Assembly: GCA_022794215.1 (NCBI GenBank)
Contig: JAAWEH010000006.1
Coordinates: 1 to 64,000 of the forward strand
Source: Oscillospiraceae bacterium
Lineage (GTDB): Bacteria; Bacillota; Clostridia; Oscillospirales; Oscillospiraceae
Direction of reading: 5' to 3'
Length of the DNA: 64,000 nucleotides
Below are positions 1 to 64,000 of the stretch, one piece after another; positions within the stretch are counted from its first letter, which is position 1; each line of letters begins with the position of its first letter. Both the position numbers and the translations under genes were made by a program. The notes below the pieces were generated by a model. That model had not been told where the DNA came from, searched no databases, and was given only the letters and a program-made list of their open reading frames with translations.

Positions 1-168
1 ATTGAAGCTCAATACTTAGCTTCAAAGAAATTTTGTCGGAGCCTCTTTCAACAAGCTTTGCTTGCCAAAAGGACTTCCGTCCTCTTCTGGTGTCTTTCAT
101 TTCTTCTCACGTTGTTTAATTTACAAGGTACACACTCGCTCGCCACTCAAGCTGTCGTTTGTAGCGAA
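1..168 (-). other. Probable 5' leader of an rRNA operon running off the window
   Basis: Read on the minus strand, this stretch follows a strong promoter and contains ACCTTGTAAATTAAACAACG, the kind of sequence usual in Clostridia rRNA leaders. It ends in a hairpin (TTGAAGCT...AGCTTCAA, 2-25) at the window edge. No coding frame is convincing. The 16S gene itself is not in the window, so the assignment is an inference from promoter strength, leader style and low GC compared with the neighbouring genes. Confidence 0.5.
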
Positions 169-175
169 CTTTGAT

Positions 176-204
176 AGGTTACCACCATCGGCATGGTTTG
201 TCAA
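176..204 (-). promoter_or_regulatory. Strong sigma-A promoter (rRNA-type)
   Basis: On the minus strand, TTGACA and TAACCT are separated by 17 bases. It would start transcription near 168 and drive the rRNA-like leader leftwards out of the window. Confidence 0.65.
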
Positions 205-301
205 GCGTTTTTTTGAAATTTCTGAAAACTTTTTTCTCTTATCCTGTATAACCCTTGCCGTTCTAAGGAAAAATAGGTACCACAACAAAAGTAAATTTCA
301 A

Positions 302-330
302 CCCCCCGGCCTTCCATCGAGACCGGGGGG
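302..330 (-). terminator. Hairpin ending the upstream RNA candidate
   Basis: CCCCCCGGTCT pairs with AGGCCGGGGGG (11 pairs, one G-U) around a 7-base loop. On the minus strand it is followed by a broken T tract (TTGAAATTTACTTTTG). It separates the upstream transcript from the rRNA-type promoter. Confidence 0.6.
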
Positions 331-657
331 TCAGTTCTGGTTGGGCTCTATCAATGTTGTTTACCTCTTCTTTCCTAGGGTTTCGCTCTGCTGAAATCAT
401 GGAACTGAGTCTTTTTCCTTCGCTTCACAGTCACTGAAAACTCGTTGAGCCTTTCTCGGGTACCTTTTCTTTCGCGATCCTTCACGTCAGTGGATCCGAT
501 TCGCTCTTGTCTCACATCGTGTGAGTGGTTTTGGAGCTGTCCTTACTACATGGAAACGACTGGTTCTGATTTCGCTCGGCCGGAAGTCCTTTTTACTCCC
601 GTTCAGAAAGCGGTCTTCTGAGATGGCTTTTTTAGCCCATTGGACTCACCTCTTTCT
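303..657 (-). ncRNA. Unidentified structured RNA candidate, about 355 nt
   Basis: The region lies between a consensus promoter (664-692) and a strong hairpin terminator (302-330), both on the minus strand. It has no credible ORF: the ORF-track entries here are on the other strand and lack ribosome sites. The minus-strand RNA would be purine-rich with many short hairpins (GGCTAAAAAAGCC, CTCACACGATGTGAG, GGATC...GGATC) and a recurring GAGCGAA-like loop motif. I looked for hallmarks of RNase P RNA, tmRNA, 6S and SRP RNA and found none. It could be a separate small RNA or a distal part of the rRNA control region. Confidence 0.4.
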
Positions 658-663
658 GGTTGT

Positions 664-692
664 ATTGTACAATAGCTTCTCCGTTTTGTCAA
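664..692 (-). promoter_or_regulatory. Near-consensus sigma-A promoter for the RNA candidate
   Basis: Minus strand: TTGACA, 17-base spacer, TACAAT. It points leftwards into a gene-free region and lies just beyond the end of spoVAC, so it cannot serve that gene. Confidence 0.7.
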
Positions 693-732
693 TACTTTTT
701 ATAAGATTTTTCTAATTTTTTTCTTTCTGTTC

Positions 733-1179
733 CTAAGCCAGCCCCAACAGCAGCAAAATCAGCCCATAGAGCACACTGGTGCTAATGCCGAACACCAGTA
801 CCGGCCCTGCAATCACAAACATCTTGGCCGCTACGCCCATAATCAGCCCCTCGCTCTTAAACTCCAGCGCCGGGGATACCACAGCGTTGGCAAAGCCGGT
901 GATGGGCACCAGGGTACCTGCTCCGGCGTGCTTGGCAAGCTTATCAAACACCCCCAGCCCGGTAAGCACGGCCGACAAAAGGATCAGCGAAACGGATACC
1001 GCCGCAGCCGCGTCGTCCTGCTCCAGGCCGCAGGAATTCTGATAAAAATTCAGCATCACCTGTCCCAAGGTGCAGATCAGCCCGCCCACGCAAAAAGCCC
1101 ACAAACAGTTTTTCCCGCTGGGGGACGGACTGGATTTTGAGTTGACATACTTGCCGTAATCCTGATTGGTCATATCCAT
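733..1179 (-). CDS. spoVAC: Stage V sporulation protein AC
   Basis: This is a small membrane protein of the SpoVA channel, which moves dipicolinic acid into the forespore and out again at germination. The 148-residue product has the family N-terminus MTNQDYGKYVNSKS, the segment NCLWAFCVGGLICTLGQ and several hydrophobic helices. The start at 1179 is chosen because GGGAGG sits 8 bases upstream. The longer ATG at 1203 overlaps a possible forespore promoter. The usual partners spoVAD and spoVAE are not adjacent: the next features leftwards are RNA-related. The gene stands alone, which is less common than the spoVAC-AD-AE operon. The family call is firm; the exact start is likely. Confidence 0.9.
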   Translation of the reverse strand: MDMTNQDYGKYVNSKSSPSPSGKNCLWAFCVGGLICTLGQVMLNFYQNSCGLEQDDAAAAVSVSLILLSAVLTGLGVFDKLAKHAGAGTLVPITGFANAVVSPALEFKSEGLIMGVAAKMFVIAGPVLVFGISTSVLYGLILLLLGLA

Positions 1180-1202
1180 GGTGTGCGCCTCCCTTTCCGG
1201 CA

Positions 1203-1232
1203 TAGTTTAGCGCAGTTTTCCTTTTTTATTCA
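1203..1232 (-). promoter_or_regulatory. Possible forespore (sigma-G/F-type) promoter of spoVAC
   Basis: Minus strand TGAATA, 17 bases, TAAACTA resembles the sigma-G pattern TGAATA / CATACTA. It overlaps the upstream ATG at 1203, which argues for the downstream start. The match at -10 is imperfect. Confidence 0.35.
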
Positions 1233-1296
1233 GCCAAGGCCAGCTTAAAACCGGTTTTGCGTTTTACTTTATATGTTTATCCCTGTCAACCCAAAA

Positions 1297-1335
1297 TAGA
1301 CAGCCGTCTCAAAGTATCTTTGAGACGGCTGTCTA
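1297..1335 (-). terminator. Perfect 18-bp hairpin terminator
   Basis: TAGACAGCCGTCTCAAAG and its exact complement flank a 3-base loop. It follows the stop of the XRE gene on the minus strand and precedes spoVAC, insulating the two units. The T tract after it is short (ATTTTGGG). Confidence 0.65.
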
Positions 1336-1373
1336 TTCGTTTCTTTTTTGGTGGTATCTGTCGGCGCTTCCCT

Positions 1374-1733
1374 TCATTCCACCTCCCGCAACAGCTCCTC
1401 TGCCGACACGCCAAACAGCTTACACAAGGCCAGCAAGTTGGAGGTGCTGGGATCAGAAGCCCCGCTCTCCCATTTGCTCACCGCCTGCCGGCTCACTCCC
1501 AAGCGCTCCGCCACCAGCTCCTGGGTCATGCTGCAGCGGCTGCGGTGCGCTTTGATGGCCTCTCCCAGGCTTTTCCGCACTGCCACTGTCTCCGGGCGGT
1601 TGTCCCCGCCCCGAAGATACTTCCGCAGCGCCTTGATGAGCAGGACAATCACATAGATAAACGTGCCCCACAGCGCCACATTGAGCAAGATCAGGGGGCC
1701 CATCACTAATATTGTTCTCCCGGCAAAATCCAT
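1374..1733 (-). CDS. Membrane-anchored XRE-family helix-turn-helix regulator
   Basis: This is a 119-residue protein. The N-terminal 35 residues form one hydrophobic helix (ILVMGPLILLNVALWGTFIYVIVLLI). The C-terminal 65 residues are a classic HTH_3 domain (MTQELVAERLGVSRQAVSKWESGASDP). It should bind DNA from the membrane face; this TM-first, HTH-last order is the reverse of the more common HTH-TM layout. The target is unknown. It is transcribed leftwards as a single gene, bounded by the hairpin at 1297-1335. The domain calls are seen in sequence; any membrane-signal sensing is inference. Confidence 0.8.
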   Translation of the reverse strand: MDFAGRTILVMGPLILLNVALWGTFIYVIVLLIKALRKYLRGGDNRPETVAVRKSLGEAIKAHRSRCSMTQELVAERLGVSRQAVSKWESGASDPSTSNLLALCKLFGVSAEELLREVE

Positions 1734-1851
1734 CTTTCGCTTCCATCCTTTCTGTCAATAGGGTGTCTCCATCCTACTATTATCCCCCGATATCTTCCAC
1801 CAACTATAGCGCAAAAATCGGTTGCATTCCGGTTGCTAAGCCTGTTTGGGC

Positions 1852-1882
1852 AAAAAAGGCCGGGACATACTCTGTCCCGGCC
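1852..1882 (-). terminator. Intrinsic terminator
   Basis: GGCCGGGACA pairs with TGTCCCGGCC around a 5-base loop and is followed on the minus strand by TTTTTT. It ends the 1897-2682 gene. Confidence 0.9.
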
Positions 1883-1896
1883 CTTCACTTCTTTTA

Positions 1897-2682
1897 TCAC
1901 ATCAGCTTCACGGTGTAATAGACCGCCATCACCAGTAGCCAGGTCACTGTCACAGCATAGAGGATCACCGGCGTGATCCCGATGGCGGCCACCACCAGCA
2001 CCAGCAGAGCCACCACCGCGCCGGCATACAGGATGCCGTAGTTGGCGTCCTTGGAGAACACCCGGTATTTTGTTCCCTTCACGTCCACCTTTCCTTCATT
2101 CCCCTGGGCCTTCCGGCAAAGGCCGGCGGCCAGAAGCAGCAGAAGCGTGGAAACCACCACATAAGCGTAGCACACCGGGGCATAGGCGCCGCCGGTCCCT
2201 TTCTCACAGAGCCAGATCCCCATCAAGCTCAATGCGCTCTGGCAGGCAACGAGGAAAAACTCCCGCTGATAGAGGTTATAGATAATGGCCAGGATCACCA
2301 CGGCAGGCACCACATAGCACATCAGCATCAAGCCCTGCCCAGAGAAGCCCCAGGCGGCAAAGCAACTCACCGACACCCCCGTCATAAACAGACACAGCGT
2401 ACCGGGCACATACATTCCCTTGCCGCTCTTCCAAGCATTGTTCCACCAAAACAGCGCGCCCGCGGCGCAGGCCAGAGCCGCCACGGCCAGAATCTTCACC
2501 GCAGTGCCCAGCGCCACCCGGAAGTCGATCTGGGCGGCGGTATAGTGGCTCCAATATCGATTGAGCAGCATCAGCAAAAACTCCAATACCGAACCGCCCA
2601 CCACCCAACACAGGATGCGGTTGATGGTTGCCTCTTCTTCTTTTGCCTTAGCCGCCTTGATCTGCTTTGCATTCTTGTCCAT
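1897..2682 (-). CDS. Multi-pass membrane protein, function unknown
   Basis: A 261-residue protein with a short charged N-terminus rich in Lys and Glu (KQIKAAKAKEEEATINRI), followed by about seven hydrophobic segments ending MAVYYTVKLM. I recognise no catalytic motif. It resembles uncharacterised membrane proteins common in Oscillospiraceae. It is monocistronic, with a terminator directly after it, and divergent from the deacetylase gene. The ORF reads cleanly through one frame with a GGAGATG-type ribosome site (GGAGATGTTCAA) before the ATG at 2682. No function is proposed. Confidence 0.75.
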   Translation of the reverse strand: MDKNAKQIKAAKAKEEEATINRILCWVVGGSVLEFLLMLLNRYWSHYTAAQIDFRVALGTAVKILAVAALACAAGALFWWNNAWKSGKGMYVPGTLCLFMTGVSVSCFAAWGFSGQGLMLMCYVVPAVVILAIIYNLYQREFFLVACQSALSLMGIWLCEKGTGGAYAPVCYAYVVVSTLLLLLAAGLCRKAQGNEGKVDVKGTKYRVFSKDANYGILYAGAVVALLVLVVAAIGITPVILYAVTVTWLLVMAVYYTVKLM

Positions 2683-2925
2683 TTGAACATCTCCTGAAAA
2701 AACACCCGAAACGGGTTGTTCCTTATGATCTTTATTATACTCCTGCAGGCCAAAAATGCCGCTGGGTATATATGGGGGTCAAATCCCCGCCGAAACACAA
2801 CTGTAAAAACAGCCGCTCTGCGGCTATTATACCAGATTCCTCCGCAATTTGCAACAGAAAAAAGAAACTTCCTCCTTCTCTGTATGTCCGTCACAACATT
2901 TTAAGAATTTGTAAGCAATTTGTAG

Positions 2926-2953
2926 TTGTTTTTCCTCTATGGGGCAGTATAAT
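2926..2953 (+). promoter_or_regulatory. Promoter of the polysaccharide deacetylase gene
   Basis: TTGTTT, 16 bases, TATAAT, about 40 bases before the chosen start. The rest of the 2683-2993 intergenic stretch shows nothing else clear. Confidence 0.6.
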
Positions 2954-2993
2954 GAACATACAGAAATACCAAAGAACAGAAAGAGGAATGAAC

Positions 2994-4247
2994 ATGAACC
3001 ACTTTGGAAAACGGGCGGCGGCCCTGGGCCTCGCCCTTTTGTTCTCCCTGTCCCTGGGCGCCTGCGGCGGCAAGACCCCCGCCGAGAGCGAGACTCCCAC
3101 GGTGGAGGCCACCCCCACCCCGGAGCCCACTCCCACCCCTGAACCTACCACCCCGCCCGTCCCCCTGGTGGCATGGGGCCCCGACCAGGTGGTAGAGCAC
3201 CTCTTCTTCCACCCGGTCATCGCCTATCCCCAATGGGCTTTCCACGACTGCCCCTCCTCCGAGAGTCAGAAGAAGGGGCTGGACGACTGGATGGTGACGG
3301 TGGATGAATACAACAAAATCCTCCAGAATGTCTATGACCGGGACTATGTTCTGGTAAGCATGAACGATGTCTGGACCGAGGTCACCGGCGCCGACGGCGT
3401 GGCCCGGATGCAGCGCAACACCCTGATGATTCCCGAGGGCAAAAAGCCCCTCATCATCTCCTTTGACGACACCAACTATTACGACTATATGCTGGAGGAG
3501 GGCTTTACCTCCAAGCTGGTGCTGGGCAGCGACGGAGAGGTCTGGGCCGAATGTACCGATCCCTACACCCAGGAGACCTTCCTGACCCAGGATCTGGACG
3601 CCATCACCATCCTGGATAAATTTGTGCGGGAGCACCCTGATTTCTCCCCCAACGGGGTCAAGGGCTGCCTGTCTCTCACCGGCTACCAGGGCATCCTGGG
3701 TTACCGAACCCAGAACGACATCGACATCGGGGAAAACGACCCCCGCCGCCCTGCCTTTGACGCCAACCGGAAGGCAGAACAAGAGGCCGTAAAGCCCATC
3801 ATCCAGCGCCTCAAGGAAACCGGATGGTACTTCGGCTCCCACACCTGGGGCCATATCAATCTCAACGGTGACCGGGTGGATCTGGCCTGGGTCAAGCGGG
3901 ACACCATCCGCTGGCAGGAGGAGGTAGGCTCTCTGGTGGGCCCCACCCAAATCCTCTTCTACCCCCATGGCGCCCGGCCCGATGGGGATGACTGGCACAA
4001 GACCGGCCCCAAGTTCCAATTCCTTCAGGAGTTCGGCTTCCGTATCTTTGCCAGCGTGGGCATCAACTCCTTCTCCTATGTAAAGCAGGACATCTCCGCC
4101 GTGATCTGCGACCGGCTCCATCCCGACGGCACCACTCTCCGGGGCGGGCCCAGCGGCAAGGCTGTGGGCTGGTACAGCCAATTCTACGACGCCCGGGAGA
4201 TCATCGACCTGGATGTCCGCCCCAACCTGGGCGTCACCTGGCAATAA
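2994..4247 (+). CDS. Lipoprotein polysaccharide deacetylase
   Basis: A 417-residue exported enzyme predicted to remove acetyl groups from a cell-wall or surface polysaccharide. It has a lipoprotein signal (FSLSLGACGG) and a Pro/Thr/Glu linker with TPTPEP repeats. A NodB-type carbohydrate esterase domain follows with motif 1 SFDD, motif 2 HTWGH and a motif-3-like FYPHGARP, so the metal-binding Asp and two His are present. The start at 2994 has AGAGG 7 bases upstream; the ATG at 2988 is too close, and the ORF-track start at 2667 lies in the promoter region. It is followed 23 bases later by cdd, probably on the same transcript. The natural substrate is not evident. Confidence 0.85.
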   Translation: MNHFGKRAAALGLALLFSLSLGACGGKTPAESETPTVEATPTPEPTPTPEPTTPPVPLVAWGPDQVVEHLFFHPVIAYPQWAFHDCPSSESQKKGLDDWMVTVDEYNKILQNVYDRDYVLVSMNDVWTEVTGADGVARMQRNTLMIPEGKKPLIISFDDTNYYDYMLEEGFTSKLVLGSDGEVWAECTDPYTQETFLTQDLDAITILDKFVREHPDFSPNGVKGCLSLTGYQGILGYRTQNDIDIGENDPRRPAFDANRKAEQEAVKPIIQRLKETGWYFGSHTWGHINLNGDRVDLAWVKRDTIRWQEEVGSLVGPTQILFYPHGARPDGDDWHKTGPKFQFLQEFGFRIFASVGINSFSYVKQDISAVICDRLHPDGTTLRGGPSGKAVGWYSQFYDAREIIDLDVRPNLGVTWQ

Positions 4248-4270
4248 ACCGTTATTAAGGAGGTCTATTC

Positions 4271-4666
4271 ATGACTGACCGAGCCCTGGCCGACCTGGCC
4301 TATACCATGCTGGAACGCTCCTATGTGCCCTACTCCAAGTTTCCCGTAGGCGCCGCTCTCCTGTGTGCCGACGGCACGGTGTTCACCGGCTGCAACATTG
4401 AGAACGCGGCCTACGGCTCCACCATCTGCGCCGAGCGCACCGCTCTTGTCAAGGCGGTAAGCGAGGGCCACCGGGATGATTTTGTCCGTCTGGCAGTGGT
4501 GGGCGAGTCTGCCGACTACTGCTGGCCCTGCGGCGCCTGCCGTCAGATGCTCTACGAGTTTGCCCCTGATCTGGAGCTCCTGGTGGGCCGGGGCGACCGG
4601 GAATTTACCAAACTGAAGCTCTGCGATCTCCTCCCCCATGGCTTTGGTCCCAAAAGTCTGAACTGA
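4271..4666 (+). CDS. cdd: Cytidine deaminase
   Basis: A 131-residue homotetrameric-type enzyme that deaminates cytidine and deoxycytidine to uridine forms in pyrimidine salvage. The zinc site is intact: CAER carries the first Cys and catalytic Glu, and PCGACRQ supplies the other two Cys. The N-terminal YVPYSKFPVGAAL and NIENAAYG substrate segments are typical. The ribosome site AAGGAGG lies 8 bases before the ATG. It is downstream of the deacetylase gene and ends at a strong terminator. Length and motifs match the family fully. Confidence 0.95.
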   Translation: MTDRALADLAYTMLERSYVPYSKFPVGAALLCADGTVFTGCNIENAAYGSTICAERTALVKAVSEGHRDDFVRLAVVGESADYCWPCGACRQMLYEFAPDLELLVGRGDREFTKLKLCDLLPHGFGPKSLN

Positions 4667-4674
4667 TTCCCAAC

Positions 4675-4711
4675 AGGCCGCGGCAATCCTCGCCGCGGCC
4701 TGTTCTTTTTT
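4675..4711 (+). terminator. Intrinsic terminator after cdd
   Basis: AGGCCGCGGC pairs with GCCGCGGCCT around 7 bases, then TGTTCTTTTTT. Confidence 0.9.
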
Positions 4712-4712
4712 C

Positions 4713-4741
4713 TTGACTTCCCCCCAAACTTTTGCTATTAT
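4713..4741 (+). promoter_or_regulatory. Promoter of the tetR gene
   Basis: TTGACT, 17 bases, TATTAT. The TetR operator begins 3 bases after the -10 element, so the regulator should repress itself. Confidence 0.8.
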
Positions 4742-4744
4742 AAA

Positions 4745-4765
4745 ATACATACCGACGGTATGTAT
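4745..4765 (+). promoter_or_regulatory. TetR operator 1
   Basis: ATACATACCG-A-CGGTATGTAT is a perfect inverted repeat with 10-base arms. It lies at the expected transcription start of the tetR gene. Confidence 0.8.
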
Positions 4766-4781
4766 GAAAGAAGGGATCGCC

Positions 4782-5426
4782 ATGGCACGAAATAAATATC
4801 CTGAAGAGACCCAGAGAAAGATCCTGGACGTCTCCTTCCGTCTCTTCACCCAAAAGGGCTACGACCACACCACCATCCAGGATATTGTGGACGCTCTGGG
4901 CATGAGCAAGGGGGCGGTCTACCACCACTTCAAGAGCAAGGAGGACATCCTCGACCATCTCTATGACCGCTATTATGTGGATTCCAAAATGTTTGACCTG
5001 CTGGAGGATCCCTCCCTCTCCGGCCTGGAAAAGCTGCGGGAGCTGCTGCGGCGGCAGCTGGCCGATCCGGGAAAGCTGGACATTGACGGCATCTCTATCT
5101 CCTTTGAAAATAACCCTCAGCTGATCCGCCTGCTCCTCACCACCTCCGTCCGGGATGCGGCTCCCATCATTCAGCGCCTGCTGGAGGAGGGCAATGCCGA
5201 CGGTTCCCTCTCCACCCCCTACCCCAAGGAGGCCGCGGAAAGCTTCTTGGTTCTGCTGAACTTGTGGGCGGGCATCTTCTCCCGCAGTCGGGAGGACTTC
5301 ATGGCAAAATTCCGTTTCCTCCAGGCCATGGCCGACGGCCTGGGTATTCCCGTTTTTGACCAAACCCTCATGGACACCCTGGACGCCTATTACACCCGTG
5401 TTGCCCACAAGCTCTCGGCCCAGTGA
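4782..5426 (+). CDS. TetR/AcrR-family transcriptional repressor
   Basis: A 214-residue repressor. The N-terminal HTH is typical (FTQKGYDHTTIQDIVDALGMSKGAVYHHFKSKEDIL) and the rest is a helical ligand-binding domain. The start at 4782 is preceded by GAAAGAAGGG; the ORF-track start at 4713 lies in the promoter. The palindromic operators at 4745 and 5512 flank the gene, one before it and one before the MFS gene. This strongly suggests it represses both itself and the transporter and is released by the transporter's substrate. The ligand is unknown. Confidence 0.9.
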   Translation: MARNKYPEETQRKILDVSFRLFTQKGYDHTTIQDIVDALGMSKGAVYHHFKSKEDILDHLYDRYYVDSKMFDLLEDPSLSGLEKLRELLRRQLADPGKLDIDGISISFENNPQLIRLLLTTSVRDAAPIIQRLLEEGNADGSLSTPYPKEAAESFLVLLNLWAGIFSRSREDFMAKFRFLQAMADGLGIPVFDQTLMDTLDAYYTRVAHKLSAQ

Positions 5427-5511
5427 CCCTGCCCCTCCCTTCCGGGGCCGCGGCTGCCTTGCGTCCCCTTTTCTCCGCCCCACCCCGGGGCGGTTTTTCT
5501 CCCCAATATAC

Positions 5512-5532
5512 ATACCAACCGTCGGTATCTAT
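5512..5532 (+). promoter_or_regulatory. TetR operator 2
   Basis: ATACCAACCGTCGGTATCTAT matches operator 1 at most positions (three mismatches plus the central base). It lies 25 bases before the MFS start codon. Confidence 0.7.
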
Positions 5533-5556
5533 CAATCCAAATCAGGAGGTTCTCCC

Positions 5557-6765
5557 ATGACTAACACGCTCTTTTCCCGGCCCTTCTGCCTCATGCTCCT
5601 GGGGCAGGTCGTCTCCCTGCTGGGCAACGCCATCCTTCGCTTTTCCCTGTCCCTGTATGTCCTGGATCTCAGCGGTTCGGCCTCCCTCTTCGGCGCTGTG
5701 CTGGCCGCCTCCATGCTCCCCACCATCCTTCTCTCCCCCTTGGGCGGAGTGCTTGCCGACCGCCTGCCCCGGCAGAAGATCATGTACACCCTGGATTTCC
5801 TCACCGCCATCGCCGTCTGGAATTTCGGCCTGTTCGGGCAAACCGGCTCCACCGTCCCCCCTGCCGCGCTCCTTTTTGCCCTCTCCGCCATCCAAGCCTG
5901 TTATCAGCCCTCTGTCCTCTCCGCCGTTCCTCTGCTGGTTCCCCAGGCTGAACTTACCCGGGCCAACGGTCTGGTGACCCAGGTCAGCGCTCTGTCCTCC
6001 CTTCTGGGCCCTGTTGCCGGCGGCCTCCTCTACGGCTTTTTGGGCCTGGATGCCATCTGCTGCGTCAGCGCCGGGTGCCTGCTGGCCTCCGGCGTCATGG
6101 AACTTTTCCTGCGCATCCCCTTTCTCCCGCCGGCCCCCGGCAAAAACCGTCCCTCCCCTCTGTCCGACCTGCGGGAAGCCGCCGTCTTTCTTGCCCGCTC
6201 GGGCCTTCTTCCCCTGCTGATGGTTGTGGCCGGCATGAACCTCTTTCTCTCCTCCCTTTATCTGGTGGGCCTTCCCTATTTCATCAAGGTCACCCTGAAT
6301 CTTTCCAGCCAACTTTACAGCCTGGTGGAGGCCGCCCTGGGCCTGGGTACCATTCTGGGGGCCCTCTTCACCGGTCTCCGGGGACAAAAGCTCTCCTTCT
6401 CCCGTTCCTGGCGGTATCTGCTCCTCTCCGTTCTGTCTCTGGGCGCCATGCTCCCCGCATTGGCCTTCCCCGCCCTTCCTTTGCTTTCCTGGGCCGTCCT
6501 TCTGCTATCTGCCCTGCTGGGCATGACCTTCGCTGGCGTTTTCTCCATTCTGGCCCAAACGCACTTTCAAACCGTCACCCCCACCTCCCTGCTGGGAAAG
6601 GTGGGCTCCTTTGTCACGGCGGCGGCCACCTGCGCAATGCCTTTGGGACAAGGGCTATACGGTCTGCTGCTGGATCGCCTGCCTCCCTGGGGCGTCCTTC
6701 TGCTGAGTCTGCTTGCCTGCCTGCCTCTGGTCGCCCTATCCCGCCGCCTGCAGAAGGCCCCTTGA
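5557..6765 (+). CDS. MFS transporter, probable drug efflux pump
   Basis: A 402-residue membrane protein with about 12 hydrophobic helices. The loop GGVLADRLPRQKIM between helices 2 and 3 is the MFS signature (GxLaDrxxRkkxm). The start at 5557 has AGGAGG 8 bases upstream; the ORF track extends falsely into the tetR 3' end. Its own operator suggests induction through the neighbouring TetR repressor, the usual arrangement for exporters of toxic or signalling small molecules. It resembles the MFS_3/enterobactin-exporter-like branch. The substrate cannot be read from sequence. Confidence 0.88.
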   Translation: MTNTLFSRPFCLMLLGQVVSLLGNAILRFSLSLYVLDLSGSASLFGAVLAASMLPTILLSPLGGVLADRLPRQKIMYTLDFLTAIAVWNFGLFGQTGSTVPPAALLFALSAIQACYQPSVLSAVPLLVPQAELTRANGLVTQVSALSSLLGPVAGGLLYGFLGLDAICCVSAGCLLASGVMELFLRIPFLPPAPGKNRPSPLSDLREAAVFLARSGLLPLLMVVAGMNLFLSSLYLVGLPYFIKVTLNLSSQLYSLVEAALGLGTILGALFTGLRGQKLSFSRSWRYLLLSVLSLGAMLPALAFPALPLLSWAVLLLSALLGMTFAGVFSILAQTHFQTVTPTSLLGKVGSFVTAAATCAMPLGQGLYGLLLDRLPPWGVLLLSLLACLPLVALSRRLQKAP

Positions 6766-6860
6766 CCCCTCTTTACAAAAAAATCTCTTTTTTCGTATAG
6801 AAATTCCCGTTCTGGGTATCCTTTTTTCGGGAATCTATTTTGAGGAGGTTTCACAAAACC

Positions 6861-7073
6861 ATGATCATGGATAAGATCGCCTTGCTCCTGGCCATCATTG
6901 GCGGCCTAAACTGGGGCAGCATCGGTATCTTCGGCTTTGACGTTGTAGCCTATCTCTTTGGCGGCGCCAACAGCTCCCTGAGCCGTGTCGTCTACACTCT
7001 GGTGGGTCTCAGCGCTATCTGGTGCATTTCCCTTCTCTTTCGGGAGACCGATCCTGTGGAGGAGCGGAGCTAA
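6861..7073 (+). CDS. DUF378 family small membrane protein
   Basis: A 70-residue protein with two hydrophobic helices and the family core ALLLAIIGGLNWGSIGIFGFDVVAYLFG. The function of DUF378 is unknown. The chosen ATG (6861) follows TGAGGAGG by 12 bases; the ORF track begins at a TTG inside the ribosome site, so that start is unlikely. It is monocistronic, ending at a perfect terminator. The family call rests on the highly conserved GGLNWG motif. Confidence 0.85.
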   Translation: MIMDKIALLLAIIGGLNWGSIGIFGFDVVAYLFGGANSSLSRVVYTLVGLSAIWCISLLFRETDPVEERS

Positions 7074-7112
7074 AAAATGGCCGCCCGGCCTTTGCCGGGC
7101 GGCCATTTTTTG
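7074..7112 (+). terminator. Intrinsic terminator after DUF378 gene
   Basis: AAAATGGCCGCCCGGC pairs perfectly with GCCGGGCGGCCATTTT over a 4-base loop and runs into TTTTTT. Confidence 0.95.
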
Positions 7113-7132
7113 TCTGTTTATAAAAGGCATAC

Positions 7133-7161
7133 TTGCCATTGCCTTCCGGCACTGCTATAAT
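7133..7161 (+). promoter_or_regulatory. Promoter of the 7202 gene
   Basis: TTGCCA, 17 bases, TATAAT. Confidence 0.75.
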
Positions 7162-7201
7162 ATCCACGCAGCCAAACCGACCCAAAAGGAGTGCAAAGCA
7201 T

Positions 7202-7963
7202 ATGGAATTTGAAAAAATGGATCCCATTTACCGGGAGAAGCATTTCCCCCAAAGCTCAGTGTTTGAACGTGCCGCCAAAAAGAACCGCAGCAGCAGCATC
7301 GTCCTTATCGTCTTTCTGCTCCTGCTCTCTGCGGTTTTCATCGCCGGCGGAGTGTATTTCATCTCCCTGATCCGCTATCACATGGAACAAGGAAATAGCG
7401 AATCTGTCACTATAGGCTATGGCTTCCTGGCCGTCGCCGCCCTGCTTCTCCTTCTGTGTATCCTGGGCATCGTCTTTCTGGCCAAGGGTCTGGGCAAGGG
7501 GGTTGACGCCGTCATCCGTGCCAGCGCCAAGGCCTCCGGTCTCAGCGAAGGGGAGCTTCGGGAGTTTGACCGTCAGGCCATGGACTCCGACTGTTACATT
7601 CTGAAACTGCAAAGCGCCGTCTCCGCCGCTGTTTCCGGTCAGAGCGACGGTCTCCTGACCCGGGACTACCTTTGGCTGGGCGATCTTCAGCCTCGGGTCT
7701 TGAAACGGACAGATATCGCCGGGGCTTGCCTTTACGAGTGGAGCTATCGCGTCAACAAAAAGCGGATATACTGTCTCAGCATATCTGTGGTAAACCGGCA
7801 AAACCTTGCCGTCACTGCGGAAGCCTCCTCGGAACGGGGCCGCGCCCTCCTCTCCCTGCTGAAGGATGCCCATCCCCACATCCTGGTTCCGGACGGAATC
7901 CTTCGGGAGGGCAAAGAATACGATACCTGGCGCAAAGAGGCCTGTTCCGCCGCCGCACAATAA
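7202..7963 (+). CDS. Two-helix membrane protein, function unknown
   Basis: A 253-residue protein. It has a charged N-terminus, two hydrophobic helices (SIVLIVFLLLLSAVFIAGGVYFI and GFLAVAALLLLLCILGIVFLAKGLGKG) and a soluble C-terminal domain of about 150 residues with mixed alpha/beta character. The start at 7202 follows AAAGGAG and lies downstream of a strong promoter; the longer ORF-track start overlaps that promoter. I do not recognise the C-terminal domain. The gene is monocistronic and converges on cysS across a shared terminator. Confidence 0.75.
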   Translation: MEFEKMDPIYREKHFPQSSVFERAAKKNRSSSIVLIVFLLLLSAVFIAGGVYFISLIRYHMEQGNSESVTIGYGFLAVAALLLLLCILGIVFLAKGLGKGVDAVIRASAKASGLSEGELREFDRQAMDSDCYILKLQSAVSAAVSGQSDGLLTRDYLWLGDLQPRVLKRTDIAGACLYEWSYRVNKKRIYCLSISVVNRQNLAVTAEASSERGRALLSLLKDAHPHILVPDGILREGKEYDTWRKEACSAAAQ

Positions 7964-7981
7964 GCATTTCATCCCATTTCA

Positions 7982-8011
7982 AAAGGGCCGCCTTTTACAA
8001 GGCGGCCCTTT
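7982..8011. terminator. Bidirectional terminator
   Basis: AAAGGGCCGCCTT pairs with AAGGCGGCCCTTT. It lies between the 7202 gene (+) and cysS (-), with a T tract on the plus side. Confidence 0.85.
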
Positions 8012-8026
8012 CTTTTTGTCATAGGA

Positions 8027-9436
8027 TCAAATCTTTTTCCAGGTGGTTCCTTCCTTGGTATCCACAAGCTCGATCCCCCGGGCTTTCAGTTCATCCCGGA
8101 TCCGATCCGCCTCGGCCCAGTTTTTGCCGGCCTTGGCCTGGGAGCGCTGGGCGATCAGCGCCTCGATCTCCTCGCTTCCCTCCACCGGAGCGTTCTCCTT
8201 CTCCTGAAGGGCGGCAGCCCGCTCCAGCAGCTCCAGTCCCAGCACCTGGTCAAAGCTGGCGATGAGGGCCCGCTTGGTAGCGTCGCTCAGCTCCGCCTTC
8301 AGCACATCATAGAGGGCGGTCACCGCCAGGGAGGTATTCAGGTCGTTGTCCAAGGCCTCCCGGAACTGTCCCTTGTACTTTTCCGCCCCAGCCTCCTCCA
8401 CCGTTCCCTCCTCTGTCAGGGCCGCCACCCGGGAGATCAGCTTCTCGTAGGTCGCCTTGGCGTTGTCCAGGTTCTCCCAGGAAAAGGTCAGGGCCTTCCG
8501 ATAGTGACTCTGCAGGCAGAACAACCGGTAGCACAGAGGATCATACCCTTTCTCTTCCAACAGGGACACCGTCAAAAACTCTCCCTTGGACTTGGACATT
8601 TTCCCCCCGGTGGTGTTCAGGTGGTGGACGTGGAACCAGTGCCCGCACCAGGGATGCCCCAGATAGCTCTCCGACTGCGCGATCTCGTTGGTGTGGTGGG
8701 GGAAGGCGTTGTCCACCCCGCCGCAGTGGAGATCCAGGTACTCTCCCAAATACTTCATGGAGATGCAGGAGCACTCGATGTGCCAGCCAGGGTAACCCAC
8801 ACCCCAGGGGGAATCCCACTTCAGGGCCTGATCCTCAAACTTGCTCTTGGTAAACCAGAGGACGAAATCGTTCTTGTTCTTCTTGTTCTCGTCCTCCTCC
8901 ACGCCCTCCCGAACGCCGGTGGCCAGATCCTCGGCATCGTGGTCGTTGAACACATAGTATTTCCCCAGCTTTGAGGTATCAAAGTACACATTTCCTCCGG
9001 CAAAATAGGCATAGCCCGTCTCCATCAGCTTGGTGATGACTTCAATATACTCCGGAATCATGCCGGTGGCGGGCTGAACCACGTCGGGATACTTGATGTT
9101 CAGCTTTTCACAGTCGGCGAAAAAGGCGTCGGTATAGAACTTGGCAATATCCATCACCGTCTTGTGCTCCCGCTTGGCTCCCTTAACCATCTTGTCCTCG
9201 CCGGTATCGGCGTCGGAGGAAAGGTGCCCCACATCGGTAATGTTCATCACCCGCTTCACGTCGTAGCCCTCCCAGCGCAGGGCTTTCTCCAGCACGTCCT
9301 CCATAATGTAGGAGCGCAGGTTGCCGATGTGGGCAAAGTGGTAGACCGTAGGCCCGCAGGTGTACATACTCACCTTGCCCGGCTCGTGGGTCTTAAACTC
9401 TTCCTTTTCGTGGGACAGGGAATTATACAGCTTCAT
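8027..9436 (-). CDS. cysS: Cysteinyl-tRNA synthetase
   Basis: A class I aminoacyl-tRNA synthetase of 469 residues that charges tRNA-Cys. It shows CGPTVY and the HIGN form of the HIGH motif near residue 37, [14 protein letters not shown] and [10 protein letters not shown] zinc-site regions, and KMSKSKG. The ATG overlaps the cysE stop codon (ATGA), with GAGGAGG inside the cysE 3' end, so the two are translationally coupled. The pair sits under a cysteine T-box leader, which raises expression when tRNA-Cys is uncharged. Length and motifs are standard. Confidence 0.97.
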
Positions 9437-10074
9437 GGTTCTTTTTCCTCCTCCAATGTATGTTCCAACTTCTCCAATATTTCGCGGATACTCTGCAGCT
9501 CTCGTTGTATCGGATCGGGGACGCTGATCTGATCCACCTGTCCGGCAAAGTCCATCCGATCCTCTCCGATCCGGACGATATGCGCAGGAACACCCACGGC
9601 GGTAGCGTTCTCCGGCACCTCAGAGAGCACCACCGCGCCGGCGGCGATACGGGAATTATCCCCCACCTTAAAGGGTCCTAACACCTTCGCTCCGCATGCG
9701 ATAAGCACATTGTTCCCAATGGTGGGGTGGCGCTTGCCCTTATCCTTTCCCGTTCCCCCGAGGGTAACCCCGTGATAGAGCAGGCAGTCGTCCCCGATCT
9801 CCGCCGTCTCTCCGATCACAATCCCCATCCCGTGGTCAATGACCAGCCGGCGGCCAATGGTGGCCCCGGGATGGATCTCGATCCCCGTCCAGTGCCGGCC
9901 AAGCTGGGAATTGAGCCGGGCCAGAAACCGAAGGTTGTGCCGCCAAAGCCAGTGGCTGACCCGGTGAAACAAGATGGCATGAACACCGGGATACAAAAGG
10001 AATATCTCCAAGCGACTCCGGGCCGCCGGGTCACGGGCCTGGTACGCCCGCAGGGTCTCGCCTAAACGTGTCAT
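9433..10074 (-). CDS. cysE: Serine O-acetyltransferase
   Basis: A 213-residue enzyme that makes O-acetylserine from serine and acetyl-CoA, the first committed step of cysteine synthesis. It has the N-terminal helical segment of the short EpsC-like form ([31 protein letters not shown]). A left-handed beta-helix of hexapeptide repeats follows, with [18 protein letters not shown] and the acetyl-CoA-site [15 protein letters not shown]. It is first in the cysE-cysS operon, 70 bases after the T-box terminator, so synthesis and charging of cysteine are controlled together. No cysteine synthase gene lies nearby. Confidence 0.95.
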
Positions 10075-10144
10075 GAACAGGTCTCCTTACAAAGAAATCT
10101 CCGGCGGCGCGCAAAATTTCCGCCGCCCCGAGGCGCAGAGCCAG

Positions 10145-10381
10145 TCAAAAACGCCCCCCATGCCCACAGGCATGAGAGGCGTATCTACGCGGTTCCACTC
10201 TCGTTTTCACTCGAAGGCCGGTAACGGGGCCGAACCGTGGGGAATTGCCCCCAACGCTCCCGGATGCAATTCACGTCCAGCCGCTTCCGTAAGACCGCTC
10301 TCAGCCGGTGGCGGTCTCTTTCTGTCCGGTGGTTCTGAACGCTACTTTTCCGTTCTTTGCGCTTGGTTTCTTTGCCTTAGT
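10145..10381 (-). promoter_or_regulatory. T-box riboswitch (cysteine) upstream of cysE-cysS
   Basis: The minus-strand leader contains the T-box sequence GAGTGGAACCGCG (about 10188-10200). It is followed by a terminator hairpin ACGCC...GGGCGTTTTT (10147-10182), with a large Stem I upstream. GAATTGCATCC in the 3' side of Stem I offers a UGC cysteine specifier codon. Uncharged tRNA-Cys should stabilise the antiterminator and allow transcription. The class is certain; the specifier assignment is likely given the genes controlled. Confidence 0.92.
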
Positions 10382-10410
10382 ATATTACCACGCCGGTCAA
10401 AAGGTGTCAA
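10382..10410 (-). promoter_or_regulatory. Promoter of the T-box transcript
   Basis: Minus strand TTGACA, 17 bases, TAATAT, just upstream of the T-box leader. Confidence 0.85.
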
Positions 10411-10429
10411 GGGCACAGCGGCCCATGAT

Positions 10430-10741
10430 TCAGGACTGCTTTGTCTCCTCCGGCGCTTTTTCGCCCTGGGCCAGAGATTCCAGATACCGGACTTGGGCCT
10501 TCTGCTTTGCCGTCTTATGGAGCAGAGAACCACCCACGAAACAGGCCACAATAAAGAAGGCAAAAATACCGATCTGTACCGGAGACAGCCCTCCATCCAT
10601 TATGCGCGAAATGCCGCCCAAAATGAATATAAGGCCAAACCCCTGGCAAAGATCCCCCAGAAAATGGAGGAAGCTGAGTCCCCCCATGGTTTTTCCGTTT
10701 GCGTCCTTGAAAACAGTGACGCTTACTTTGTATCTGGCCAT
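10430..10741 (-). CDS. Small two-helix membrane protein
   Basis: A 103-residue protein with a polar N-terminus (MARYKVSVTVFKDANGKTMGG), two hydrophobic helices (FGLIFILGGISRIM and IGIFAFFIVACFVGGSLL) and a charged C-tail. GGGAGG stands 7 bases before the ATG. It lies 20 bases after pgsA and is probably the last gene of the recA-pgsA transcript. No family is recognised and no terminator is seen before the T-box promoter. The real-gene call rests on ribosome site, spacing and composition. Confidence 0.7.
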   Translation of the reverse strand: MARYKVSVTVFKDANGKTMGGLSFLHFLGDLCQGFGLIFILGGISRIMDGGLSPVQIGIFAFFIVACFVGGSLLHKTAKQKAQVRYLESLAQGEKAPEETKQS

Positions 10742-10761
10742 ATGAGATTCCTCCCATTTCC

Positions 10762-11295
10762 TTAAATATTTGTCCAGTCAAATACATCCCGGTTCTTGAC
10801 GAAATACTCCGCCCCGGAATAGACAGTCGTAACCACGATGACCCAGACGCAGGCCCAATTCATCCAACCGGGGATGGGCAAAAACATCAAAACAAGACAC
10901 ACCATGGTGGACGCGGTCTTCACCTTGCCCGACCAGCCCGCGGCAATGACCCGTCCTCCCTCCACGGCAATAAGCCGCATTCCGGAAACGGCAAACTCCC
11001 GAAAGATCACAATCGCCACCGCCCAGGCGGGCATCTGTCCATTCTGGACAAACCACAGCATAGCGGTCACCACCAGCACCTTGTCCGCCAGGGGATCCAT
11101 AAATTTTCCGAAGTCCGTCACCAGGTTCCGGCTGCGGGCAATGTGCCCATCCAGCAGATCGGTCAGGCTGGCCGCCACAAAAATGGCCAGGGCCGCATAA
11201 TCACTGCCCGGAAACCCCAGATAAAGCACGGCCAAAAACACGGGTATCATTGCCACCCGCAGAAGGGTCAGCTTGTTTGCCGTATTCATTCTCAT
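10762..11295 (-). CDS. pgsA: CDP-diacylglycerol-glycerol-3-phosphate phosphatidyltransferase
   Basis: A 177-residue integral membrane enzyme that makes phosphatidylglycerol phosphate, the precursor of phosphatidylglycerol and cardiolipin. It carries the CDP-alcohol phosphotransferase signature DLLDGHIARSRNLVTDFGKFMDPLADK, complete with all Asp residues, and several hydrophobic helices. The start at 11295 overlaps the rimO stop by one base (TGATG) and uses the GAGGAG at the rimO end, so translation is coupled. The longer ORF-track start runs into rimO and is rejected. rimO-pgsA adjacency is common in Firmicutes. Confidence 0.93.
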   Translation of the reverse strand: MRMNTANKLTLLRVAMIPVFLAVLYLGFPGSDYAALAIFVAASLTDLLDGHIARSRNLVTDFGKFMDPLADKVLVVTAMLWFVQNGQMPAWAVAIVIFREFAVSGMRLIAVEGGRVIAAGWSGKVKTASTMVCLVLMFLPIPGWMNWACVWVIVVTTVYSGAEYFVKNRDVFDWTNI

Positions 11296-12614
11296 CACTC
11301 CTCGATCTCTCCGGTCAGATCCCCGTCCTCTGTGCCTGTAATGCATACCGCGACAAACGCTCCCGCCGGGATCTCCCCCGCGGCGGTAAACCAGACCCGT
11401 CCGTCCACCTCCACCGAATCGGCATAGGTGCGTCCGGCATAGCAGCCCATTTGGGGATCAAAGCCCTCGCAAAGAACCTCCATCACCGTTCCCAGCCGGC
11501 TTTCATTGTAGCGGTCCAACACCGCGGACTGCAGCTCTACCAGCCGCTCCACCCGCTGTTGGGCCACCTCCTCCGGCACCTGATCCGGCATAGCGGCCGC
11601 CCGGGTTCCCTCCTCCCGGGAGTATTGAAAAACGCCGGCCCGCTCAATGCCCGTTTCGGTGACAAAATCGCACAGCGCCTCAAAATCCTCCTCCGTCTCT
11701 CCGGGAAGGCCACAGATCAGGGAGGTACGCAGCACCAGTCCGGGGATCTTCTCCCGCAGCTCCTTCAGCAGTGCGGTAAGGCTCTCCTTGGTCCCCCAGC
11801 GGTTCATGGCCTTGAGCAGCCTGTCGCTGCAGTGTTGAAGGGGAATATCCAGATACTTTACGATCTTGGGCTCAGAGGCGATGACCTCAACGAGCTCCCG
11901 GTCAAAATGGTCGGGGTATAAGTAATGCAGCCGGATCCAATGGAAGGGCAGCTTACACAGCTCCCGAAGCAGCTGGGGCAGCCGCCGCTCGCCGTACAGA
12001 TCCTTTCCGTAGGGACCGATATCCTGGGCAATGAGGATCAGCTCCTTCACCCCGGAATCGGCCAATTCCCCGGCCTCCTTCAGCACCGCCTCCATGCTCC
12101 GGCTGCGGTAGCGACCCCGGAGATAGGGGATGATGCAAAAGGCACAGAAATTATCGCAGCCCTCGGCAATTTTTAAGAAGGCGGTATAGGCCGGCCCGGT
12201 CACCAGCCGCTCCCCCGCCTCCGTGGTGGCGGAGATATCCCCAAACTTCTGGGGAAAACGGCCCTGACAGACCTCCTCCACGGCGGAGACGATATCCTCG
12301 TAGCTGCCTGTCCCCATCAAACCGTCCACCTCGGGCAGGTCGGAGAGGATGTCCTCCCGGTAGCGCTGGGACAGGCACCCACACACCAGCAGCTTGCCCA
12401 GCTTGCCCTCCTGCTTCAGCTCCCCGAGGGCAATGATGTGCTCAATGGCCTCGCTCTTGGCCGCGTCAATAAAACCGCAGGTGTTGAGCACGGCCACATC
12501 AGCCCCCTCCGGCTCCCCGGTAATCTCATGTCCGGCGGCACGGCACAGCGCCATCATCTGTTCTGTATTGATCAAGTTTTTGGAGCAGCCCAGGGAGATA
12601 AAAGCGATTTTCAA
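11295..12614 (-). CDS. rimO: Ribosomal protein S12 methylthiotransferase
   Basis: A radical-SAM enzyme of 439 residues that methylthiolates the conserved Asp of ribosomal protein S12. It has an N-terminal UPF0004 domain (KIAFISLGCSKNLINTEQM), the radical-SAM cluster CDNFCAFC near the middle, and a C-terminal TRAM domain. The start is taken as TTG at 12614 because AAAGGAG lies just upstream and the resulting N-terminus matches the family. The ORF-track start at 12656 has no ribosome site. It is coupled to pgsA downstream. Confidence 0.93.
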   Translation of the reverse strand: MKIAFISLGCSKNLINTEQMMALCRAAGHEITGEPEGADVAVLNTCGFIDAAKSEAIEHIIALGELKQEGKLGKLLVCGCLSQRYREDILSDLPEVDGLMGTGSYEDIVSAVEEVCQGRFPQKFGDISATTEAGERLVTGPAYTAFLKIAEGCDNFCAFCIIPYLRGRYRSRSMEAVLKEAGELADSGVKELILIAQDIGPYGKDLYGERRLPQLLRELCKLPFHWIRLHYLYPDHFDRELVEVIASEPKIVKYLDIPLQHCSDRLLKAMNRWGTKESLTALLKELREKIPGLVLRTSLICGLPGETEEDFEALCDFVTETGIERAGVFQYSREEGTRAAAMPDQVPEEVAQQRVERLVELQSAVLDRYNESRLGTVMEVLCEGFDPQMGCYAGRTYADSVEVDGRVWFTAAGEIPAGAFVAVCITGTEDGDLTGEIEE

Positions 12615-12660
12615 GGCGGAGATCTCTCCTTTTGCTTTTGAATATACGGCAGTCAAGCTT

Positions 12661-13236
12661 TTATAAAAAGGTCACCCGGCCCTCTTTCCGCCGGGGCATG
12701 GGAGGCGACTGATCCGGATAGCCCAGGGTAATCGCCGCAATGAACTCCCCCTTGCCGGGGGCAAAGGCCTCCTGGATGGCGGGCCCCAGGCCCATACGCT
12801 GGGCCACCGACATCCAGCAGGAGCCCACTGCGTGGGCCCAGGCTGCCAGCAGAAGATTTTCAATGGCGGCGGACACCGACTGGATGGCGCTGTCCCGGTC
12901 AGGGAAATCGGGCTTATCGAAAAAGGCCAGCACACACACAGGGGCGCCGCCCAAAGTGGCCAGGAACCCCTCCGTGGCTTTGACGGTCTTGGGGTGATTG
13001 GGAAAACGCTGGGCCAGCACCGGGTGGAACCGGGCCGGCACCTCAGCGGTCAGAGTCTTGAATTTCTCCATGGCCTCCGGGCTTTCCAGCACCACAAAGT
13101 GCCAGTGCTGAAGGTTGGTGCCCGAAGGCGCGGTCATGGCGGTGTCCAAAATATCCTCCAGCAGCTCCCGGGGAATTGGATCGGGTTTATATCTGCGAAT
13201 GCTGCGGCGGGTTCTCATACATTCAATGGCGTCCAT
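12661..13236 (-). CDS. Nitroreductase-family flavoprotein
   Basis: A 191-residue FMN-dependent oxidoreductase. The N-terminal RTRRSIRRYKPDPIPRE, then APSGTNLQHWHFVVL (FMN contacts) and the C-terminal ITLGYPDQ are hallmarks of the nitroreductase superfamily. It probably reduces nitro, quinone or flavin-like substrates with NAD(P)H; the natural substrate is unknown. It sits between recX and rimO with short gaps and is likely cotranscribed with recA. Placement with recA/recX is incidental as far as I can tell. Confidence 0.88.
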   Translation of the reverse strand: MDAIECMRTRRSIRRYKPDPIPRELLEDILDTAMTAPSGTNLQHWHFVVLESPEAMEKFKTLTAEVPARFHPVLAQRFPNHPKTVKATEGFLATLGGAPVCVLAFFDKPDFPDRDSAIQSVSAAIENLLLAAWAHAVGSCWMSVAQRMGLGPAIQEAFAPGKGEFIAAITLGYPDQSPPMPRRKEGRVTFL

Positions 13237-13258
13237 ATGACCCCTCCCTTTTTCACGC

Positions 13259-13915
13259 TTATTCCTCGTCGATCCCCGCTCCGTAGCGGTTCAGCCCCTC
13301 CCGGATCTCGTTCCAGCGGTAGCCCCTTCTCGCCAGGGCGTCGGAGGCCCGTTTCAGCTCCTTTTGATCCGGAGTCTGCCCTTTAAACCGCTTGCGCAAA
13401 AATTCATCCACCCCGGTCTCAGGGCTTTGGCTCTCCCGGAGGGCCTCCTCCCAATACTGGCGGGGCACCCCCCGGCGGAAAAGCTCATCCCGAACCTTCC
13501 GCTCTCCATAGCCTTTGGCAGAGTAGTGGCGGGCCACCGTTTTGGCATATTCTCCGTCATTTAAGTATCCCAGATCCTCCAGCCAATCGGCTACCTCAGC
13601 CGCCTGCTCAGGGGTGGCCGGGGCTTTCCGCTCCCGACCGTCCTTTCCCTTGGGCGGGCGGGTGGTAAGCTTGTCGATCAGCTCCTTCCGGGACATAGGC
13701 CGGCTGGAGATATGATCCAGCGCCTTGCTTCGGGCTGCACTGCGGCCAGCTGCATCGGAGAGCCGGTCATAGAGCTCGTCAGAAAGCTCCATCCCGGTAT
13801 AGAGGGCAAAGGAAACCACCTCATTTTCCGTAACCCGGAGAAAGGAGCCGTCCTCCAGCCATATGAGCCAACGTTCCTTTACATGCTTAGAAGGCTCTAA
13901 TTTAACGATCTGCAT
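13259..13915 (-). CDS. recX: RecA regulatory protein RecX
   Basis: A 218-residue modulator that caps or inhibits RecA filaments. Helical repeats typical of RecX are visible: [63 protein letters not shown] and a third C-terminal repeat. It overlaps the recA 3' end by 14 bases; the start at 13915 (MQIVKLEP) is the plausible one. The ORF-track start reaches further into recA. The recA-recX order supports the call, and coupling would keep RecX low relative to RecA. Confidence 0.9.
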
Positions 13916-15059
13916 CCTCGAAATCCTCGGCAGACACATCTATGGCCCGACTTGCAGTCCGAGGAGCCGGAGCCGGGGCCACCACAGGCGCGGCAGGGGC
14001 GGAGATCGGACGGGGCGCCGGCTTGCCGGGCATCAGCTTTTCCGCATTCTCCCGAATATCCGCCTCCAGCTTCTCGGCAATGTCCGGGTTGTCCTTCAGG
14101 AACTGGCGGGCAGCGTCCCGGCCCTGGCCGATCCGCATTTCACCCATGGAGAACCAGGAACCCGACTTCTGAACAAAGCCCAACTGAACGCCCATGTCCA
14201 CCAGTTCGCCCTCCTTGGCAATTCCCTGTCCAAAAAGGATATCAAACTCAGCCTGACGGAAGGGGGGCGCCACCTTGTTCTTTACAATCTTGGCCCGGAC
14301 ATGGTTGCCCACCACATCGGAGCCGTTTTTCAGGCTCTCCACCCGGCGAATGTCGATACGGACAGAGGAATAAAACTTCAGCGCCCGACCGCCGGTGGTA
14401 ACCTCGGGGTTGCCGTAGATCACGCCCACCTTTTCCCGCAACTGGTTAATAAAGATGACAATGCAGTTGGTTTTGGAGATGACGCCGGCCAGCTTGCGCA
14501 GCGCCTGGCTCATCAGCCGGGCCAGCAGACCCACATGGGCGTCGCCCATGTCGCCCTCGATCTCGGCCCGGGGAGTCAGGGCGGCTACAGAGTCTACCAC
14601 CACCACGTCGATGGCGCCGGAGCGAACCAGGGCTTCGCAGATCTCAAGGCCCTGCTCGCCCGTGTCAGGCTGGGAGATGAGCATGGAGTCGATGTCCACC
14701 CCCAAAGCCTGGGCATAGACCGGATCCAGGGCGTGCTCGGCGTCGATGTAGGCCACCTCGCCCCCCCGCTTCTGGGCCTCGGCTACGATATGGAGGGCCA
14801 GGGTGGTCTTACCGGAGGACTCGGGGCCATAGATCTCCACAATCCGCCCCTTGGGAACGCCCCCAATGCCCAGAGCCAGATCCAACGCCAGGGAACCGGT
14901 GGGGATGGCCTCCACCACCACATGGGTATTTTCGCCCAGGCGCATAACCGCACCCTTGCCAAAATCCTTCTCGATCTGGGCCAAGGCGGTGTCCAGAGCC
15001 TTTTTCTTATCCGAGGCCTGTCCGGGCTGGGTAATCATAGCTTTCTTTTTTTCTGCCAT
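13902..15059 (-). CDS. recA: Recombinase RecA
   Basis: The 385-residue strand-exchange ATPase for homologous recombination and SOS induction. Walker A is GPESSGKTT near residue 80 and Walker B follows (VVVDSVAAL). Loop L2 and the core are conserved, and the C-tail is Pro/Ala-rich and acidic. The ribosome site is GAGGAGAAACC before the ATG. The 15060-15173 gap upstream shows no clear LexA box (GAAC-N4-GTTC), so SOS control is not supported by what I see. It may also be reached by readthrough from prmC. Confidence 0.97.
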
Positions 15060-15173
15060 ATGGTTTCTCCTCTCGAAAGGCGGGGCCTTTCCATGTATTT
15101 ATGATGCCGGAGGATCTGCGGAACCTGGATCCTATCTGTAGATTAGCAAATTCACAGTCCTATAAACCGGACT

Positions 15174-16037
15174 TTATTCATTGATGGTACCCGATACTAC
15201 CCGCCAAATTCCCTGGGTATCCTGGAAGGAGCGGATATCCTCAAACCCGTTCTGTCCCATCAGAGCCTCCACGTCAGCGGACTGGCCCATCCCCACCTCC
15301 AGGAGAAGGCGGCCCCCCAGCCGAAGGGCTCCCTTCCACTTGGAGCAGATGGCCCGGTAGAAATCCAACCCGTCGGCGCCACCGTCCAAAGCCTCGTGGG
15401 GCTCATAGTTTTTCACCGATTCATCCAAAGTCAGAATGTCAGCCGTGGGAATATAGGGGGGATTGCAGGCAATAACGTCAAAATCCCACAAAGCGGGCAG
15501 AGGCGGCAGCTTGGCGTCGGCAAAGGCGCAGATCACCCGGTTATTAAACCCGCAGCGGCGGATGTTCTGCCTGCAGATCCGCAGGGCTCCCTCCGAAATG
15601 TCCGCCAAAACCACCTTGCAGTCAGGGACGTTGGCGGCCACCGCCAGTCCCACGCAGCCGCTGCCGGTACACAGATCCAGCACCCGGCAGCCCTCTCCGG
15701 CAGAGCGGGCCGCCAGAACCGCCTGCTCCGCCAGCACCTCGGTGTCCATCCGGGGGATCAGCACCTCCCGGGATATATCAAGACTCAACCCATAAAACTC
15801 CCACTCACCGATGATGTAGGCCACCGGTTCCCCGGCCAGGCGGCGGCGGGTCAAGTCCTTCACCTTCTCCTCCACCTGGTCAGACGCATAAAGGGTCATA
15901 TCCCGGTAAAATTCTTCCCTGTTTTTGCCCGCCACGTAGCAGACGATCTCCCTGGCCTCTAACTGAGCAGCAGGGATACCGGCCGCCTTCAGCTGCCGGC
16001 GGGCGTCTAAGTAGAGGTTATTATATGTGGTGGCCAT
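15174..16037 (-). CDS. prmC: Release factor glutamine methyltransferase
   Basis: A 287-residue SAM-dependent enzyme that methylates the GGQ glutamine of release factors RF1 and RF2. It has an N-terminal helical RF-binding domain, then a Rossmann methyltransferase domain with motif I VLDLCTGSGCVGLA and the catalytic NPPY. PYIIGEWEFYGLSLDISREVLIPRMDTE is a family signature. It lies 36 bases downstream of the DUF1385 gene on the same strand, an arrangement common in Clostridia. prfA is not in the window. Confidence 0.94.
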   Translation of the reverse strand: MATTYNNLYLDARRQLKAAGIPAAQLEAREIVCYVAGKNREEFYRDMTLYASDQVEEKVKDLTRRRLAGEPVAYIIGEWEFYGLSLDISREVLIPRMDTEVLAEQAVLAARSAGEGCRVLDLCTGSGCVGLAVAANVPDCKVVLADISEGALRICRQNIRRCGFNNRVICAFADAKLPPLPALWDFDVIACNPPYIPTADILTLDESVKNYEPHEALDGGADGLDFYRAICSKWKGALRLGGRLLLEVGMGQSADVEALMGQNGFEDIRSFQDTQGIWRVVSGTINE

Positions 16038-16073
16038 AGCTTCCCCTCCAAGGGTGATTTTGTTGAAAGAGGA

Positions 16074-17057
16074 TCACCAGCGGTCGGCGCCCTTCACCTG
16101 GGGCAGAACCTCGGTAAGGGCCCGGATGCCCACCTCGATCATGGAGTCGTCGGGCTCAAAGGTGGTCCAGCGCTGAATCCCCATACCGGGCGCCCGGATC
16201 ATGTGGCAGACAAGGCCGTCATGCCCGCCTACATAATGGTTGATCTCATAGGTAATACCCACCACCACAGGCAGCAAAAGAAGGTGACAGCCCATCCGGG
16301 CGAAGGTATTCTCCACATGGACAAAGGAAAACAGCAGACTGGACAACAGAATAGAGACCACAATGACCACAAACAGAAAACTGGTGCCGCACCGGGGATG
16401 GTGCTTCGGCTGACTGCGGACATTCTCCACCGTCAGGGGAAGGCCCGCCTCATAGCAGAAAATGGTCTTATGCTCAGCGCCATGATACTGAAAGGTTCGG
16501 CGGATATCCTTCATATGGGAGCAAGCAATCAGGTAGACCAGGAAAATCGCCACCCGAAGCGCGCCCTCCAGCAGGTTCCGGCTCCAAAGGGGAGCCGCCG
16601 GAAAGAGGGTAAGCACCGCACCGCCCAAAGCGGTGGGCAGCAGGAAAAAGAGAAACACAGAAAAGGCCATGCCCATGATCATGGCCAGCGTGATCAACAC
16701 GGCGGCAAACTTTTCGCTGCCCAGCTTTTCATCCAGCCACTTTTCCAGCTTAGACGGCTCCTTATCCACATCCTCATCCTCCGGGAAAAACTCCGCGGAA
16801 TACATCAGCGCGGTGACCCCGTTGTACATGGACGAGCAAAAGCCCACCATCCCCCGCAGGAAGGGCAGCCCCACAAAGGGATAGCGCTCCTTCAGTACTC
16901 TGCGGGGCTCGGTCTTGACCTCCAGGTCTCCATCAGGCTTGCGAATCACCACGGATTTTTTGTCCGGCCCCATCATCATGATCCCTTCGATCAGGGCCTG
17001 ACCGCCGATCATGGTCTTAAAGCCGGCAGCGGCGAGAAGCAACAACTGTTTCAGCAT
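16074..17057 (-). CDS. DUF1385 membrane protein
   Basis: A 327-residue conserved membrane protein usually encoded next to prmC/prfA in Firmicutes. It shows the signature GGQALIEGIMMMGPDKKSVVIRKPDG at the N-terminus, hydrophobic helices in the middle and YHGAEHKTIFCYEAG plus HPRCGTSFL in the second half. The conserved His/Cys pattern suggests a metal site, but no function is established that I can name. AAAGGAG precedes the ATG. It is the first gene of the leftward prmC transcript, with its own promoter at 17176-17204. Confidence 0.88.
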   Translation of the reverse strand: MLKQLLLLAAAGFKTMIGGQALIEGIMMMGPDKKSVVIRKPDGDLEVKTEPRRVLKERYPFVGLPFLRGMVGFCSSMYNGVTALMYSAEFFPEDEDVDKEPSKLEKWLDEKLGSEKFAAVLITLAMIMGMAFSVFLFFLLPTALGGAVLTLFPAAPLWSRNLLEGALRVAIFLVYLIACSHMKDIRRTFQYHGAEHKTIFCYEAGLPLTVENVRSQPKHHPRCGTSFLFVVIVVSILLSSLLFSFVHVENTFARMGCHLLLLPVVVGITYEINHYVGGHDGLVCHMIRAPGMGIQRWTTFEPDDSMIEVGIRALTEVLPQVKGADRW

Positions 17058-17175
17058 TGGGGTTCTCCTTTGGGTTATGTGCTATGTAAGGCCAAGGGCA
17101 TATCCCCGCCTCACAGCTAAAATCATGGAATGGATCCTCCCGCCGCCTTTCATGGACATGCGGGAATTCTATTGT

Positions 17176-17204
17176 ATTGTAGCAAACCCGCGCCACTTTT
17201 GCAA
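17176..17204 (-). promoter_or_regulatory. Promoter of DUF1385-prmC
   Basis: Minus strand TTGCAA, 17 bases, TACAAT. The -35 element lies inside the loop region of the hairpin at 17187-17214. Confidence 0.7.
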
Positions 17205-17214
17205 GGGGCGCGGG
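17187..17214 (-). terminator. Probable terminator of the histidine kinase operon
   Basis: CCCGCGCC pairs with GGCGCGGG just after the kinase stop on the minus strand, followed by a weak TTT. It overlaps the next promoter, so the T tract is short. Confidence 0.5.
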
Positions 17215-17228
17215 CAACTTTTTCGAAC

Positions 17229-18668
17229 TTATGTTCCACTCCCAGGGATAGGGCCGGCAGGCAGGCGGATGGTCACTTCACATCCGCCCCCCTCAGCGTT
17301 GCCGATGATGAGCTCCCCGCCGTGACGAGTGATGATCTCATCACAGACCGCTAAGCCGATCCCGGAGCCCCGGGCCTTGGACGAGCCCTTGTAAAACTTT
17401 GTCTTCACGTGAGGCAGCTCATCCACAGGAATACCGGGGCCATGATCCCGGATGGTGATGACCGCCCATTCCTCCTCCCGATGGACCGCGGCGTCGATCT
17501 TCCCGCCGCTGCCGCCATGCTTGGCGGCATTGTCCAGAAGGTTGCAAAACACCTGGCGCAGCCGCTCGGGGTCTGCCTCCACGGGGGGGAATTCCTCCTC
17601 GTTGTCCTCGTAATGAAGCTCCAGGCCATCCTTACGGAAAAATTCCCGGTAGGTGTAAACCGCTTCCTCAAACTCCGCCTTCAGATCCACCGGCTCAATG
17701 GACAGGGTAAACCGGCCATCCTGGATCCGGGAAAACTCCAGCAGCTCCTCCACCATGTTGGTGAGCCTTCTGGCCTCAGAGACAATAATGCCCATTCCCT
17801 TTTTCACGTCCTCGGCGTCCCGAACCTCACCGTTTTGGATGGTCTCGGCCCAGCCGTTGATGGCGGTAAGGGGCGTGCGCAGCTCATGGGAGACAGAGGA
17901 AATAAACTCGTTTTTGATCTTCTCCGCCTGGTCAATGCGGGTGGACATATCGTTAATGGCGTCGGTCAGATCGCCAATCTCATCGTCATGCTGCTTTTCG
18001 ATCTGGATCCCGTAGCTGCCGGCGGCGATCCGCTTGGTGATCTCGGTGATGCCGGCCACCGGCTCCACAATGGAGGTGACAAAATAGAGGTTGGAAAAAT
18101 AGACCAAAAGCAGGATAGCAAAGCCAACCAGTGTCACCAGGGAGATGATCAGGATCAGCTGGCGATCCGCCAGACGCAGAGACGTCACATAGCGAACTGC
18201 GGCCACGGCCCGGCCCTCCACCAGCAAAGGCGCGGTAACCGCCATGATATGTTCCCCCGTGGACGGATCCCGGCCTGTCCAGGGGGTGGTCTTCGGATCC
18301 TCCTGGGACAGGGCTCCGGCAATATCCGGGGTGCCGGGAGAGCTGTAGGCCGCCAAGCCGAAGGTGGAAAAACGGATGGCTCCGTTGGGGCCCAAAAACT
18401 GCATCTCCACCTCGTCCTTGCCCTCGGAGTTGTTGTTGACAAAGGTGACCACATTCTGATAATACTCGCTCTCCGTCCGATAATCCCGGAAGAAGGATAC
18501 CACATATTCCGCTTTGGTCTGGAGCTCATTGGTCATGGTGGCGTAATAGTAGCTGCCCAGAGCCACTGAAAAGGCGGTAACGGCAAACAAAATGACAAAG
18601 AGAACTACGCCGATGGAGTTGGTCATCCAGCGGCGGCGAATTCCTTTCATCTTTGGCATTTGGTTCAC
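17229..18668 (-). CDS. Sensor histidine kinase
   Basis: A 479-residue membrane kinase. Two hydrophobic helices (about 16-38 and 170-195) flank an extracytoplasmic sensor domain of about 130 residues. HAMP follows, then HisKA with the phosphorylated His in SHELRTPLTAING. The HATPase domain has NLLDNAAKHG (N box), DHGPGIP (G1) and GSGIGLAVCDEII (G2). GGGAAAGAGGG precedes the ATG. It is the last gene of a lipoprotein-regulator-kinase operon and should phosphorylate the adjacent OmpR-type regulator. The signal is unknown; the upstream lipoprotein may take part in sensing. Confidence 0.92.
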   Translation of the reverse strand: MNQMPKMKGIRRRWMTNSIGVVLFVILFAVTAFSVALGSYYYATMTNELQTKAEYVVSFFRDYRTESEYYQNVVTFVNNNSEGKDEVEMQFLGPNGAIRFSTFGLAAYSSPGTPDIAGALSQEDPKTTPWTGRDPSTGEHIMAVTAPLLVEGRAVAAVRYVTSLRLADRQLILIISLVTLVGFAILLLVYFSNLYFVTSIVEPVAGITEITKRIAAGSYGIQIEKQHDDEIGDLTDAINDMSTRIDQAEKIKNEFISSVSHELRTPLTAINGWAETIQNGEVRDAEDVKKGMGIIVSEARRLTNMVEELLEFSRIQDGRFTLSIEPVDLKAEFEEAVYTYREFFRKDGLELHYEDNEEEFPPVEADPERLRQVFCNLLDNAAKHGGSGGKIDAAVHREEEWAVITIRDHGPGIPVDELPHVKTKFYKGSSKARGSGIGLAVCDEIITRHGGELIIGNAEGGGCEVTIRLPAGPIPGSGT

Positions 18669-18718
18669 CCTCTTTCCCTGCTCATGCTCCTCTTAATAAA
18701 CCGTTTCTCGGTCAAAAG

Positions 18719-18745
18719 CCCCACTTATACCCATATCCCCAAACG
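18719..18745. repeat. 27-bp direct repeat, copy 1 (ghost of regulator C-terminus)
   Basis: This copy is identical to 18865-18891. Read on the minus strand it again encodes VWGYGYKWGF followed by TGA, a second copy of the response regulator's last codons, now stranded in the regulator-kinase gap. The 119 bases between copies hold two hairpins: GCCCCGGCGG/CCGCCGGGGC (18772-18793) and CCCCGCAAAGCC/GGCTTTGTGGGG (18819-18846). Confidence 0.85.
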
Positions 18746-18857
18746 TCGTCGGGCCAAGCTCCACATTCCTTGCCCCGGCGGAACCGCCGGGGCGCGTCCG
18801 TTTCGCTGCCCCTCCTCTCCCCACAAAGCCATACGGCTTTGCGGGGGCCCCTTTTTC

Positions 18858-19547
18858 TCAGAATCCCCACTTATACCCATATCCCCAAACGGTGGTGATA
18901 TATGTGGGGTTGGTGGCGTCGTCCTCGATCTTGATGCGCAGGCGGCGGATATTGACGTCTACGATCTTTACCTCTCCAAAATAGTCCTTGCCCCAAACGG
19001 CCTCCAGGATCTCCTCCCGGGAAAGGGCCTTTCCCGCATTGTCCATAAACAGCTTGACGATGGAATACTCCACCTGAGTCAGCTTTACCCGCTGTCCGTT
19101 CTTTTCCAGCGTCCGGTTGCGGGTATTGAGCAAAAAGGGCGGATAACTGATCTCCCCGGTATCCACGGTGGCCTCCCCGGTGGTTCGGCGGCATAGCGCG
19201 TCAATCCGGGCGGTGAGCTCAGCGGGAGAGAAGGGCTTGGTCACATAGTCATCCGCCCCGGTCATAAGCCCGGTGACCTTGTCCATCTCCTGGGTTCGGG
19301 CGGTGAGCATAATGATACCGATGCGGTTGTTTCCCGCCCGGATCTTCCGGCAGACCTCAAAGCCATCGGTGTCGGGCAGCATCACGTCCAGCAGGGCCAC
19401 ATTTACATCGGGGTTTCGCCGCAACTGATCCAAAGCGGCCTGTCCGGTACCGGCCTCGATGGTCTCATAGCCCGCTCGTTTTAGATTGATAACGATGAAG
19501 GAGCGAATGTTGGCCTCATCCTCCAACACCAACACTTTCTTTGTCAT
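18858..19547 (-). CDS. OmpR-family response regulator
   Basis: A 229-residue two-component regulator. The receiver domain has the phosphorylated Asp in LLDVMLPDTDGFEV, with acidic residues in VLEDE and the conserved Lys in DDYVTKPF. The C-terminal winged helix is of the Trans_reg_C type, ending TYITTVWGYGYKWGF. It lies between the lipoprotein gene (35 bases upstream) and its partner kinase (189 bases downstream). The longer-than-usual gap to the kinase contains a duplicated copy of this gene's last 27 coding bases. Confidence 0.93.
   Translation of the reverse strand: MTKKVLVLEDEANIRSFIVINLKRAGYETIEAGTGQAALDQLRRNPDVNVALLDVMLPDTDGFEVCRKIRAGNNRIGIIMLTARTQEMDKVTGLMTGADDYVTKPFSPAELTARIDALCRRTTGEATVDTGEISYPPFLLNTRNRTLEKNGQRVKLTQVEYSIVKLFMDNAGKALSREEILEAVWGKDYFGEVKIVDVNIRRLRIKIEDDATNPTYITTVWGYGYKWGF
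18865..18891. repeat. 27-bp direct repeat, copy 2 (in-gene)
   Basis: This is the genuine 3' coding end of the response regulator (VWGYGYKWG). It is the exact partner of 18719-18745. Confidence 0.85.
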
Positions 19548-19582
19548 AGCGTATACTCTCCTTTCCAGTGTTTTGAAGCCTG

Positions 19583-20971
19583 TCAGCCGGCATACCAGTC
19601 GGTACGAATGATGGCAAAGCGCTCCCGCACCTGCTCCTGGGTGAGGCCGCAGTCCCAGCCGCCCCGGAATTCAGCGGCGTAGATAGTGCTCGCCTCCTCC
19701 GGGCGATCCAGGGCATTGAGGGGATAGAGAAGGAACCTCTCCCCCGCCTTGGCCCGGCTGATTCGGTTTGTGCCGGCCAGTTTATAAATCGTAAGGAAGG
19801 GCAGGGGATCCACCCCCTCTTCCCCCGTCCAATAGGAGAACGTGACCGACCTCTCCCCGCCGCCGGGCAGATCACTGCGGGACAGGGTCACATTGTTTTC
19901 CCATGCCTCGGGAAGGATAAAATACCAGCCGTCCCGGTCATTGTGGTAGGTGGTAAAGACCTGCTGGGCCTGCCCCTGAATATCAAACTGCCGCCAATGG
20001 ATCAGCCAAAAGCTTACCGTATCCGCCGAAATGCGGTAATCCAGCAAAGGAACGGGCTGGGGAAGCTCCACAATGCCGTCGCCGTTGATGTCCTGCTGGG
20101 AAACCTGGGTATAGTAGCGAACGGTTTCCCCGCTTTCCCCCGTTTCCGGATCCAGGGTCACGTTGCACAGCTTCCCATCCCGTATGGCAAAGATATCGGT
20201 AATGGTTCCGTTGCCTCCGTAGGAGGAGGTGGCAAAAGCAGCGGGGATCCGATCCGCCAGATAGCCGCTCTGAAGCTCCTGGAGGTAACTGCTCTTAATC
20301 GCTCCATCCGGCCCGGTGTAGGCCCCGGTAGACAGCGGGGCCACCCCCGCCATATCCAGCACCCCGTCAAAATCGTAATATTCCGCTTGGGGCACATCGC
20401 CAATGGGGGTACGGAACACCAGCAGCTCCTGCTGGTTATCCTGATCCAGATCCACGATCTGGTAGCTGTCATAGTCGGTGCGGATCAGCTCCTCCACCTG
20501 CTCCGCGCTCACCGAATAGGCGGCCAGAGAGTGAACCTGGGCGGTCATCTGCCAGGAGACGACCACCTCCTTAAAGGGATCCTCATCCATCTGGACATAA
20601 TCCACGCTGTTGATGGCGGTACCGGCCCCCTCAATGACGGCCAAGGTCTCGTATTCCTCTCCAACCGGGCGGAAAATATAGATCTTCAGGGGCTTTTCCT
20701 CGCTGGGCAGCCGGAAAAAGGCAATGGCCTCCTGATTCCCGTCCCCATCCAGATCCTGAAGTTGAACCGACTGGATCATCTCTCCGGTAAGGGGGGCCGC
20801 ATACTCGCCGCCCTGGGCCACCACCTCGCTGAGGCGGGCCTGAAGCGCTTCGTAGTCCTTGGGAGGTTGGGGGATGGCGTAAAGCTCATGCACCCCTCGG
20901 AAAAAGCAGCCTGACAGCAGCAGACACAGCCCTGCCGTCAACACACCCAGTCTGACCGGCCTCTTTTCCAC
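19583..20971 (-). CDS. Lipoprotein with FG-GAP/VCBS-like repeats
   Basis: A 462-residue exported lipoprotein with signal ending LLLSGCFF. It contains calcium-loop-like repeats spaced through the first two thirds (DLDGDGNQEA, DLDQDNQQEL, DINGDGIVEL), as in FG-GAP/VCBS beta-propeller blades. It heads an operon with a response regulator and a histidine kinase. A role in signal input or in response at the membrane surface is therefore plausible but not shown. Lipoprotein genes of this kind next to two-component systems occur in Oscillospiraceae. No enzyme motif was found. Confidence 0.75.
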   Translation of the reverse strand: MEKRPVRLGVLTAGLCLLLSGCFFRGVHELYAIPQPPKDYEALQARLSEVVAQGGEYAAPLTGEMIQSVQLQDLDGDGNQEAIAFFRLPSEEKPLKIYIFRPVGEEYETLAVIEGAGTAINSVDYVQMDEDPFKEVVVSWQMTAQVHSLAAYSVSAEQVEELIRTDYDSYQIVDLDQDNQQELLVFRTPIGDVPQAEYYDFDGVLDMAGVAPLSTGAYTGPDGAIKSSYLQELQSGYLADRIPAAFATSSYGGNGTITDIFAIRDGKLCNVTLDPETGESGETVRYYTQVSQQDINGDGIVELPQPVPLLDYRISADTVSFWLIHWRQFDIQGQAQQVFTTYHNDRDGWYFILPEAWENNVTLSRSDLPGGGERSVTFSYWTGEEGVDPLPFLTIYKLAGTNRISRAKAGERFLLYPLNALDRPEEASTIYAAEFRGGWDCGLTQEQVRERFAIIRTDWYAG

Positions 20972-21191
20972 CCGCGCTTCCTCCCTTCATCGACCATAAA
21001 TCTCATAAGTTATAGTTATTTTCATTTTATCATAGTCAGCAGAAAAATGGTATGGTTTCTGTAAACTTTTTTCCGCATCCTCAGAAATAGAATTGGAGCG
21101 ATTCCCTCTGTCCGGGGTAGCGCAGGCAAAAAATTTGTGGTATGATATTTCTTACAATCTTTTATTTTTCTATCGCAAAGGAGCTTTTACC

Positions 21192-21605
21192 ATGCGTATC
21201 CTGGTCATTGACGGACAGGGGGGCGGTCTGGGGGCCCAGCTGGTAACCCGTTTGAAGGCACGGCTGGGGCCGGCCGTCCAAATCTGGGCCGCCGGCACCA
21301 ACGCTCTGGCCACCTCCGCCATGCTGCGGGCAGGAGCGGACAAGGCCGCCACAGGCGAAAACGCCATCTGTTATAATGCATCCCAGGCCGATCTGATTCT
21401 GGGTCCCATCGGTCTTCTCTCCGCCAACGCCCTGATGGGGGAGATCAGTCCCACCATTGCCGGGGCGGTGGCGTCCTCTCCGGCCCGGCGCATTCTGGTG
21501 CCCATGTCCAGCTGCGGCGTGCTCATCGCCGGCGTCGGAACCCAAAAACTGGAAGAACTGCTGGACAGCGCGGTTGAGTTGGCCGCCAAGGAGGTAGCGC
21601 TATGA
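21192..21605 (+). CDS. DUF3842 family protein
   Basis: A 137-residue protein starting MRILVIDGQGGGLGAQLVTRLK, a Rossmann-like glycine-rich nucleotide-binding start. The conserved segments AGTNALATSAMLRAGAD and GEISP follow. The family's biochemical role is unknown; it may bind a nucleotide. AAAGGAG lies 8 bases before the ATG, and the ORF-track start at 21093 is an upstream extension without support. Its stop overlaps the next start (ATGA), so it is coupled to the P-loop kinase gene. Confidence 0.85.
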   Translation: MRILVIDGQGGGLGAQLVTRLKARLGPAVQIWAAGTNALATSAMLRAGADKAATGENAICYNASQADLILGPIGLLSANALMGEISPTIAGAVASSPARRILVPMSSCGVLIAGVGTQKLEELLDSAVELAAKEVAL

Positions 21606-22690
21606 GCTTGTGGAACAATATCCTGTCTGTACACGCACAGCGCTATCCTCTCATGGAGGCCCGGGACTATGTAAAGCTGCTTTACCAAAGCGAGTTTGGC
21701 TGCGGACACCTGGTGGAAGCCGGAGACGCCTTGGCGTCCCTCCAAAGCGAGTTCGCCCAAGCCCGGGAGGAGAACTACGCCCCCTCCTACGCGGTGGAGG
21801 CCATTGGCGGGGGATTTTGTCGGTGTCATCTGGATCCCCGGCTGCTGGCCGAGAGGGATCTGCCGCTGCTCAGCCGGTGCCTTGCCTTCTCCGCCCGGCC
21901 CAGAGGCACTATGGCCGGCCTCTGGCGCAAGCTGGGACAACTGAGCGCCCTATCCTGGCAGGGCGCGCTCCCTTTGGAGTACCGGGAGCTGGAGAACTTC
22001 TTGTCTCTATACGCCCTGCAGGGATGCCCGCCCCTGCACCACAGTGATCATTACCGGGAGGCGTACCACCCCCATTACCGGGTAATCGACCGGGATCTGG
22101 CCGTCTACGCTCCTGCGCTCCGAGCCATCGACGCCGCCCTGCACGAAACCCAGGGCCCCGTGCTGGTGGCCATCGACGGCCGCTGCGCCGCCGGAAAAAC
22201 CACCTTCGGAGAAAAGGCCTCCCAACTCTTCGACGACTGTAACGTCTTCCACATGGACGACTTTTTCCTCCCCCCGGAAAAACGAACCCCCGAACGGCTG
22301 GCCGCTCCCGGCGGCAACGTGGACTACGAGCGGGCATCCCAGGAGCTCTTCGAGCCCCTGAGCCGGGGCGAAGCGGTGGCCCTGCGCTCCTTTGACTGCT
22401 CCCAGGGGATCATGACCCCGCCCGAGGGGATCCCCTTCCGCCGGCTGAACCTGATCGAGGGCAGCTATGCTCTCCACCCCGCCCTGGCAGGGTATGCCCA
22501 GCTCCACATTTTCTTCACCTGCGGAGCCGAGACCCAGCTTTCCCGGCTGGAGCAGCGGGAAACCCCCGAAAGTCTGGAGCAGTTCCGGCAGCGTTGGATC
22601 CCTATGGAGGAGGCCTACTTCCAGGGCTTGAGCATCGAATCCCAGTGCGATGTGATCATCGACACCAGCCGCCTGCCCACCCAGCGGTAA
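21602..22690 (+). CDS. Uridine-kinase-like P-loop protein with extra N-terminal domain
   Basis: A 362-residue two-domain protein. The C-terminal half (from about residue 180) is a P-loop kinase of the uridine kinase/phosphoribulokinase type with AIDGRCAAGKTTFG (Walker A), HMDDFF and LIEGSYALHPAL. The N-terminal 175 residues contain no motif I know; they include a Cys/His-rich stretch (GGGFCRCHLD) and YREAYHPHYRVIDRD before the kinase. The likely activity is phosphorylation of a small hydroxylated metabolite. It is coupled to the DUF3842 gene and ends at a terminator. The fusion is the odd feature. Confidence 0.8.
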   Translation: MSLWNNILSVHAQRYPLMEARDYVKLLYQSEFGCGHLVEAGDALASLQSEFAQAREENYAPSYAVEAIGGGFCRCHLDPRLLAERDLPLLSRCLAFSARPRGTMAGLWRKLGQLSALSWQGALPLEYRELENFLSLYALQGCPPLHHSDHYREAYHPHYRVIDRDLAVYAPALRAIDAALHETQGPVLVAIDGRCAAGKTTFGEKASQLFDDCNVFHMDDFFLPPEKRTPERLAAPGGNVDYERASQELFEPLSRGEAVALRSFDCSQGIMTPPEGIPFRRLNLIEGSYALHPALAGYAQLHIFFTCGAETQLSRLEQRETPESLEQFRQRWIPMEEAYFQGLSIESQCDVIIDTSRLPTQR

Positions 22691-22726
22691 CGCCCACCCT
22701 CGATTCCCAGCTTTCACCCTCTCTTT

Positions 22727-22758
22727 CCCCTGCGGCTGAATGGCCGCAGGGGATTTTT
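22727..22758 (+). terminator. Intrinsic terminator after the kinase-fusion gene
   Basis: CCCCTGCGGC pairs with GCCGCAGGGG, followed by ATTTTT. A second hairpin (CGCCAAAAACC/GGTTTTTGGTG, 22827-22853) lies further downstream, before the antiporter gene. Confidence 0.85.
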
Positions 22759-22900
22759 CATTGAGCGGGGACAGGCAAAGAGCAAAAAAATGGCCGGAAT
22801 GATCGGCCGATTTTTGTTGACCTTTTCGCCAAAAACCCTTTGCGGTTTTTGGTGAAAAGTGCTATTCTTCATGGAAGCAAATAAACGAGGTGTATTTTCC

Positions 22901-24193
22901 ATGGAACAAACTTTGATCTGTCTATCCGTCGCTCTGGTGGGCGGACTTCTCCTGTCCCGGCTGGTCAAAAAACTGGGGCTTCCTGCCGTCACCGCCTACC
23001 TGGTGGCCGGCCTTCTGCTGGGCCCCTTCTGCATCGGTGCCCTGGGGATCCCCGGTCTGGGCTTCAACACGGCGGCCCAGGTGTCCGGGCTCAACATCAT
23101 CTCCCAAGTAGCCCTGGGCTTCATCGCCTTCGCCATCGGAGATGAGTTCCGTCTAGAACAGCTTCGCAGTATGGGCCGGCGAGTCATTGTGGTGGGTATT
23201 TTCCAGGCGGTAGCCACCACCATAGTGGTGGATCTGGCCCTCATCGCCCTCCACTTCATCCGCCCGGATTTTATCTCCCTTCCCTCGGCGGTGACCCTGG
23301 GCGCCATCGCCGCCGCCACCGCTCCCGCCGCCACCCTCATGGTGGTGCGGCAATATAAGGCGGACGGCCCCCTGACCCATCTGCTGCTGATGGTGGTTGC
23401 CATTGACGACGCAGTAGGTCTGGTGCTCTTCGCCGCCTCCTTTGGGGTGGCCTCCGCCATGGAGAGCGGGGCCGTCAACGTCATCAGCGTGCTGGTGGAG
23501 CCTATGGCCGAGATCCTGCTCTCCCTCCTGCTGGGCGCCCTGTCCGGCTTCCTTCTCTACCGGGTAGAGAAGTATTTCCACTCCCGCAGCAAACGTCTGT
23601 CCATCTCTCTGGGCTTTGTCCTGCTCACCGCAGGTCTTTCCATGTTGAAGTTTGAGGTAGGCGGCGTCCACCTGGGCTTCAGCCTGCTGCTCACCTGCAT
23701 GATGGCCGGCACAGTCTTCTGCAACATCAGTGATTTCTCCGAGGAGCTCATGTCCCGAATCGACCGCTGGACCGCCCCTCTCAACGTGCTTTTCTTTGTT
23801 CTCTCCGGTGCTGAGCTGGATCTGGGTGTTCTGTCCCAACCCTTGGTACTGCTGGTAGGCGTGGTCTACATTCTCTTCCGCTCCCTGGGTAAATATTCCG
23901 GCTCCTACCTCAGTTGCACCATGACCGGATGCAGCGACAACATCAAAAAGCACCTGGGCATCACCCTGCTGCCCCAGGCCGGCGTCTCTCTGGGCATGGC
24001 CCTCACCGCCCAAACCCTGTCGGACGGCTCCATGGTGCGCAATGTGGTACTCTTCTCCGTGCTGGTCTATGAGCTGGTAGGCCCCGCCCTTACCAAGCGC
24101 TCCCTTATGGCCGCCGGAGAGATCCACCCCGAGGGCAAGACCTCTGCCCGAACCTCCAACCCGCCGGTCAAGCCGGTGGAGCTTGGGCAGTGA
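22901..24193 (+). CDS. CPA2-type cation/proton antiporter
   Basis: A 430-residue membrane protein with about 12 helices, related to KefB/NhaS/GerN-like Na+/H+ or K+/H+ antiporters. It shows GLPAVTAYLVAGLLLGP at the start, the conserved AAATAPAATLMV stretch, and the acidic pair DDAVGLVLFA in the ion-binding helix. There is no C-terminal TrkA-N nucleotide domain. The start at 22901 follows ACGAGGTG; the longer track start is not preferred. The ion specificity cannot be told from sequence. Confidence 0.88.
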   Translation: MEQTLICLSVALVGGLLLSRLVKKLGLPAVTAYLVAGLLLGPFCIGALGIPGLGFNTAAQVSGLNIISQVALGFIAFAIGDEFRLEQLRSMGRRVIVVGIFQAVATTIVVDLALIALHFIRPDFISLPSAVTLGAIAAATAPAATLMVVRQYKADGPLTHLLLMVVAIDDAVGLVLFAASFGVASAMESGAVNVISVLVEPMAEILLSLLLGALSGFLLYRVEKYFHSRSKRLSISLGFVLLTAGLSMLKFEVGGVHLGFSLLLTCMMAGTVFCNISDFSEELMSRIDRWTAPLNVLFFVLSGAELDLGVLSQPLVLLVGVVYILFRSLGKYSGSYLSCTMTGCSDNIKKHLGITLLPQAGVSLGMALTAQTLSDGSMVRNVVLFSVLVYELVGPALTKRSLMAAGEIHPEGKTSARTSNPPVKPVELGQ

Positions 24194-24204
24194 GCCTCCC
24201 GCTC

Positions 24205-24233
24205 TTGACTTTTCTTCCGGCACACGCTATCAT
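24205..24233 (+). promoter_or_regulatory. Promoter of the ECF S-component gene
   Basis: TTGACT, 17 bases, TATCAT. It starts a leader of about 135 bases that ends in the 24306-24359 terminator. Confidence 0.75.
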
Positions 24234-24305
24234 ATCCATTGTAGAACCGCCGCCATGAAGACGGCTTTAGTAGGATTTCAACCCATTTATATTGTTGTGT
24301 CAAAG

Positions 24306-24359
24306 CACCGCGAAGGTATGCGCCCTCACGAAGAGGGCTCTGCTTTCGCGGTGTTTTTT
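24306..24359 (+). terminator. Attenuator-type terminator before the ECF S-component gene
   Basis: CACCGCGAA pairs with TTCGCGGTG, enclosing an inner GCCCTC/GAGGGC hairpin, then TTTTTT. It lies between the promoter and the gene, ending 18 bases before the start codon, so expression needs readthrough. The leader before it (24241-24305) holds a GCCG...CGGC hairpin but no riboswitch class I can name. Confidence 0.75.
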
Positions 24360-24377
24360 GACCGAAAGGAGACTATA

Positions 24378-24923
24378 ATGGATCGTTTTTCCACCCGCCG
24401 CCTGGTCATGGCGGCGCTTTGCACCGCGCTGGGGGTGGTGCTCCCCACCCTGACCCACTCCATCCCCAATGCAGGCAGCGTACTGCTGCCCATGCACATC
24501 CCCGTTTTGCTGTGCGGCCTTGCCTGCGGCTGGCCCTACGGTCTGGCCTGCGGTCTGATGGCCCCTACCCTCTCCAGCCTGATAACCGGTATGCCCGGTC
24601 CGGCTTATCTGCCCGCCATGGTCTGCGAGCTGGCGGCCTACGGCCTCATCTCCGGCCTTTCCGCCCGGTTTATCCACACGGGCCGCCGAACCCGGGACAT
24701 CTATCTCCAGCTGGTGTCTGCCATGCTCATCGGCCGGATGGTCTACGGAGCGGTGAACGCCCTGATTTTCCGGGCCGGGGCCTACTCTATGGAGATCTTC
24801 CTCACCGCCGCCTTTGTCACCGCCCTGCCGGGGATCCTTATCCAGCTGGTGGTGCTTCCCGCTTTGATCCTGGCCCTGGAGAAGGCCCGGATGCTGGAGG
24901 CCCCTTACGCTGCGGCGGCGTAA
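24378..24923 (+). CDS. ECF transporter S component
   Basis: A 181-residue membrane protein with about six helices. The LPMHIPVLLCGLACGWPYGLACGLMAP segment is typical of the ECF-type substrate-binding (S) subunit family PF12822. It should deliver a vitamin or small metabolite to a shared EcfA-EcfA'-EcfT module encoded elsewhere. AAAGGAG stands before the ATG. It is the only gene of its transcript and is preceded by a transcription attenuator, as is usual for riboswitch-controlled vitamin uptake. The substrate is unknown; the ORF-track start at 24183 is false. Confidence 0.85.
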   Translation: MDRFSTRRLVMAALCTALGVVLPTLTHSIPNAGSVLLPMHIPVLLCGLACGWPYGLACGLMAPTLSSLITGMPGPAYLPAMVCELAAYGLISGLSARFIHTGRRTRDIYLQLVSAMLIGRMVYGAVNALIFRAGAYSMEIFLTAAFVTALPGILIQLVVLPALILALEKARMLEAPYAAAA

Positions 24924-24937
24924 CCTTCCCACAGCAA

Positions 24938-24972
24938 AAAGGGCTCTCACCCAATTTGGGTGAGAGCCCTTT
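24938..24972. terminator. Bidirectional terminator
   Basis: AAAGGGCTCTCACCCA pairs with TGGGTGAGAGCCCTTT over a 3-base loop, between the converging ECF S gene and metal ATPase gene. Confidence 0.93.
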
Positions 24973-24977
24973 ACTTT

Positions 24978-26933
24978 TTACTTCCCGGTTTTCAGCGCTC
25001 TTGTAGCATTGAGAATGGCGATCACACTGACCCCCACGTCGGCGAAGGTGGCCTCCCACATGTTGGCCTTCCCCAGCACACCCATAAGGAGGAAGATCCC
25101 CTTGACCCCTAAGGCAAACACAATGTTCTGGTTCGCGATCCGCAGCGTCCGCCGGGCCATGGCGATGGCCTGGGCCAGCTTGGAGGGTTTGTCGTCCATG
25201 AGCACCACGTCGGCGGCTTCTATGGCCGCGTCGCTGCCCAGAGCGCCCATGGCCACCCCCACATCGGCCCGGGAGAGAACGGGGGCGTCATTGATGCCGT
25301 CTCCCACAAAGGCCAGGGCGGCCTTGGGGGATTTTTCCCGCAGCAGCGCCTCCACCTGAGCCACCTTGTCCGCCGGCAGCAGCTGGGCATGAACCTCATC
25401 CAACCCCAGCTGGGCGCCCACTGCGTCGCCCACCTCCTTGGCGTCCCCGGTGAGCATAACGGTTTTCTTCACCCCAATCTCCTTCAGGGCTGCAATGGCC
25501 TCCTGAGCGTCGGGCTTCACTTGATCGGAGATGACAATGTGACCCAGGTACGTCCCCTTTTCCGCCACATGGACGATGGTTCCCGCTTTGTGACAGGGGC
25601 GCCAGGCCGCCCCTTCCTCCTCCATGAGCTTATCGTTTCCCACATAGAGGGTCAGACCATCCACCTCGGCCTTCACGCCCCGGCCCGCCAGCTCCTCCAC
25701 ATGGGTCACCCGAGCTTCCTCTATTTCCTTGCCATAGGCCTCCCGAAGAGAGCGGGCAATGGGGTGGTTGGAGTAGCTCTCCGCCAAAGCTGCCAGCTCC
25801 AGCAGCCGCTCCTGGGTGCCCTCCTCCGGATGGATGGTGGCCACCAGAAACACCCCCCGGGTCAGGGTGCCGGTCTTGTCAAATACCACCGTCTCTGTCC
25901 GGGCCAGGGCCTCCAGATAGTTGCTGCCCTTCACCAGAATACCGGCCTTGGAGCAGCCTCCGATGCCGCCGAAGAAGGTCAGGGGCACCGAAATCACCAG
26001 CGCGCAGGGGCAGGAGATGACCAGGAAGATAAGGGCCTGCCGGAACCATCGGATCCAATCCCCGTCTATCAAAAGGGGCGGCAGGATGGCCAGCGCCACT
26101 GCGCCAATGACCACCGCCGGAGTATACCATTTGGCAAAGCGGGTGATAAACTGCTCCGTCCGGGCCTTCTTGGTGGAGGAATTTTCCACCAGATCCAGGA
26201 TCTTCGCCACAGTGGACTCCCCAAATTCCTTGGTGGTTCGCACCCGGAGAAGTCCACTCATGTTGATACAGCCCGAAATCACATCGTCCCCGGGGCCGAT
26301 ATCCCGGGGCAGGGATTCCCCGGTGAGGGCAGCGGTATTCAAGGTGGAAGTCCCCTCCAGCACCACCCCGTCGATAGGTACCCGCTCGCCAGGCTTGATG
26401 ACAATGATCTCCCCTACCGCTACTTCTTCAGGATCTACCTCTTCCACCGTACCGTTCCGCTCCACCTTGGCGGAATCGGGCCGAATGTCCATAAGGGCGG
26501 CAATGGATTTTCGGGATTTCCCTACCGCCACCGCCTGGAACAGCTCTCCCACCTGGTAGAACAGCATGACAAAGACGGCCTCGGGATATTCGCCGATGGC
26601 CAGAGCCCCCACAGTGGCGATGGCCATAAGGAAATTTTCATCAAAGACCTGGCCATTTTTGATGTTGCGCAGGGCCTTCCACAGAATATCCCAGCCAATG
26701 GTAAAATAGGGGATAAGATAAAGCCACCACAGCTCCAAAAAATAGCCTATGATCTGATTGCCGGCGGCATCCTGCCCCGGCCGGGCCTGGCTCAGAAACG
26801 GAACAGTCAAAAGGGGGCTGTCCTGCCCCAAATAGAGCTGCCCACCCGTAAATCGCTCCGTTGCCACCGCCGTCACCAGCAGGATGGCAGCAGCAAAGAT
26901 CCTGCAGAGCATCTTTTTCTGCTTCTTATTCAC
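24978..26933 (-). CDS. P1B-type metal-exporting ATPase (Cd/Zn type)
   Basis: A 651-residue pump that expels a transition metal using ATP. It has the TGES actuator motif, the metal-site CPC in SCPCALVISVP (about residue 308), the phosphorylated DKTGTLT (about 352), the SNHP motif and GDGINDAPVL. The usual N-terminal HMA domain is absent; a separate HMA protein is encoded upstream in the same operon. The start is taken as GTG at 26933 because AGGAGG lies 9-10 bases before it; the track start at 26972 includes that ribosome site. The ArsR/CadC-type repressor and CPC motif favour Zn/Cd/Pb. Confidence 0.92.
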   Translation of the reverse strand: MNKKQKKMLCRIFAAAILLVTAVATERFTGGQLYLGQDSPLLTVPFLSQARPGQDAAGNQIIGYFLELWWLYLIPYFTIGWDILWKALRNIKNGQVFDENFLMAIATVGALAIGEYPEAVFVMLFYQVGELFQAVAVGKSRKSIAALMDIRPDSAKVERNGTVEEVDPEEVAVGEIIVIKPGERVPIDGVVLEGTSTLNTAALTGESLPRDIGPGDDVISGCINMSGLLRVRTTKEFGESTVAKILDLVENSSTKKARTEQFITRFAKWYTPAVVIGAVALAILPPLLIDGDWIRWFRQALIFLVISCPCALVISVPLTFFGGIGGCSKAGILVKGSNYLEALARTETVVFDKTGTLTRGVFLVATIHPEEGTQERLLELAALAESYSNHPIARSLREAYGKEIEEARVTHVEELAGRGVKAEVDGLTLYVGNDKLMEEEGAAWRPCHKAGTIVHVAEKGTYLGHIVISDQVKPDAQEAIAALKEIGVKKTVMLTGDAKEVGDAVGAQLGLDEVHAQLLPADKVAQVEALLREKSPKAALAFVGDGINDAPVLSRADVGVAMGALGSDAAIEAADVVLMDDKPSKLAQAIAMARRTLRIANQNIVFALGVKGIFLLMGVLGKANMWEATFADVGVSVIAILNATRALKTGK

Positions 26934-26975
26934 GAAAATATCCCTCCTCAAAATGCCGGATGCCATTGCCAAGAC

Positions 26976-27590
26976 TCAACGGGGCTTTTCAATCACCGCA
27001 ATGCCTTCGGGCACCCGGCCCCGGATGACCTCCAGCTCCACCCTTCCCAAACGCAAGCCCTCCAAAAAGCCCCGGTAGCTCTCGGGGGTGAAGGCGTGCT
27101 CATAATGGAAGCCTACCCCTTGATAAATCTTGATCATCGTTCCATACGCCGCCCCCACCCTCCCCTGCAGGTAAGTGGGCAGAATAAGCCGTCCTCCCGG
27201 GGCAGTGACCCGCCACAGCTCCCTCACCGCTTGCTCCGGCTGGGGCAGCAGGTGAAGGACATTGGCGGCCATGGCCACGTCAAAGGCTCCGTCCCTGTCG
27301 GTCAATGCAGTCACATCCCGGAGGACAAAGGAAATATTGGTCAGCCCTTGCCTCCGGGCCTTTCTCTCTCCTTGGGCCAGCATGGCCGGGGACAGATCGG
27401 CAGAGAGCACCCAGGCCGCCTTTTTCGCCGCCGCCAGGGAAAATTCCCCTGTACCGGCGGCGCAGTCCAGCACCGTGGCCCCACAGGGAACCAACGCCTC
27501 CACCCGGGCCGCGGCCATGGCATTGACCCGGCTGTTGCTCCGCTCCACCAGGTCATAAAACCGGGCCCATCTGTCCCAAAACGTACTCAT
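26976..27590 (-). CDS. Class I SAM-dependent methyltransferase
   Basis: A 204-residue Methyltransf_11-type protein. Motif I is VLDCAAGTGEFSLAAA, then SADLSPAML and FDVAMAANVLHLLPQPEQAVRELWRVTAPGGRLILP, which resembles the UbiE/ArsM-like small-molecule methyltransferases. It lacks a Cys cluster typical of arsenite methyltransferase. It overlaps the HMA gene (ATGA) and lies 42 bases before the ATPase, so it belongs to the metal operon. A role in metal resistance or repair is inference from context only. Confidence 0.85.
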   Translation of the reverse strand: MSTFWDRWARFYDLVERSNSRVNAMAAARVEALVPCGATVLDCAAGTGEFSLAAAKKAAWVLSADLSPAMLAQGERKARRQGLTNISFVLRDVTALTDRDGAFDVAMAANVLHLLPQPEQAVRELWRVTAPGGRLILPTYLQGRVGAAYGTMIKIYQGVGFHYEHAFTPESYRGFLEGLRLGRVELEVIRGRVPEGIAVIEKPR

Positions 27591-27808
27591 TTCAGCACGA
27601 TCTCACAGTCAGGCTCCACCTTTTTGCAGACCTTCACCACCTGATCCATGATCTCATCGAAGCGTTCGTCCTCGGCTTCAATGGTGAGCCGCTGCTGGAT
27701 AAAGCTGACGGTGGCTGCCTTCACGCCGTCGATGCGGTTGATGGCCTCCTCCATCTTCGCTGCGCAATTGGCACAGTCCAGGTCTGTCAAATTGAATTTC
27801 TTCTTCAT
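27587..27808 (-). CDS. HMA-domain metal-binding protein
   Basis: A 73-residue stand-alone heavy-metal-associated domain with the metal site LDCANCAAKME near the N-terminus and the usual beta-alpha-beta-beta-alpha-beta pattern. It should carry metal to, or regulate, the ATPase that lacks its own HMA domain; the split arrangement is notable. AGGAGGAAGAAACG precedes the ATG. It is the second gene after the repressor. Confidence 0.93.
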   Translation of the reverse strand: MKKKFNLTDLDCANCAAKMEEAINRIDGVKAATVSFIQQRLTIEAEDERFDEIMDQVVKVCKKVEPDCEIVLK

Positions 27809-27851
27809 CGTTTCTTCCTCCTATTTCGTATTGATGATTTGGAATACCGTC

Positions 27852-28220
27852 TCACTCTTCAATGTGCTCCATACCCTGACCCAGGATGGTGACCACATGG
27901 TCATCCGCCAGAGAATAGAATATGGTTTTCCCCTCCCGGCGGTACTTTACCAGCTTGGACTGCTTCAGGGCCCGAAGCTGATGAGAGATGGCGGATTGGG
28001 TCATGCCCAGCAGCTGGGCAATGTCACACACACACATTTCCGACTCAAAGAGCACATACAGGATCTTGATGCGGGTGGAATCGGCAAAGATGCGGAACAG
28101 ATCCGCCAAGTCATACAGGGTCTCATCATCAGGCAAGGCCTTCTCCACCCGTTTTACAATATCCTCGTGGACATGGATAAACTCGCAGTTTTCCACCTCC
28201 GGCAAATGGTTCTCTGACAT
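27852..28220 (-). CDS. ArsR/SmtB-family metal-responsive repressor (CadC-like)
   Basis: A 122-residue winged-helix repressor. The ESEMCVCDIAQLLGMTQSAISHQLRALKQSKLV segment contains the alpha-3 metal site CVCD and the DNA-reading helix. The N-terminal region has an extra Cys and His residues (NCEFIHVHEDIV), as in CadC, and further acidic/His residues stand near the C-terminus (DDHVVTILGQGMEHIEE). Metal binding should release it from the operator at 28241-28264. It is the first gene of the operon with HMA, methyltransferase and P1B ATPase. Confidence 0.93.
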   Translation of the reverse strand: MSENHLPEVENCEFIHVHEDIVKRVEKALPDDETLYDLADLFRIFADSTRIKILYVLFESEMCVCDIAQLLGMTQSAISHQLRALKQSKLVKYRREGKTIFYSLADDHVVTILGQGMEHIEE

Positions 28221-28240
28221 GGCAACCTTCCTTTCAAATT

Positions 28241-28264
28241 ACATATGAACAATTATTCATACAT
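28241..28264. promoter_or_regulatory. SmtB/CadC-type operator
   Basis: TATGAA-CAATTA-TTCATA is a perfect inverted repeat within ATATGAACAATTATTCATAC. It closely follows the ArsR/SmtB operator pattern TGAACA-N2-TATTCA. It lies just downstream of the promoter and 20 bases before the repressor gene. Confidence 0.85.
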
Positions 28265-28277
28265 TGTTTGTAACCTC

Positions 28278-28305
28278 ATTATACATCTTTTTCCCCCGCT
28301 GTCAA
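28278..28305 (-). promoter_or_regulatory. Promoter of the metal-efflux operon
   Basis: Minus strand TTGACA, 16 bases, TATAAT. Confidence 0.88.
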
Positions 28306-28359
28306 GGGGAATTTTTCTCTCCCTTTGCAGGCCCGCACCGTATTTCGAAATAGAGCCAT

Positions 28360-28396
28360 AAAAATCCCCGCCTCCCAAAGAGAGGCGGGGATTTTT
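28360..28396 (-). terminator. Terminator after uridine phosphorylase
   Basis: AAAAATCCCCGCCTC pairs perfectly with GAGGCGGGGATTTTT. Confidence 0.92.
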
Positions 28397-28406
28397 ATTT
28401 CAGTTC

Positions 28407-29177
28407 TTATCCGTTCTTCCTGTCCTCCTGGATCAGCAGTTTCAGCGCCTCCACGCCCACCTGGATGGCGGCCTGAAGGTCATGACTCTCCTTTTGATCC
28501 AGCCCGGCGGCCTCCCGCTCCTGGTTCCAGATCACGTGGAAACAGGAACCGCAGCGGACGTCCAGGGCGGCGGCGCAACAGAAAAGGGCGGCGCTCTCCA
28601 TCTCGGAGGCCAAAACCCCCAGCCGCTTCCAGGCCTCCCATTTGGCCAGCAGCTCATAGCTCACCGGCATCCGGCTGGGACTATGCTGGCCATAGAAGGA
28701 ATCCTTACACTGAACCACCCCCGCGTGCCAAGGCTTACCCAGGTTCTTGGCCGCCTGGACCAGGGCCTGCTGCACATGGTAGTCACTGACTGCCGGGAAC
28801 TCAATGGGCGCATACTCCCGGCTGGTTCCCTCATGCCGAACGGCGCCGGTGGCGATGACCACGTCGTCGGACTGCACCTTCAGAGCAATGCCGCCGCAGG
28901 TGCCCACCCGAATAAAGGTGTCGGCGCCGATGTTGTGGAGCTCCTCCATGGCAATCACCGCCGAAGGGCCGCCGATCCCGGTGGAGCAGACGCTAACCTT
29001 CTCCCCCAGCAATGTGCCGGTATAGATGGTGTACTCCCGATTGGAGTGAACTTTGCGGGCGTCGTCAAAATAGGCGGCGATCTTCTCGCAGCGCCCGGGA
29101 TCGCCGGGCAGAATGCAATACCGGCCCACGTCCCCCTCCTTGCACTGGATATGGAATTGAAGTTCATGTTCCTGCAT
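28407..29177 (-). CDS. udp: Uridine phosphorylase
   Basis: A 256-residue enzyme that splits uridine to uracil and ribose 1-phosphate with phosphate. Signatures are [39 protein letters not shown] and [10 protein letters not shown], which place it in the nucleoside phosphorylase I family, Udp branch. The start at 29177 has GAGGTG 6-7 bases upstream; the track's GTG at 29186 lies inside that site. Its own terminator follows. It complements cdd (4.3 kb) in pyrimidine salvage, though the two are far apart. Confidence 0.92.
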
Positions 29178-29296
29178 CAAGGTCACCTCATTTTATTTTT
29201 TACTGGCTCTTATTGGAAATATTATACCTCATTTATCTCTATTCTGCAAGATATACTGCAAAATCAGCCCCCTTCCGCCAAAATGAAAACTGACGC

Positions 29297-29325
29297 TTGA
29301 AAAAGCGTGTCAAAATTGGTAAAAT
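29297..29325 (+). promoter_or_regulatory. Promoter of the pyrophosphatase-like gene
   Basis: TTGAAA, 17 bases, TAAAAT. Confidence 0.7.
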
Positions 29326-29414
29326 GAAGGGTAAACTATAAATTAAACTACAAATGGCCTGGGGATTGGGGCGGTGCGGCTGCCGGTTTCATGGGTCAAA
29401 AGGAGTTGGGGCAG

Positions 29415-31529
29415 TTGCCGTTGCAAATGGAAAACCTGATCTGGTTGGGTGTTGGCGGAGCCGTTCTCTGCCTTGGCTTTGCCCTGCTCCAGCTGCGCAG
29501 GGCTCTGGGACCTAAGGTCGAGGCGAACGACCCCCTTCAGGGCTGGTATAAGGCCATTCGCGAGGGGGAGCGAGCCTTTTTTAAGGTGCAATATCCCCTT
29601 CTTTTTGGCGCTTTCTGCCTCATTTTTGCGCTATTTGTGGCCCTGTTCTCCGGCGGGCTTTTGCCCGATCCTTTTTTCCCCGCCGCCTTCTTTTCGGGCG
29701 GGGTCTGCGGCACGTTGGTGTGTCTAATCGGCACGAAGGTCTCCGACGCCGCCGGGATCGCCGCCGCCAGAGCTGCAGGGGAGAGCTTCAACCGGGCGCT
29801 GGGAACCGTTTTTTCCTCGGGGGCCGTCGCCGGCTTCTTGGCCGCAGGCCTGGGGCTGGCCCATGTGACCGGGTGGATCCTCTTTTTGAAGTATCAGATG
29901 GGGTATACTCCCGACGCCATTGCCGGAACCATGATCCCGTTTGGAGCAGGGGCTTGCCTGATGGCCCTGCTGCTTCGATTGGGCGGAAGCTTTTTCTCCC
30001 AGGCCGCCAATCTGGGCAGCCGCATGGCAGAGGGGACAGAAGAGACTTTGGGGCCGGCGGTTGCCCGCTGCGTGGGCGGTGGAGCCGGATGCATGGGAGG
30101 CTTGGGGGCCGGACTCTATGAATCCTATGTGGCCAGTCTTCTCGCCGCCCTTGCTTTGGGCGCCGCTTCTGCCGAGGACGGGCTTATGTGGAGCGCTCTG
30201 GTTCTGCCTTTGGCGGTAGCCGCCATCGGCGCTTTCTGCTCCATGATCGCGACCCTCCTGATCCGTTCCCGGGAGAAAGCGGGCCAGCGGGAGCTGCTGT
30301 TTATCCTCCGCAAGGGATGCTATACCGCCGCCATTCTTACAGGAGCGGTCTGTATCCCGGTCACCTATCTCCTCTTTGGCTCCTGGGAGCTCTGGTTTCC
30401 CGTCCTAACGGGGCTTGTGGCCGGGTGTATCTTCAGCTACTGGACCGAGTGTTCCACCTCAGCGGCCTACGGGCCCGTCCACCAGTTGAGCCGGGCCGCT
30501 GAAACGGGAACGGAAGGCGCCCTTTTGGAGGGGCTGCGTTTGGGGCTGCGCTCCACGGCAGGCACTGTGTTTATTGCCTCGGCATCTATTCTGATCGCCT
30601 TCCTTTCCGCGGGAGGGACTTTGAGCGGCGATCCCTCCGTTTTCTTCAAAGGCTGTTACGCAGTGGCCCTGGCCGGGGTGGGGATGCTCTCCACCGCAGG
30701 GATCACCCTGGCAGCCGGCTCCATGGGGCCGGGGTGCCGCAATGCAAGCCGTTTGGCTGAGGCTCAGTGGCCGGAGGACGGAGCCGTCACTGAACGCTCC
30801 CGGGCCCTGTCTTTCCTTGGAAGCTCCGCCATGGCCGGAGGCAAAGGCTTTGACGCCGGGGCCTCCTTCCTGACTGCGGCGGCAATGCTTTTGGCCTGTG
30901 TCGTTCTGCTCCGGTCTCAACTGCCGAGCGGCACTTTGCAGCTTACCCATCCGGCGGCGCTGGCAGGGATCCTGCTGGGTGTTATGACCGCCTTCGCCTT
31001 TGCCGCTCTGGTCATCAAAGGGGTGCAGCGCTCTGTCCAGGCCGGGGCGGAAGAGCTTCGCCGCCAGCGGCGGGAAAGCCGGGAGACCTCGGACAGAAAG
31101 CCCGCACAATCAGGACCCACAGCCTTTGTGGGCCGGTGCGCCAAAAGCGCTCTGCGGCAGATGGCCGCTCCTATTCTTCTGGCGGCGCTCTCCCCGGTGG
31201 CAGCGGGACTGATCCTGGGTGTTCCGGGAATGCTGGGGCTGGTATTTGGCGTGATGATCAGCGGCTTTGCCCTGTCGGTCTATATGTCCAATACGGGCAG
31301 TGCCTGGGGAAACGCCATGGAGTACATTGAAAGCGGAAAGCTGGGCGGGAAGGGCTCTGCCTGCCACAAGGCGGCCACTGTGTGCGCCGGGGTGGGCGAT
31401 CCCTTCCGGGAGGTTGCGGGGCCCGCATTGAACCAGCTGATGAAGCTGTGTGCCGCCATGGCGCTGCTTACCACGCCCCTCCTCCTTTCCTTTGACTTTT
31501 ACGCATTCCTTGCCGCTATACTGGGATAA
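29415..31529 (+). CDS. Membrane pyrophosphatase homologue lacking catalytic residues
   Basis: An intact 704-residue polytopic protein (about 15-16 helices) that aligns by eye with HppA Na+/H+-pumping pyrophosphatases along its length: [75 protein letters not shown]. Most PPi/Mg-binding acidic and Lys residues are gone. TKAADVGADLVGKVE is replaced by [15 protein letters not shown] (about residue 190), [21 protein letters not shown] by [36 protein letters not shown] by [16 protein letters not shown] (about 434), and AWDNAKKYIE by [10 protein letters not shown]. It cannot work as a canonical pump. It stands alone with promoter and terminator. The TTG start follows AAAAGGAG; ATG 29391 or 29427 are alternatives. 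Confidence 0.8.
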   Translation: [704 protein letters not shown]

Positions 31530-31537
31530 GATACGCA

Positions 31538-31570
31538 CAGGGCCGAACCCTTGGGTTCGGCCCTGCTTTT
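31538..31570. terminator. Bidirectional terminator
   Basis: CAGGGCCGAACCC pairs with GGGTTCGGCCCTG, then CTTTTT on the plus strand. Confidence 0.9.
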
Positions 31571-33051
31571 TACCACTCTATCCACCCGGTGGCAATGTTC
31601 TCTCGGAAGGCCCGGTCATGCTCCACAAAAACCAGGGTAGGGCAGTACTCCAAAATCAGCTCCTCCACCTGCTGCCGGGACCAGAGATCCATATAATTCA
31701 GCGGCTCGTCCCAAAGATAGAGGTGGGCGCTTTGGCACAGGCTCCTGGCAAGCAGGAGCTTCTTTTTCTGTCCGGCGCTCCAACAGGACAGCTCCTTTTC
31801 CAGCTGGCTGCGTTCCAGCCCCAGTTGGCGAAGGATGGCCCGACACAAAACGCCGTCCAGCTGCCACTGCTCCAGCCTGTCCTCCAGCCGGCCCTGCAAG
31901 CCGCCGATGCTCTGGGGCACATAGGAGGTTTGGAGCCGGCCCGGGCGGATCACCTCTCCCGTCCACTCCGGGCCTTCCCCGGCCAGAAGGCGCAGAACAC
32001 TGGTCTTTCCGCAGCCATTGGGCCCCACCAGGGCCAGACGTTCTCCGGGGGCAACGGAGAAGGACAGGGGCCGGCACACCGGTTTCCCATGGTAGACCGG
32101 AGCCGCCTGCCGCAGCTCCGCCAGACGCTTGCCCTGAAAGGTCAGGGGGGACAGCTTGAGAGGAAGGGCCGTCTCCACATTGCCCAGAAGCTTTTCCTTC
32201 TCCTCCACTGCCGACAAACGGCGGTTTTCAATGGCTTTGGAGCGCTTGGCCATCTTTGCGGCCATATGGCCCACATGTCCCTTATCCGGCTTTAGTCCTG
32301 AGGCGGTCACCCCGGCGTTCTTGGTTTTTTCCACTCGCCGTGACCATTCCCCGGTCTGCCGGACAGCTTGGCGCAGCTGGGCGATCTCCTTCTTCAGCTG
32401 GCCGTCCCGCCGCTCCTCCTGCAGGGTTCGGCGGCGGGTCTCTTCCTGCCAGGTGGACCAGTTGCCCGCCTGGAGCCGGGGGCCCATCCGCTCCAGGGCC
32501 AGGATATGATCCACACAGCCGTCCAAAAAGGCCCGGTCATGGGACACCAGCAGAAAGCCCCGCTGACGGCGGAGGTATGAGGCCACCTTTTTTCGACCCG
32601 CCTCATCCAGGTGGTTGGTGGGCTCGTCGATGAGGGGGAAACAGCCCTCCTCCAAAAAGAGGGAGGCCAGCAGCACCTTGGTCTGCTCCCCGCCGGAGAG
32701 AGTGGAAAAGGGCCGCTCCAGGGCCTCCGGCTCCACCCCCAAAAGGCTCAGCTCCCGCTCCTGCTCCCAGGGCTCCGACTGGGGGCAGAGGGCGGAGAGC
32801 ACCTGCTCCGTACGGCTCTCCGGGGCCTCCACCGGGGCGGGAAAACGGCAGCAGCGGACAGGGGCGATGAGAGCTTTTCCCCCCTCCAGCTCCCCACTGA
32901 GCAGCTTTAGCAGGGTGGTCTTTCCCCGTCCGTTGCGGCCGATGAGCCCCAGCCGCCAGCTTGTGTCCAGCCGGAGGGTCAGGTCTTCAAATACATTCTC
33001 CGCTCCGCCTTCATAGGCGAAATGCAGATGTTGGATCTCAATGATGGACAT
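31570..33051 (-). CDS. ABC-F ribosome-protection protein, Lsa/Vga-like
   Basis: A 493-residue soluble protein with two ATPase domains and no membrane segments: Walker A GRNGRGKTT and GPNGCGKTS, signatures LSGGEQTK and CWSAGQKKK, Walker B FPLIDEPTNHLD and LYLWDEPLNYMD. The N-terminus (IEIQHLHFAYEGG...LTLRLDTSWRLGLIGRNGRGKTTLLKLL), domain order and length match Lsa-type factors, which push lincosamides, pleuromutilins and streptogramin A off the ribosome. The start at 33051 has GGGAGG 6 bases upstream. The leader with a tiny ORF and two terminators supports antibiotic-induced expression. The resistance spectrum is not tested. Confidence 0.9.
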   Translation of the reverse strand: MSIIEIQHLHFAYEGGAENVFEDLTLRLDTSWRLGLIGRNGRGKTTLLKLLSGELEGGKALIAPVRCCRFPAPVEAPESRTEQVLSALCPQSEPWEQERELSLLGVEPEALERPFSTLSGGEQTKVLLASLFLEEGCFPLIDEPTNHLDEAGRKKVASYLRRQRGFLLVSHDRAFLDGCVDHILALERMGPRLQAGNWSTWQEETRRRTLQEERRDGQLKKEIAQLRQAVRQTGEWSRRVEKTKNAGVTASGLKPDKGHVGHMAAKMAKRSKAIENRRLSAVEEKEKLLGNVETALPLKLSPLTFQGKRLAELRQAAPVYHGKPVCRPLSFSVAPGERLALVGPNGCGKTSVLRLLAGEGPEWTGEVIRPGRLQTSYVPQSIGGLQGRLEDRLEQWQLDGVLCRAILRQLGLERSQLEKELSCWSAGQKKKLLLARSLCQSAHLYLWDEPLNYMDLWSRQQVEELILEYCPTLVFVEHDRAFRENIATGWIEW

Positions 33052-33076
33052 GGCGTCCTCCCTTCTCACGCACGGC

Positions 33077-33116
33077 AAAAAAATCAGGCCGCGGGAAAGC
33101 AAGCTCTCCCTTGGCC
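33077..33116 (-). terminator. Leader terminator 2 of the ABC-F gene
   Basis: GGCC-AA-GGGAGAGC pairs with GCTTTCCC-GC-GGCC (one G-U), followed by TGATTTTTTT. It lies 26 bases upstream of the ABC-F start codon. Confidence 0.75.
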
Positions 33117-33126
33117 CATGTGCGTG

Positions 33127-33157
33127 AAAAAGGCGCCCTTCGCTTCTGCGAAGGCGG
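33127..33157 (-). terminator. Leader terminator 1 of the ABC-F gene
   Basis: CGCCTTCGC pairs with GCGAAGGGCG (one bulge), then CCTTTTT. It lies between the leader ORF and the ABC-F gene. Confidence 0.65.
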
Positions 33158-33233
33158 GAAGAAGGCTCACATTCTCGCATCCGGGCATGAAAAGGTTGGG
33201 GTTACCCCCCTTCCCATCTCTTTTACCCGTTAC

Positions 33234-33254
33234 TCAGCGAGAAATGTGACGCAT
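33234..33254 (-). CDS. Leader peptide MRHISR of the ABC-F gene
   Basis: A seven-codon ORF (ATG...TGA, six residues) lies in the leader about 30 bases after the predicted transcription start, with GGGGAGCTGGGAAG just before it. Leaders of ribosome-protection genes commonly use such short ORFs: a drug-stalled ribosome shifts folding of the following terminator. Two terminators follow it, which fits. It is too short for the ORF track. Its translation is an inference. Confidence 0.5.
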   Translation of the reverse strand: MRHISR

Positions 33255-33285
33255 CTTCCCAGCTCCCCTCTATCTCTTTGAGGGG

Positions 33286-33314
33286 ATTTTAACAGACGGG
33301 GAGGGATTTGTCAA
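33286..33314 (-). promoter_or_regulatory. Promoter of the ABC-F leader transcript
   Basis: Minus strand TTGACA, 17 bases, TAAAAT, about 235 bases upstream of the ABC-F start. Confidence 0.85.
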
Positions 33315-33462
33315 ATGGGGAGAGTCTGCAGGGCCATTCTCCTCAAGATTCAGAGCCGTTTGGCTCTTATCCTTTCGGAAAAGAATGGTTCTCCGCCGCC
33401 CACGCGATATCTGGTTTTGACCGCAGCCACCATCCAAAGGGTAAAATTCCCAAATCCATCAT

Positions 33463-33491
33463 TTTACAAACCGAAAAAAATCAGGTATAAT
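33463..33491 (+). promoter_or_regulatory. Promoter of the zinc ABC operon
   Basis: TTTACA, 17 bases, TATAAT. I saw no clear Zur box around it. The 33315-33460 stretch shows nothing else. Confidence 0.75.
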
Positions 33492-33528
33492 AAATATCCA
33501 TCGACATTTCCGGGAGGTGAGGCACTGC

Positions 33529-34443
33529 ATGAAAAACAGGCTTTGGGCTGTTATACCGGCATTTGCGCTGCTGCTGGCGGGGTGCAGCCAGACTCCCGCG
33601 GAGGAGGAAAATCTGCATATCCTGGCCACCACCTACCCAGTATACCTCTTTACCACTGCCCTTACAGAGGGAATAGATGAGGTGGAGGTCTCTCTTCTGG
33701 TCAATTCTCAAACCTCCTGCCTCCACGACTATACCTTAACGGTGAAGGACATGAAGGCCATCGAGAAGGCCGACATTATCGTCATGAACGGAGCGGGGCT
33801 GGAGGAGTTTATGGAGGACGCTCTGGCAACCTCTGACGCAGTGGTCATCGACTGCTCGGAGGGGGTGGAGCTGCTGCCTACTTTGGAGCACCACGGCCAC
33901 GACGGCCACGACCATGAGGAGGAATATGACCCTCATTTCTGGATGGAGCCGGAGAGGGCCTGTCAGATGGTCAACAACATTGCCCAAGGGCTTTTCCCCC
34001 TGCTTCCGCCCCAGAGCGGCAACCCGGCCGTTCAAGATTTCTCGGCCCGGTGGACCGGGACAGACACCGCCATTGACACGATCCTCTATAAGCAGGATAC
34101 CTCCCCCCTGACGGGCCAAAAATTCATCACCTTCCACGACGGCTTCCAATATTTTGCCCAGGCTCTTGGCCTGGATCTTTTGAAGGCCATCGAGGAAGAG
34201 GAGGGGGCCACCGCCTCTGCCGCTGAGATCAAGGAGGTCGTGGCCCTCATCGAGGAATACCACATCCCCGCCATCTTCGTGGAAAAGAACGGCTCCTCGG
34301 CCACGGCGGAGGTCATCGCCCGGGAGACGGGCTGCGGCGTTTATGAGCTGGATATGCTCATGAGCGGGGACGGTTCGGGCATCCAGGCCTATCTTGACGC
34401 CATGAGCCGCAATTTAGAAACCATTTTGGAGGCTCTCCCATGA
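33529..34443 (+). CDS. znuA: Zinc/manganese ABC transporter substrate-binding lipoprotein
   Basis: A 304-residue lipoprotein (signal ending LLLAGCSQ) of the cluster A-I metal-binding family (ZnuA/AdcA). It has the His/Asp-rich loop HHGHDGHDHEEEYDPHFWMEPE and the conserved ligands in FITFHDGFQYF and VYELDML. It should capture Zn2+ outside the membrane and hand it to the permease encoded two genes downstream. The start at 33529 follows GGGAGGTGAG. It overlaps znuC by 4 bases. The His loop favours zinc over manganese. Confidence 0.9.
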   Translation: MKNRLWAVIPAFALLLAGCSQTPAEEENLHILATTYPVYLFTTALTEGIDEVEVSLLVNSQTSCLHDYTLTVKDMKAIEKADIIVMNGAGLEEFMEDALATSDAVVIDCSEGVELLPTLEHHGHDGHDHEEEYDPHFWMEPERACQMVNNIAQGLFPLLPPQSGNPAVQDFSARWTGTDTAIDTILYKQDTSPLTGQKFITFHDGFQYFAQALGLDLLKAIEEEEGATASAAEIKEVVALIEEYHIPAIFVEKNGSSATAEVIARETGCGVYELDMLMSGDGSGIQAYLDAMSRNLETILEALP

Positions 34444-35210
34444 GCATACACAAGCATGACAACTGCACCGGCCGCGGCTGTGAAGGGCTTTGCTGCCTGG
34501 AGCTGAAGAATGTGGGGGTTACCATGGGCACCGACGAGCTGCTGCGGGAGGTGTCCTTCCACCTCCACTGCGGGGAAATCGCCGCTCTCATCGGGCCCAA
34601 CGGGGCGGGCAAGTCCTCCCTGTTCAAGGCCATTTTGGGGCAGCTGCCCCATTCGGGCTCCATCGGGTTTCAGCGCTCTGACGGGGCCAAGAGCCGACCG
34701 GTCATCGGCTATGTGCCCCAGTCCCCCACCTTTGACCGGGGAGATCCGGTGAGCGTGCTGGACTTTTTTGCCGCCGCCGTCGGCGACTGGCCCGTATTTC
34801 TGCCCATCCCCCGGAAGCTCCGGGAGCGGGTGGGGGCCTGCCTCGCCCGAACCCATGCCGAGGGGCTGATGGACAAGCGGGTGGGCGCCCTGTCGGGCGG
34901 AGAACTGCAGCGGGTGCTGATGGCACTGGCTTTGGAGCCCCTGCCCCACATCCTTATTCTGGACGAGCCTTTGTCCGGTGTAGACGTGGAGGGAGAGCGG
35001 CAGCTTCTGGACATGCTGGACGAGCTGCGGCGAACCTATGACCTCTCCATCCTTTTTTCCACCCATGATTTTGCCACTCTGGAGCAGTACGCCGACAAGG
35101 TGATCCTGCTTCAGAACACGGTGTTGAAGATCGGCTCCCCCGGACAGGTACTGGGGTCGGCGGAGTTTCAAGGCGTGTTTCACCTGCGGATGGGAAAGGG
35201 GGCGGAGTGA
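34440..35210 (+). CDS. znuC: Zinc ABC transporter ATP-binding protein
   Basis: A 256-residue ATPase with GPNGAGKSS (Walker A), GYVPQSP (Q loop), LSGGELQRVLMA (signature), ILILDEPLSGVD (Walker B) and FSTHDF (switch His). An N-terminal extension of about 20 residues is rich in His and Cys (MSIHKHDNCTGRGCEGLCC), unusual for ZnuC and a possible metal site. It is coupled to znuA by ATGA overlap and directly abuts znuB. Confidence 0.92.
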   Translation: MSIHKHDNCTGRGCEGLCCLELKNVGVTMGTDELLREVSFHLHCGEIAALIGPNGAGKSSLFKAILGQLPHSGSIGFQRSDGAKSRPVIGYVPQSPTFDRGDPVSVLDFFAAAVGDWPVFLPIPRKLRERVGACLARTHAEGLMDKRVGALSGGELQRVLMALALEPLPHILILDEPLSGVDVEGERQLLDMLDELRRTYDLSILFSTHDFATLEQYADKVILLQNTVLKIGSPGQVLGSAEFQGVFHLRMGKGAE

Positions 35211-36059
35211 ATGGAGCTTTGGTACGCTCTTGTGGATCTGCTGCCCTTTGAGTGGGCACAGCCGGGGCACATGTTCTTTATGAAACATGCGCTGCTGGCC
35301 GTTTTGGTCATCTCGCCCCTGTTTGGGCTTTTGTCCACCATGGTGGTGCAGAGCCGGATGTCCTTTTTCTCCGACGCGCTGGGACATTCCGCCTTTACGG
35401 GCATTGCCATCGGGGTGCTGTGCGGGCTTCAGGAGCCCATGTGGGCAGCGGTGGGGTTCGCGCTGGCGTTCTCCCTTCTCTTTACCTGGGTGCGCAGGCG
35501 AACCAGTCTGGCAAGCGACACGGTGATCGGCGTCTTTTCCTCCACGGCCGTGGCCCTGGGGATCTTTGCGGCCACTTTGGGGGGCGGATCCTTTACCAAG
35601 TTCAACGCGCTGCTCATCGGCGATATTTTAAGCGTGGAGCCCCGGAGGATCGGGCTGTTGGCGGGGATCCTGGCGGTGGCGCTGGTACTGTGGGTGTGCG
35701 CTTACAATACCTTGCTGCTCTCCGCTCTCCACCCTCCTTTGGCGGACAGCCGGGGGATCCGGGTCTTTTGGCAGGAGGCGGTGCTCAACGCCGCTATCGC
35801 TGTGGTGGTGACGGTGTCCATGACCTGGGTGGGACTGCTGGTCATCAACTCTCTGCTGGTTCTCCCTGCCGCCGCCGCCCGGGGGATCGCCCGGAATACC
35901 CGACAGTATCATCTGTTTTCCGTTTTGGGGGCTGTGGTGTGCGGCGTGGCTGGGTTGATGACTTCCTATTATATTGAGGCCTCCGCCGGGGCTGCCATCA
36001 CACTGTATCTGGCGCTCTATTTTGCCCTTGCCGCGGTTTTTCAGCGGGAGCGCCCGTAA
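35211..36059 (+). CDS. znuB: Zinc ABC transporter permease
   Basis: A 282-residue ABC-3 family permease with about 8-9 helices; SRMSFFSDALGHSAFTGIAIG and LVINSLLVLPAAAARGIARN are typical. It starts immediately after the znuC stop and completes the znuACB importer. A bidirectional terminator follows. Confidence 0.93.
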   Translation: MELWYALVDLLPFEWAQPGHMFFMKHALLAVLVISPLFGLLSTMVVQSRMSFFSDALGHSAFTGIAIGVLCGLQEPMWAAVGFALAFSLLFTWVRRRTSLASDTVIGVFSSTAVALGIFAATLGGGSFTKFNALLIGDILSVEPRRIGLLAGILAVALVLWVCAYNTLLLSALHPPLADSRGIRVFWQEAVLNAAIAVVVTVSMTWVGLLVINSLLVLPAAAARGIARNTRQYHLFSVLGAVVCGVAGLMTSYYIEASAGAAITLYLALYFALAAVFQRERP

Positions 36060-36077
36060 AAGGATGCTTTCCCATAA

Positions 36078-36110
36078 AAAAGGCCGCCCGGTCTTGCCGG
36101 GCGGCCTTTT
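36078..36110. terminator. Bidirectional terminator
   Basis: AAAAGGCCGCCCGG pairs perfectly with CCGGGCGGCCTTTT between znuB and the amidase gene. Confidence 0.93.
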
Positions 36111-36116
36111 CATCTC

Positions 36117-37631
36117 TTACTTTTGGGGCAGGGTGGCTAAGTAGCTTTCTACTCCCGCGGCCACGCCCTGGGCCAGCTTTTCCTGGTAGTCGGGGCGGAT
36201 GAGCTGCATCAGTTCCTCGTGGCAGGACATGAAGCCGGTCTCCAGCAGGGCGGCGGGCATTGTGGTCTCCCGGAGAACCACATAGTCGTTGGTGAGCAGG
36301 CCCCGGTCAATGGAGCCGGTGCGGGATACCACCGCTTTTTGGATACAGTCGGCCAGCTTTTCTCCCCGGGTGCTGTCCGGGTAGGAATAGGTAAAGGTAC
36401 CTTGGAAAGACAGGTTGGAAGAACTGGCGTTGGCGTGGATGGACACAAAGGCATCCGCCTCCACGCTGTTGGCAATCTCGCAGCGGTCATAGAGATCCAT
36501 GTACACATCGGTGGAACGGGTGAGCACCACGTTATAGCCCTTTTCCCGCAGAAGTTCAGCGGCCCGGAGGGTGATGGGCAGGGTAATGTCCTTCTCCATG
36601 ATCTCCTCATACACCGCGCCGGAGGCGGAACCGCCGTGTCCGGCATCCAGCACTACCGTATAGGCATTGGGATCCCAGTTTTCCGGCAGGGTGGGAACCA
36701 CCGGGCCGGTGGCCGGGGGCTTTACGGTGACCACCACCGCCTGCAGGTTGGCGTCGCCGGTGACGGTGACGTTTTCTTCATAACTGCAGCCCTTGGCCAG
36801 ATCCAGAACCACTCGGGTCACATGGTTCTCCTCTGGGAGAATATCATCCCCGTGCTGGGCGTAGCGCACCCGGTCTACCACCGGGTTTTCCGGACGGATG
36901 GAGCCATCCTGCCCGCTGCCGATGGCAAAGCCCAACAGGTCGATGACCACCCGGTCGCCCAGATCCAGTACCTGGTAGCGGGGGGCCTTGTTTAAGTAGA
37001 GGGTGATGCTCTGAGCATTGTCGTCAGCGGTCACCCGCAGCAGGAAGCCATCGGGCGGGCCGGCGGGGGGCTTAGAGGGGGTGGGCTCCGGTTCGGGCTG
37101 ACTCTGCCGGGCGGTGACCAGAGCGGTGAAGGTATCGTTGTCCCAGTCCACCTGGGCGTGGAGCTGCTCGGAAACAAAGCGGAGGGGCACCAGGGTACGC
37201 TCCACCCCGTCATATTTTGCCACCATTGCCGGAACTTTTCCAGGCAAGTCCACCACGTTTCCGTTGACCACCGCCTGACTTGAGCCCAAGGTGAGAATGA
37301 CCATATCCTCCCCCGCTGAGATCACCACCTGGCGGTTTTCCCCCATCCAGAGAACGGTGGCCCCCAGCGCTTCGGCAATGGGGCGCACGGGAACCAGGGT
37401 GCGGCCGTCCACCCCGTCCACCGTTCGGGTAACGGCGGGAACATCCAGTTCCATGGGCTCTCCGTTAAGCTTTACATTCACTTTTTCGGCCTGAACCGCG
37501 CTCTCATAGCGGCCGGCCGTCTCGTCGTGAAACTGTACACTCACTGTGTCCGGCTGGGCGGCCCAGGCAACGGGCAGTCCAAGGGCCAACAGCAACAGCA
37601 ATGAACAAAAAAAAGGGAATAGTCTTTTCAT
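36117..37631 (-). CDS. N-acetylmuramoyl-L-alanine amidase with stalk domains
   Basis: A 504-residue secreted peptidoglycan hydrolase that cuts the amide bond between MurNAc and the stem peptide. Order: signal peptide (LLLLLALGLPVAWA), copper-amine-oxidase-N-like repeats (GRTLVPVRPIAEALGATVLW and RTLVPLRFVSEQLHAQVDW), a Pro linker, an AMIN domain, and Amidase_3 with zinc ligands in VVLDAGHGGS, the following Glu, and VSIHANAS, plus ALLETGF. The start at 37631 follows AGGAGGAG; the TTG in the track lies inside that site. It probably acts in cell separation or sporulation. Confidence 0.92.
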   Translation of the reverse strand: MKRLFPFFCSLLLLLALGLPVAWAAQPDTVSVQFHDETAGRYESAVQAEKVNVKLNGEPMELDVPAVTRTVDGVDGRTLVPVRPIAEALGATVLWMGENRQVVISAGEDMVILTLGSSQAVVNGNVVDLPGKVPAMVAKYDGVERTLVPLRFVSEQLHAQVDWDNDTFTALVTARQSQPEPEPTPSKPPAGPPDGFLLRVTADDNAQSITLYLNKAPRYQVLDLGDRVVIDLLGFAIGSGQDGSIRPENPVVDRVRYAQHGDDILPEENHVTRVVLDLAKGCSYEENVTVTGDANLQAVVVTVKPPATGPVVPTLPENWDPNAYTVVLDAGHGGSASGAVYEEIMEKDITLPITLRAAELLREKGYNVVLTRSTDVYMDLYDRCEIANSVEADAFVSIHANASSSNLSFQGTFTYSYPDSTRGEKLADCIQKAVVSRTGSIDRGLLTNDYVVLRETTMPAALLETGFMSCHEELMQLIRPDYQEKLAQGVAAGVESYLATLPQK

Positions 37632-37772
37632 GGGGGAAAGGCTCCTCCTGGGCAAAATTCGACGAACTTGTTTCCCATTTTAGCCTTTTCTGCCCCAAGT
37701 GTCAATGGAAGTGTCAGGAAAATAGTTTACATAATATCAAAACGGCATGGTCAAAAAATGGTCAAAATTTCC

Positions 37773-37801
37773 TTGACATCATTGGGCATTTATTATAAAA
37801 T
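37773..37801 (+). promoter_or_regulatory. Promoter of the iron-type ABC operon
   Basis: TTGACA, 17 bases, TAAAAT. Confidence 0.88.
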
Positions 37802-37808
37802 GACCCTA

Positions 37809-37829
37809 ACAATAAGAGTTTCTTATTGT
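37809..37829. promoter_or_regulatory. Operator-like palindrome
   Basis: ACAATAAGA-GTT-TCTTATTGT is a perfect inverted repeat with 9-base arms placed at the transcription start of the ABC operon. The regulator is not evident; it does not closely match Fur, DtxR or Zur consensus sites as I know them. Confidence 0.65.
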
Positions 37830-37857
37830 GGAAAAAAGCGAGAAAGAAGGAATTGAG

Positions 37858-38919
37858 ATGAAAAAACTTGCCTGTCTTGGTCTGTCTTTGACCATGACCC
37901 TCGGCCTGCTGTCCGCCTGCGGCGGCGGCGCTGAGACTACTCCCACCCCCGCGCCTGCTGAGAGTACCGCTCCCGTGGAGAGCTCCGCTCCCGAGAAGAC
38001 CTACTCCGGCAAAGTCATGATGTACTCCTCCATGCAGGAGGATCAGCTCATGGCCATCAAGGAAGGCTTTGAGAAGAAGTATCCCGGCATCACCATGGAG
38101 TACTACTTCGCCGGCACCAGCAAGGTGGTCACCAAGATCTCCACCGAGGCCCAGGCCGGCCACGTGGACGCCGACGTAATTTGGGTGGGCGACGCCGCCA
38201 CCTACGTCTCCTTTAAGGAGAGCGACATCCTCCAGAAATACTCCTCCCCCGAGGCCGCCAATCTGGATCCCGCTTACGTGGACGCCGACGGCTACTACAC
38301 CGCCGCCCGTCTGGTGGGCGTGGGCATCGCCTACAACACCGTGAACGTCACTCCCGAAGAGGCCCCCAAGACCTGGGACGACCTGCTGGATCCCAAGTGG
38401 AACGACCAGATTGTCATGTCCGACCCCGGCACCGCCGGCACCACCAAGTACTGGATGAACGCCATCATGTGCTCTGACAAGTACGGCGTGGACTACATGC
38501 AGAAGCTTCACGACAACGGCTGCTACCTGGAGAGCGGCACCACCGCCACCCACAACCAGCTGGCCGCCAGCGCCTACAAGGTGGGCGTGTGCCTGGACTA
38601 CGTCACCGCCAACCTGGTGGCTGAGGGTTCCCCCATCGCCTTCCTGTATCCCGAGGATACCGTCTCCATCGCCAGCCCCATCGGTCTGGTGAAGGACTGC
38701 AACAACGAGGAGAACGGCAAGCTGCTGTATGATTACATCCTGTCCAAGGAAGGCCAGGAGATCCTGGTGGCCAACAACCTGGTCTCCGTCCGCGAGGACG
38801 TGGAGCAGGCCGTGGATCTGACCGCCATCCCCTCCATGCTGGAGTCCGATTTTGCGAAGCTGGCTTCCGACAGCGACGCCAACCTGGACGCCTTCAACAA
38901 AATCTTCGGTCTGTCCTAA
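37858..38919 (+). CDS. ABC transporter substrate-binding lipoprotein (Fe3+/FbpA-like)
   Basis: A 353-residue lipoprotein (signal GLLSACGGG, then a Thr/Pro/Ala linker). The type II periplasmic-binding fold matches the FbpA/AfuA/phosphonate-like family (GKVMMYSSMQEDQLMAIKEGFEKKYPGI, DVIWVGDAATYVSF, KTWDDLLDPKW). Ligands carried by this family include Fe3+, thiamine derivatives, 2-aminoethylphosphonate and organophosphates. The start at 37858 follows AGAAGGAATTGAG. It is the first gene of the operon; a partial terminator separates it from the ATPase and permease genes, so more of this subunit may be made. Confidence 0.88.
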   Translation: MKKLACLGLSLTMTLGLLSACGGGAETTPTPAPAESTAPVESSAPEKTYSGKVMMYSSMQEDQLMAIKEGFEKKYPGITMEYYFAGTSKVVTKISTEAQAGHVDADVIWVGDAATYVSFKESDILQKYSSPEAANLDPAYVDADGYYTAARLVGVGIAYNTVNVTPEEAPKTWDDLLDPKWNDQIVMSDPGTAGTTKYWMNAIMCSDKYGVDYMQKLHDNGCYLESGTTATHNQLAASAYKVGVCLDYVTANLVAEGSPIAFLYPEDTVSIASPIGLVKDCNNEENGKLLYDYILSKEGQEILVANNLVSVREDVEQAVDLTAIPSMLESDFAKLASDSDANLDAFNKIFGLS

Positions 38920-39046
38920 TTCTGTCTCTCCGAATTTAGACGCTTCGTAAACCCCGGCCGGTTTTCGCAGACACGGATACCGGAGCCATGGCAAGGTTTC
39001 CCGCGCCGCAGGCGGAGCGTCCGGCCGGAAACGAAATCGTAACCGA

Positions 39047-39087
39047 CAAGGTGGGGGAAACGATATGTTACCCCCACCTTGTTGTTT
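39047..39087 (+). terminator. Intercistronic terminator (probably partial)
   Basis: CAAGGTGGGGG pairs with CCCCCACCTTG, followed by TTGTTTC. The T run is interrupted, so some readthrough into the ATPase gene is expected. Confidence 0.65.
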
Positions 39088-39118
39088 CATTGTAAAGAGA
39101 AAGTAAGGAGGGATATTT

Positions 39119-40210
39119 TTGGCAAAGGTTTCATTTAAGAACATCTCCTTCAAGTACGGCGATCACCAGATCCTCAAGGATTTCAGCCTGGATATTGAAA
39201 GCGGCGAGATCATGTGTCTGGTAGGGCCCTCGGGCTGCGGAAAGACCACTCTGGTTCGCTGCCTGCTGGGACTGAACAAGCCGGAAACCGGGGAGATCTA
39301 TGTGGGAGACACCTGCATTTTCAGCGCCAAGAGCCGCACCAACATGGCGGTGGAGCGCCGAAACATCGGTATCGTCTTCCAGGACTATGCCGTATGGCCC
39401 CACCTGACAGTGAGCGAAAATGTGGGCTATCCCCTGAAGAAAAAGAGGGTCAGCAAGGCTGAGATCGCCCAGCGGGTGGCCGATACCCTGGCTCTGGTAA
39501 ACATGACCGAGTATGCCAACCACCTGCCCAGTCAGCTCTCCGGCGGACAGCAGCAGCGGGTGGCCATCGCCCGGGCCCTGGTGAGCAACAGCGACATCAT
39601 TGTTATGGATGAGCCCATCACCAACCTGGACGCCAAGCTCCGGGAGCAGATGCTGGAGGAAATCCGGGAGATCCAGCGCAAGAGCGGCACCACCGTTCTC
39701 TACATCACCCATGACCAGCAGTCCGCCCTGCAGCTGTGTGACCGGATGGCCATTATGGAGCCTGACGGAACTCTGTGCCAGCTGGGAACCGATGAGGACA
39801 TCATCCTTCGGCCTGCCAACCGTTTTACCTTCGAGTTTATCGGCGTTTCTAACTTCATTCCGGTGGAGGCAAACGGCGGCAAGCTGACCCTAAAGCCTGA
39901 GGGGGGCTCCTTCCCCTGGGCCGACGGCGTTCTTCCCGAGGGGACTGACCTGTCCCAGGGGCTGGAGGTAGGCGTACGGCCCAACGACATCGTCTTTGAT
40001 CCCCAGTCTCCCCTGCGGGCCGTTGTCACCCGCTCGGTGTTCCTGGGCAGCGAGTATGACTACTTCATCCAGCTGGGTTCCCAGGAGCTGCGGGTACAGC
40101 AGAACACCCTGGACGCCGCCCGCTACGGCATTGTCAAAGAAGGGGCTGAGACCGGGATCCGGCTGCTCAACTACCGCTTCTATCCCCCGAAAAAGGAGGT
40201 GTCGGCATGA
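39119..40210 (+). CDS. ABC transporter ATP-binding protein 1 (FbpC/PotA-like)
   Basis: A 363-residue ATPase: GPSGCGKTT (Walker A), LSGGQQQRVAIARAL (signature), DIIVMDEPITNLD (Walker B), ITHDQQSALQLCDR, and a C-terminal TOBE-like regulatory region. The start is TTG at 39119 with AAGGAGG 8 bases upstream. It overlaps the permease gene (ATGA). Pairing with ATPase 2 beyond the permease suggests a heterodimeric motor or alternative ATPases. Confidence 0.92.
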   Translation: MAKVSFKNISFKYGDHQILKDFSLDIESGEIMCLVGPSGCGKTTLVRCLLGLNKPETGEIYVGDTCIFSAKSRTNMAVERRNIGIVFQDYAVWPHLTVSENVGYPLKKKRVSKAEIAQRVADTLALVNMTEYANHLPSQLSGGQQQRVAIARALVSNSDIIVMDEPITNLDAKLREQMLEEIREIQRKSGTTVLYITHDQQSALQLCDRMAIMEPDGTLCQLGTDEDIILRPANRFTFEFIGVSNFIPVEANGGKLTLKPEGGSFPWADGVLPEGTDLSQGLEVGVRPNDIVFDPQSPLRAVVTRSVFLGSEYDYFIQLGSQELRVQQNTLDAARYGIVKEGAETGIRLLNYRFYPPKKEVSA

Positions 40211-41916
40211 GCCACAAAAAGGACTTAGCGGCTGTGGACGGCCGCCGCTTCAACGTGGATGGGATCCTCACCGCCGTCAGCGTGGTGCTGCTGCTCATCG
40301 TGGTAGTCATCCCTGTTTTCTCCATCATCTACAACTCCTTCTTTTATAAGGGGCAGTTCGATCCCCAGCTGTTCATCGGACAACTCACCGACGCCAATAA
40401 CCTGGCGGCCATGTGGAACACCATCAAGATCGCCTTCTGGGTGACCCTGCTGGGCACCATTCTGGGCACCTTCTACGCCTGGCTGCTGGGCCGCAGCGAC
40501 ATCCCCGCCAAGGGCCTGATGCGGGCGCTGTTCAACATCCCCTACATGTTCCCTCCCTTCCTGGGGGCCATGGCCTGGGATCTGCTGCTCAACGGACGCT
40601 CCGGCTACCTGAACAAGGCCCTGATGGAGATCTTCCATCTGTCCAAGGCCCCTGTGAACATCAACACTCTGGCCGGCATCATCTTCGTGGAGATCAGCTA
40701 CTACTTCCCCTTCGTCTTTATGCAGGTGGTCTCCGCTCTGGAGCGGATGGATCCTACCCTGGAGGAATGCGCCCGGATCGCCGGCGCCAAGCAGATGACC
40801 GTCATCCGGAAGATCACCCTTCCTCTGGTGGTGCCCGCCATCTCCGCCGGCGCCCTGCTCATCATGACCACCTCCCTGGCCCACTTCGGTGTGCCTTCTA
40901 TCCTGGGCTTCTCCCAGGGCATCTTCACCCTGCCCACCAAGATCTACGCCGTTATCTCCCGGTCGGAGGGCAGCTTTGAAGGGATCCGCCAGGGCGCCGC
41001 GCTGTCCATCATGCTGGTCATCGTGGTGTCCATCGCCCTGATCATCCAGAAAAAGGTGCTCTCCTCGGGCAGCTATGACATCATTAAGGGCAAGAGTATG
41101 CGTCCCACCCTCATCAAGCTCCGGGGCGCCAAGATCCCTCTGCTGGTGCTGTGTATCGCCACCCTGATCCTCATCGTGGTGGTGCCCCTGGTGATGATCT
41201 TCCTGGTGAGCCTGGTGAAGGCCTACGGCCTGCCCCTGGTGCCCGAAAACTTCACCTTCAACAACTACATGAAGGTCTTCCGCATGGACGGCACCATGAA
41301 CTCCATTTTCAACTCCCTGAAGCTGTCCATCGGCGCGGGCATCATTTGTATGTTCCTGGGCACTCTCATCGCCTACGTGGTGCAGAAGATCAAGCCCAAG
41401 GGAAAAGAAGCGCTGGAGATCCTCTCCGTGCTGCCCTACTCCCTGCCCGGCACCGTGCTGGCCATCGGCGTGATCCTGGCCTGGTCGGGAGCCATCTTCG
41501 GCATCAAGCTGAGCAACACTCTGTGGATCATTCTGATCGCCTACATCGCCCGGTACCTGTCCTTCTCCATGAAGAGCTCCTCGGCGGCCCTGCTGCAGGT
41601 TCACCCCTCTTTGGAGGAGGCGGCCCGGACTTGTGGCGCCAGCCATATGGAGAGTCTGAAGGACGTGACACTGCCCCTGATTCGCCCCGCCATGGTCTCC
41701 GGCTTCTTCCTGATCTTCCTGCCGGCCATGCGGGAGGTTACCACCTCCGTGCTGCTCTACGGCCCCTATACCCGGACCCTGGGCGTGCAGATCTATTCTC
41801 TGCGTGACGCGGGCATGATCCCCCAGGCCGCGGCCTTGGGCTCCATCGCCATCGTACTTATCATCATCTGCAATACCATCGTCACCGAGGTGACGAAAGA
41901 CAGAAAGGGGGTCTGA
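40207..41916 (+). CDS. ABC transporter permease, fused double MetI domain (FbpB-like)
   Basis: A 569-residue protein with about 12 helices and two copies of the permease EAA-type loop: CARIAGAKQMTVIRKITLPLVVPAI in the first half and AARTCGASHMESLKDVTLPLIRPAM in the second. This two-in-one layout is typical of FbpB/ThiP-type importers, where one polypeptide replaces two permeases. It is coupled to ATPase 1 upstream and lies 3 bases before ATPase 2. Confidence 0.92.
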   Translation: MSHKKDLAAVDGRRFNVDGILTAVSVVLLLIVVVIPVFSIIYNSFFYKGQFDPQLFIGQLTDANNLAAMWNTIKIAFWVTLLGTILGTFYAWLLGRSDIPAKGLMRALFNIPYMFPPFLGAMAWDLLLNGRSGYLNKALMEIFHLSKAPVNINTLAGIIFVEISYYFPFVFMQVVSALERMDPTLEECARIAGAKQMTVIRKITLPLVVPAISAGALLIMTTSLAHFGVPSILGFSQGIFTLPTKIYAVISRSEGSFEGIRQGAALSIMLVIVVSIALIIQKKVLSSGSYDIIKGKSMRPTLIKLRGAKIPLLVLCIATLILIVVVPLVMIFLVSLVKAYGLPLVPENFTFNNYMKVFRMDGTMNSIFNSLKLSIGAGIICMFLGTLIAYVVQKIKPKGKEALEILSVLPYSLPGTVLAIGVILAWSGAIFGIKLSNTLWIILIAYIARYLSFSMKSSSAALLQVHPSLEEAARTCGASHMESLKDVTLPLIRPAMVSGFFLIFLPAMREVTTSVLLYGPYTRTLGVQIYSLRDAGMIPQAAALGSIAIVLIIICNTIVTEVTKDRKGV

Positions 41917-41919
41917 GGA

Positions 41920-43029
41920 ATGGATCAAGTCGTATTGAGACATGTGACCAAGCGCTTTACCACCAAAACATTGGGCGATATCGTGGCCGTGGACGACTTC
42001 AACCTGGAAGTCCACGATGGCGAGTGCTTCTCCTTCCTGGGGCCTTCCGGCTGTGGTAAGTCCACCACCCTGCGGATGATCGCCGGCTTCGAAGATCTGA
42101 GCGAGGGCGAGATCGAGCTGTGCGGCAAAGAGGTCTCCTCCAAGGAGAAAAACCTGTATATCCCGCCTGAGGAGCGGGGGCTGGGCATGGTGTTCCAGTC
42201 CTTCGCCGTATGGCCCCATATGAACGTGTTTGAGAACGTGGCCTTTCCCCTGCGAATCCAGAAGGTGAACAAGACCGACATCGAAACCCGGGTTCGGGAG
42301 GCCATGAAGCATACCAGCCTCACCGGGCTTGAAAAGGTGTTCCCCTCTGACCTATCCGGCGGTCAGCAGCAGCGCATCGCCCTGGCCCGGGCCATCGTCA
42401 CCCAGCCCAAGGTCATGCTGCTGGATGAGCCCCTTTCCAACCTGGATCCCAAGCTCCGTGAGACCATGCGCTTTGAGATCAAGGAGCTCCAGCGGGAGTT
42501 CGGCTTCACCATCATCTTCGTCACCCACGACCAGTCGGAGGCCATGGCCATTTCCGACCGGATGATGGTGTGCGACATGGGCAAGATCATGCAGATCGAT
42601 ACCCCGGAGAACCTGTACAACAAGCCCAACAGCCGGTTTGTCCACAGCTTCTTGGGCGAGAGCACCTTTATCAATGTGAACATCGTGGACGGCAAGGTCT
42701 ACGCCCAGGGCGACAACGAAAATCCCCTGGCCCTGGATATCCCCAAGGACGCCGACCGGCAGATGGTGGTGGCCACCCGGCCCAACTCCATCGATCTGCT
42801 GGGCGCTGACCAGGAGGGCTACCCCACCCACATTGAAAAGCGGATCTTCCTCACCGACCGCACCGAGTACATCGTACCCGTGGGCGAGCAGAAGCTGAAG
42901 ATCCAGACCCCTCACCGCATTTCCTTCGCTGAAGGGGACGCCTGCCGGGTTCGGCTCATCTCCCCCATGTGGTATCCCATGGAGGACGAGGCTGCCGAAA
43001 AGGAACGTCAGCGCCGGCAGTTGGTGTAA
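41920..43029 (+). CDS. ABC transporter ATP-binding protein 2 (FbpC/UgpC-like)
   Basis: A 369-residue ATPase: GPSGCGKSTT, LSGGQQQRIALARAI, VMLLDEPLSNLD, VTHDQSEAMAISDR, and a C-terminal TOBE-like region. It is clearly diverged from ATPase 1 rather than a recent duplicate. The permease has two pseudo-symmetric halves, each needing one ATPase contact, so the pair could work as a heterodimer. A terminator with a perfect 16-bp stem follows. Confidence 0.92.
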   Translation: MDQVVLRHVTKRFTTKTLGDIVAVDDFNLEVHDGECFSFLGPSGCGKSTTLRMIAGFEDLSEGEIELCGKEVSSKEKNLYIPPEERGLGMVFQSFAVWPHMNVFENVAFPLRIQKVNKTDIETRVREAMKHTSLTGLEKVFPSDLSGGQQQRIALARAIVTQPKVMLLDEPLSNLDPKLRETMRFEIKELQREFGFTIIFVTHDQSEAMAISDRMMVCDMGKIMQIDTPENLYNKPNSRFVHSFLGESTFINVNIVDGKVYAQGDNENPLALDIPKDADRQMVVATRPNSIDLLGADQEGYPTHIEKRIFLTDRTEYIVPVGEQKLKIQTPHRISFAEGDACRVRLISPMWYPMEDEAAEKERQRRQLV

Positions 43030-43048
43030 GAAATCGGCTCTATATCGC

Positions 43049-43086
43049 AAAGGGAGGCATGGCGCAATGGCGCCATGCCTCCCTTT
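43049..43086 (+). terminator. Intrinsic terminator after the ABC operon
   Basis: AAAGGGAGGCATGGCG pairs perfectly with CGCCATGCCTCCCTTT, then TATTTT. Confidence 0.93.
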
Positions 43087-43101
43087 TATTTTGACCCTCT
43101 C

Positions 43102-43130
43102 TTGCCTTTTGAGGGCGGATTTGATATGAT
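43102..43130 (+). promoter_or_regulatory. Promoter of the aconitase-family gene
   Basis: TTGCCT, 17 bases, TATGAT, 38 bases before the start codon. Confidence 0.65.
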
Positions 43131-43168
43131 ACCATAAAAGCAAATCCACTGCAGAGGAGAGAAAAACC

Positions 43169-45391
43169 ATGTGCATCGCTGTCAAAAGGGAAGGCTTTTA
43201 TTATCGAAAGGGCAGTTTCGTTCCGGCCCAGGCTGAGCCTGCCGGCATTGAGGCCGGGAGAAGGAACACCATGACCTACTCCATCCTGGCTGCCCACAAC
43301 CACAGCGGGGATATGTCCCGGCTTCAGATCAAATTTGACGCCATGGCCTCCCACGATATTACTTACGTGGGCATTATCCAGACCGCCCGGGCCTCCGGCC
43401 TTACCCGGTTTCCCCTGCCCTACGTGCTCACCAACTGCCACAACTCCCTCTGCGCCGTGGGTGGCACCATCAACGAGGATGACCACCTCTTCGGTCTATC
43501 CGCCGCCAAAAAGTATGGCGGGGAGTTTGTCCCCGCGCACCAGGCGGTGATCCATTCCTATATGCGGGAGCGGTATGCCGCACCGGGAACCATGATCCTG
43601 GGCTCCGACTCCCACACCCGGTACGGCGCCTACGGCTGCATGGCCATCGGCGAGGGAGGGCCCGAGCTTGCCCGGCAGCTGCTGGAAAAAACCTACGATA
43701 TCGCCTATCCCCCCGTCATCGCCGTCCACCTCACCGGCGCTCCCAGACCCGGGGTGGGGCCCCAGGACGTGGCCATCGCCCTGGTGGGGGCGACCTTCAA
43801 AAGCGGGGCGGTGAAAAACGCGGTGCTGGAGTTCTTCGGGCCCGGGGTGGCCAATCTCTCTATGGATTACCGCTCCGGTATCGACGTGATGACCACCGAA
43901 ACGGCCTGCCTGTCCTCGGTGTGGTGTACTGACGAGCTGACCCGGGCCCACCTGACCACCCTGGGCCGTGGGGACTCCTATCAGACCCAGGCCCCCGGCG
44001 AGGGCGCCTACTACGACGGCCTGGTGGAAATCGACCTGTCCAGCCTGGAGCCTATGATCGCTCTGCCCTTCCACCCCTCCAACGCATACACCATCCGGGA
44101 GTTCAAAGCCAATATGTCCGACCTGCTCCACCAGGTGGATCTGGACGCCGCGGAGCAGCTGGGGGTGAAAAACGCCCCCTCCCTGCTGGGTAAAATCCAG
44201 GGCGGCGTTTTCCGGGCGGATCAAGGGGTCATCGCCGGCTGCTCCGGCGGCACCTATCAGAACCTAAAGCGGACGGCGGAAATTTTGAAGGGCTGCTCCA
44301 CCGGCAGCGGCGGCTTCTGGCTCAGCTGCTACCCCGGCTCCATGCCCATCAACCTGGAGCTGACCAAAAAGGGCTATATCGCAGATCTTATGGCGGCGGG
44401 CTGCTCCATCCGCTCCTGCTTCTGCGGCCCCTGCTTCGGGGCGGGGGATGTGCCCGCCAACGGCGCTTTCTCCATCCGCCACTCCACCCGGAACTTCCCC
44501 AACCGGGAGGGCAGCAAGCCCGGTGACGGACAGATCTCCTATGTGGCCCTGATGGACGCCCGCTCCATTGCCGCCACCGCTCTGAACGGAGGTGTTCTCA
44601 CCGGAGCCGATGAACTTCCGGAGGCCCCTGCCGACCATCCTGATGAAAACTGGGCCTATGACGACAGCGCTTACAAGGCCCGGGTCTACTACGGTGTGGG
44701 CCGGCCCGAGAGCGAGACGGAGCTGGTCTTTGGCCCCAACATTGCCGACTGGCCGCAGCAGATCCCCCTGCCGGAAAACCTGCTGCTCACCTGCTGCGCC
44801 GCCATCTATGACCCGGTGACCACCACCGATGAGCTTATCCCCTCGGGGGAGACCTCCTCCTACCGCTCCAACCCCATCAAGCTGTCCCAGTTCGCTCTGA
44901 GCCGCAAGTGCCCCAAGTATGTCTCCAACGCCCAGAAGGTGCAGCAGGCCGAGCAGAAACGGCGGGCGGGGCAGGATCCTAACTTCCCCGCCGACACGGG
45001 CATCGGATCCTTCATCATGGCCCTGAAGCCCGGGGACGGCTCTGCCCGGGAGCAGGCGGCCTCCTGCCAGCGGGTGCTGGGGGGCTGCGCCAACCTGGCC
45101 GCTGAATACGCCACCAAGCGCTACCGTTCCAATGTGGTGAACTGGGGGATGCTGCCCTTCATCGCCGAGGACGTGAAGGATTGGGGCATCCGGGAGGGGG
45201 ATTCCCTCTATATCCCCGGCATCAAAGCCCTTTTGGAGGGAGACGGAGAGGAGATCGACGCCTACCTCATCCAGCATCCCCAGGGCCAGGAGCAGACCCA
45301 GATCCCGGTGAAACTAAAACTCCCCGGCCTTACCCGGGAGGAACGGGACATCATCCTGGCCGGGTGCCTTATCAACTACTACGCGAAATAA
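43169..45391 (+). CDS. Aconitase-superfamily hydratase
   Basis: A 740-residue iron-sulfur hydro-lyase of an unusual single-chain aconitase branch often annotated only as hydratase. Aconitase-type residues are visible: GSDSHTRYGAYG, 4Fe-4S cysteines in AGCSGGTY and CFCGPCFGAGD, and SIRHSTRNFPNREG. The order differs from standard AcnA and the C-terminal swivel domain ends VNWGMLPFIAEDVKDWGIREGDSLYIPG. The substrate is unknown; candidates are citrate, homocitrate or methylated/dimethyl malate-type acids. GGAG lies before the ATG. It is monocistronic with its own promoter and terminator. Confidence 0.82.
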   Translation: MCIAVKREGFYYRKGSFVPAQAEPAGIEAGRRNTMTYSILAAHNHSGDMSRLQIKFDAMASHDITYVGIIQTARASGLTRFPLPYVLTNCHNSLCAVGGTINEDDHLFGLSAAKKYGGEFVPAHQAVIHSYMRERYAAPGTMILGSDSHTRYGAYGCMAIGEGGPELARQLLEKTYDIAYPPVIAVHLTGAPRPGVGPQDVAIALVGATFKSGAVKNAVLEFFGPGVANLSMDYRSGIDVMTTETACLSSVWCTDELTRAHLTTLGRGDSYQTQAPGEGAYYDGLVEIDLSSLEPMIALPFHPSNAYTIREFKANMSDLLHQVDLDAAEQLGVKNAPSLLGKIQGGVFRADQGVIAGCSGGTYQNLKRTAEILKGCSTGSGGFWLSCYPGSMPINLELTKKGYIADLMAAGCSIRSCFCGPCFGAGDVPANGAFSIRHSTRNFPNREGSKPGDGQISYVALMDARSIAATALNGGVLTGADELPEAPADHPDENWAYDDSAYKARVYYGVGRPESETELVFGPNIADWPQQIPLPENLLLTCCAAIYDPVTTTDELIPSGETSSYRSNPIKLSQFALSRKCPKYVSNAQKVQQAEQKRRAGQDPNFPADTGIGSFIMALKPGDGSAREQAASCQRVLGGCANLAAEYATKRYRSNVVNWGMLPFIAEDVKDWGIREGDSLYIPGIKALLEGDGEEIDAYLIQHPQGQEQTQIPVKLKLPGLTREERDIILAGCLINYYAK

Positions 45392-45395
45392 GAGA

Positions 45396-45425
45396 AGCGG
45401 CTGGGAAAAACCCAGCCGCTTTTTT
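45396..45425 (+). terminator. Intrinsic terminator after the hydratase gene
   Basis: AGCGGCTGGG pairs with CCCAGCCGCT, then TTTTT. Confidence 0.92.
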
Positions 45426-45459
45426 GAAACCTTTTTCCCTTTTCGGGGTATCTACAAAT

Positions 45460-45471
45460 AGAAACGTTTCT
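45460..45471. promoter_or_regulatory. LacI/cre-like palindrome
   Basis: AGAAACGTTTCT is a 12-base perfect palindrome with a central CG, as in LacI-family operators. It lies in the gap between two converging genes, about 30 bases before GGAGGAG and an ATG (45505) that opens a 72-codon frame running antisense into dhaKL. This may be debris of a lost gene. Confidence 0.35.
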
Positions 45472-45552
45472 GTGAAGGGGGGCGGACAGGTCTTGGAGGA
45501 GAGTATGCTTATTCGAAAGCTGCAAAAGGGCAACACCGGGGCGGCGGCTTTT

Positions 45553-47298
45553 TTATCCTTTGAATTGAAGATGCTGGTACAGGTGGGTAAAAATCTGCCC
45601 CAGGGCGTAGGCTCCGGCATCCGGATAGCCAATGCTTCGCTCCCCTACCGTGCCGGCTCTGCCCATTCGGGCGGCGATCTTTTCCGTCTCTTTGGCTCCC
45701 TGAACTGCCCCCTCCGCGCCTAGGCGGAAGCCCTCCTCCAGGGTAGCGGCGGTCTTCCAGGCCTGCGCGCAGGGGACCAGGGCGTCGATCAGGGTCTTGT
45801 CCCCCACCACAGCGCCCCGGCCGAAGGAGCGCTCACCGGTGCGCTGGATGCCCTCCACGGCGGACTGGAGCATTTGGGCCAGCTCCTTTACCGAGACTGT
45901 ACTCTTCCCCTTTGTCTCCCGGCCCGCGGCGAGAAAGGCAGAGCCCCAGATGGGCCCCGACGCTCCGCCGCAGTGCTCCATGATCACAAAGGCACAGGCG
46001 GTCAAAAATGCGCCGATATCCAGGCGCTCTGCTTTCAGAATATCATTCCACTCTGCCTTCAAACGGCGGAAGCCTTTGGCCACGCTCATGCCAAAATCTC
46101 CGTCCCCGGCATGGGAATCCAGTTCACAGAAGGGAACCTCCTGCTCGATGATATAGGTTCCCATACGATCCACCAGATAGATCACATTCTCCAGAGAAAG
46201 CGCATCGCCCTCCACTTTGGCGCCGGTCTCCGGCACCCGCATCCTCAGGCCTGCATCCTCTGCCGCCGGGATCCTGGATCGGTCAGAGAAGGCCGTCTGG
46301 GCCGCTTTCCCTGCCACATGGAATGCCGGAGCGTCACAGGGCTCATCCAACAGTTCCTTCAGCTTGGGGGTCATGCTCATAATGGATAGGGAGGCTCCCA
46401 TCATGTCGATGCTGGTCATAAAATTGCCCACAAAGGTGCGATAAACCGGGATGTCTTTCTCCGCCAACACCTTACGCACAGCGTGATTGAAAAGATACAG
46501 CTCCTGAAGCGGGGATGCCCCGAAACCGTTCACCAGAAGGGTTACCTCCTGACCCGCCTTCAGATCCATATCCGCCAAAAGCTCAGCTACCATTTTTTCC
46601 GCCAGGGCGTCTGCCGTCATCAGCGGATAACGCCCTACGCCCGGCTCGCCATGGATCCCCACACCGTACTCCATCTCATCCTCGGCCAGCGCAAAGGTCG
46701 GGGTGCCCTTGGCCGGCACCGTGCAGGAGGTAAGAGCAAAGCCGATGCTCCGAACATGATCAATGGCTTCCTGGGCAGCGGTCTTTACCTCCTCCAGCGA
46801 GCCTCCCTTTTGCGCGGCGGCGCCGGCGATCTTATGCACCAGCACGGTGCCGGCCACCCCCCGGCGGCCCACGGTATAGAGGCTGTCCTTGACGGCAATG
46901 TCGTCGTTGACGATCACATAGTCCAGCTTCAGGTCGCCGCCGGTCAGATCTGCCGCGTTTTTGAAGTTCATCACATCGCCGCTGTAATTTTTGATGATCA
47001 TCAGTGTGCCGCGTTCGCTTGCAGTCTCCTGTAAGGCATGGTAGACCTGGATCTGGGAGGGAGAGGCAAAAACGTCGCCGCACACAGCGGCATCCAGCAT
47101 CCCCTTGCCCACAAAGCCGGCATGGGCAGGCTCATGCCCGCTGCCGCCGCCGCTGATCAGGCTGACTTTCTTGGGATCCGGTTCCTTTTTCCGAATGATC
47201 TTATATTTTGGAATAAATTCCAGCTCAGGATGGGCCAATGCAATGCCGTTGCACATTTCCATGACCACATCTTCCGGTGCGTTTATGATTTTTTTCAT
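45553..47298 (-). CDS. Dihydroxyacetone kinase, fused DhaK-DhaL
   Basis: A 581-residue ATP-type kinase that phosphorylates dihydroxyacetone or a related ketotriose/aldose. The DhaK part (about 1-330) has [32 protein letters not shown] and the substrate-binding His in GVGIHGEPG. The DhaL part (about 370-581) has [17 protein letters not shown] and [12 protein letters not shown] for ATP/Mg binding. The start at 47298 follows AAGGAG. It is last in the rhamnose operon. DHAP is already phosphorylated after the aldolase step, so its role here is not obvious. Confidence 0.9.
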
Positions 47299-47318
47299 TG
47301 AGGATCTCCTTCTATCGT

Positions 47319-48782
47319 CTAAGCATGCAGGAACCGCCCATAGGCCGCCTCCCACTGCTCCCGCCCCTGGGGGACATAGGTCTTTGTATCCTCCTGGCGC
47401 CGCAGCAGACTGCGGAAGGGCTGGATCCCCGTCAGTTCCTTTTCAAAGTACAGCTGTACAAATACATTTCCGTAGGCCGTGGCCTCCGGCATTCCCGCCA
47501 CCACCGTCTTTCCAGTGGCGTTGGCGATACACTGGTTGAGGAAGTCCGCCTGGGTGCCGCCGCCCACAATGTACAGGTTTTGATAGCTCCGCCCTGTCTG
47601 GCGCTCCAGCGCGTCGATGGTTCGCCGATAGTTAAAGGCCATGCACTCATAAATGGTTCGGCAGATCGCGCCTACATTTTCCGGCGCTTTTGTGCCTTTT
47701 TCCACACACAGCCGGGCAATCACAGCAGGCATATCACACTTAACCTGAACCTCTGGCGCCTGCGGGTCGAAGCAGGACACAAAGGGCTCCGCTTTCCGGG
47801 CCAGCCCATCCAATTCTGCATAAGCCCATTTTTTGCCCTTTTCCTCCCAGACGCGGACACACTCCTGCACCATCCACAGGCCAATCAGGCTTCTGCAATA
47901 GCGAACCGTTCCGCCAAAACCGCCTTCGTTGGTAAAGTCTGCTTCAAAGCCCTCGTCACAGATCACCGGCTGCGGCAGCTGCGTCCCCAGCACCGACCAG
48001 GTACCGCTGCTGACATAGAGGCACTGTTCCTCTTGCGCAGGGACGGCAATCACCGCTGAGGCGGTATCGTGGGATGCCGCGGTAACCAGTTTCAGGTCTT
48101 TGGGCAGCTTTAACTCCTCCCGAATCTCAGGCAGGAGCGGATAGGCCTGCTCCCCGGGATACACAAGCTTTTGCGGAAGCTGCGCCGGAAGGCCCAGCTT
48201 TTCCAATATCGTCTGGCTCCAGGCCCGCCGAGAGATATCCATCATCTGTGTCGTGGTGGAGATGGTGTACTCCGCTGCCATAACCCCGGTAAGGCAATAG
48301 GTCAGTAAATCAGGCATCATCAGCAGATATCTGGCTTTCTCAAGGGTCTCCCGGTCGGTCAGCGTCATGGCATAGAGCTGGTTGATGGTGTTGCCTTGCA
48401 AGCGCTGTATTCCGGTAATAGAATACAGCGCCCGGGGCGGGATGACCTTCCCCAATTTCTCCGGGATCCCGTCTGTACGCCGGTCCCGGTATGAAACAGG
48501 ATCCTTCAGCAGCTTTCCCTCTTCATCCAAAAGGCCGAAGTCCAAGCCCCAGGTGTCGATGGAAAAACTGCGAATGGGATACTCCGCCGCCGCCGCCTGC
48601 AATACACGCTTTACATTTTTCAAAAGGTACGAAAAGTCCCAGCAGTCCTTTCCATCCCTCGTCACAATCGCATTTTTGAAGCGTTTTACCGCCACCATTT
48701 CCAGTCTTTGCCCGTCATAGGAAAATACGATCCCTCGGCCGTTGGATGCGCCCAGGTCAATGGTAAAATAGTATTTTTTCAT
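47319..48782 (-). CDS. rhaB: Rhamnulokinase
   Basis: A 487-residue FGGY-family kinase that phosphorylates L-rhamnulose at C1. The N-terminal ATPase fold begins YYFTIDLGASNGRGIVFSYDG, with SIDTWGLDFGLLD, SVSYRDRRT-like DPVSYRDRRTDG, AASHDTASAVIAVP and GGGTQADFLNQCIANATGK. The start at 48782 overlaps the aldolase stop (ATGA). The preceding ORF-track extension lies inside the aldolase gene. Motifs match RhaB rather than glycerol or xylulose kinases. Confidence 0.93.
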   Translation of the reverse strand: MKKYYFTIDLGASNGRGIVFSYDGQRLEMVAVKRFKNAIVTRDGKDCWDFSYLLKNVKRVLQAAAAEYPIRSFSIDTWGLDFGLLDEEGKLLKDPVSYRDRRTDGIPEKLGKVIPPRALYSITGIQRLQGNTINQLYAMTLTDRETLEKARYLLMMPDLLTYCLTGVMAAEYTISTTTQMMDISRRAWSQTILEKLGLPAQLPQKLVYPGEQAYPLLPEIREELKLPKDLKLVTAASHDTASAVIAVPAQEEQCLYVSSGTWSVLGTQLPQPVICDEGFEADFTNEGGFGGTVRYCRSLIGLWMVQECVRVWEEKGKKWAYAELDGLARKAEPFVSCFDPQAPEVQVKCDMPAVIARLCVEKGTKAPENVGAICRTIYECMAFNYRRTIDALERQTGRSYQNLYIVGGGTQADFLNQCIANATGKTVVAGMPEATAYGNVFVQLYFEKELTGIQPFRSLLRRQEDTKTYVPQGREQWEAAYGRFLHA

Positions 48783-49486
48783 GACAGCTGAAAGGATTCT
48801 GTGATGGGCATTGTCTCCGTACAAAGTCCCTTGAGCTTTTGCAGGCAAGCAACCTTGTCCATCTCTTCCTCCGTAAGCATTTTGGGCGCACCCATACTGA
48901 TCGCCATATAGATCGAGGTGGCGATGGATTCCATCATATAAAGCTTCTCCACCGCATCTGCGGGAGAGCGGGCGCTCAGGGCCAGCGCTCCGTGATTTTG
49001 CAGCAAAAAGCCGTTGGACTTATGAACCAGCTTCTCGATTTCCCGGGACAGCCGATCACTGGAGGGCTCTACGTAAGGAACTGTCACAATGGGGCCGATC
49101 TCCATCATGGGCTCAGGAAAAAATGGCCGCTCCAGCCACGGAGTTGTGGTAATGGCAAAGGCACTCAAGGCTGTGCAGTGGGCATGCACGGCGGAAACAA
49201 TGTCTTTCCGGCTGCGGATAATCATGGTGTGGAAGGGACTTTCACTGGTAGGGGCAAATCCCTCTTTGGCATCCACCAGGGTTCCGTTATAGTCCACAAT
49301 GCAGATATAATCTGCCTGCATTTTCTCTTTGGGCACATTGGTAGGGGTCACCAGAATATGATCAGGACTTACCCGATAGGACAGGTTCCCCCCCACTGAG
49401 GACGTTAGGCCCTTCTGTCCCAAAAGCCGGCTGGCTGCCGCCAGCTCTTCGATCTTATCTTGATATTGTTTTCTCAAATCCAACAT
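48779..49486 (-). CDS. Class II aldolase, probable rhamnulose-1-phosphate aldolase
   Basis: A 235-residue zinc-dependent aldolase of the aldolase_II/adducin family. GGNLSYRV, the zinc-ligand pair AVHAHCTA and the later LLQNHGALA are present, with the catalytic Glu region TSESPFHTMII. From the operon it should split L-rhamnulose 1-phosphate to DHAP and L-lactaldehyde. Sequence alone does not separate it from L-fuculose-phosphate aldolase. It is coupled to rhaB. Confidence 0.88.
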   Translation of the reverse strand: MLDLRKQYQDKIEELAAASRLLGQKGLTSSVGGNLSYRVSPDHILVTPTNVPKEKMQADYICIVDYNGTLVDAKEGFAPTSESPFHTMIIRSRKDIVSAVHAHCTALSAFAITTTPWLERPFFPEPMMEIGPIVTVPYVEPSSDRLSREIEKLVHKSNGFLLQNHGALALSARSPADAVEKLYMMESIATSIYMAISMGAPKMLTEEEMDKVACLQKLKGLCTETMPITESFQLS

Positions 49487-49514
49487 ATTCCATCCCTAAT
49501 TTCCCGATAAAATG

Positions 49515-49548
49515 CAGCAGGAGACCGCGACAAAGCGATCTCCTGCTG
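49515..49548 (-). terminator. Intra-operon hairpin between rhaI and the aldolase gene
   Basis: CAGCAGGAGA pairs with TCTCCTGCTG around a 14-base loop, then CATTTTATC on the minus strand. It could be a partial terminator or an RNA processing or stability element. Confidence 0.5.
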
Positions 49549-49554
49549 TGATGA

Positions 49555-50745
49555 TCAAGCTCTGTCCTTCCGCTTCTTACAGTACTCACTGCTGATATAA
49601 CTGGTGTAGGGATCTCCCTCAATGCCCTGGCGGGCACGCCATTCGGTCAGCAGCGGCGTTACGTCTGTGTTGTAAGCATCCATCAGGCATTGGTTCGCAC
49701 CCAGAACATCATTGTCCATCTGCCGTTTTTTCAGCTCTGTCCGATTCACCAACAGGGCCTTGGCATAGGCGATCTGGAGGTTGACCACAGAGAGAATCAT
49801 GGCCTCCACCCTGGGCTCAATGCAGAAGCTGGTGTCGATCCCCTGGCGAACCTTTCGGGTCACTTCTTCGGTCTCTGGATCCAAAAGTCCGGCCACCATC
49901 TCGCTCTCAATGGCAAACAGGCGGAAGGGATTGATGGTGCCGGGGATCAGGTCGTCATCTCCACAGTTGTTATCGTTGAGATGGAACGCCCCCAGCTTGC
50001 CTTCGTCGATGAGCATGGATACGATCTGGGCCACATTGGTTCCAAAGGCGTGATGACCCAGGTCTACGGTGACCTTTGCCTTGTCGCCCAACTTTCTGGC
50101 ATAATACAGGGCCGTACCCCAATCCGCGATCTCGTTGTGATAGAAGGAGGGTTCAAAAAGCTTGTATTCAATATTGTAGCTGATGTCGTCATCCCCGATA
50201 TGGCGGTATCCCTCCGCCAAGGACTCCAGCATCCATTTCCGGCGCTGCCGGAAGTCGTTCTGGCCGGGAATATTGCTGCCGTCAATGGTCCAAACGTTGA
50301 TGGACTTTGCGCCCACCGCTTTGACCACATCCAGGCAGTGGATCAGCTTGGCAATGGTCTTTTCCCGGATGCGCCGCTCCGAGTTGGCCAGGGTGCCCAG
50401 GGCGAAATCATTGTCCTGAAACAGATTGGTGTTGAGGGTTCCAAAGGCCATCTTCTTCCCCTCTACATACTGTCTGGCCGCCTTGAAATCGCACTCATCC
50501 CAAGGAATGTGCATGCAGATATCTCTGCCGTTGCCGGTGTATTTCCACACCTGCTCACAATCGTCTACCCGCTGGAAGAAATCGGTGGCGTCACCCTTTT
50601 GGCCAAAGGAGTAGAAGCGCGTTCCCGAATTGGAAAAGCCCCAGGAGGGAACCTCAATTACCAGCTTGCTCAGCTCCCGCAGGGCCAGCTCCACATCGAC
50701 GCCCCGGTCTTCCATACGTTTTTTGAAGTCCTGAAAAGATTCCAT
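49555..50745 (-). CDS. rhaI: L-rhamnose isomerase (RhaI type)
   Basis: A 396-residue TIM-barrel isomerase that converts L-rhamnose to L-rhamnulose. INVWTIDGSNIPGQNDFRQRRKWM, YNIEYKLFEPSFYHNEIADWGTA, VTVDLGHHAFGTN and GAFHLNDNNCGDDDLIPGTINPF carry the metal and substrate residues of the RhaI family (distinct from E. coli RhaA). It lies between the DeoR regulator and the aldolase gene, as expected for a rhamnose pathway. Confidence 0.92.
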   Translation of the reverse strand: MESFQDFKKRMEDRGVDVELALRELSKLVIEVPSWGFSNSGTRFYSFGQKGDATDFFQRVDDCEQVWKYTGNGRDICMHIPWDECDFKAARQYVEGKKMAFGTLNTNLFQDNDFALGTLANSERRIREKTIAKLIHCLDVVKAVGAKSINVWTIDGSNIPGQNDFRQRRKWMLESLAEGYRHIGDDDISYNIEYKLFEPSFYHNEIADWGTALYYARKLGDKAKVTVDLGHHAFGTNVAQIVSMLIDEGKLGAFHLNDNNCGDDDLIPGTINPFRLFAIESEMVAGLLDPETEEVTRKVRQGIDTSFCIEPRVEAMILSVVNLQIAYAKALLVNRTELKKRQMDNDVLGANQCLMDAYNTDVTPLLTEWRARQGIEGDPYTSYISSEYCKKRKDRA

Positions 50746-50827
50746 TTGATTGGCCTATCCGGGCCGCATGGCCTGCGGCCCGCCCTTTCTTGGAATTCTG
50801 CTCCGACTTCAGCGAGCTGCGCCCGAT

Positions 50828-51601
50828 TCAATCCGTCAGCTTATCCGAGACGATGACCCGAACCCCCGCCTGCTGATAGCTGCGCAGGATCTCAGGGTCA
50901 ATCTCCGAATCGGTGACAATGGCGGTAATCTCCCGAAGTGGAGCAGTACAGATTGCTGTCACAACGGAAAACTTGGTGTGGTCGGCCAGCAGGTAAACCT
51001 CTTTTCCCACCGACATCATGGCCCGCTTGACCCGGCTTTCGGATTCATGGGCATCCATGATTCCAAAGTCCAGGTCTACGCCCTCACTGGTGAGGAAAAC
51101 CTTCCTCACACGATAGTTCAGCACCGTATTTTCCGTGTTGATCCCGGTCATGGACATATTTCTTCCCCGCAGCTCTCCCCCCGCCACAAACACGCGGATA
51201 TTCTCATTTTTGGAAAGCTCCTGGGCAATGTGCAGGGAGTTTGTCAAAACAGAAGCGCTGATCTGCCCAAAATTCATAGCCACGCACAGATTGGTAGAGC
51301 CGGAATCCATACAGATAAAATCCTTCTCCTGCACCATCTTTGCCACCGTCACGGCAATCTCACGCTTTGCTTTCAAATTCTCATAATAGCGATTTTGAAG
51401 CAGACGCTCTCCGGCTTTTTCGTAGAGCACAGCTCCCCCCAAAATCCGCCGAATCTTCTTTTGCCCCTCCATCTCGATCAGGTCTTTTCGGATGGTCTCG
51501 CTGGTCACCGCGCAGATCCTGCGCAGCTCCTCCGCGGTGGCTGCTTCATTGTTTTGACGCATGAACTCCAAGATTTTTTGGTGCCTCTGTGCTTTATTCA
51601 T
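50828..51601 (-). CDS. DeoR-family transcriptional regulator
   Basis: A 257-residue regulator. The N-terminal HTH (ATAEELRRICAVTSETIRKDLIEMEGQKKIRRILGGAVL) is classic DeoR. The C-terminal DeoRC domain senses sugar phosphates (DSGSTNLCVAMN, VFVAGGELRGRN, SEGVDLDFGIMDAHESESRVKRAM). It probably represses the sugar operon until a rhamnose-pathway phosphate accumulates. ATG 51601 is chosen (AAAGG 10 bases upstream); the track's GTG at 51610 is too close to that site. It sits inside the operon between transport and catabolic genes. Confidence 0.9.
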   Translation of the reverse strand: MNKAQRHQKILEFMRQNNEAATAEELRRICAVTSETIRKDLIEMEGQKKIRRILGGAVLYEKAGERLLQNRYYENLKAKREIAVTVAKMVQEKDFICMDSGSTNLCVAMNFGQISASVLTNSLHIAQELSKNENIRVFVAGGELRGRNMSMTGINTENTVLNYRVRKVFLTSEGVDLDFGIMDAHESESRVKRAMMSVGKEVYLLADHTKFSVVTAICTAPLREITAIVTDSEIDPEILRSYQQAGVRVIVSDKLTD

Positions 51602-51703
51602 CTTTATCACAACCTTTTTTGTTGGCTTTTGCTATTATAAGACAAATATTGCACAGAGGCAATTGCTTTTTACAAGTTTTTACCAAAAGGCCTTGCCCTT
51701 TCC

Positions 51704-52651
51704 TTATTTCACCAGGGCGACCTCAACGGCCTCTTCCTTCTCCAGGGGCAGGTCGTTGAGATAGTTATAGGCCAGCTCCACGCCGCGGCTGCCCATCAGC
51801 TGGGGCTGCTGCGCCACGGTGTTGCCCAGCTTGCCGTCCTTCACGGACTGAACCGCATCGTCGTCAGCGTCAAAACCCACGATCACAATGTCCTCACGGC
51901 CGGCGGCAGTAGCAGCTTCCAGGGCGCCCATGGCCATGGTGTCGTTGTGCGCAAAAACGGCCTTGATATCGGGGTGAGCCTGAAGAGCGTTCTCCATAAT
52001 GGCCATGCCCTGGGCCTTATCCCAGTTACCGATCTGGCTGACGACCACTTCCACGTTGGCTGCACCGTCAACGGCACTGTGGAACCCGTCGCCACGATCC
52101 CGGGCCGCAGAGGTGCCGGCAACTCCCTGGATCTCCACCAGCTCACCGCCGGCCTCACCCAGCTGAGCGAGGATGTATTCACCAGCGATCTTGCCGCCAT
52201 AGACGTTATCGGAGGCCACATGAGAGACCACCTCGCCGCCGTTGGCAGTCCGGTCTACGGTGATGACGGGGATGTTGGCGTCGTTTGCCAGGGACAGGGC
52301 CGCCTCGGCTGCGTCAGAGTCCACGGGATTGTAGAGGATCACGCTGGGATTCTTGGTGATCAGATCTTCCATATTGCTGACCTCGGTGGCGGCATCGCCG
52401 TCAGCACTGTACTCGATCAGCTCATAGCCGTACTCGTTACACTTGGTCTGGGCGCCGTCCACCACTTTCTGGATAAACTCATTCTTGTCGTTATAGACCA
52501 GCAAGCCGATGACGACCTTGCCGTCAGTGGTTCCGGCGCTGGGCTGAGGATCAGCAGCCTGAGAGGGAGCGGGGGCTGGCTTGGAGGTACAGCCGGCCGT
52601 TAGACCGAGGACCAGTGCGCCGGACAATAGCAGAGCAGTCAGTTTCTTCAT
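51704..52651 (-). CDS. Sugar ABC transporter substrate-binding lipoprotein (RbsB-like)
   Basis: A 315-residue lipoprotein (signal LVLGLTAGCTSK, short Pro/Ala linker) of the Peripla_BP_4 sugar-binding fold: VVIGLLVYNDKNEFIQKVVDGAQ, ITVDRTANGGEVVSHVASDN, VFAHNDTMAMGALEA and VGFDADDDAVQSVKDG. It should bind rhamnose or a similar sugar, judged from operon context. It is third in the operon after the ATPase and permease genes. Confidence 0.9.
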   Translation of the reverse strand: MKKLTALLLSGALVLGLTAGCTSKPAPAPSQAADPQPSAGTTDGKVVIGLLVYNDKNEFIQKVVDGAQTKCNEYGYELIEYSADGDAATEVSNMEDLITKNPSVILYNPVDSDAAEAALSLANDANIPVITVDRTANGGEVVSHVASDNVYGGKIAGEYILAQLGEAGGELVEIQGVAGTSAARDRGDGFHSAVDGAANVEVVVSQIGNWDKAQGMAIMENALQAHPDIKAVFAHNDTMAMGALEAATAAGREDIVIVGFDADDDAVQSVKDGKLGNTVAQQPQLMGSRGVELAYNYLNDLPLEKEEAVEVALVK

Positions 52652-52678
52652 GGTTCTTCTCTCCTTTTTTGAATTTCA

Positions 52679-53659
52679 TTATTTGACCAAAGACTTTGAA
52701 GTCCTTGCATCCAAGAGTACTGCGACGAGGATTACCACGCCTTTTACCACGGTCTGGTAGTAGCTTTCCACTCCCACCAGGTTCATGATGTTGTTCAGCA
52801 TACCAATGATAAGCGCACCCATAATGGTATACAGCACCCGGCCTTCTCCGCCCCGAAGGGAGGTTCCGCCGATGACCACCGCTGCAATGGCGTCCATTTC
52901 ATACCCCTCGCCGGCATTGGGCTGGGCCGAGGACACGCGGGCAGAAATGATGATGCCAGCCAGAGCCGCCGTCATGCCGCAAATCACATAGGCCATCATT
53001 TTCGCCCTCGTGGAGTTGATCCCGGACAGGCGGGCAGCCTCCTCGTTGCCGCCCACGGCATATACCTGTCTTCCGTAGGCTGTTTTATTGAGGACATAGT
53101 AGGCCATGGCGTAGAGGACGACCACCAGAACCAGGGAAAAGGGAATCCCGCCAAACAGTGTGCCGCTTCCGATCCATTTGTAGATCTTGCCGCTGGCCAG
53201 AGAGGTCTTCAGGGTGATGGGGGCGCCCTTGGTATAAATATTGGTCAAGCCCCGGCAGATGGACATGGTGGCCAGGGTGACGATCATGGGCTGAAGGCGG
53301 AAGTAAGCGATAAATATGCCGTTGAACAAGCCGATCAGAGCGCCCATGGCAATGCTGAGCATAAGTACCATAACAATGTTCATGCCGCCGGCAATGAGAT
53401 TCACGGACACCGCGCCCACCAAAGCCAGCGCGGAGCCCACCGAAATATCAATGCCGCCGGTGAGGATCACAAAACTCATTCCGGCTGCCAGGATCGCATT
53501 GGTGGCAATCTGCTTAAAGATGTTTGAAAAATTGCTCAGTCGCAGAAAGGACGGCTCGATCATTCCCAGCACTATGATCACCAGAACCATAATGATAAAA
53601 ATTCTGAACTCGGACAGAATTTTCAAGGTCTTATTCTTTTTCCCTGTCATTTTCAGCAC
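52679..53659 (-). CDS. Sugar ABC transporter permease (RbsC-like)
   Basis: A 326-residue BPD_transp_2 permease with about 9-10 helices; FVILTGGIDISVGSALALVGAV, GLFNGIFIAYFRLQPMIVTLATMSICRGL and AAVVIGGTSLRGGEGRVLYTIMGALIIGMLNN are typical RbsC segments. Only one permease gene is present, so it should homodimerise, unlike RhaP/RhaQ systems with two permeases. Confidence 0.93.
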   Translation of the reverse strand: MLKMTGKKNKTLKILSEFRIFIIMVLVIIVLGMIEPSFLRLSNFSNIFKQIATNAILAAGMSFVILTGGIDISVGSALALVGAVSVNLIAGGMNIVMVLMLSIAMGALIGLFNGIFIAYFRLQPMIVTLATMSICRGLTNIYTKGAPITLKTSLASGKIYKWIGSGTLFGGIPFSLVLVVVLYAMAYYVLNKTAYGRQVYAVGGNEEAARLSGINSTRAKMMAYVICGMTAALAGIIISARVSSAQPNAGEGYEMDAIAAVVIGGTSLRGGEGRVLYTIMGALIIGMLNNIMNLVGVESYYQTVVKGVVILVAVLLDARTSKSLVK

Positions 53660-53665
53660 CTCTTC

Positions 53666-55147
53666 TCAATAAAGGATGGTTCGCATAATGGCTTCCTGGG
53701 TCGCCTCGTCCCGGCTCAGCTCACCTTTGATCCGTCCATCGTTCATAACCAGGATCCGATCGCTCATTCCCAAGATCTCCGGCATTTCCGAGGAGATGAT
53801 GATAATGGCCTTCCCTTCCGATTTCAAGCCATTGATCAGGTTATAGATCTCCTTTTTCGCTCCTACGTCGATGCCTCGTGTCGGCTCATCCAGAATCAGA
53901 ACTTCAGGCGCTGTCAGCAGCGCCTTTGCCAAAATGACTTTTTGCTGGTTCCCTCCGGAGAGATTGCGAACCAATTGGTAGATGCTGGGTGTTTTTACAT
54001 TGGTTTTCTCCCGGTACTCTTCTGCCAGACGCTTTTCCATCCGAGTGCGGATCCTTCCGAGGTGACTTACCTTTCCCAAGGAGGAGAGCGTCATGTTTTC
54101 CCGCACATCCTGCAGCATGACCAGGCCATTTTGTTTCCGATCCTCCGTCATGTAATATATCCCGTTCTGGATGGCCTTTTTGATGGAGCCGCCGGGAACC
54201 TCCCGGCCTTTCACCATTATCTTGCCTCCCGTGTGCCCGAAGTGACCGTACAGGGTTTTTGCCAGCTCCGTTCGGCCCGCGCCTACCAGTCCGACGATTC
54301 CCAGGATCTCTCCTGCGTACACCTCAAAGCTGACGTCGTGGATCAGATCACTCTCCAGGTGGGAAACCTCCAGGATTTTTTCTCCCCGCGGAAGCTCCAC
54401 ATGGGGAAATTGATCTGTCAGTGCCCGGCCTACCATCATCTCCACCAGCATATCATTCGTCAGTTCGGAAACCTTTCTCTCCCCGATAAACAAGCCGTCC
54501 CGCATGACAGTGACCTTATCGCAAAGCTCAAAGATTTCCTCCAGACGGTGAGAAATGTAGATGATGGTCTTTCCCTTCTTTTTCAAGTCCCGCAGAACAG
54601 CGAAAAGGCTGTCGACCTCCTCGTCGGGAAGGGCGTCCGTCGGCTCATCCAGCACGATGACTCTGGCGTCGTACAGCAGAACCTTGGCGATCTCCACCAT
54701 CTGCTGCTGGGCGATGGACAGGGAGCTTACCACACTGTTGGGATCCATATCCATATGGAGCATTTCCAAAAGCTCTTTGCTCTTTTTGCGCATATAGCGT
54801 TTGTCGATGACCCCAAGCTTATTTTTAGGCTCCCGCCCCAGGAAAATGTTCTCATACACTGTCATCTGCGGGATCAGCGTCAGCTCCTGGTGAATAATGG
54901 CAATTCCATCATGAAGGGCCTGCCTTGTGTTGGCATAGACCACCGGTTTCCCGTCATAGAGAACCTCTCCGCCGTCCCGGTGATATACACCGGTCAATAT
55001 TTTCATCAATGTACTTTTGCCGGACCCATTCTCTCCAATCAGAGCCATGATCTCGCCCTGCCCCACCGTCAACTGCGCGTTGTCCAACGCAAGTACGCCC
55101 GGGAACTCCTTTCTAATGTTCCTCATTTCCAATACGGGCGCTTCCAT
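53666..55147 (-). CDS. Sugar ABC transporter ATP-binding protein (RbsA-like)
   Basis: A 493-residue duplicated ATPase. The first domain has GENGSGKSTL, LSIAQQQMVEIAKVL and VIVLDEPTDAL. The second has the degenerate P-loop GLVGAGRTEL, LSGGNQQKVILAKAL and VLILDEPTRGIDVG, as in RbsA/MglA. The start at 55147 follows GGAAGGAG; the longer track start reaches into the promoter. It is the first gene of the leftward operon. Confidence 0.93.
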   Translation of the reverse strand: MEAPVLEMRNIRKEFPGVLALDNAQLTVGQGEIMALIGENGSGKSTLMKILTGVYHRDGGEVLYDGKPVVYANTRQALHDGIAIIHQELTLIPQMTVYENIFLGREPKNKLGVIDKRYMRKKSKELLEMLHMDMDPNSVVSSLSIAQQQMVEIAKVLLYDARVIVLDEPTDALPDEEVDSLFAVLRDLKKKGKTIIYISHRLEEIFELCDKVTVMRDGLFIGERKVSELTNDMLVEMMVGRALTDQFPHVELPRGEKILEVSHLESDLIHDVSFEVYAGEILGIVGLVGAGRTELAKTLYGHFGHTGGKIMVKGREVPGGSIKKAIQNGIYYMTEDRKQNGLVMLQDVRENMTLSSLGKVSHLGRIRTRMEKRLAEEYREKTNVKTPSIYQLVRNLSGGNQQKVILAKALLTAPEVLILDEPTRGIDVGAKKEIYNLINGLKSEGKAIIIISSEMPEILGMSDRILVMNDGRIKGELSRDEATQEAIMRTILY

Positions 55148-55211
55148 CTGCTCACACTCCTTCCTCTTATCCGGCTCTTTGTGCTTTGCTACGCATATCA
55201 CTATAGTCCGT

Positions 55212-55240
55212 ATGTTATCATTGTTTTTTACAACTGTCAA
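55212..55240 (-). promoter_or_regulatory. Promoter of the sugar-uptake and rhamnose operon
   Basis: Minus strand TTGACA, 17 bases, TAACAT, 65 bases before the ATPase start. Confidence 0.85.
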
Positions 55241-55265
55241 TATGTTTTTACCATTTTTGATATTT

Positions 55266-55288
55266 TACAACGCAATATTTTTGTTGTA
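55266..55288. promoter_or_regulatory. Inverted repeat between the divergent promoters
   Basis: TACAAC-N11-GTTGTA. A second short repeat, TTGTA-TAT-TACAA (55347-55359), overlaps the rightward -10. Both are candidate sites for the DeoR regulator; assignment is inference. Confidence 0.45.
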
Positions 55289-55326
55289 TTCGTCTAAATA
55301 TCGCCCCCTCTTCCCCTCTCTCCTTA

Positions 55327-55355
55327 TTGACACAGTACATATTATGTTGTATATT
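55327..55355 (+). promoter_or_regulatory. Promoter of the divergent three-gene cluster
   Basis: TTGACA, 17 bases, TATATT, 45 bases before the first start codon. Confidence 0.8.
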
Positions 55356-55400
55356 ACAATTATATTAATTGGTTTTACCAATGGAATGGAGGCGTTCAAA

Positions 55401-56486
55401 ATGGCAGCTACACTGGCCCAGCTGAAGCACCTTTTGGATACGCAGGGGGAAAACAGCCAAATCTTCTCCCTGGGCAACGGAGCGTCACTTTTGATTTGGG
55501 AGGATCGGGGGCGGATATACGGCCCCTTCTTCGGCGAGGACTCCGAAGGCATGCTTTGGGTTCCCCAGGCTCTCTCCTCCGCAAAAGCCTTCCAGGACTT
55601 CCGGCAGAGCGGACAGTGGAATGCCGGCGGCGATCGTCTTTGGATCGCTCCCGAGTTCCCTTTTTTTACAAAAGAGCGCGCCCATTTTAATGAGTCCTAC
55701 ACCGTTCAGGACTCTTTGGATCCCGGCCACTATCATTTCCTCCCCAGCTCGGATGGCCGGCTGGTCTTTTCCGCCCAGCTAAGCGCCCAGCTCTATGAGC
55801 ACCAATTTACCCAAAAGAGCTTCACCATGACCCGCTCCCTGGAAGTCTGCGAGAATCCTCTGCGCTTTTGTAAAGATCTTGCCTCCCTTATGATGCGGAT
55901 CGACTATTGCGGTTATACCCACGCCATTGATTTGACAGACACCTCTCCCGAATTTCCCATGGAGCTGGAGATCTGGAATCTCTGCCAAGTACGGGCCGGC
56001 GGCACCTTTCTCATCCCCTATTTAGGCGACCAATTTGAATATGTGGATTACTACGCCCCCTCTATGGGCAAGGTTTTGTCCGTCCATCCGGGCGTTGCTT
56101 CCATCCATGTCGCCTCTGCCGCCGAGCATAAGGTGGGTGCAAAGGCCTTCCAGACCTTTGGGCGGGTCGGTTATTTGCTGCCCTGCGGCGACGGAGTCTG
56201 GCAGCTATTGATCCGCAATTATTACAACAACCCCTCCGATCCCTACATCAAAGATCCCTCCGACCGTCCGGGGGAGAACGGCTGCTCCCTGTTTGTCTAC
56301 ATGAATGACACACGGGGCGACGGTTTTGCCGAGCTGGAGTCCACGGGCGAAACCTTCTGCGCGCCGGAAAAGTGCAGCTCCCACCTGGACCTGAACCATT
56401 GGTTCTTCCGAGGGAGCCTTGCCGACCTTCAGCCCATTGCCAAACGGCTTTTGAACGTCGATATCATGCAGGAGGGCTTATTATGA
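55401..56486 (+). CDS. DUF6786-like protein, possibly sugar-related
   Basis: A 361-residue soluble protein. GRIYGPFFGEDSEGMLWVP, WNAGGDRLWIAPEFPFF and the C-terminal SSHLDLNHWFFRGSLADLQPIAKRLL resemble proteins annotated DUF6786, which have a beta-sandwich, galactose-mutarotase-like look. The resemblance is from memory and not certain. The start at 55401 follows GGAGG by 8 bases; the track start lies in the opposite gene. It is first in a three-gene transcript divergent from the sugar operon, which suggests a part in sugar or sugar-acid handling. Confidence 0.7.
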   Translation: MAATLAQLKHLLDTQGENSQIFSLGNGASLLIWEDRGRIYGPFFGEDSEGMLWVPQALSSAKAFQDFRQSGQWNAGGDRLWIAPEFPFFTKERAHFNESYTVQDSLDPGHYHFLPSSDGRLVFSAQLSAQLYEHQFTQKSFTMTRSLEVCENPLRFCKDLASLMMRIDYCGYTHAIDLTDTSPEFPMELEIWNLCQVRAGGTFLIPYLGDQFEYVDYYAPSMGKVLSVHPGVASIHVASAAEHKVGAKAFQTFGRVGYLLPCGDGVWQLLIRNYYNNPSDPYIKDPSDRPGENGCSLFVYMNDTRGDGFAELESTGETFCAPEKCSSHLDLNHWFFRGSLADLQPIAKRLLNVDIMQEGLL

Positions 56487-56980
56487 ATGCTTTGGAGGAT
56501 CAACTGGAACGACTGAAGCGGCAAGAGGCTCTTTTACAGTTTCCCTTCTTTTCCAACGACGACGCCTGGCGTTTGGGCACCATGCTGGTAGAGGCTGCCA
56601 AGGAGCGAAAGGTGACGCCGGCCTTTGAGATCACAATAAACGGCTATGTGGTCTTTCGCTACGGCTTCTCCGGCACCAACCTCCACAACGAGCGTTGGCT
56701 GCGGCGCAAACGCAACACTGTCCAAACCACCCACATGAGCTCCTTGCGCGCCGGAGTGGAATTGCAGCTGAAGGGAGAGGACATTGAACGGGATTGGTAT
56801 TTACCGGCAGCGGAGTTTGCCTGTCTCGGGGGAGGTTTTCCCCTGATCCTCAAAGGAACCGGCGTTGTTGGATGTGTCTGCTGCTCCGGCCTGCCCCATG
56901 AGACCGATCATCAGATCGTAGCCGATACCATTGCCCGGTTCCTCAATGTCAGCATTCCAGACGGGAGGTGCGCTTTATGA
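56483..56980 (+). CDS. UPF0303 / HbpS-like (GlcG-type fold) protein
   Basis: A 165-residue protein of the PF03928 group (heme-degrading/HbpS/GlcG domain) in its UPF0303 form: FEITINGYVVFRYGFSGTNLHNERWLRRKRNTVQTTHMSS is the diagnostic stretch. Members occur in sugar and organic-acid operons with unclear function; the heme-related name comes from distant relatives. It is coupled by ATGA to the upstream gene and overlaps the next by 4 bases. Confidence 0.82.
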   Translation: MNALEDQLERLKRQEALLQFPFFSNDDAWRLGTMLVEAAKERKVTPAFEITINGYVVFRYGFSGTNLHNERWLRRKRNTVQTTHMSSLRAGVELQLKGEDIERDWYLPAAEFACLGGGFPLILKGTGVVGCVCCSGLPHETDHQIVADTIARFLNVSIPDGRCAL

Positions 56981-57825
56981 GTCAAAAATCCTACCGCAGC
57001 GCGCTGGTGGGCTTATTGGGGTGTCCGGTGGACGAAAACCCTACGGTAGTCACCATCGAAGCCGCTTTTCGCGCCTTGGATATAGACGGAAGATACATCA
57101 CCATGAAGGTTCTTCCCGAGGATCTGGGGGACGCCATCCGGGGACTAAAGGCCACTTCTTTTCTCGGCACTCACATCACCATCCCCCACAAAGTAGCCGT
57201 GCTTTCCTATTTGGACGAGATCTCTCCCAACGCCGCCCTTATGGGAGCTGTCAATACCGTTTATTTTCGGGATGGCAAGATATGCGGGGAAAACACAGAC
57301 GGAAAGGGATTTATCATGTCCCTTACCCAGGGCGGAGTTGAATTGAACGCGGCCCATGCCGTCCTTCTGGGTGCAGGCGGCGCCGCCCGAGCCATCGCTG
57401 TGGAGCTTGCCAATCATGGTGCGGCCCAGCTTACCATCGTGAACCGAAGCCCGGAGCGGGGGCAGGCTTTGGCCCGGCTTATCAATGAAAAGACCGCCGC
57501 CTCCGCCCGCTATGTCCCCCTCACCCCCAATTTCTCCATCCCCTCCGATTGCGATATTTTGGTGCAAACCACCAGCATCGGTCTCTATCCCGATCCCTCC
57601 TGCCCCCACATTGATTTTTCCTCTCTGCGGCCAGAGATCGTGGTCTGTGATATCATTCCCAATCCCATCCAGACACTCTTTATCCAAAAGGCTGCGGAAA
57701 AGGGATGCCGCACATTCAGCGGCTTTGATATGCTGGTCAATCAGGGCGCTTTCAGCTTCCGGCTTTGGACCGGCAAGGAAGCCCCCATCCAGGCAATGAA
57801 AGATGCTTTGGCCGCAGAGTACTGA
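56977..57825 (+). CDS. Shikimate dehydrogenase family protein
   Basis: A 282-residue NAD(P)-dependent enzyme. The N-terminal substrate domain has the catalytic Lys in THITIPHKV and Asp in GENTDGKGF; the nucleotide domain has VLLGAGGAARAIAVELANHGA. The start of the chain, ALVGLLGCPVDENPTVVTIEAAF, departs from the SxSP shikimate-binding pattern of true AroE, so it may use quinate or another hydroxy acid. It is third in the cluster, not beside other aromatic-synthesis genes. Confidence 0.88.
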   Translation: MSQKSYRSALVGLLGCPVDENPTVVTIEAAFRALDIDGRYITMKVLPEDLGDAIRGLKATSFLGTHITIPHKVAVLSYLDEISPNAALMGAVNTVYFRDGKICGENTDGKGFIMSLTQGGVELNAAHAVLLGAGGAARAIAVELANHGAAQLTIVNRSPERGQALARLINEKTAASARYVPLTPNFSIPSDCDILVQTTSIGLYPDPSCPHIDFSSLRPEIVVCDIIPNPIQTLFIQKAAEKGCRTFSGFDMLVNQGAFSFRLWTGKEAPIQAMKDALAAEY

Positions 57826-57839
57826 CCCCTATTTTAGTG

Positions 57840-57874
57840 AAAAGCCGCCCGGTTCAGAAAACCGGGCGGCTTTT
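57840..57874. terminator. Bidirectional terminator
   Basis: AAAAGCCGCCCGGTT pairs with AACCGGGCGGCTTTT, then CTTTTT. Confidence 0.93.
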
Positions 57875-57892
57875 CTTTTTATGTATTTCCAT

Positions 57893-58261
57893 TCATTTCA
57901 AAAGCTTCTCCAACTGCGCTAAGCTCAAGCCCCTGGTCAGCACGCTGTCCTGCCGCTGATCCCAAAGGTAGGCCGTCAGCTTTTCCATTGCGGCAGCATA
58001 GTCGATGATGCCGACGACTCCCTTCTTTGTGATGCTCACCAGCACCAGCTTCCAATCGGTAAGAGGCCGGCCGTCTAAGGCATATTGCTTCCAAGGCTCT
58101 TTGGGCAGTATGGTTGGGGTATCCTCGGTAAGGACAAGGGCCCCAAAGGGCTCCTCCCCTTCCTTCCCGTAGCAGTTCACGTTTGCTTTAAAGGCGTTGT
58201 CCCAATCAGCCGGAGCAGCCTTGGGCACACCCTTGCTCTTCCATTTGTCCAGCAATCCCAC
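57893..58261 (-). CDS. Small soluble protein of unknown function
   Basis: A 122-residue acidic/basic mixed protein starting GLLDKWKSKG and containing PFGALVLTEDTPTILPKEPWKQYALDGRPLTDWKLVLVSITKKGVVG. No family is recognised. GTG 58261 is chosen because AAAGGGG precedes it and the resulting start resembles MGLLDK-type N-termini. It follows the formate-THF ligase gene by 15 bases, so the two are cotranscribed. Confidence 0.65.
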   Translation of the reverse strand: MGLLDKWKSKGVPKAAPADWDNAFKANVNCYGKEGEEPFGALVLTEDTPTILPKEPWKQYALDGRPLTDWKLVLVSITKKGVVGIIDYAAAMEKLTAYLWDQRQDSVLTRGLSLAQLEKLLK

Positions 58262-58276
58262 GGCAAACACCCCTTT

Positions 58277-59944
58277 TTAGAACAAACCCGTGATCTTTCC
58301 GTTTTCGTCCACGTCGATATTTTCAGCGGCGGGAACCTTGGGAAGGCCGGGCATGGTCATGATATCGCCGGTATAGGCCACCACAAAGCCCGCTCCGGCA
58401 CTGACCTTCACCTTCCGAACCGTAACGGTAAAGCCCTTGGGCGCTCCCAGGAGGGCCGGGTCATCGGAGAGGGAATACTGGGTCTTGGCCATACAGACAG
58501 GAAAGCTTCCAAATCCCAGGTCGGTGAGTTTTTGCAGTTCCTTTGCCGCGGCAGGGGCAAAGCTGACGCCCTCTGCCCCATAGACCTTCCGGGCCACCGT
58601 CTCGATCTTCTCCTTCAGCGGCAGGTTGCTTTCATAGGCAAAACGGAAGGCATTCTTGCCCTCCTCAATGACCCGAAGGACTTCACGGCCCAGCTCCTCG
58701 CCCCCTTCGCCGCCCTTGGCCCACACCTGACTCAGGGCCACCTTAACCCCGTAAGTATCGCAGGCCTTCCGGATCAAAGCGATCTCGGCCTCGGTGTCGC
58801 AATCAAACTGGTTGATGGCCACCACAGCGGGCAGACCATAGACCTGGGTGATATTCTCCACATGCTTAAGGAGATTGGGAAGACCCTTCTCCAGCGCCGC
58901 CAGGTCCTCCTTGCCCAGTTCTGCCTTGGGGCAGCCTCCGTTGTGCTTCAGGGCCCGAACCGTGGCCACGATCACTACCGCGTCAGGGTGAACCCCCATG
59001 GCCCGGCATTTGATGTCCAGGAACTTTTCCGCGCCCAAATCAGCGCCGAAGCCTGCCTCGGTGACCACGTAGTCAGCCAGTTTCAAGGCCGCATCAGTGG
59101 CGGAAACGGAGTTGCAGCCGTGGGCAATATTGGCAAAGGGGCCGCCGTGGATCAGAGCGGGAGTTCCCTCCAGAGTCTGAACCAGGTTGGGCTTGATGGC
59201 GTCCTTCAAAAGGGCGGTCATGGCGCCCTCCGCCTTCAAATCATGGGCGGTCACAGGCTCCCCGGACCGGTTGTAGGCCACCACCATCCGGCCCAGACGC
59301 TCCTTCAGGTCGCTGAGGTCAGAGGCCAGACAGAACACCGCCATGACCTCGCTGGCCACGGTAATGTCAAAGCCATCCTCACGGGGAACCCCCTGCATCC
59401 GGCCGCCAATGCCGTCGATCACGTTGCGCAGCTGCCGGTCGTTCATATCCACACAGCGCTTCCAGGGGATGTTCTTCACGTCGATATCCAGGGCGTTGCC
59501 CTGCTGAATGTGATTGTCCAGCATGGCAGCCAATAGGTTGTTGGCCGCACCGATGGCGTGGAAATCTCCGGTAAAATGGAGGTTGATGTCCTCCATGGGG
59601 ATCACCTGGGCCCAGCCTCCGCCGGCGGCACCGCCCTTCACTCCGAAAACAGGGCCAAGAGAGGGCTCCCGCAGCGCCAGACAAGTCTTCTTTCCCAAGC
59701 GCTGGAGCGCGTCAGCCAAGCCTACGCTGGTGGTGGTTTTTCCCTCCCCCGCCGGAGTGGGGTTGATCGCGGTGACCAGCACCAGCTTGGCCTTTCTGGG
59801 CTTGTCCCGATAGGCAGTACTCTCCACCTTGGCCTTGTCATGACCGTAGGGAATCAGATCCTGCTGGCCAAGGCCCAGCTTGGCGGCGATCTCAGGGATG
59901 GGGCGGGCTTGGACGCTCTGGGCGATCTGGATGTCGGTGAGCAT
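58277..59944 (-). CDS. fhs: Formate-tetrahydrofolate ligase
   Basis: A 555-residue enzyme joining formate to tetrahydrofolate with ATP, giving 10-formyl-THF for one-carbon metabolism, purine synthesis or acetogenesis. [21 protein letters not shown] is the ATP site; [41 protein letters not shown] and [15 protein letters not shown] are family signatures. It follows the SDR gene by 64 bases. Other Wood-Ljungdahl genes are not in the window. Confidence 0.96.
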
Positions 59945-60008
59945 ATGCAGTCCCTCTCTTTCTTCTTTGATGAATGATATCTACCCTAAACAAAGCAAAT
60001 GCCAATGG

Positions 60009-60773
60009 TCACCGGCGCAGCCGATCCCAAAGGGCCATGGGCACACCTGCGGGCAAGAGCTTGGAGCCCATGCGCATGACCAGCGGAATCGGCCCGCAGG
60101 TCACCACTGCCGCCCCCAGGCGGTTCATGGTGAGACTCCAGGCCGCCACTGCCTCGGGGCGCATGGCAAAAGGAGTCCGGCGCACTGCATTGGGGTTCCC
60201 TGTCTGGCGGGCCACCTCTATAAACTCAGTCTTGAGCCAATAGGGACATACCGCCGTCACCTCTATTTCCCGGTTTGAAAGCTCCTGCCGAAGAGCCCGG
60301 GTATAATGGAGCAAAAATGCTTTCGTCGCAGCATAGAGGTTCATACCGGGCAAGGGCTGAAACGCAGCGCAGGAGGCTACCTCAAGGATCCGGCTGCCCC
60401 GTTTCAGATAGGGGATGCACAGTCGGGTCACCTCTGCAGCGGCCCGACAATTGAGAGCGATCATGTCCTCTGTCTCCTCCGCCGTCAGATCCTCTGCCCG
60501 CCCAAACTTTCCAAACCCGGCGGCGCAGACCAGGATCGACACTTCAGGCCGCTCCTCCGCCAAGGTTTTTTCCAGGATCTCCATGCTCGCTTTCTGTGTC
60601 AGATCCAAGGCCATGAGCCGGCAATCCTGGGGCAGCGAAGCGGCCAGTCCCACCAGCCGCTCCTCCCGCCGGGCAATCAGCCACAGTTCGTCTACGTCCA
60701 TGCTTTTGCTGATTTGCTGGGCGTAAGCCCGCCCCAAACCGGAGGACGCCCCGGTAACAATCGCAACTTTCAC
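60009..60773 (-). CDS. Short-chain dehydrogenase/reductase
   Basis: A 254-residue Rossmann-fold oxidoreductase. The nucleotide site is VTGASSGLGRAYAQQI, then LVCAAGFGKFG (in place of NNAG) and the catalytic YAATKAF (YxxxK). Substrate unknown. The C-terminal GSKLLPAGVPMALWDRL resembles DltE/ketoreductase-like SDRs with possible membrane contact. AGGAGGTAGAGA precedes the ATG and the gene leads the fhs transcript. Confidence 0.9.
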   Translation of the reverse strand: MKVAIVTGASSGLGRAYAQQISKSMDVDELWLIARREERLVGLAASLPQDCRLMALDLTQKASMEILEKTLAEERPEVSILVCAAGFGKFGRAEDLTAEETEDMIALNCRAAAEVTRLCIPYLKRGSRILEVASCAAFQPLPGMNLYAATKAFLLHYTRALRQELSNREIEVTAVCPYWLKTEFIEVARQTGNPNAVRRTPFAMRPEAVAAWSLTMNRLGAAVVTCGPIPLVMRMGSKLLPAGVPMALWDRLRR

Positions 60774-60815
60774 ATTCTCTACCTCCTTTGGAAGTAGTAT
60801 AGGTAGTTTTCCTCT

Positions 60816-60844
60816 ATTCTACCATCCCAGGAAGAAAGGCACAA
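60816..60844 (-). promoter_or_regulatory. Promoter of the SDR-fhs transcript
   Basis: Minus strand TTGTGC, 17 bases, TAGAAT. Confidence 0.55.
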
Positions 60845-60858
60845 GGGGAAATATGAAA

Positions 60859-60882
60859 GCGCCGCGGGTTTTCCCGCGGCGC
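60859..60882 (-). terminator. Terminator after the HPr-like gene
   Basis: GCGCCGCGGG pairs with CCCGCGGCGC, then TTTCATATTT. Confidence 0.8.
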
Positions 60883-60896
60883 TTATGCCTGTGCTT

Positions 60897-61118
60897 TTAC
60901 TCCATGTGAGAAACCAGCTTGTTGAACCGCTTGGGATCCACATCATCTTCGGCCACCACACGAACCCGCTGACCGACAAGAGCGTATAGACCCAGTAAAG
61001 AGCGGGCGTCCAGCATAACGGTGCTGGTGCTCAGCCACACTTCATAAGGCTGCTCAGAGGCCAGGCGGTTGATTCGCTCCACCTGGGCGCCGTCTTTAAT
61101 GTCCAATTCCTTCACCAT
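60897..61118 (-). CDS. HPr-fold protein lacking the phosphorylatable histidine
   Basis: A 73-residue protein with the HPr-like second half STVMLDARSLLGLYALVGQRVRVVAEDDVDPKRFNKLV. The Ser of the NGKSIMG-type regulatory site is kept (DARSLLG). The GLHARPA active-site segment with His15 is absent; the only His is near the C-terminus. It cannot carry PTS phosphate like HPr but could, like Crh, act as a regulatory partner. GGAGG precedes the ATG. It is monocistronic with a near-consensus promoter. Confidence 0.8.
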   Translation of the reverse strand: MVKELDIKDGAQVERINRLASEQPYEVWLSTSTVMLDARSLLGLYALVGQRVRVVAEDDVDPKRFNKLVSHME

Positions 61119-61185
61119 AATGATGATACCTCCTTACGTTATCATATTGGTTTGACCCGGCATCCGCTTTCCGGATGACGCCTGC

Positions 61186-61214
61186 ATTTTACCAGCATTC
61201 CCGTTCCCTGTCAA
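61186..61214 (-). promoter_or_regulatory. Promoter of the HPr-like gene
   Basis: Minus strand TTGACA, 17 bases, TAAAAT. The leader after it has a CATCCG/CGGATG hairpin (61161-61177). The rest of the 61215-61359 gap is AT-rich with nothing recognised. Confidence 0.85.
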
Positions 61215-61359
61215 CGGACGTCTTATCAATTTTTACTAAATTTTTAGCTCTATTTTTGTACATATTGTCCCACCTCTTCCGCTGTCTATCACGCTCCATC
61301 CTTATCATATGGATGATTGCGCCCCCGCGCTCTGCTTGCAAATCCATGTACCCTGTTCG

Positions 61360-61388
61360 TTGACGAAAGGGCCCATTCGTGACATAAT
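61360..61388 (+). promoter_or_regulatory. Promoter of the DUF4342 gene
   Basis: TTGACG, 17 bases, CATAAT. Confidence 0.7.
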
Positions 61389-61445
61389 ACTATCAAGACA
61401 GTTTTCCGCTGTCCCAAACTCAAAACTTTCAAGGAGGTCGATCCC

Positions 61446-61706
61446 ATGGTGGAAAATCTGAAGGACAAGAAGGTCGCCGAGGAGATCGTGGAAAAGCTGA
61501 AGGAACTGGTGCGCAAGGGAAATGTCACCAAGATCCTGGTCTCCAAAAATGGGGAGACCATTGTCAATTTCCCGCTGAATGTGGGCATTGTGGCCGGAGT
61601 TGCCGCCGCCCCCTGGGCGTTGATCCTGGCGGCCCTCACCACCCTGGGCATGGATTGCCACATCGATGTGGTGAAGGATGACGGAGATGTGATCCATATC
61701 ATCTGA
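61446..61706 (+). CDS. DUF4342 family protein
   Basis: An 86-residue protein. The N-terminal half is charged and helical (KVAEEIVEKLKELVRKGNVTKILVSKNGETIVNFPLNVG). The second half has a glycine/alanine-rich hydrophobic stretch (VAGVAAAPWALILAALTTLGMDCHIDVV) that may touch the membrane. DUF4342 has no assigned function. AAGGAGG precedes the ATG. It is monocistronic and ends at a terminator shared with ftsZ. Confidence 0.88.
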   Translation: MVENLKDKKVAEEIVEKLKELVRKGNVTKILVSKNGETIVNFPLNVGIVAGVAAAPWALILAALTTLGMDCHIDVVKDDGDVIHII

Positions 61707-61728
61707 GCCTGCCTCATTTAAGCAAAAA

Positions 61729-61757
61729 GCAGCCGCCCTCCGTTGGAGGGCGGCTGC
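61729..61757. terminator. Bidirectional terminator
   Basis: GCAGCCGCCCTCC pairs with GGAGGGCGGCTGC, with TTTTT on the minus (ftsZ) side. Confidence 0.92.
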
Positions 61758-61772
61758 CGTCGTTTCTCTTGG

Positions 61773-62894
61773 TCAATCCCGGTTAAAAATATTGAAGATG
61801 GACTGCCACTGGTCGTCCTCTTCGCTGGTGGTGGGCTCTTCGTTGGCCTCCTGCACATCCGCAGCCACTTTCACCCGTTCCTGCTCCACCTTTTCGGCGG
61901 TCTTGGTAAAGATGTTGCTCTCGGCGGCCTTCATCGCCTCCTCGTCATAGCCGGTGGCAATGACGGTGACCAGCATTTCATCTTCCAGCTCGGGGTCAAA
62001 GGCAGCGCCAAAGATGATAAGGGCCTCGGGATGAGCGGCCTGACGCACCATCTCGGCGGCCTGCTCCACCTCTTCCAGCCCGATGTCCTCGGATCCGGTG
62101 ATGTTCACCAGCACGCCGCGAGCGCCGTTGATGGAGGTCTCCAGCAAGGGGCTGGAGATGGCCATTTTCGCCGCCTCCTCTGCCTTGCTCTTTCCGGCAG
62201 CCCGGCCTACGCCCATATGGGCCATGCCCGCTTCCTTCATGACGGCGGTCACATCGGCAAAGTCCAGGTTGATGAAGCCGGTGTTCTTAATGAGGTCGGA
62301 GATGGACTGAACTGCCTGACGAAGGACATCGTCCGCAATCTCAAAGGCGTTGGCAAAGGTGATCTTCTGATCGGTAGCAAATTTCAGCCGCTCATTGGGG
62401 ATGATGACCAGGGAATCCACCTTCCCCTTCAGCTCCTCAATGCCCATCTCGGCCTGCTGCATACGGCGGCGGCCCTCAAAGTTGAAGGGCTTGGTCACCA
62501 CACCCACAGTCAGCACACCCGCTTCCCGGGCCAGCTCCGCCACGATGGGGGCGGCTCCCGTGCCGGTACCGCCGCCCATGCCGGCGGTGATAAACACCAT
62601 GTCGGTGCCCTCCAGGGCCTTGGTGATCTGAGTCTTGTTCTCCTCAGCGGCCCTCCGCCCCACCTCAGGGTCGGCGCCTGCACCCTTTCCGCTGGTAAGC
62701 TTGTCGCCAATCTGGATCTTCTGATTGGCGTTGGAAACATTCAGGGCCTGCTTGTCTGTATTGACGGCGATAAACTCCACGCCTTTGACCCCACTGCGTA
62801 CCATGCGGTTGACCACATTGTTGCCGCCGCCGCCGACGCCAATCACTTTAATGTTGACGACAGACTCGGGGCCGGTATCCAATCCAAACGGCAT
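61773..62894 (-). CDS. ftsZ: Cell division protein FtsZ
   Basis: The 373-residue tubulin-like GTPase that forms the division ring. [17 protein letters not shown], the GTP signature [10 protein letters not shown] near residue 105, and NLDFADV are intact, and a C-terminal acidic linker ends [14 protein letters not shown]. The start at 62894 (MPFGLDTG) has AGGAGGAG upstream; the track start at 62966 adds residues without a ribosome site. It has its own promoter although ftsQ lies just upstream. Confidence 0.96.
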
Positions 62895-62986
62895 ATTTGC
62901 TCCTCCTATGTATGGTTCGTCTGTATCTTGGCTGACGGCCGGACCATTTTGTGGCCCCGCCATCAATGGTTTCTATATCTTGTTAC

Positions 62987-63015
62987 ATTTTATCCTTCTT
63001 TTGCTTTCAGGTCAA
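62987..63015 (-). promoter_or_regulatory. Promoter of ftsZ
   Basis: Minus strand TTGACC, 17 bases, TAAAAT, in the ftsQ-ftsZ gap. Confidence 0.8.
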
Positions 63016-63071
63016 TAGTTCTATGCGGATTTCTTCAAAGTTTTCACATTCCTTTTGGGAAAGCCGCGTTT

Positions 63072-63866
63072 TCATGACGCAGGCAGCCACCGCTCGGTAA
63101 GCAGACGGGCTTGGTCATCTCCATAGGTAAGATCCAGCGTGCCGGAAATGTCCTCCCCCCTCTGGGAGAAGCTTTCCAACACCCGCTGAAGGGAAAAGAC
63201 CCGCAGTTCAAAATTTCCCGACATGGGCACCACCACCGTCAAATCTCCGCCACAGCCAAAATAGATGGCATTGGCCGCCGTCAGATCCACAAATTCCGTG
63301 ATCTGGCCCAGCATCTCCCGCTGCGCCAGCGCGGTCAACAGCTGTTGGAGGCCCTCCAGCTTGATCTGCTCCTCCAGCTCTACCGTCAGCCGTCCGCCCA
63401 GAATGGGATCCACCGGGTGAAGTCCCTGTACCACAGGCAGATCTCCCACCAGACTTTCGCCCCCCTGCTCCAGGAGCTTTCCGGAAGCGTTGATCAGCCA
63501 CCAGCTATCCTCGATCTGAATGGCAGCAGCAGCGAAAGTCTCGGTAATATGCAGCTCAACCGTATCCGGCGGGCGATGAACCGGCGCCACCTTCTCCACA
63601 TAGGGAAGTTCCCGGGTGATATTCAGCGCCGTCTGGGGCCGGTTCACCAGAAACAGGTTGTCCCCCAGCTCTACCCCAGAGGCGTCAATGATCTGCTGTG
63701 CGCTATACCGGCTGTTACCCATGACCTCCACTTGATTGACCCGGAAAAAGGCCACACAACCCACCAAAATGGCGGCGAAGATGATAAGAAAGGACAACAG
63801 CTTATAGAGGAAGCCAAAGCGTCCCCTTCTCCGCCGATGTCGATTCCGATTCTTCCTCGCCGCCAT
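63072..63866 (-). CDS. ftsQ: Cell division protein FtsQ/DivIB
   Basis: A 264-residue bitopic division protein. It has a very basic cytoplasmic tail (RKNRNRHRRRRGRFG), one helix (LLSFLIIFAAILVGCVAFF) and an extracytoplasmic POTRA domain (VNQVEVMGNSRYSAQQIIDASGVELGDNLFLVN). The FtsQ/DivIB beta domain follows. It acts with FtsL and FtsB in the divisome. GGCAGGAGG precedes the ATG. Its promoter or upstream division genes lie at or beyond the window edge. Confidence 0.9.
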   Translation of the reverse strand: MAARKNRNRHRRRRGRFGFLYKLLSFLIIFAAILVGCVAFFRVNQVEVMGNSRYSAQQIIDASGVELGDNLFLVNRPQTALNITRELPYVEKVAPVHRPPDTVELHITETFAAAAIQIEDSWWLINASGKLLEQGGESLVGDLPVVQGLHPVDPILGGRLTVELEEQIKLEGLQQLLTALAQREMLGQITEFVDLTAANAIYFGCGGDLTVVVPMSGNFELRVFSLQRVLESFSQRGEDISGTLDLTYGDDQARLLTERWLPAS

Positions 63867-64000
63867 GCTCCGGCCTCCTGCCGTTTCTCTTTGGTATCTT
63901 TCCTGCTTTTTGCTATTGTATCACCCATTGGTGAAAAAGTCGTTAAGATTCGTTTACAATTTCTTCAGTTTGCTCAATTTTTGCCCCAAGGGCCCGCAGA

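Follow-up and report, generated by a model that had tools for sequence, protein, structure and literature searches.

An Oscillospiraceae bacterium carries, next to an rRNA operon, what is best read as an independently transcribed, vertically inherited and structured RNA of ~360 nt predicted length, which would engage ribosomes at both of its ends, probably for its own stability and in the service of a trans-acting role. Expression and function are inferred, and this reading taken as a whole is, if anything, slightly more likely to prove wrong than right. What is shown by comparison between homologues is that the unit has its own promoter with an A+T-rich element, a terminator hairpin, a covarying rod, and two modules in which a Shine-Dalgarno sequence (SD) is followed by a very short reading frame. 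No known class has this architecture and it is likely to define a new family, a judgement that rests on the open-access literature only and leaves the mechanism open; no earlier report of the RNA was found in the open-access literature searched, bioRxiv and most subscription papers being outside reach. The window referred to throughout is the whole stretch of DNA analysed, namely the first 64 kb of a contig from an incomplete genome (68% complete).

The features of the locus are collected in Table 1. Among 29 aligned homologues the TTGACA, the spacing and the TA...T of the promoter show no variation, a result which carries the caveat that the search pattern demanded most of the motif; hits obtained with blastn and with R1, a sequence-only covariance model of the promoter and 5′ end, show the promoter too. 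Upstream of the -35 the A+T content is 74%, compared with 41% further up (63 homologues), and this stretch is UP-element-like. At the other end, the final hairpin of 14 pairs is strong and terminator-like and the U-tract which follows it is broken up (TTGAAATTTACTTTT), in homologues as well as in the window, so that the efficiency of termination is uncertain and termination may possibly be incomplete. The tail beyond the hairpin (window 278-298) is conserved in homologues as TTGTGYTKTTTYTGGG, an interrupted U-tract and then GGG. From 657 to 299 the minus strand contains no ORF of ≥60 aa.

The initial annotation, made without database searches, had described a gene-free unit beside an rRNA operon, in which a TTGACA-17-TACAAT promoter fires into about 355 bases without an ORF that end in a strong GC hairpin. 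The promoter held, as did the hairpin, but with an interrupted U-tract. The absence of ORFs held in part: there is none of ≥60 aa, but two tiny frames with SDs, ORF1 and ORF2, had been overlooked, and “gene-free” is not quite right for an RNA with translation-initiation modules at both ends. The adjacency to the rRNA operon is real but incidental, as set out below.

Table 1. Positions in the window of the RNA, its parts and the neighbouring rRNA promoter.
Feature	Position	Strand	Remarks
Separate rRNA operon promoter	176..204	-	TTGACA-17-TAACCT; outside the RNA; rRNA leader follows
RNA itself	299..657	-	both ends inferred: start some nt downstream of 664, 3′ end just beyond 299
Terminator hairpin	299..333	-	TGACCCCCCGG..CCGGGGGGTTG, then interrupted U-tract
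ORF2	331..354	-	TTG ATA GAG CCC AAC CAG AAC TGA (MIEPNQN, then stop); stop within base of terminator stem
SD2	363..375	-	GGAAAGAAGAGGT; median -13.1 kcal/mol
Central structured domain	384..581	-	long rod, two side arms; R2 match, 62.4 bits, E 4e-15
Hairpin CTCAC-ACGAT-GTGAG (helix 11)	511..525	-	most conserved element of the domain
ORF1, minigene	632..640	-	ATG GGC TAA (Met-Gly-stop); two codons
SD1	646..657	-	AGAAAGAGGTGA; very strong Shine-Dalgarno at 5′ end
Sigma-A-type promoter	664..692	-	TTGACA (692-687), 17-nt spacer, TACAAT (669-664); score 11/12

Within the genus, BLASTN detects homologues of the RNA in 14 of 16 genomes. When 85,000 species genomes were scanned for the promoter and 5′ end and the candidates were read locus by locus, the RNA was placed in Pseudoflavonifractor, Flavonifractor, Oscillibacter, Lawsonibacter and other Oscillospiraceae. 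With R1, matches at E≤0.01 were obtained in 239 of 401 sampled Oscillospiraceae genomes (about 90 at E≤1e-6, by our own count), and outside the family there were only a few strong hits. Several pattern matches were discarded on inspection as not homologous; these comprised the SD and ATG of ordinary genes (L061, L070, L072 and L094), a DUF1292-like start (L102) and transposase-like remnants in Blautia (L112 and L118). As the homologues share ancestry, the counts given here overstate the number of independent events, and the combinations of codons and stops are the safer measure.

A spoVAC/AE-type gene (736-1203, minus strand, PF03862) precedes the promoter, and about 30 loci from several genera have a gene of this type ahead of the RNA in the same orientation, which argues that the locus is vertically inherited; the Pfam assignment was made for the window copy only. 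Downstream, a 16S gene is present behind the same arrangement in two relatives (L010 and L014). In further loci (L013, L151, L179 and others) the promoter-to-terminator unit is intact without rRNA behind it and is followed by a metA-like gene, named from its sequence; other downstream neighbours are an actin-like (MreB-type) gene and, in Flavonifractor, an oppositely oriented gene. Since promoter and terminator are retained at loci without rRNA behind them, the RNA cannot be regarded as the distal part of an rRNA leader, the outcome which the initial annotation had said would refute it. The rRNA neighbourhood is incidental, being restricted to part of the genus, and is not the function. An rRNA leader or attenuator was rejected as an identity for the RNA, given that the downstream genes change and that the rRNA operon has a separate promoter.

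The middle of the RNA is a conserved, structured domain with covariation, present in many genera. Members of the genus, folded singly, all give the same rod with its CUCAC..GUGAG hairpin and a second arm. R2, a covariance model of the central domain trained on 6 sequences from relatives with the window sequence left out, matches 44 of 82 loci (E≤1), 38 of which are beyond the training set, and every match falls within the RNA, in its orientation; outside the genus the best match has an E of about 1e-15. The placement of these matches is independent support for the domain, because the loci had been found through the 5′ end alone. In the model-fitted alignment A4, changes on both sides are seen in 45 of 50 pairs, 87.1% of cells are paired (71.9% in shuffles, 25-39% in slid controls) and the covariation score is 0.297 vs 0.117. 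A referee may object that pair counts from an alignment fitted to the model are biased towards that model, and this is so; free RNAalifold on A4 recovers two hairpins only. When whole RNAs were aligned by sequence alone with MAFFT, RNAalifold was misled by misalignment, since the middle varies in length, and the domain was isolated and a covariance model used instead. This length ranges from about 30 nt in one locus (L043) to >600 nt in three (L026, L032 and L087).

Folding energy adds little. The 359-nt RNA folds better than 100 of 100 dinucleotide shuffles (z -3.2), and z is -1.8 without the terminal hairpin; energy from a single sequence is weak evidence, and it is conservation that decides the structure. 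Pairing between start regions (CCAATG/CATTGG) was also seen, with no covariation across clades by eye. Four loci (L026, L031, L032 and L087) are long variants of about 500-840 nt, in which the middle is expanded by GGATT/GATTC-like purine-rich repeats.

With regard to known classes, searches against Rfam 15 gave nothing at gathering score in the whole window and only chance-level matches at a relaxed threshold, and there was no match inside the RNA in ~40 related loci. RNase P RNA, which the 5′ end faintly recalls (GAGGAAAGUCC), was rejected, as RF00010 is found elsewhere in all five good genomes of the genus (239-259 bits); 6S RNA likewise lies elsewhere in five genomes (68-84 bits), and true tmRNA is above cut-off elsewhere in four genomes (G001, G007, G008 and G011), with none here. 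A sponge of GGA type for CsrA, similar to CsrB or RsmZ, would fit the size, the purine richness and the GGA motifs, which occur both in the loop of the terminator and in the long variants; it is all but excluded by the absence of CsrA (PF02599) from 15 of 16 RNA-carrying genomes in a search whose controls worked.

The remaining claims of the initial annotation can be judged on these data. That the RNA is a candidate new structured RNA is supported, the covariance model finding the domain in many genera with compensatory changes, and that known RNA classes of such size do not match has held for the window and for its relatives. Two of the checks which it had suggested, an Rfam covariance search and a look for compensatory changes in relatives, returned no family at the gathering or the relaxed threshold and the double changes described above, respectively. 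Its picture of many short hairpins has to be corrected to one in which a single long rod with side hairpins dominates.

The 5′ end of the RNA, AGAAAGAGGTGARYCC, is an extended Shine-Dalgarno sequence. Against the 16S tail, SD1 reaches a median of -18.6 kcal/mol (93 homologues), and none of the 46 large ORFs in the window has an SD as strong, even with six start choices allowed per ORF. Inspected by eye, nearly every SD1 lacks a single base of full complementarity to the 16S tail (AGAAAG-AGGTGA, AGAAAGGAG-TGA or AGAAAGG-GTGA), as if perfect pairing were avoided. A start codon follows SD1 in 92 of 93 distinct homologues, 77 of which have a stop as their third codon (TAG 34, TAA 28, TGA 15) behind a second codon of eight kinds (GGC, TAC, ATT, ATC, ACC, AAC, TTC and TGC). 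The minigene is not absolute, about 15% being without the third-codon stop and one without the start. Folding of the whole RNA gives SD1 and SD2 a predicted chance of only about 0.45 of being unpaired, which is an average accessibility.

At the 3′ end the SD is moderately strong, and about 30% of the ORFs in the window match SD2 in strength. ORF2, which it precedes, has 6-10 codons, and at most 1 nt (0-1 nt) separates its end from the C-run of the terminator hairpin. It is present in 85 of 93 homologues under a strict rule, compared with a mean of 0.8 (maximum 3) in dinucleotide shuffles and of 3.2 (maximum 10) when SD and start are held fixed; under a looser SD rule it is present in all 93. 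Starts are TTG (36), ATG (33) and GTG (16) and stops TAG (41), TGA (23) and TAA (21). It is the sole feature kept in every lineage, including a 150-nt form without the middle domain (L043) and tandem paralogues. Tandem paralogues of the RNA occur in genome G206 (L187 and L218) and genome G700 (L162); some tandem copies are only about 150-250 nt, with most of the middle domain missing and ORF2 kept (MLDIK../MLDNK..).

Such persistence invites the view that the RNA is a micropeptide messenger, in which the product of ORF2, a hydrophilic peptide of 6-10 residues, is functional and the remainder of the RNA serves as a regulatory leader. In its favour, beyond the retention of ORF2 in every lineage, changes fall most often at third codon positions (331 vs 213 and 208), the synonymous fraction is higher in frame (0.26 vs 0.17 and 0.11) and MLDNK recurs in another family (L157 and L162). 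Against it, there are 70 different peptides among 77 distinct frames, the commonest start is TTG, codons and stops are not optimised, and the synonymous fraction is no higher than in column-permuted controls, 40 of 300 of which were at least as high. A conserved ORF2 peptide was rejected on this last result, and the messenger is considered an unlikely explanation. The frame, with its start and stop, is strongly conserved, much more so than the peptide, whose conservation is not significant. From sequence comparison, without ribosome profiling, we infer that it is the act of translation which is conserved and that the peptide is at most loosely constrained.

The position of ORF2 also brings to mind a cis-acting attenuator, in which translation of ORF2 to its stop would open the terminator and allow read-through into the genes downstream, here the rRNA operon. 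Almost every homologue has the stop at the foot of the terminator stem, and the imperfect U-tract would suit such a device. However, the downstream genes differ between loci (rRNA, metA-like, actin-like MreB-type, or a gene on the opposite strand) and the rRNA operon has a promoter of its own, which makes this reading very unlikely.

Outside the Oscillospiraceae, the full architecture was found in one family, once in tandem (L157 and L162). Similar 5′ modules, repeated, occur in loci of two further families (f23 and f26) and in two Clostridia MAGs of unknown family. Up to five modules of SD and minigene are present per locus in L239-L241 (encoding MYR, MK, MYT, MK and MI, each followed by a stop), where shuffles give 0.1. 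These minus-strand arrays (about 1500-1920 in reverse-complement coordinates) lie in one promoter-driven stretch that opens with a 20-codon ORF (MCLDEPIGQIRMVRAQGSIR, then stop); L240 lacks one module and has a different stop in another. In L239, L159, L113 and L076 a DUF1292 gene and a 6S RNA gene lie on the side from which transcription of the minigene RNA departs. The exact module form was found in 4 of 391 genomes of the class, all within the order. It is possible that the arrays are homologous to the Oscillospiraceae RNA, on the basis of the promoter and 5′ element, which is suggestive and not proof. A viral-labelled contig (L119, IMG/VR contig IMGVR_UViG_3300031555_002082) has at about 1530-1900 a related promoter and AGAAAGAGGTGAGTCC transcript, with more SD-like repeats and start codons missing.

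A further alternative is that the RNA is a ribosome sponge or sensor, the high-affinity SDs of which titrate or sense free 30S subunits as CsrB titrates CsrA. Each RNA has two SDs, SD1 being near-maximal, the relatives with similar modules bear the arrays just described, and several modules in L159, L113, L076 and L237 retain the SD despite a lost start codon. On the other hand, ribosomes far outnumber most RNAs, so that titration would need very high expression, for which there are no data, and SD2 is only moderately strong; we regard the sponge as improbable. A bolder version, which we also doubt, would see an Oscillospirales-wide class of ribosome-recruiting minigenes (SD, ATG, 1-3 codons and stop), in arrays of two to five elsewhere and as two modules flanking a rod in the Oscillospiraceae; ribosomes would be held on such RNAs while they initiate and terminate, and the pool of free ribosomes would in this way be measured or buffered. 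If true, it would be a ribosome-directed RNA counterpart of the action of 6S RNA on RNA polymerase.

The reading preferred here, that of a stand-alone RNA stabilised by ribosomes, can be put as a series of inferred steps. From the A+T-rich upstream element and the strict -35 the RNA is inferred to be probably abundant. Ribosomes or 30S subunits at SD1 would act as a cap against 5′-to-3′ decay, in the manner of STAB-SD and hbs of Firmicutes; in Gram-positive bacteria an SD at the 5′ end can stabilise an RNA even when no start codon follows (PMC3997798). The immediate stop of ORF1 would release ribosomes and keep them out of the rod, those on ORF2 would occupy the other end, at the terminator, and the conserved feature would be translation as an act rather than any peptide. 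The folded middle, which is lineage-variable and almost absent in one lineage, would bear the trans-acting function. Few large structured RNAs are known from bacteria, and this one would add to them a family from common gut bacteria (Flavonifractor, Pseudoflavonifractor and Oscillibacter); its conserved two-codon and seven-codon frames suggest that the landing and release of ribosomes can itself be the job of an RNA.

Comparison with known systems yields partial likenesses only. Like tmRNA, the RNA is about 350 nt, structured and equipped with a short internal reading frame; unlike tmRNA, it has no tRNA-like ends, its frame has its own SD and start, and four of the tested relatives have a genuine tmRNA gene elsewhere. 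With CsrB, CsrC and RsmZ it shares size, a strong promoter, a terminal hairpin, purine richness and, in relatives, repeated binding motifs; here, however, CsrA is missing and the motif matches the 16S anti-Shine-Dalgarno. The dual-function sRNAs RNAIII, SgrS and SR1 are also stand-alone RNAs of 200-500 nt in which a dedicated promoter and terminator enclose a structured body and a small ORF, but theirs encodes a protein of 26-43 aa, whereas the frames described here have 2 and 6-10 codons and hardly conserved peptides, and there is no sequence relation and there are no known targets.

The closest parallels to the 5′ end are the stabilisers of cryIIIA (STAB-SD), hbs and ermC, which likewise have a strong SD close to the 5′ end; this is expected to hold ribosomes and block decay of RNase J type, the start codon being dispensable (PMC3997798). 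Those elements lead a protein gene, whereas here what the SD would stabilise is a structured RNA that stands alone and has, besides its two-codon frame, another frame near the 3′ end. In form, the modules resemble the minigenes of phage lambda bar and axe-txe (PMC8708949), in which an SD and a start are followed by one or a few codons and a stop; those, however, are single elements of phage or toxin-antitoxin operons, whereas the modules found here belong to the conserved make-up of a structured RNA family and form arrays in relatives.
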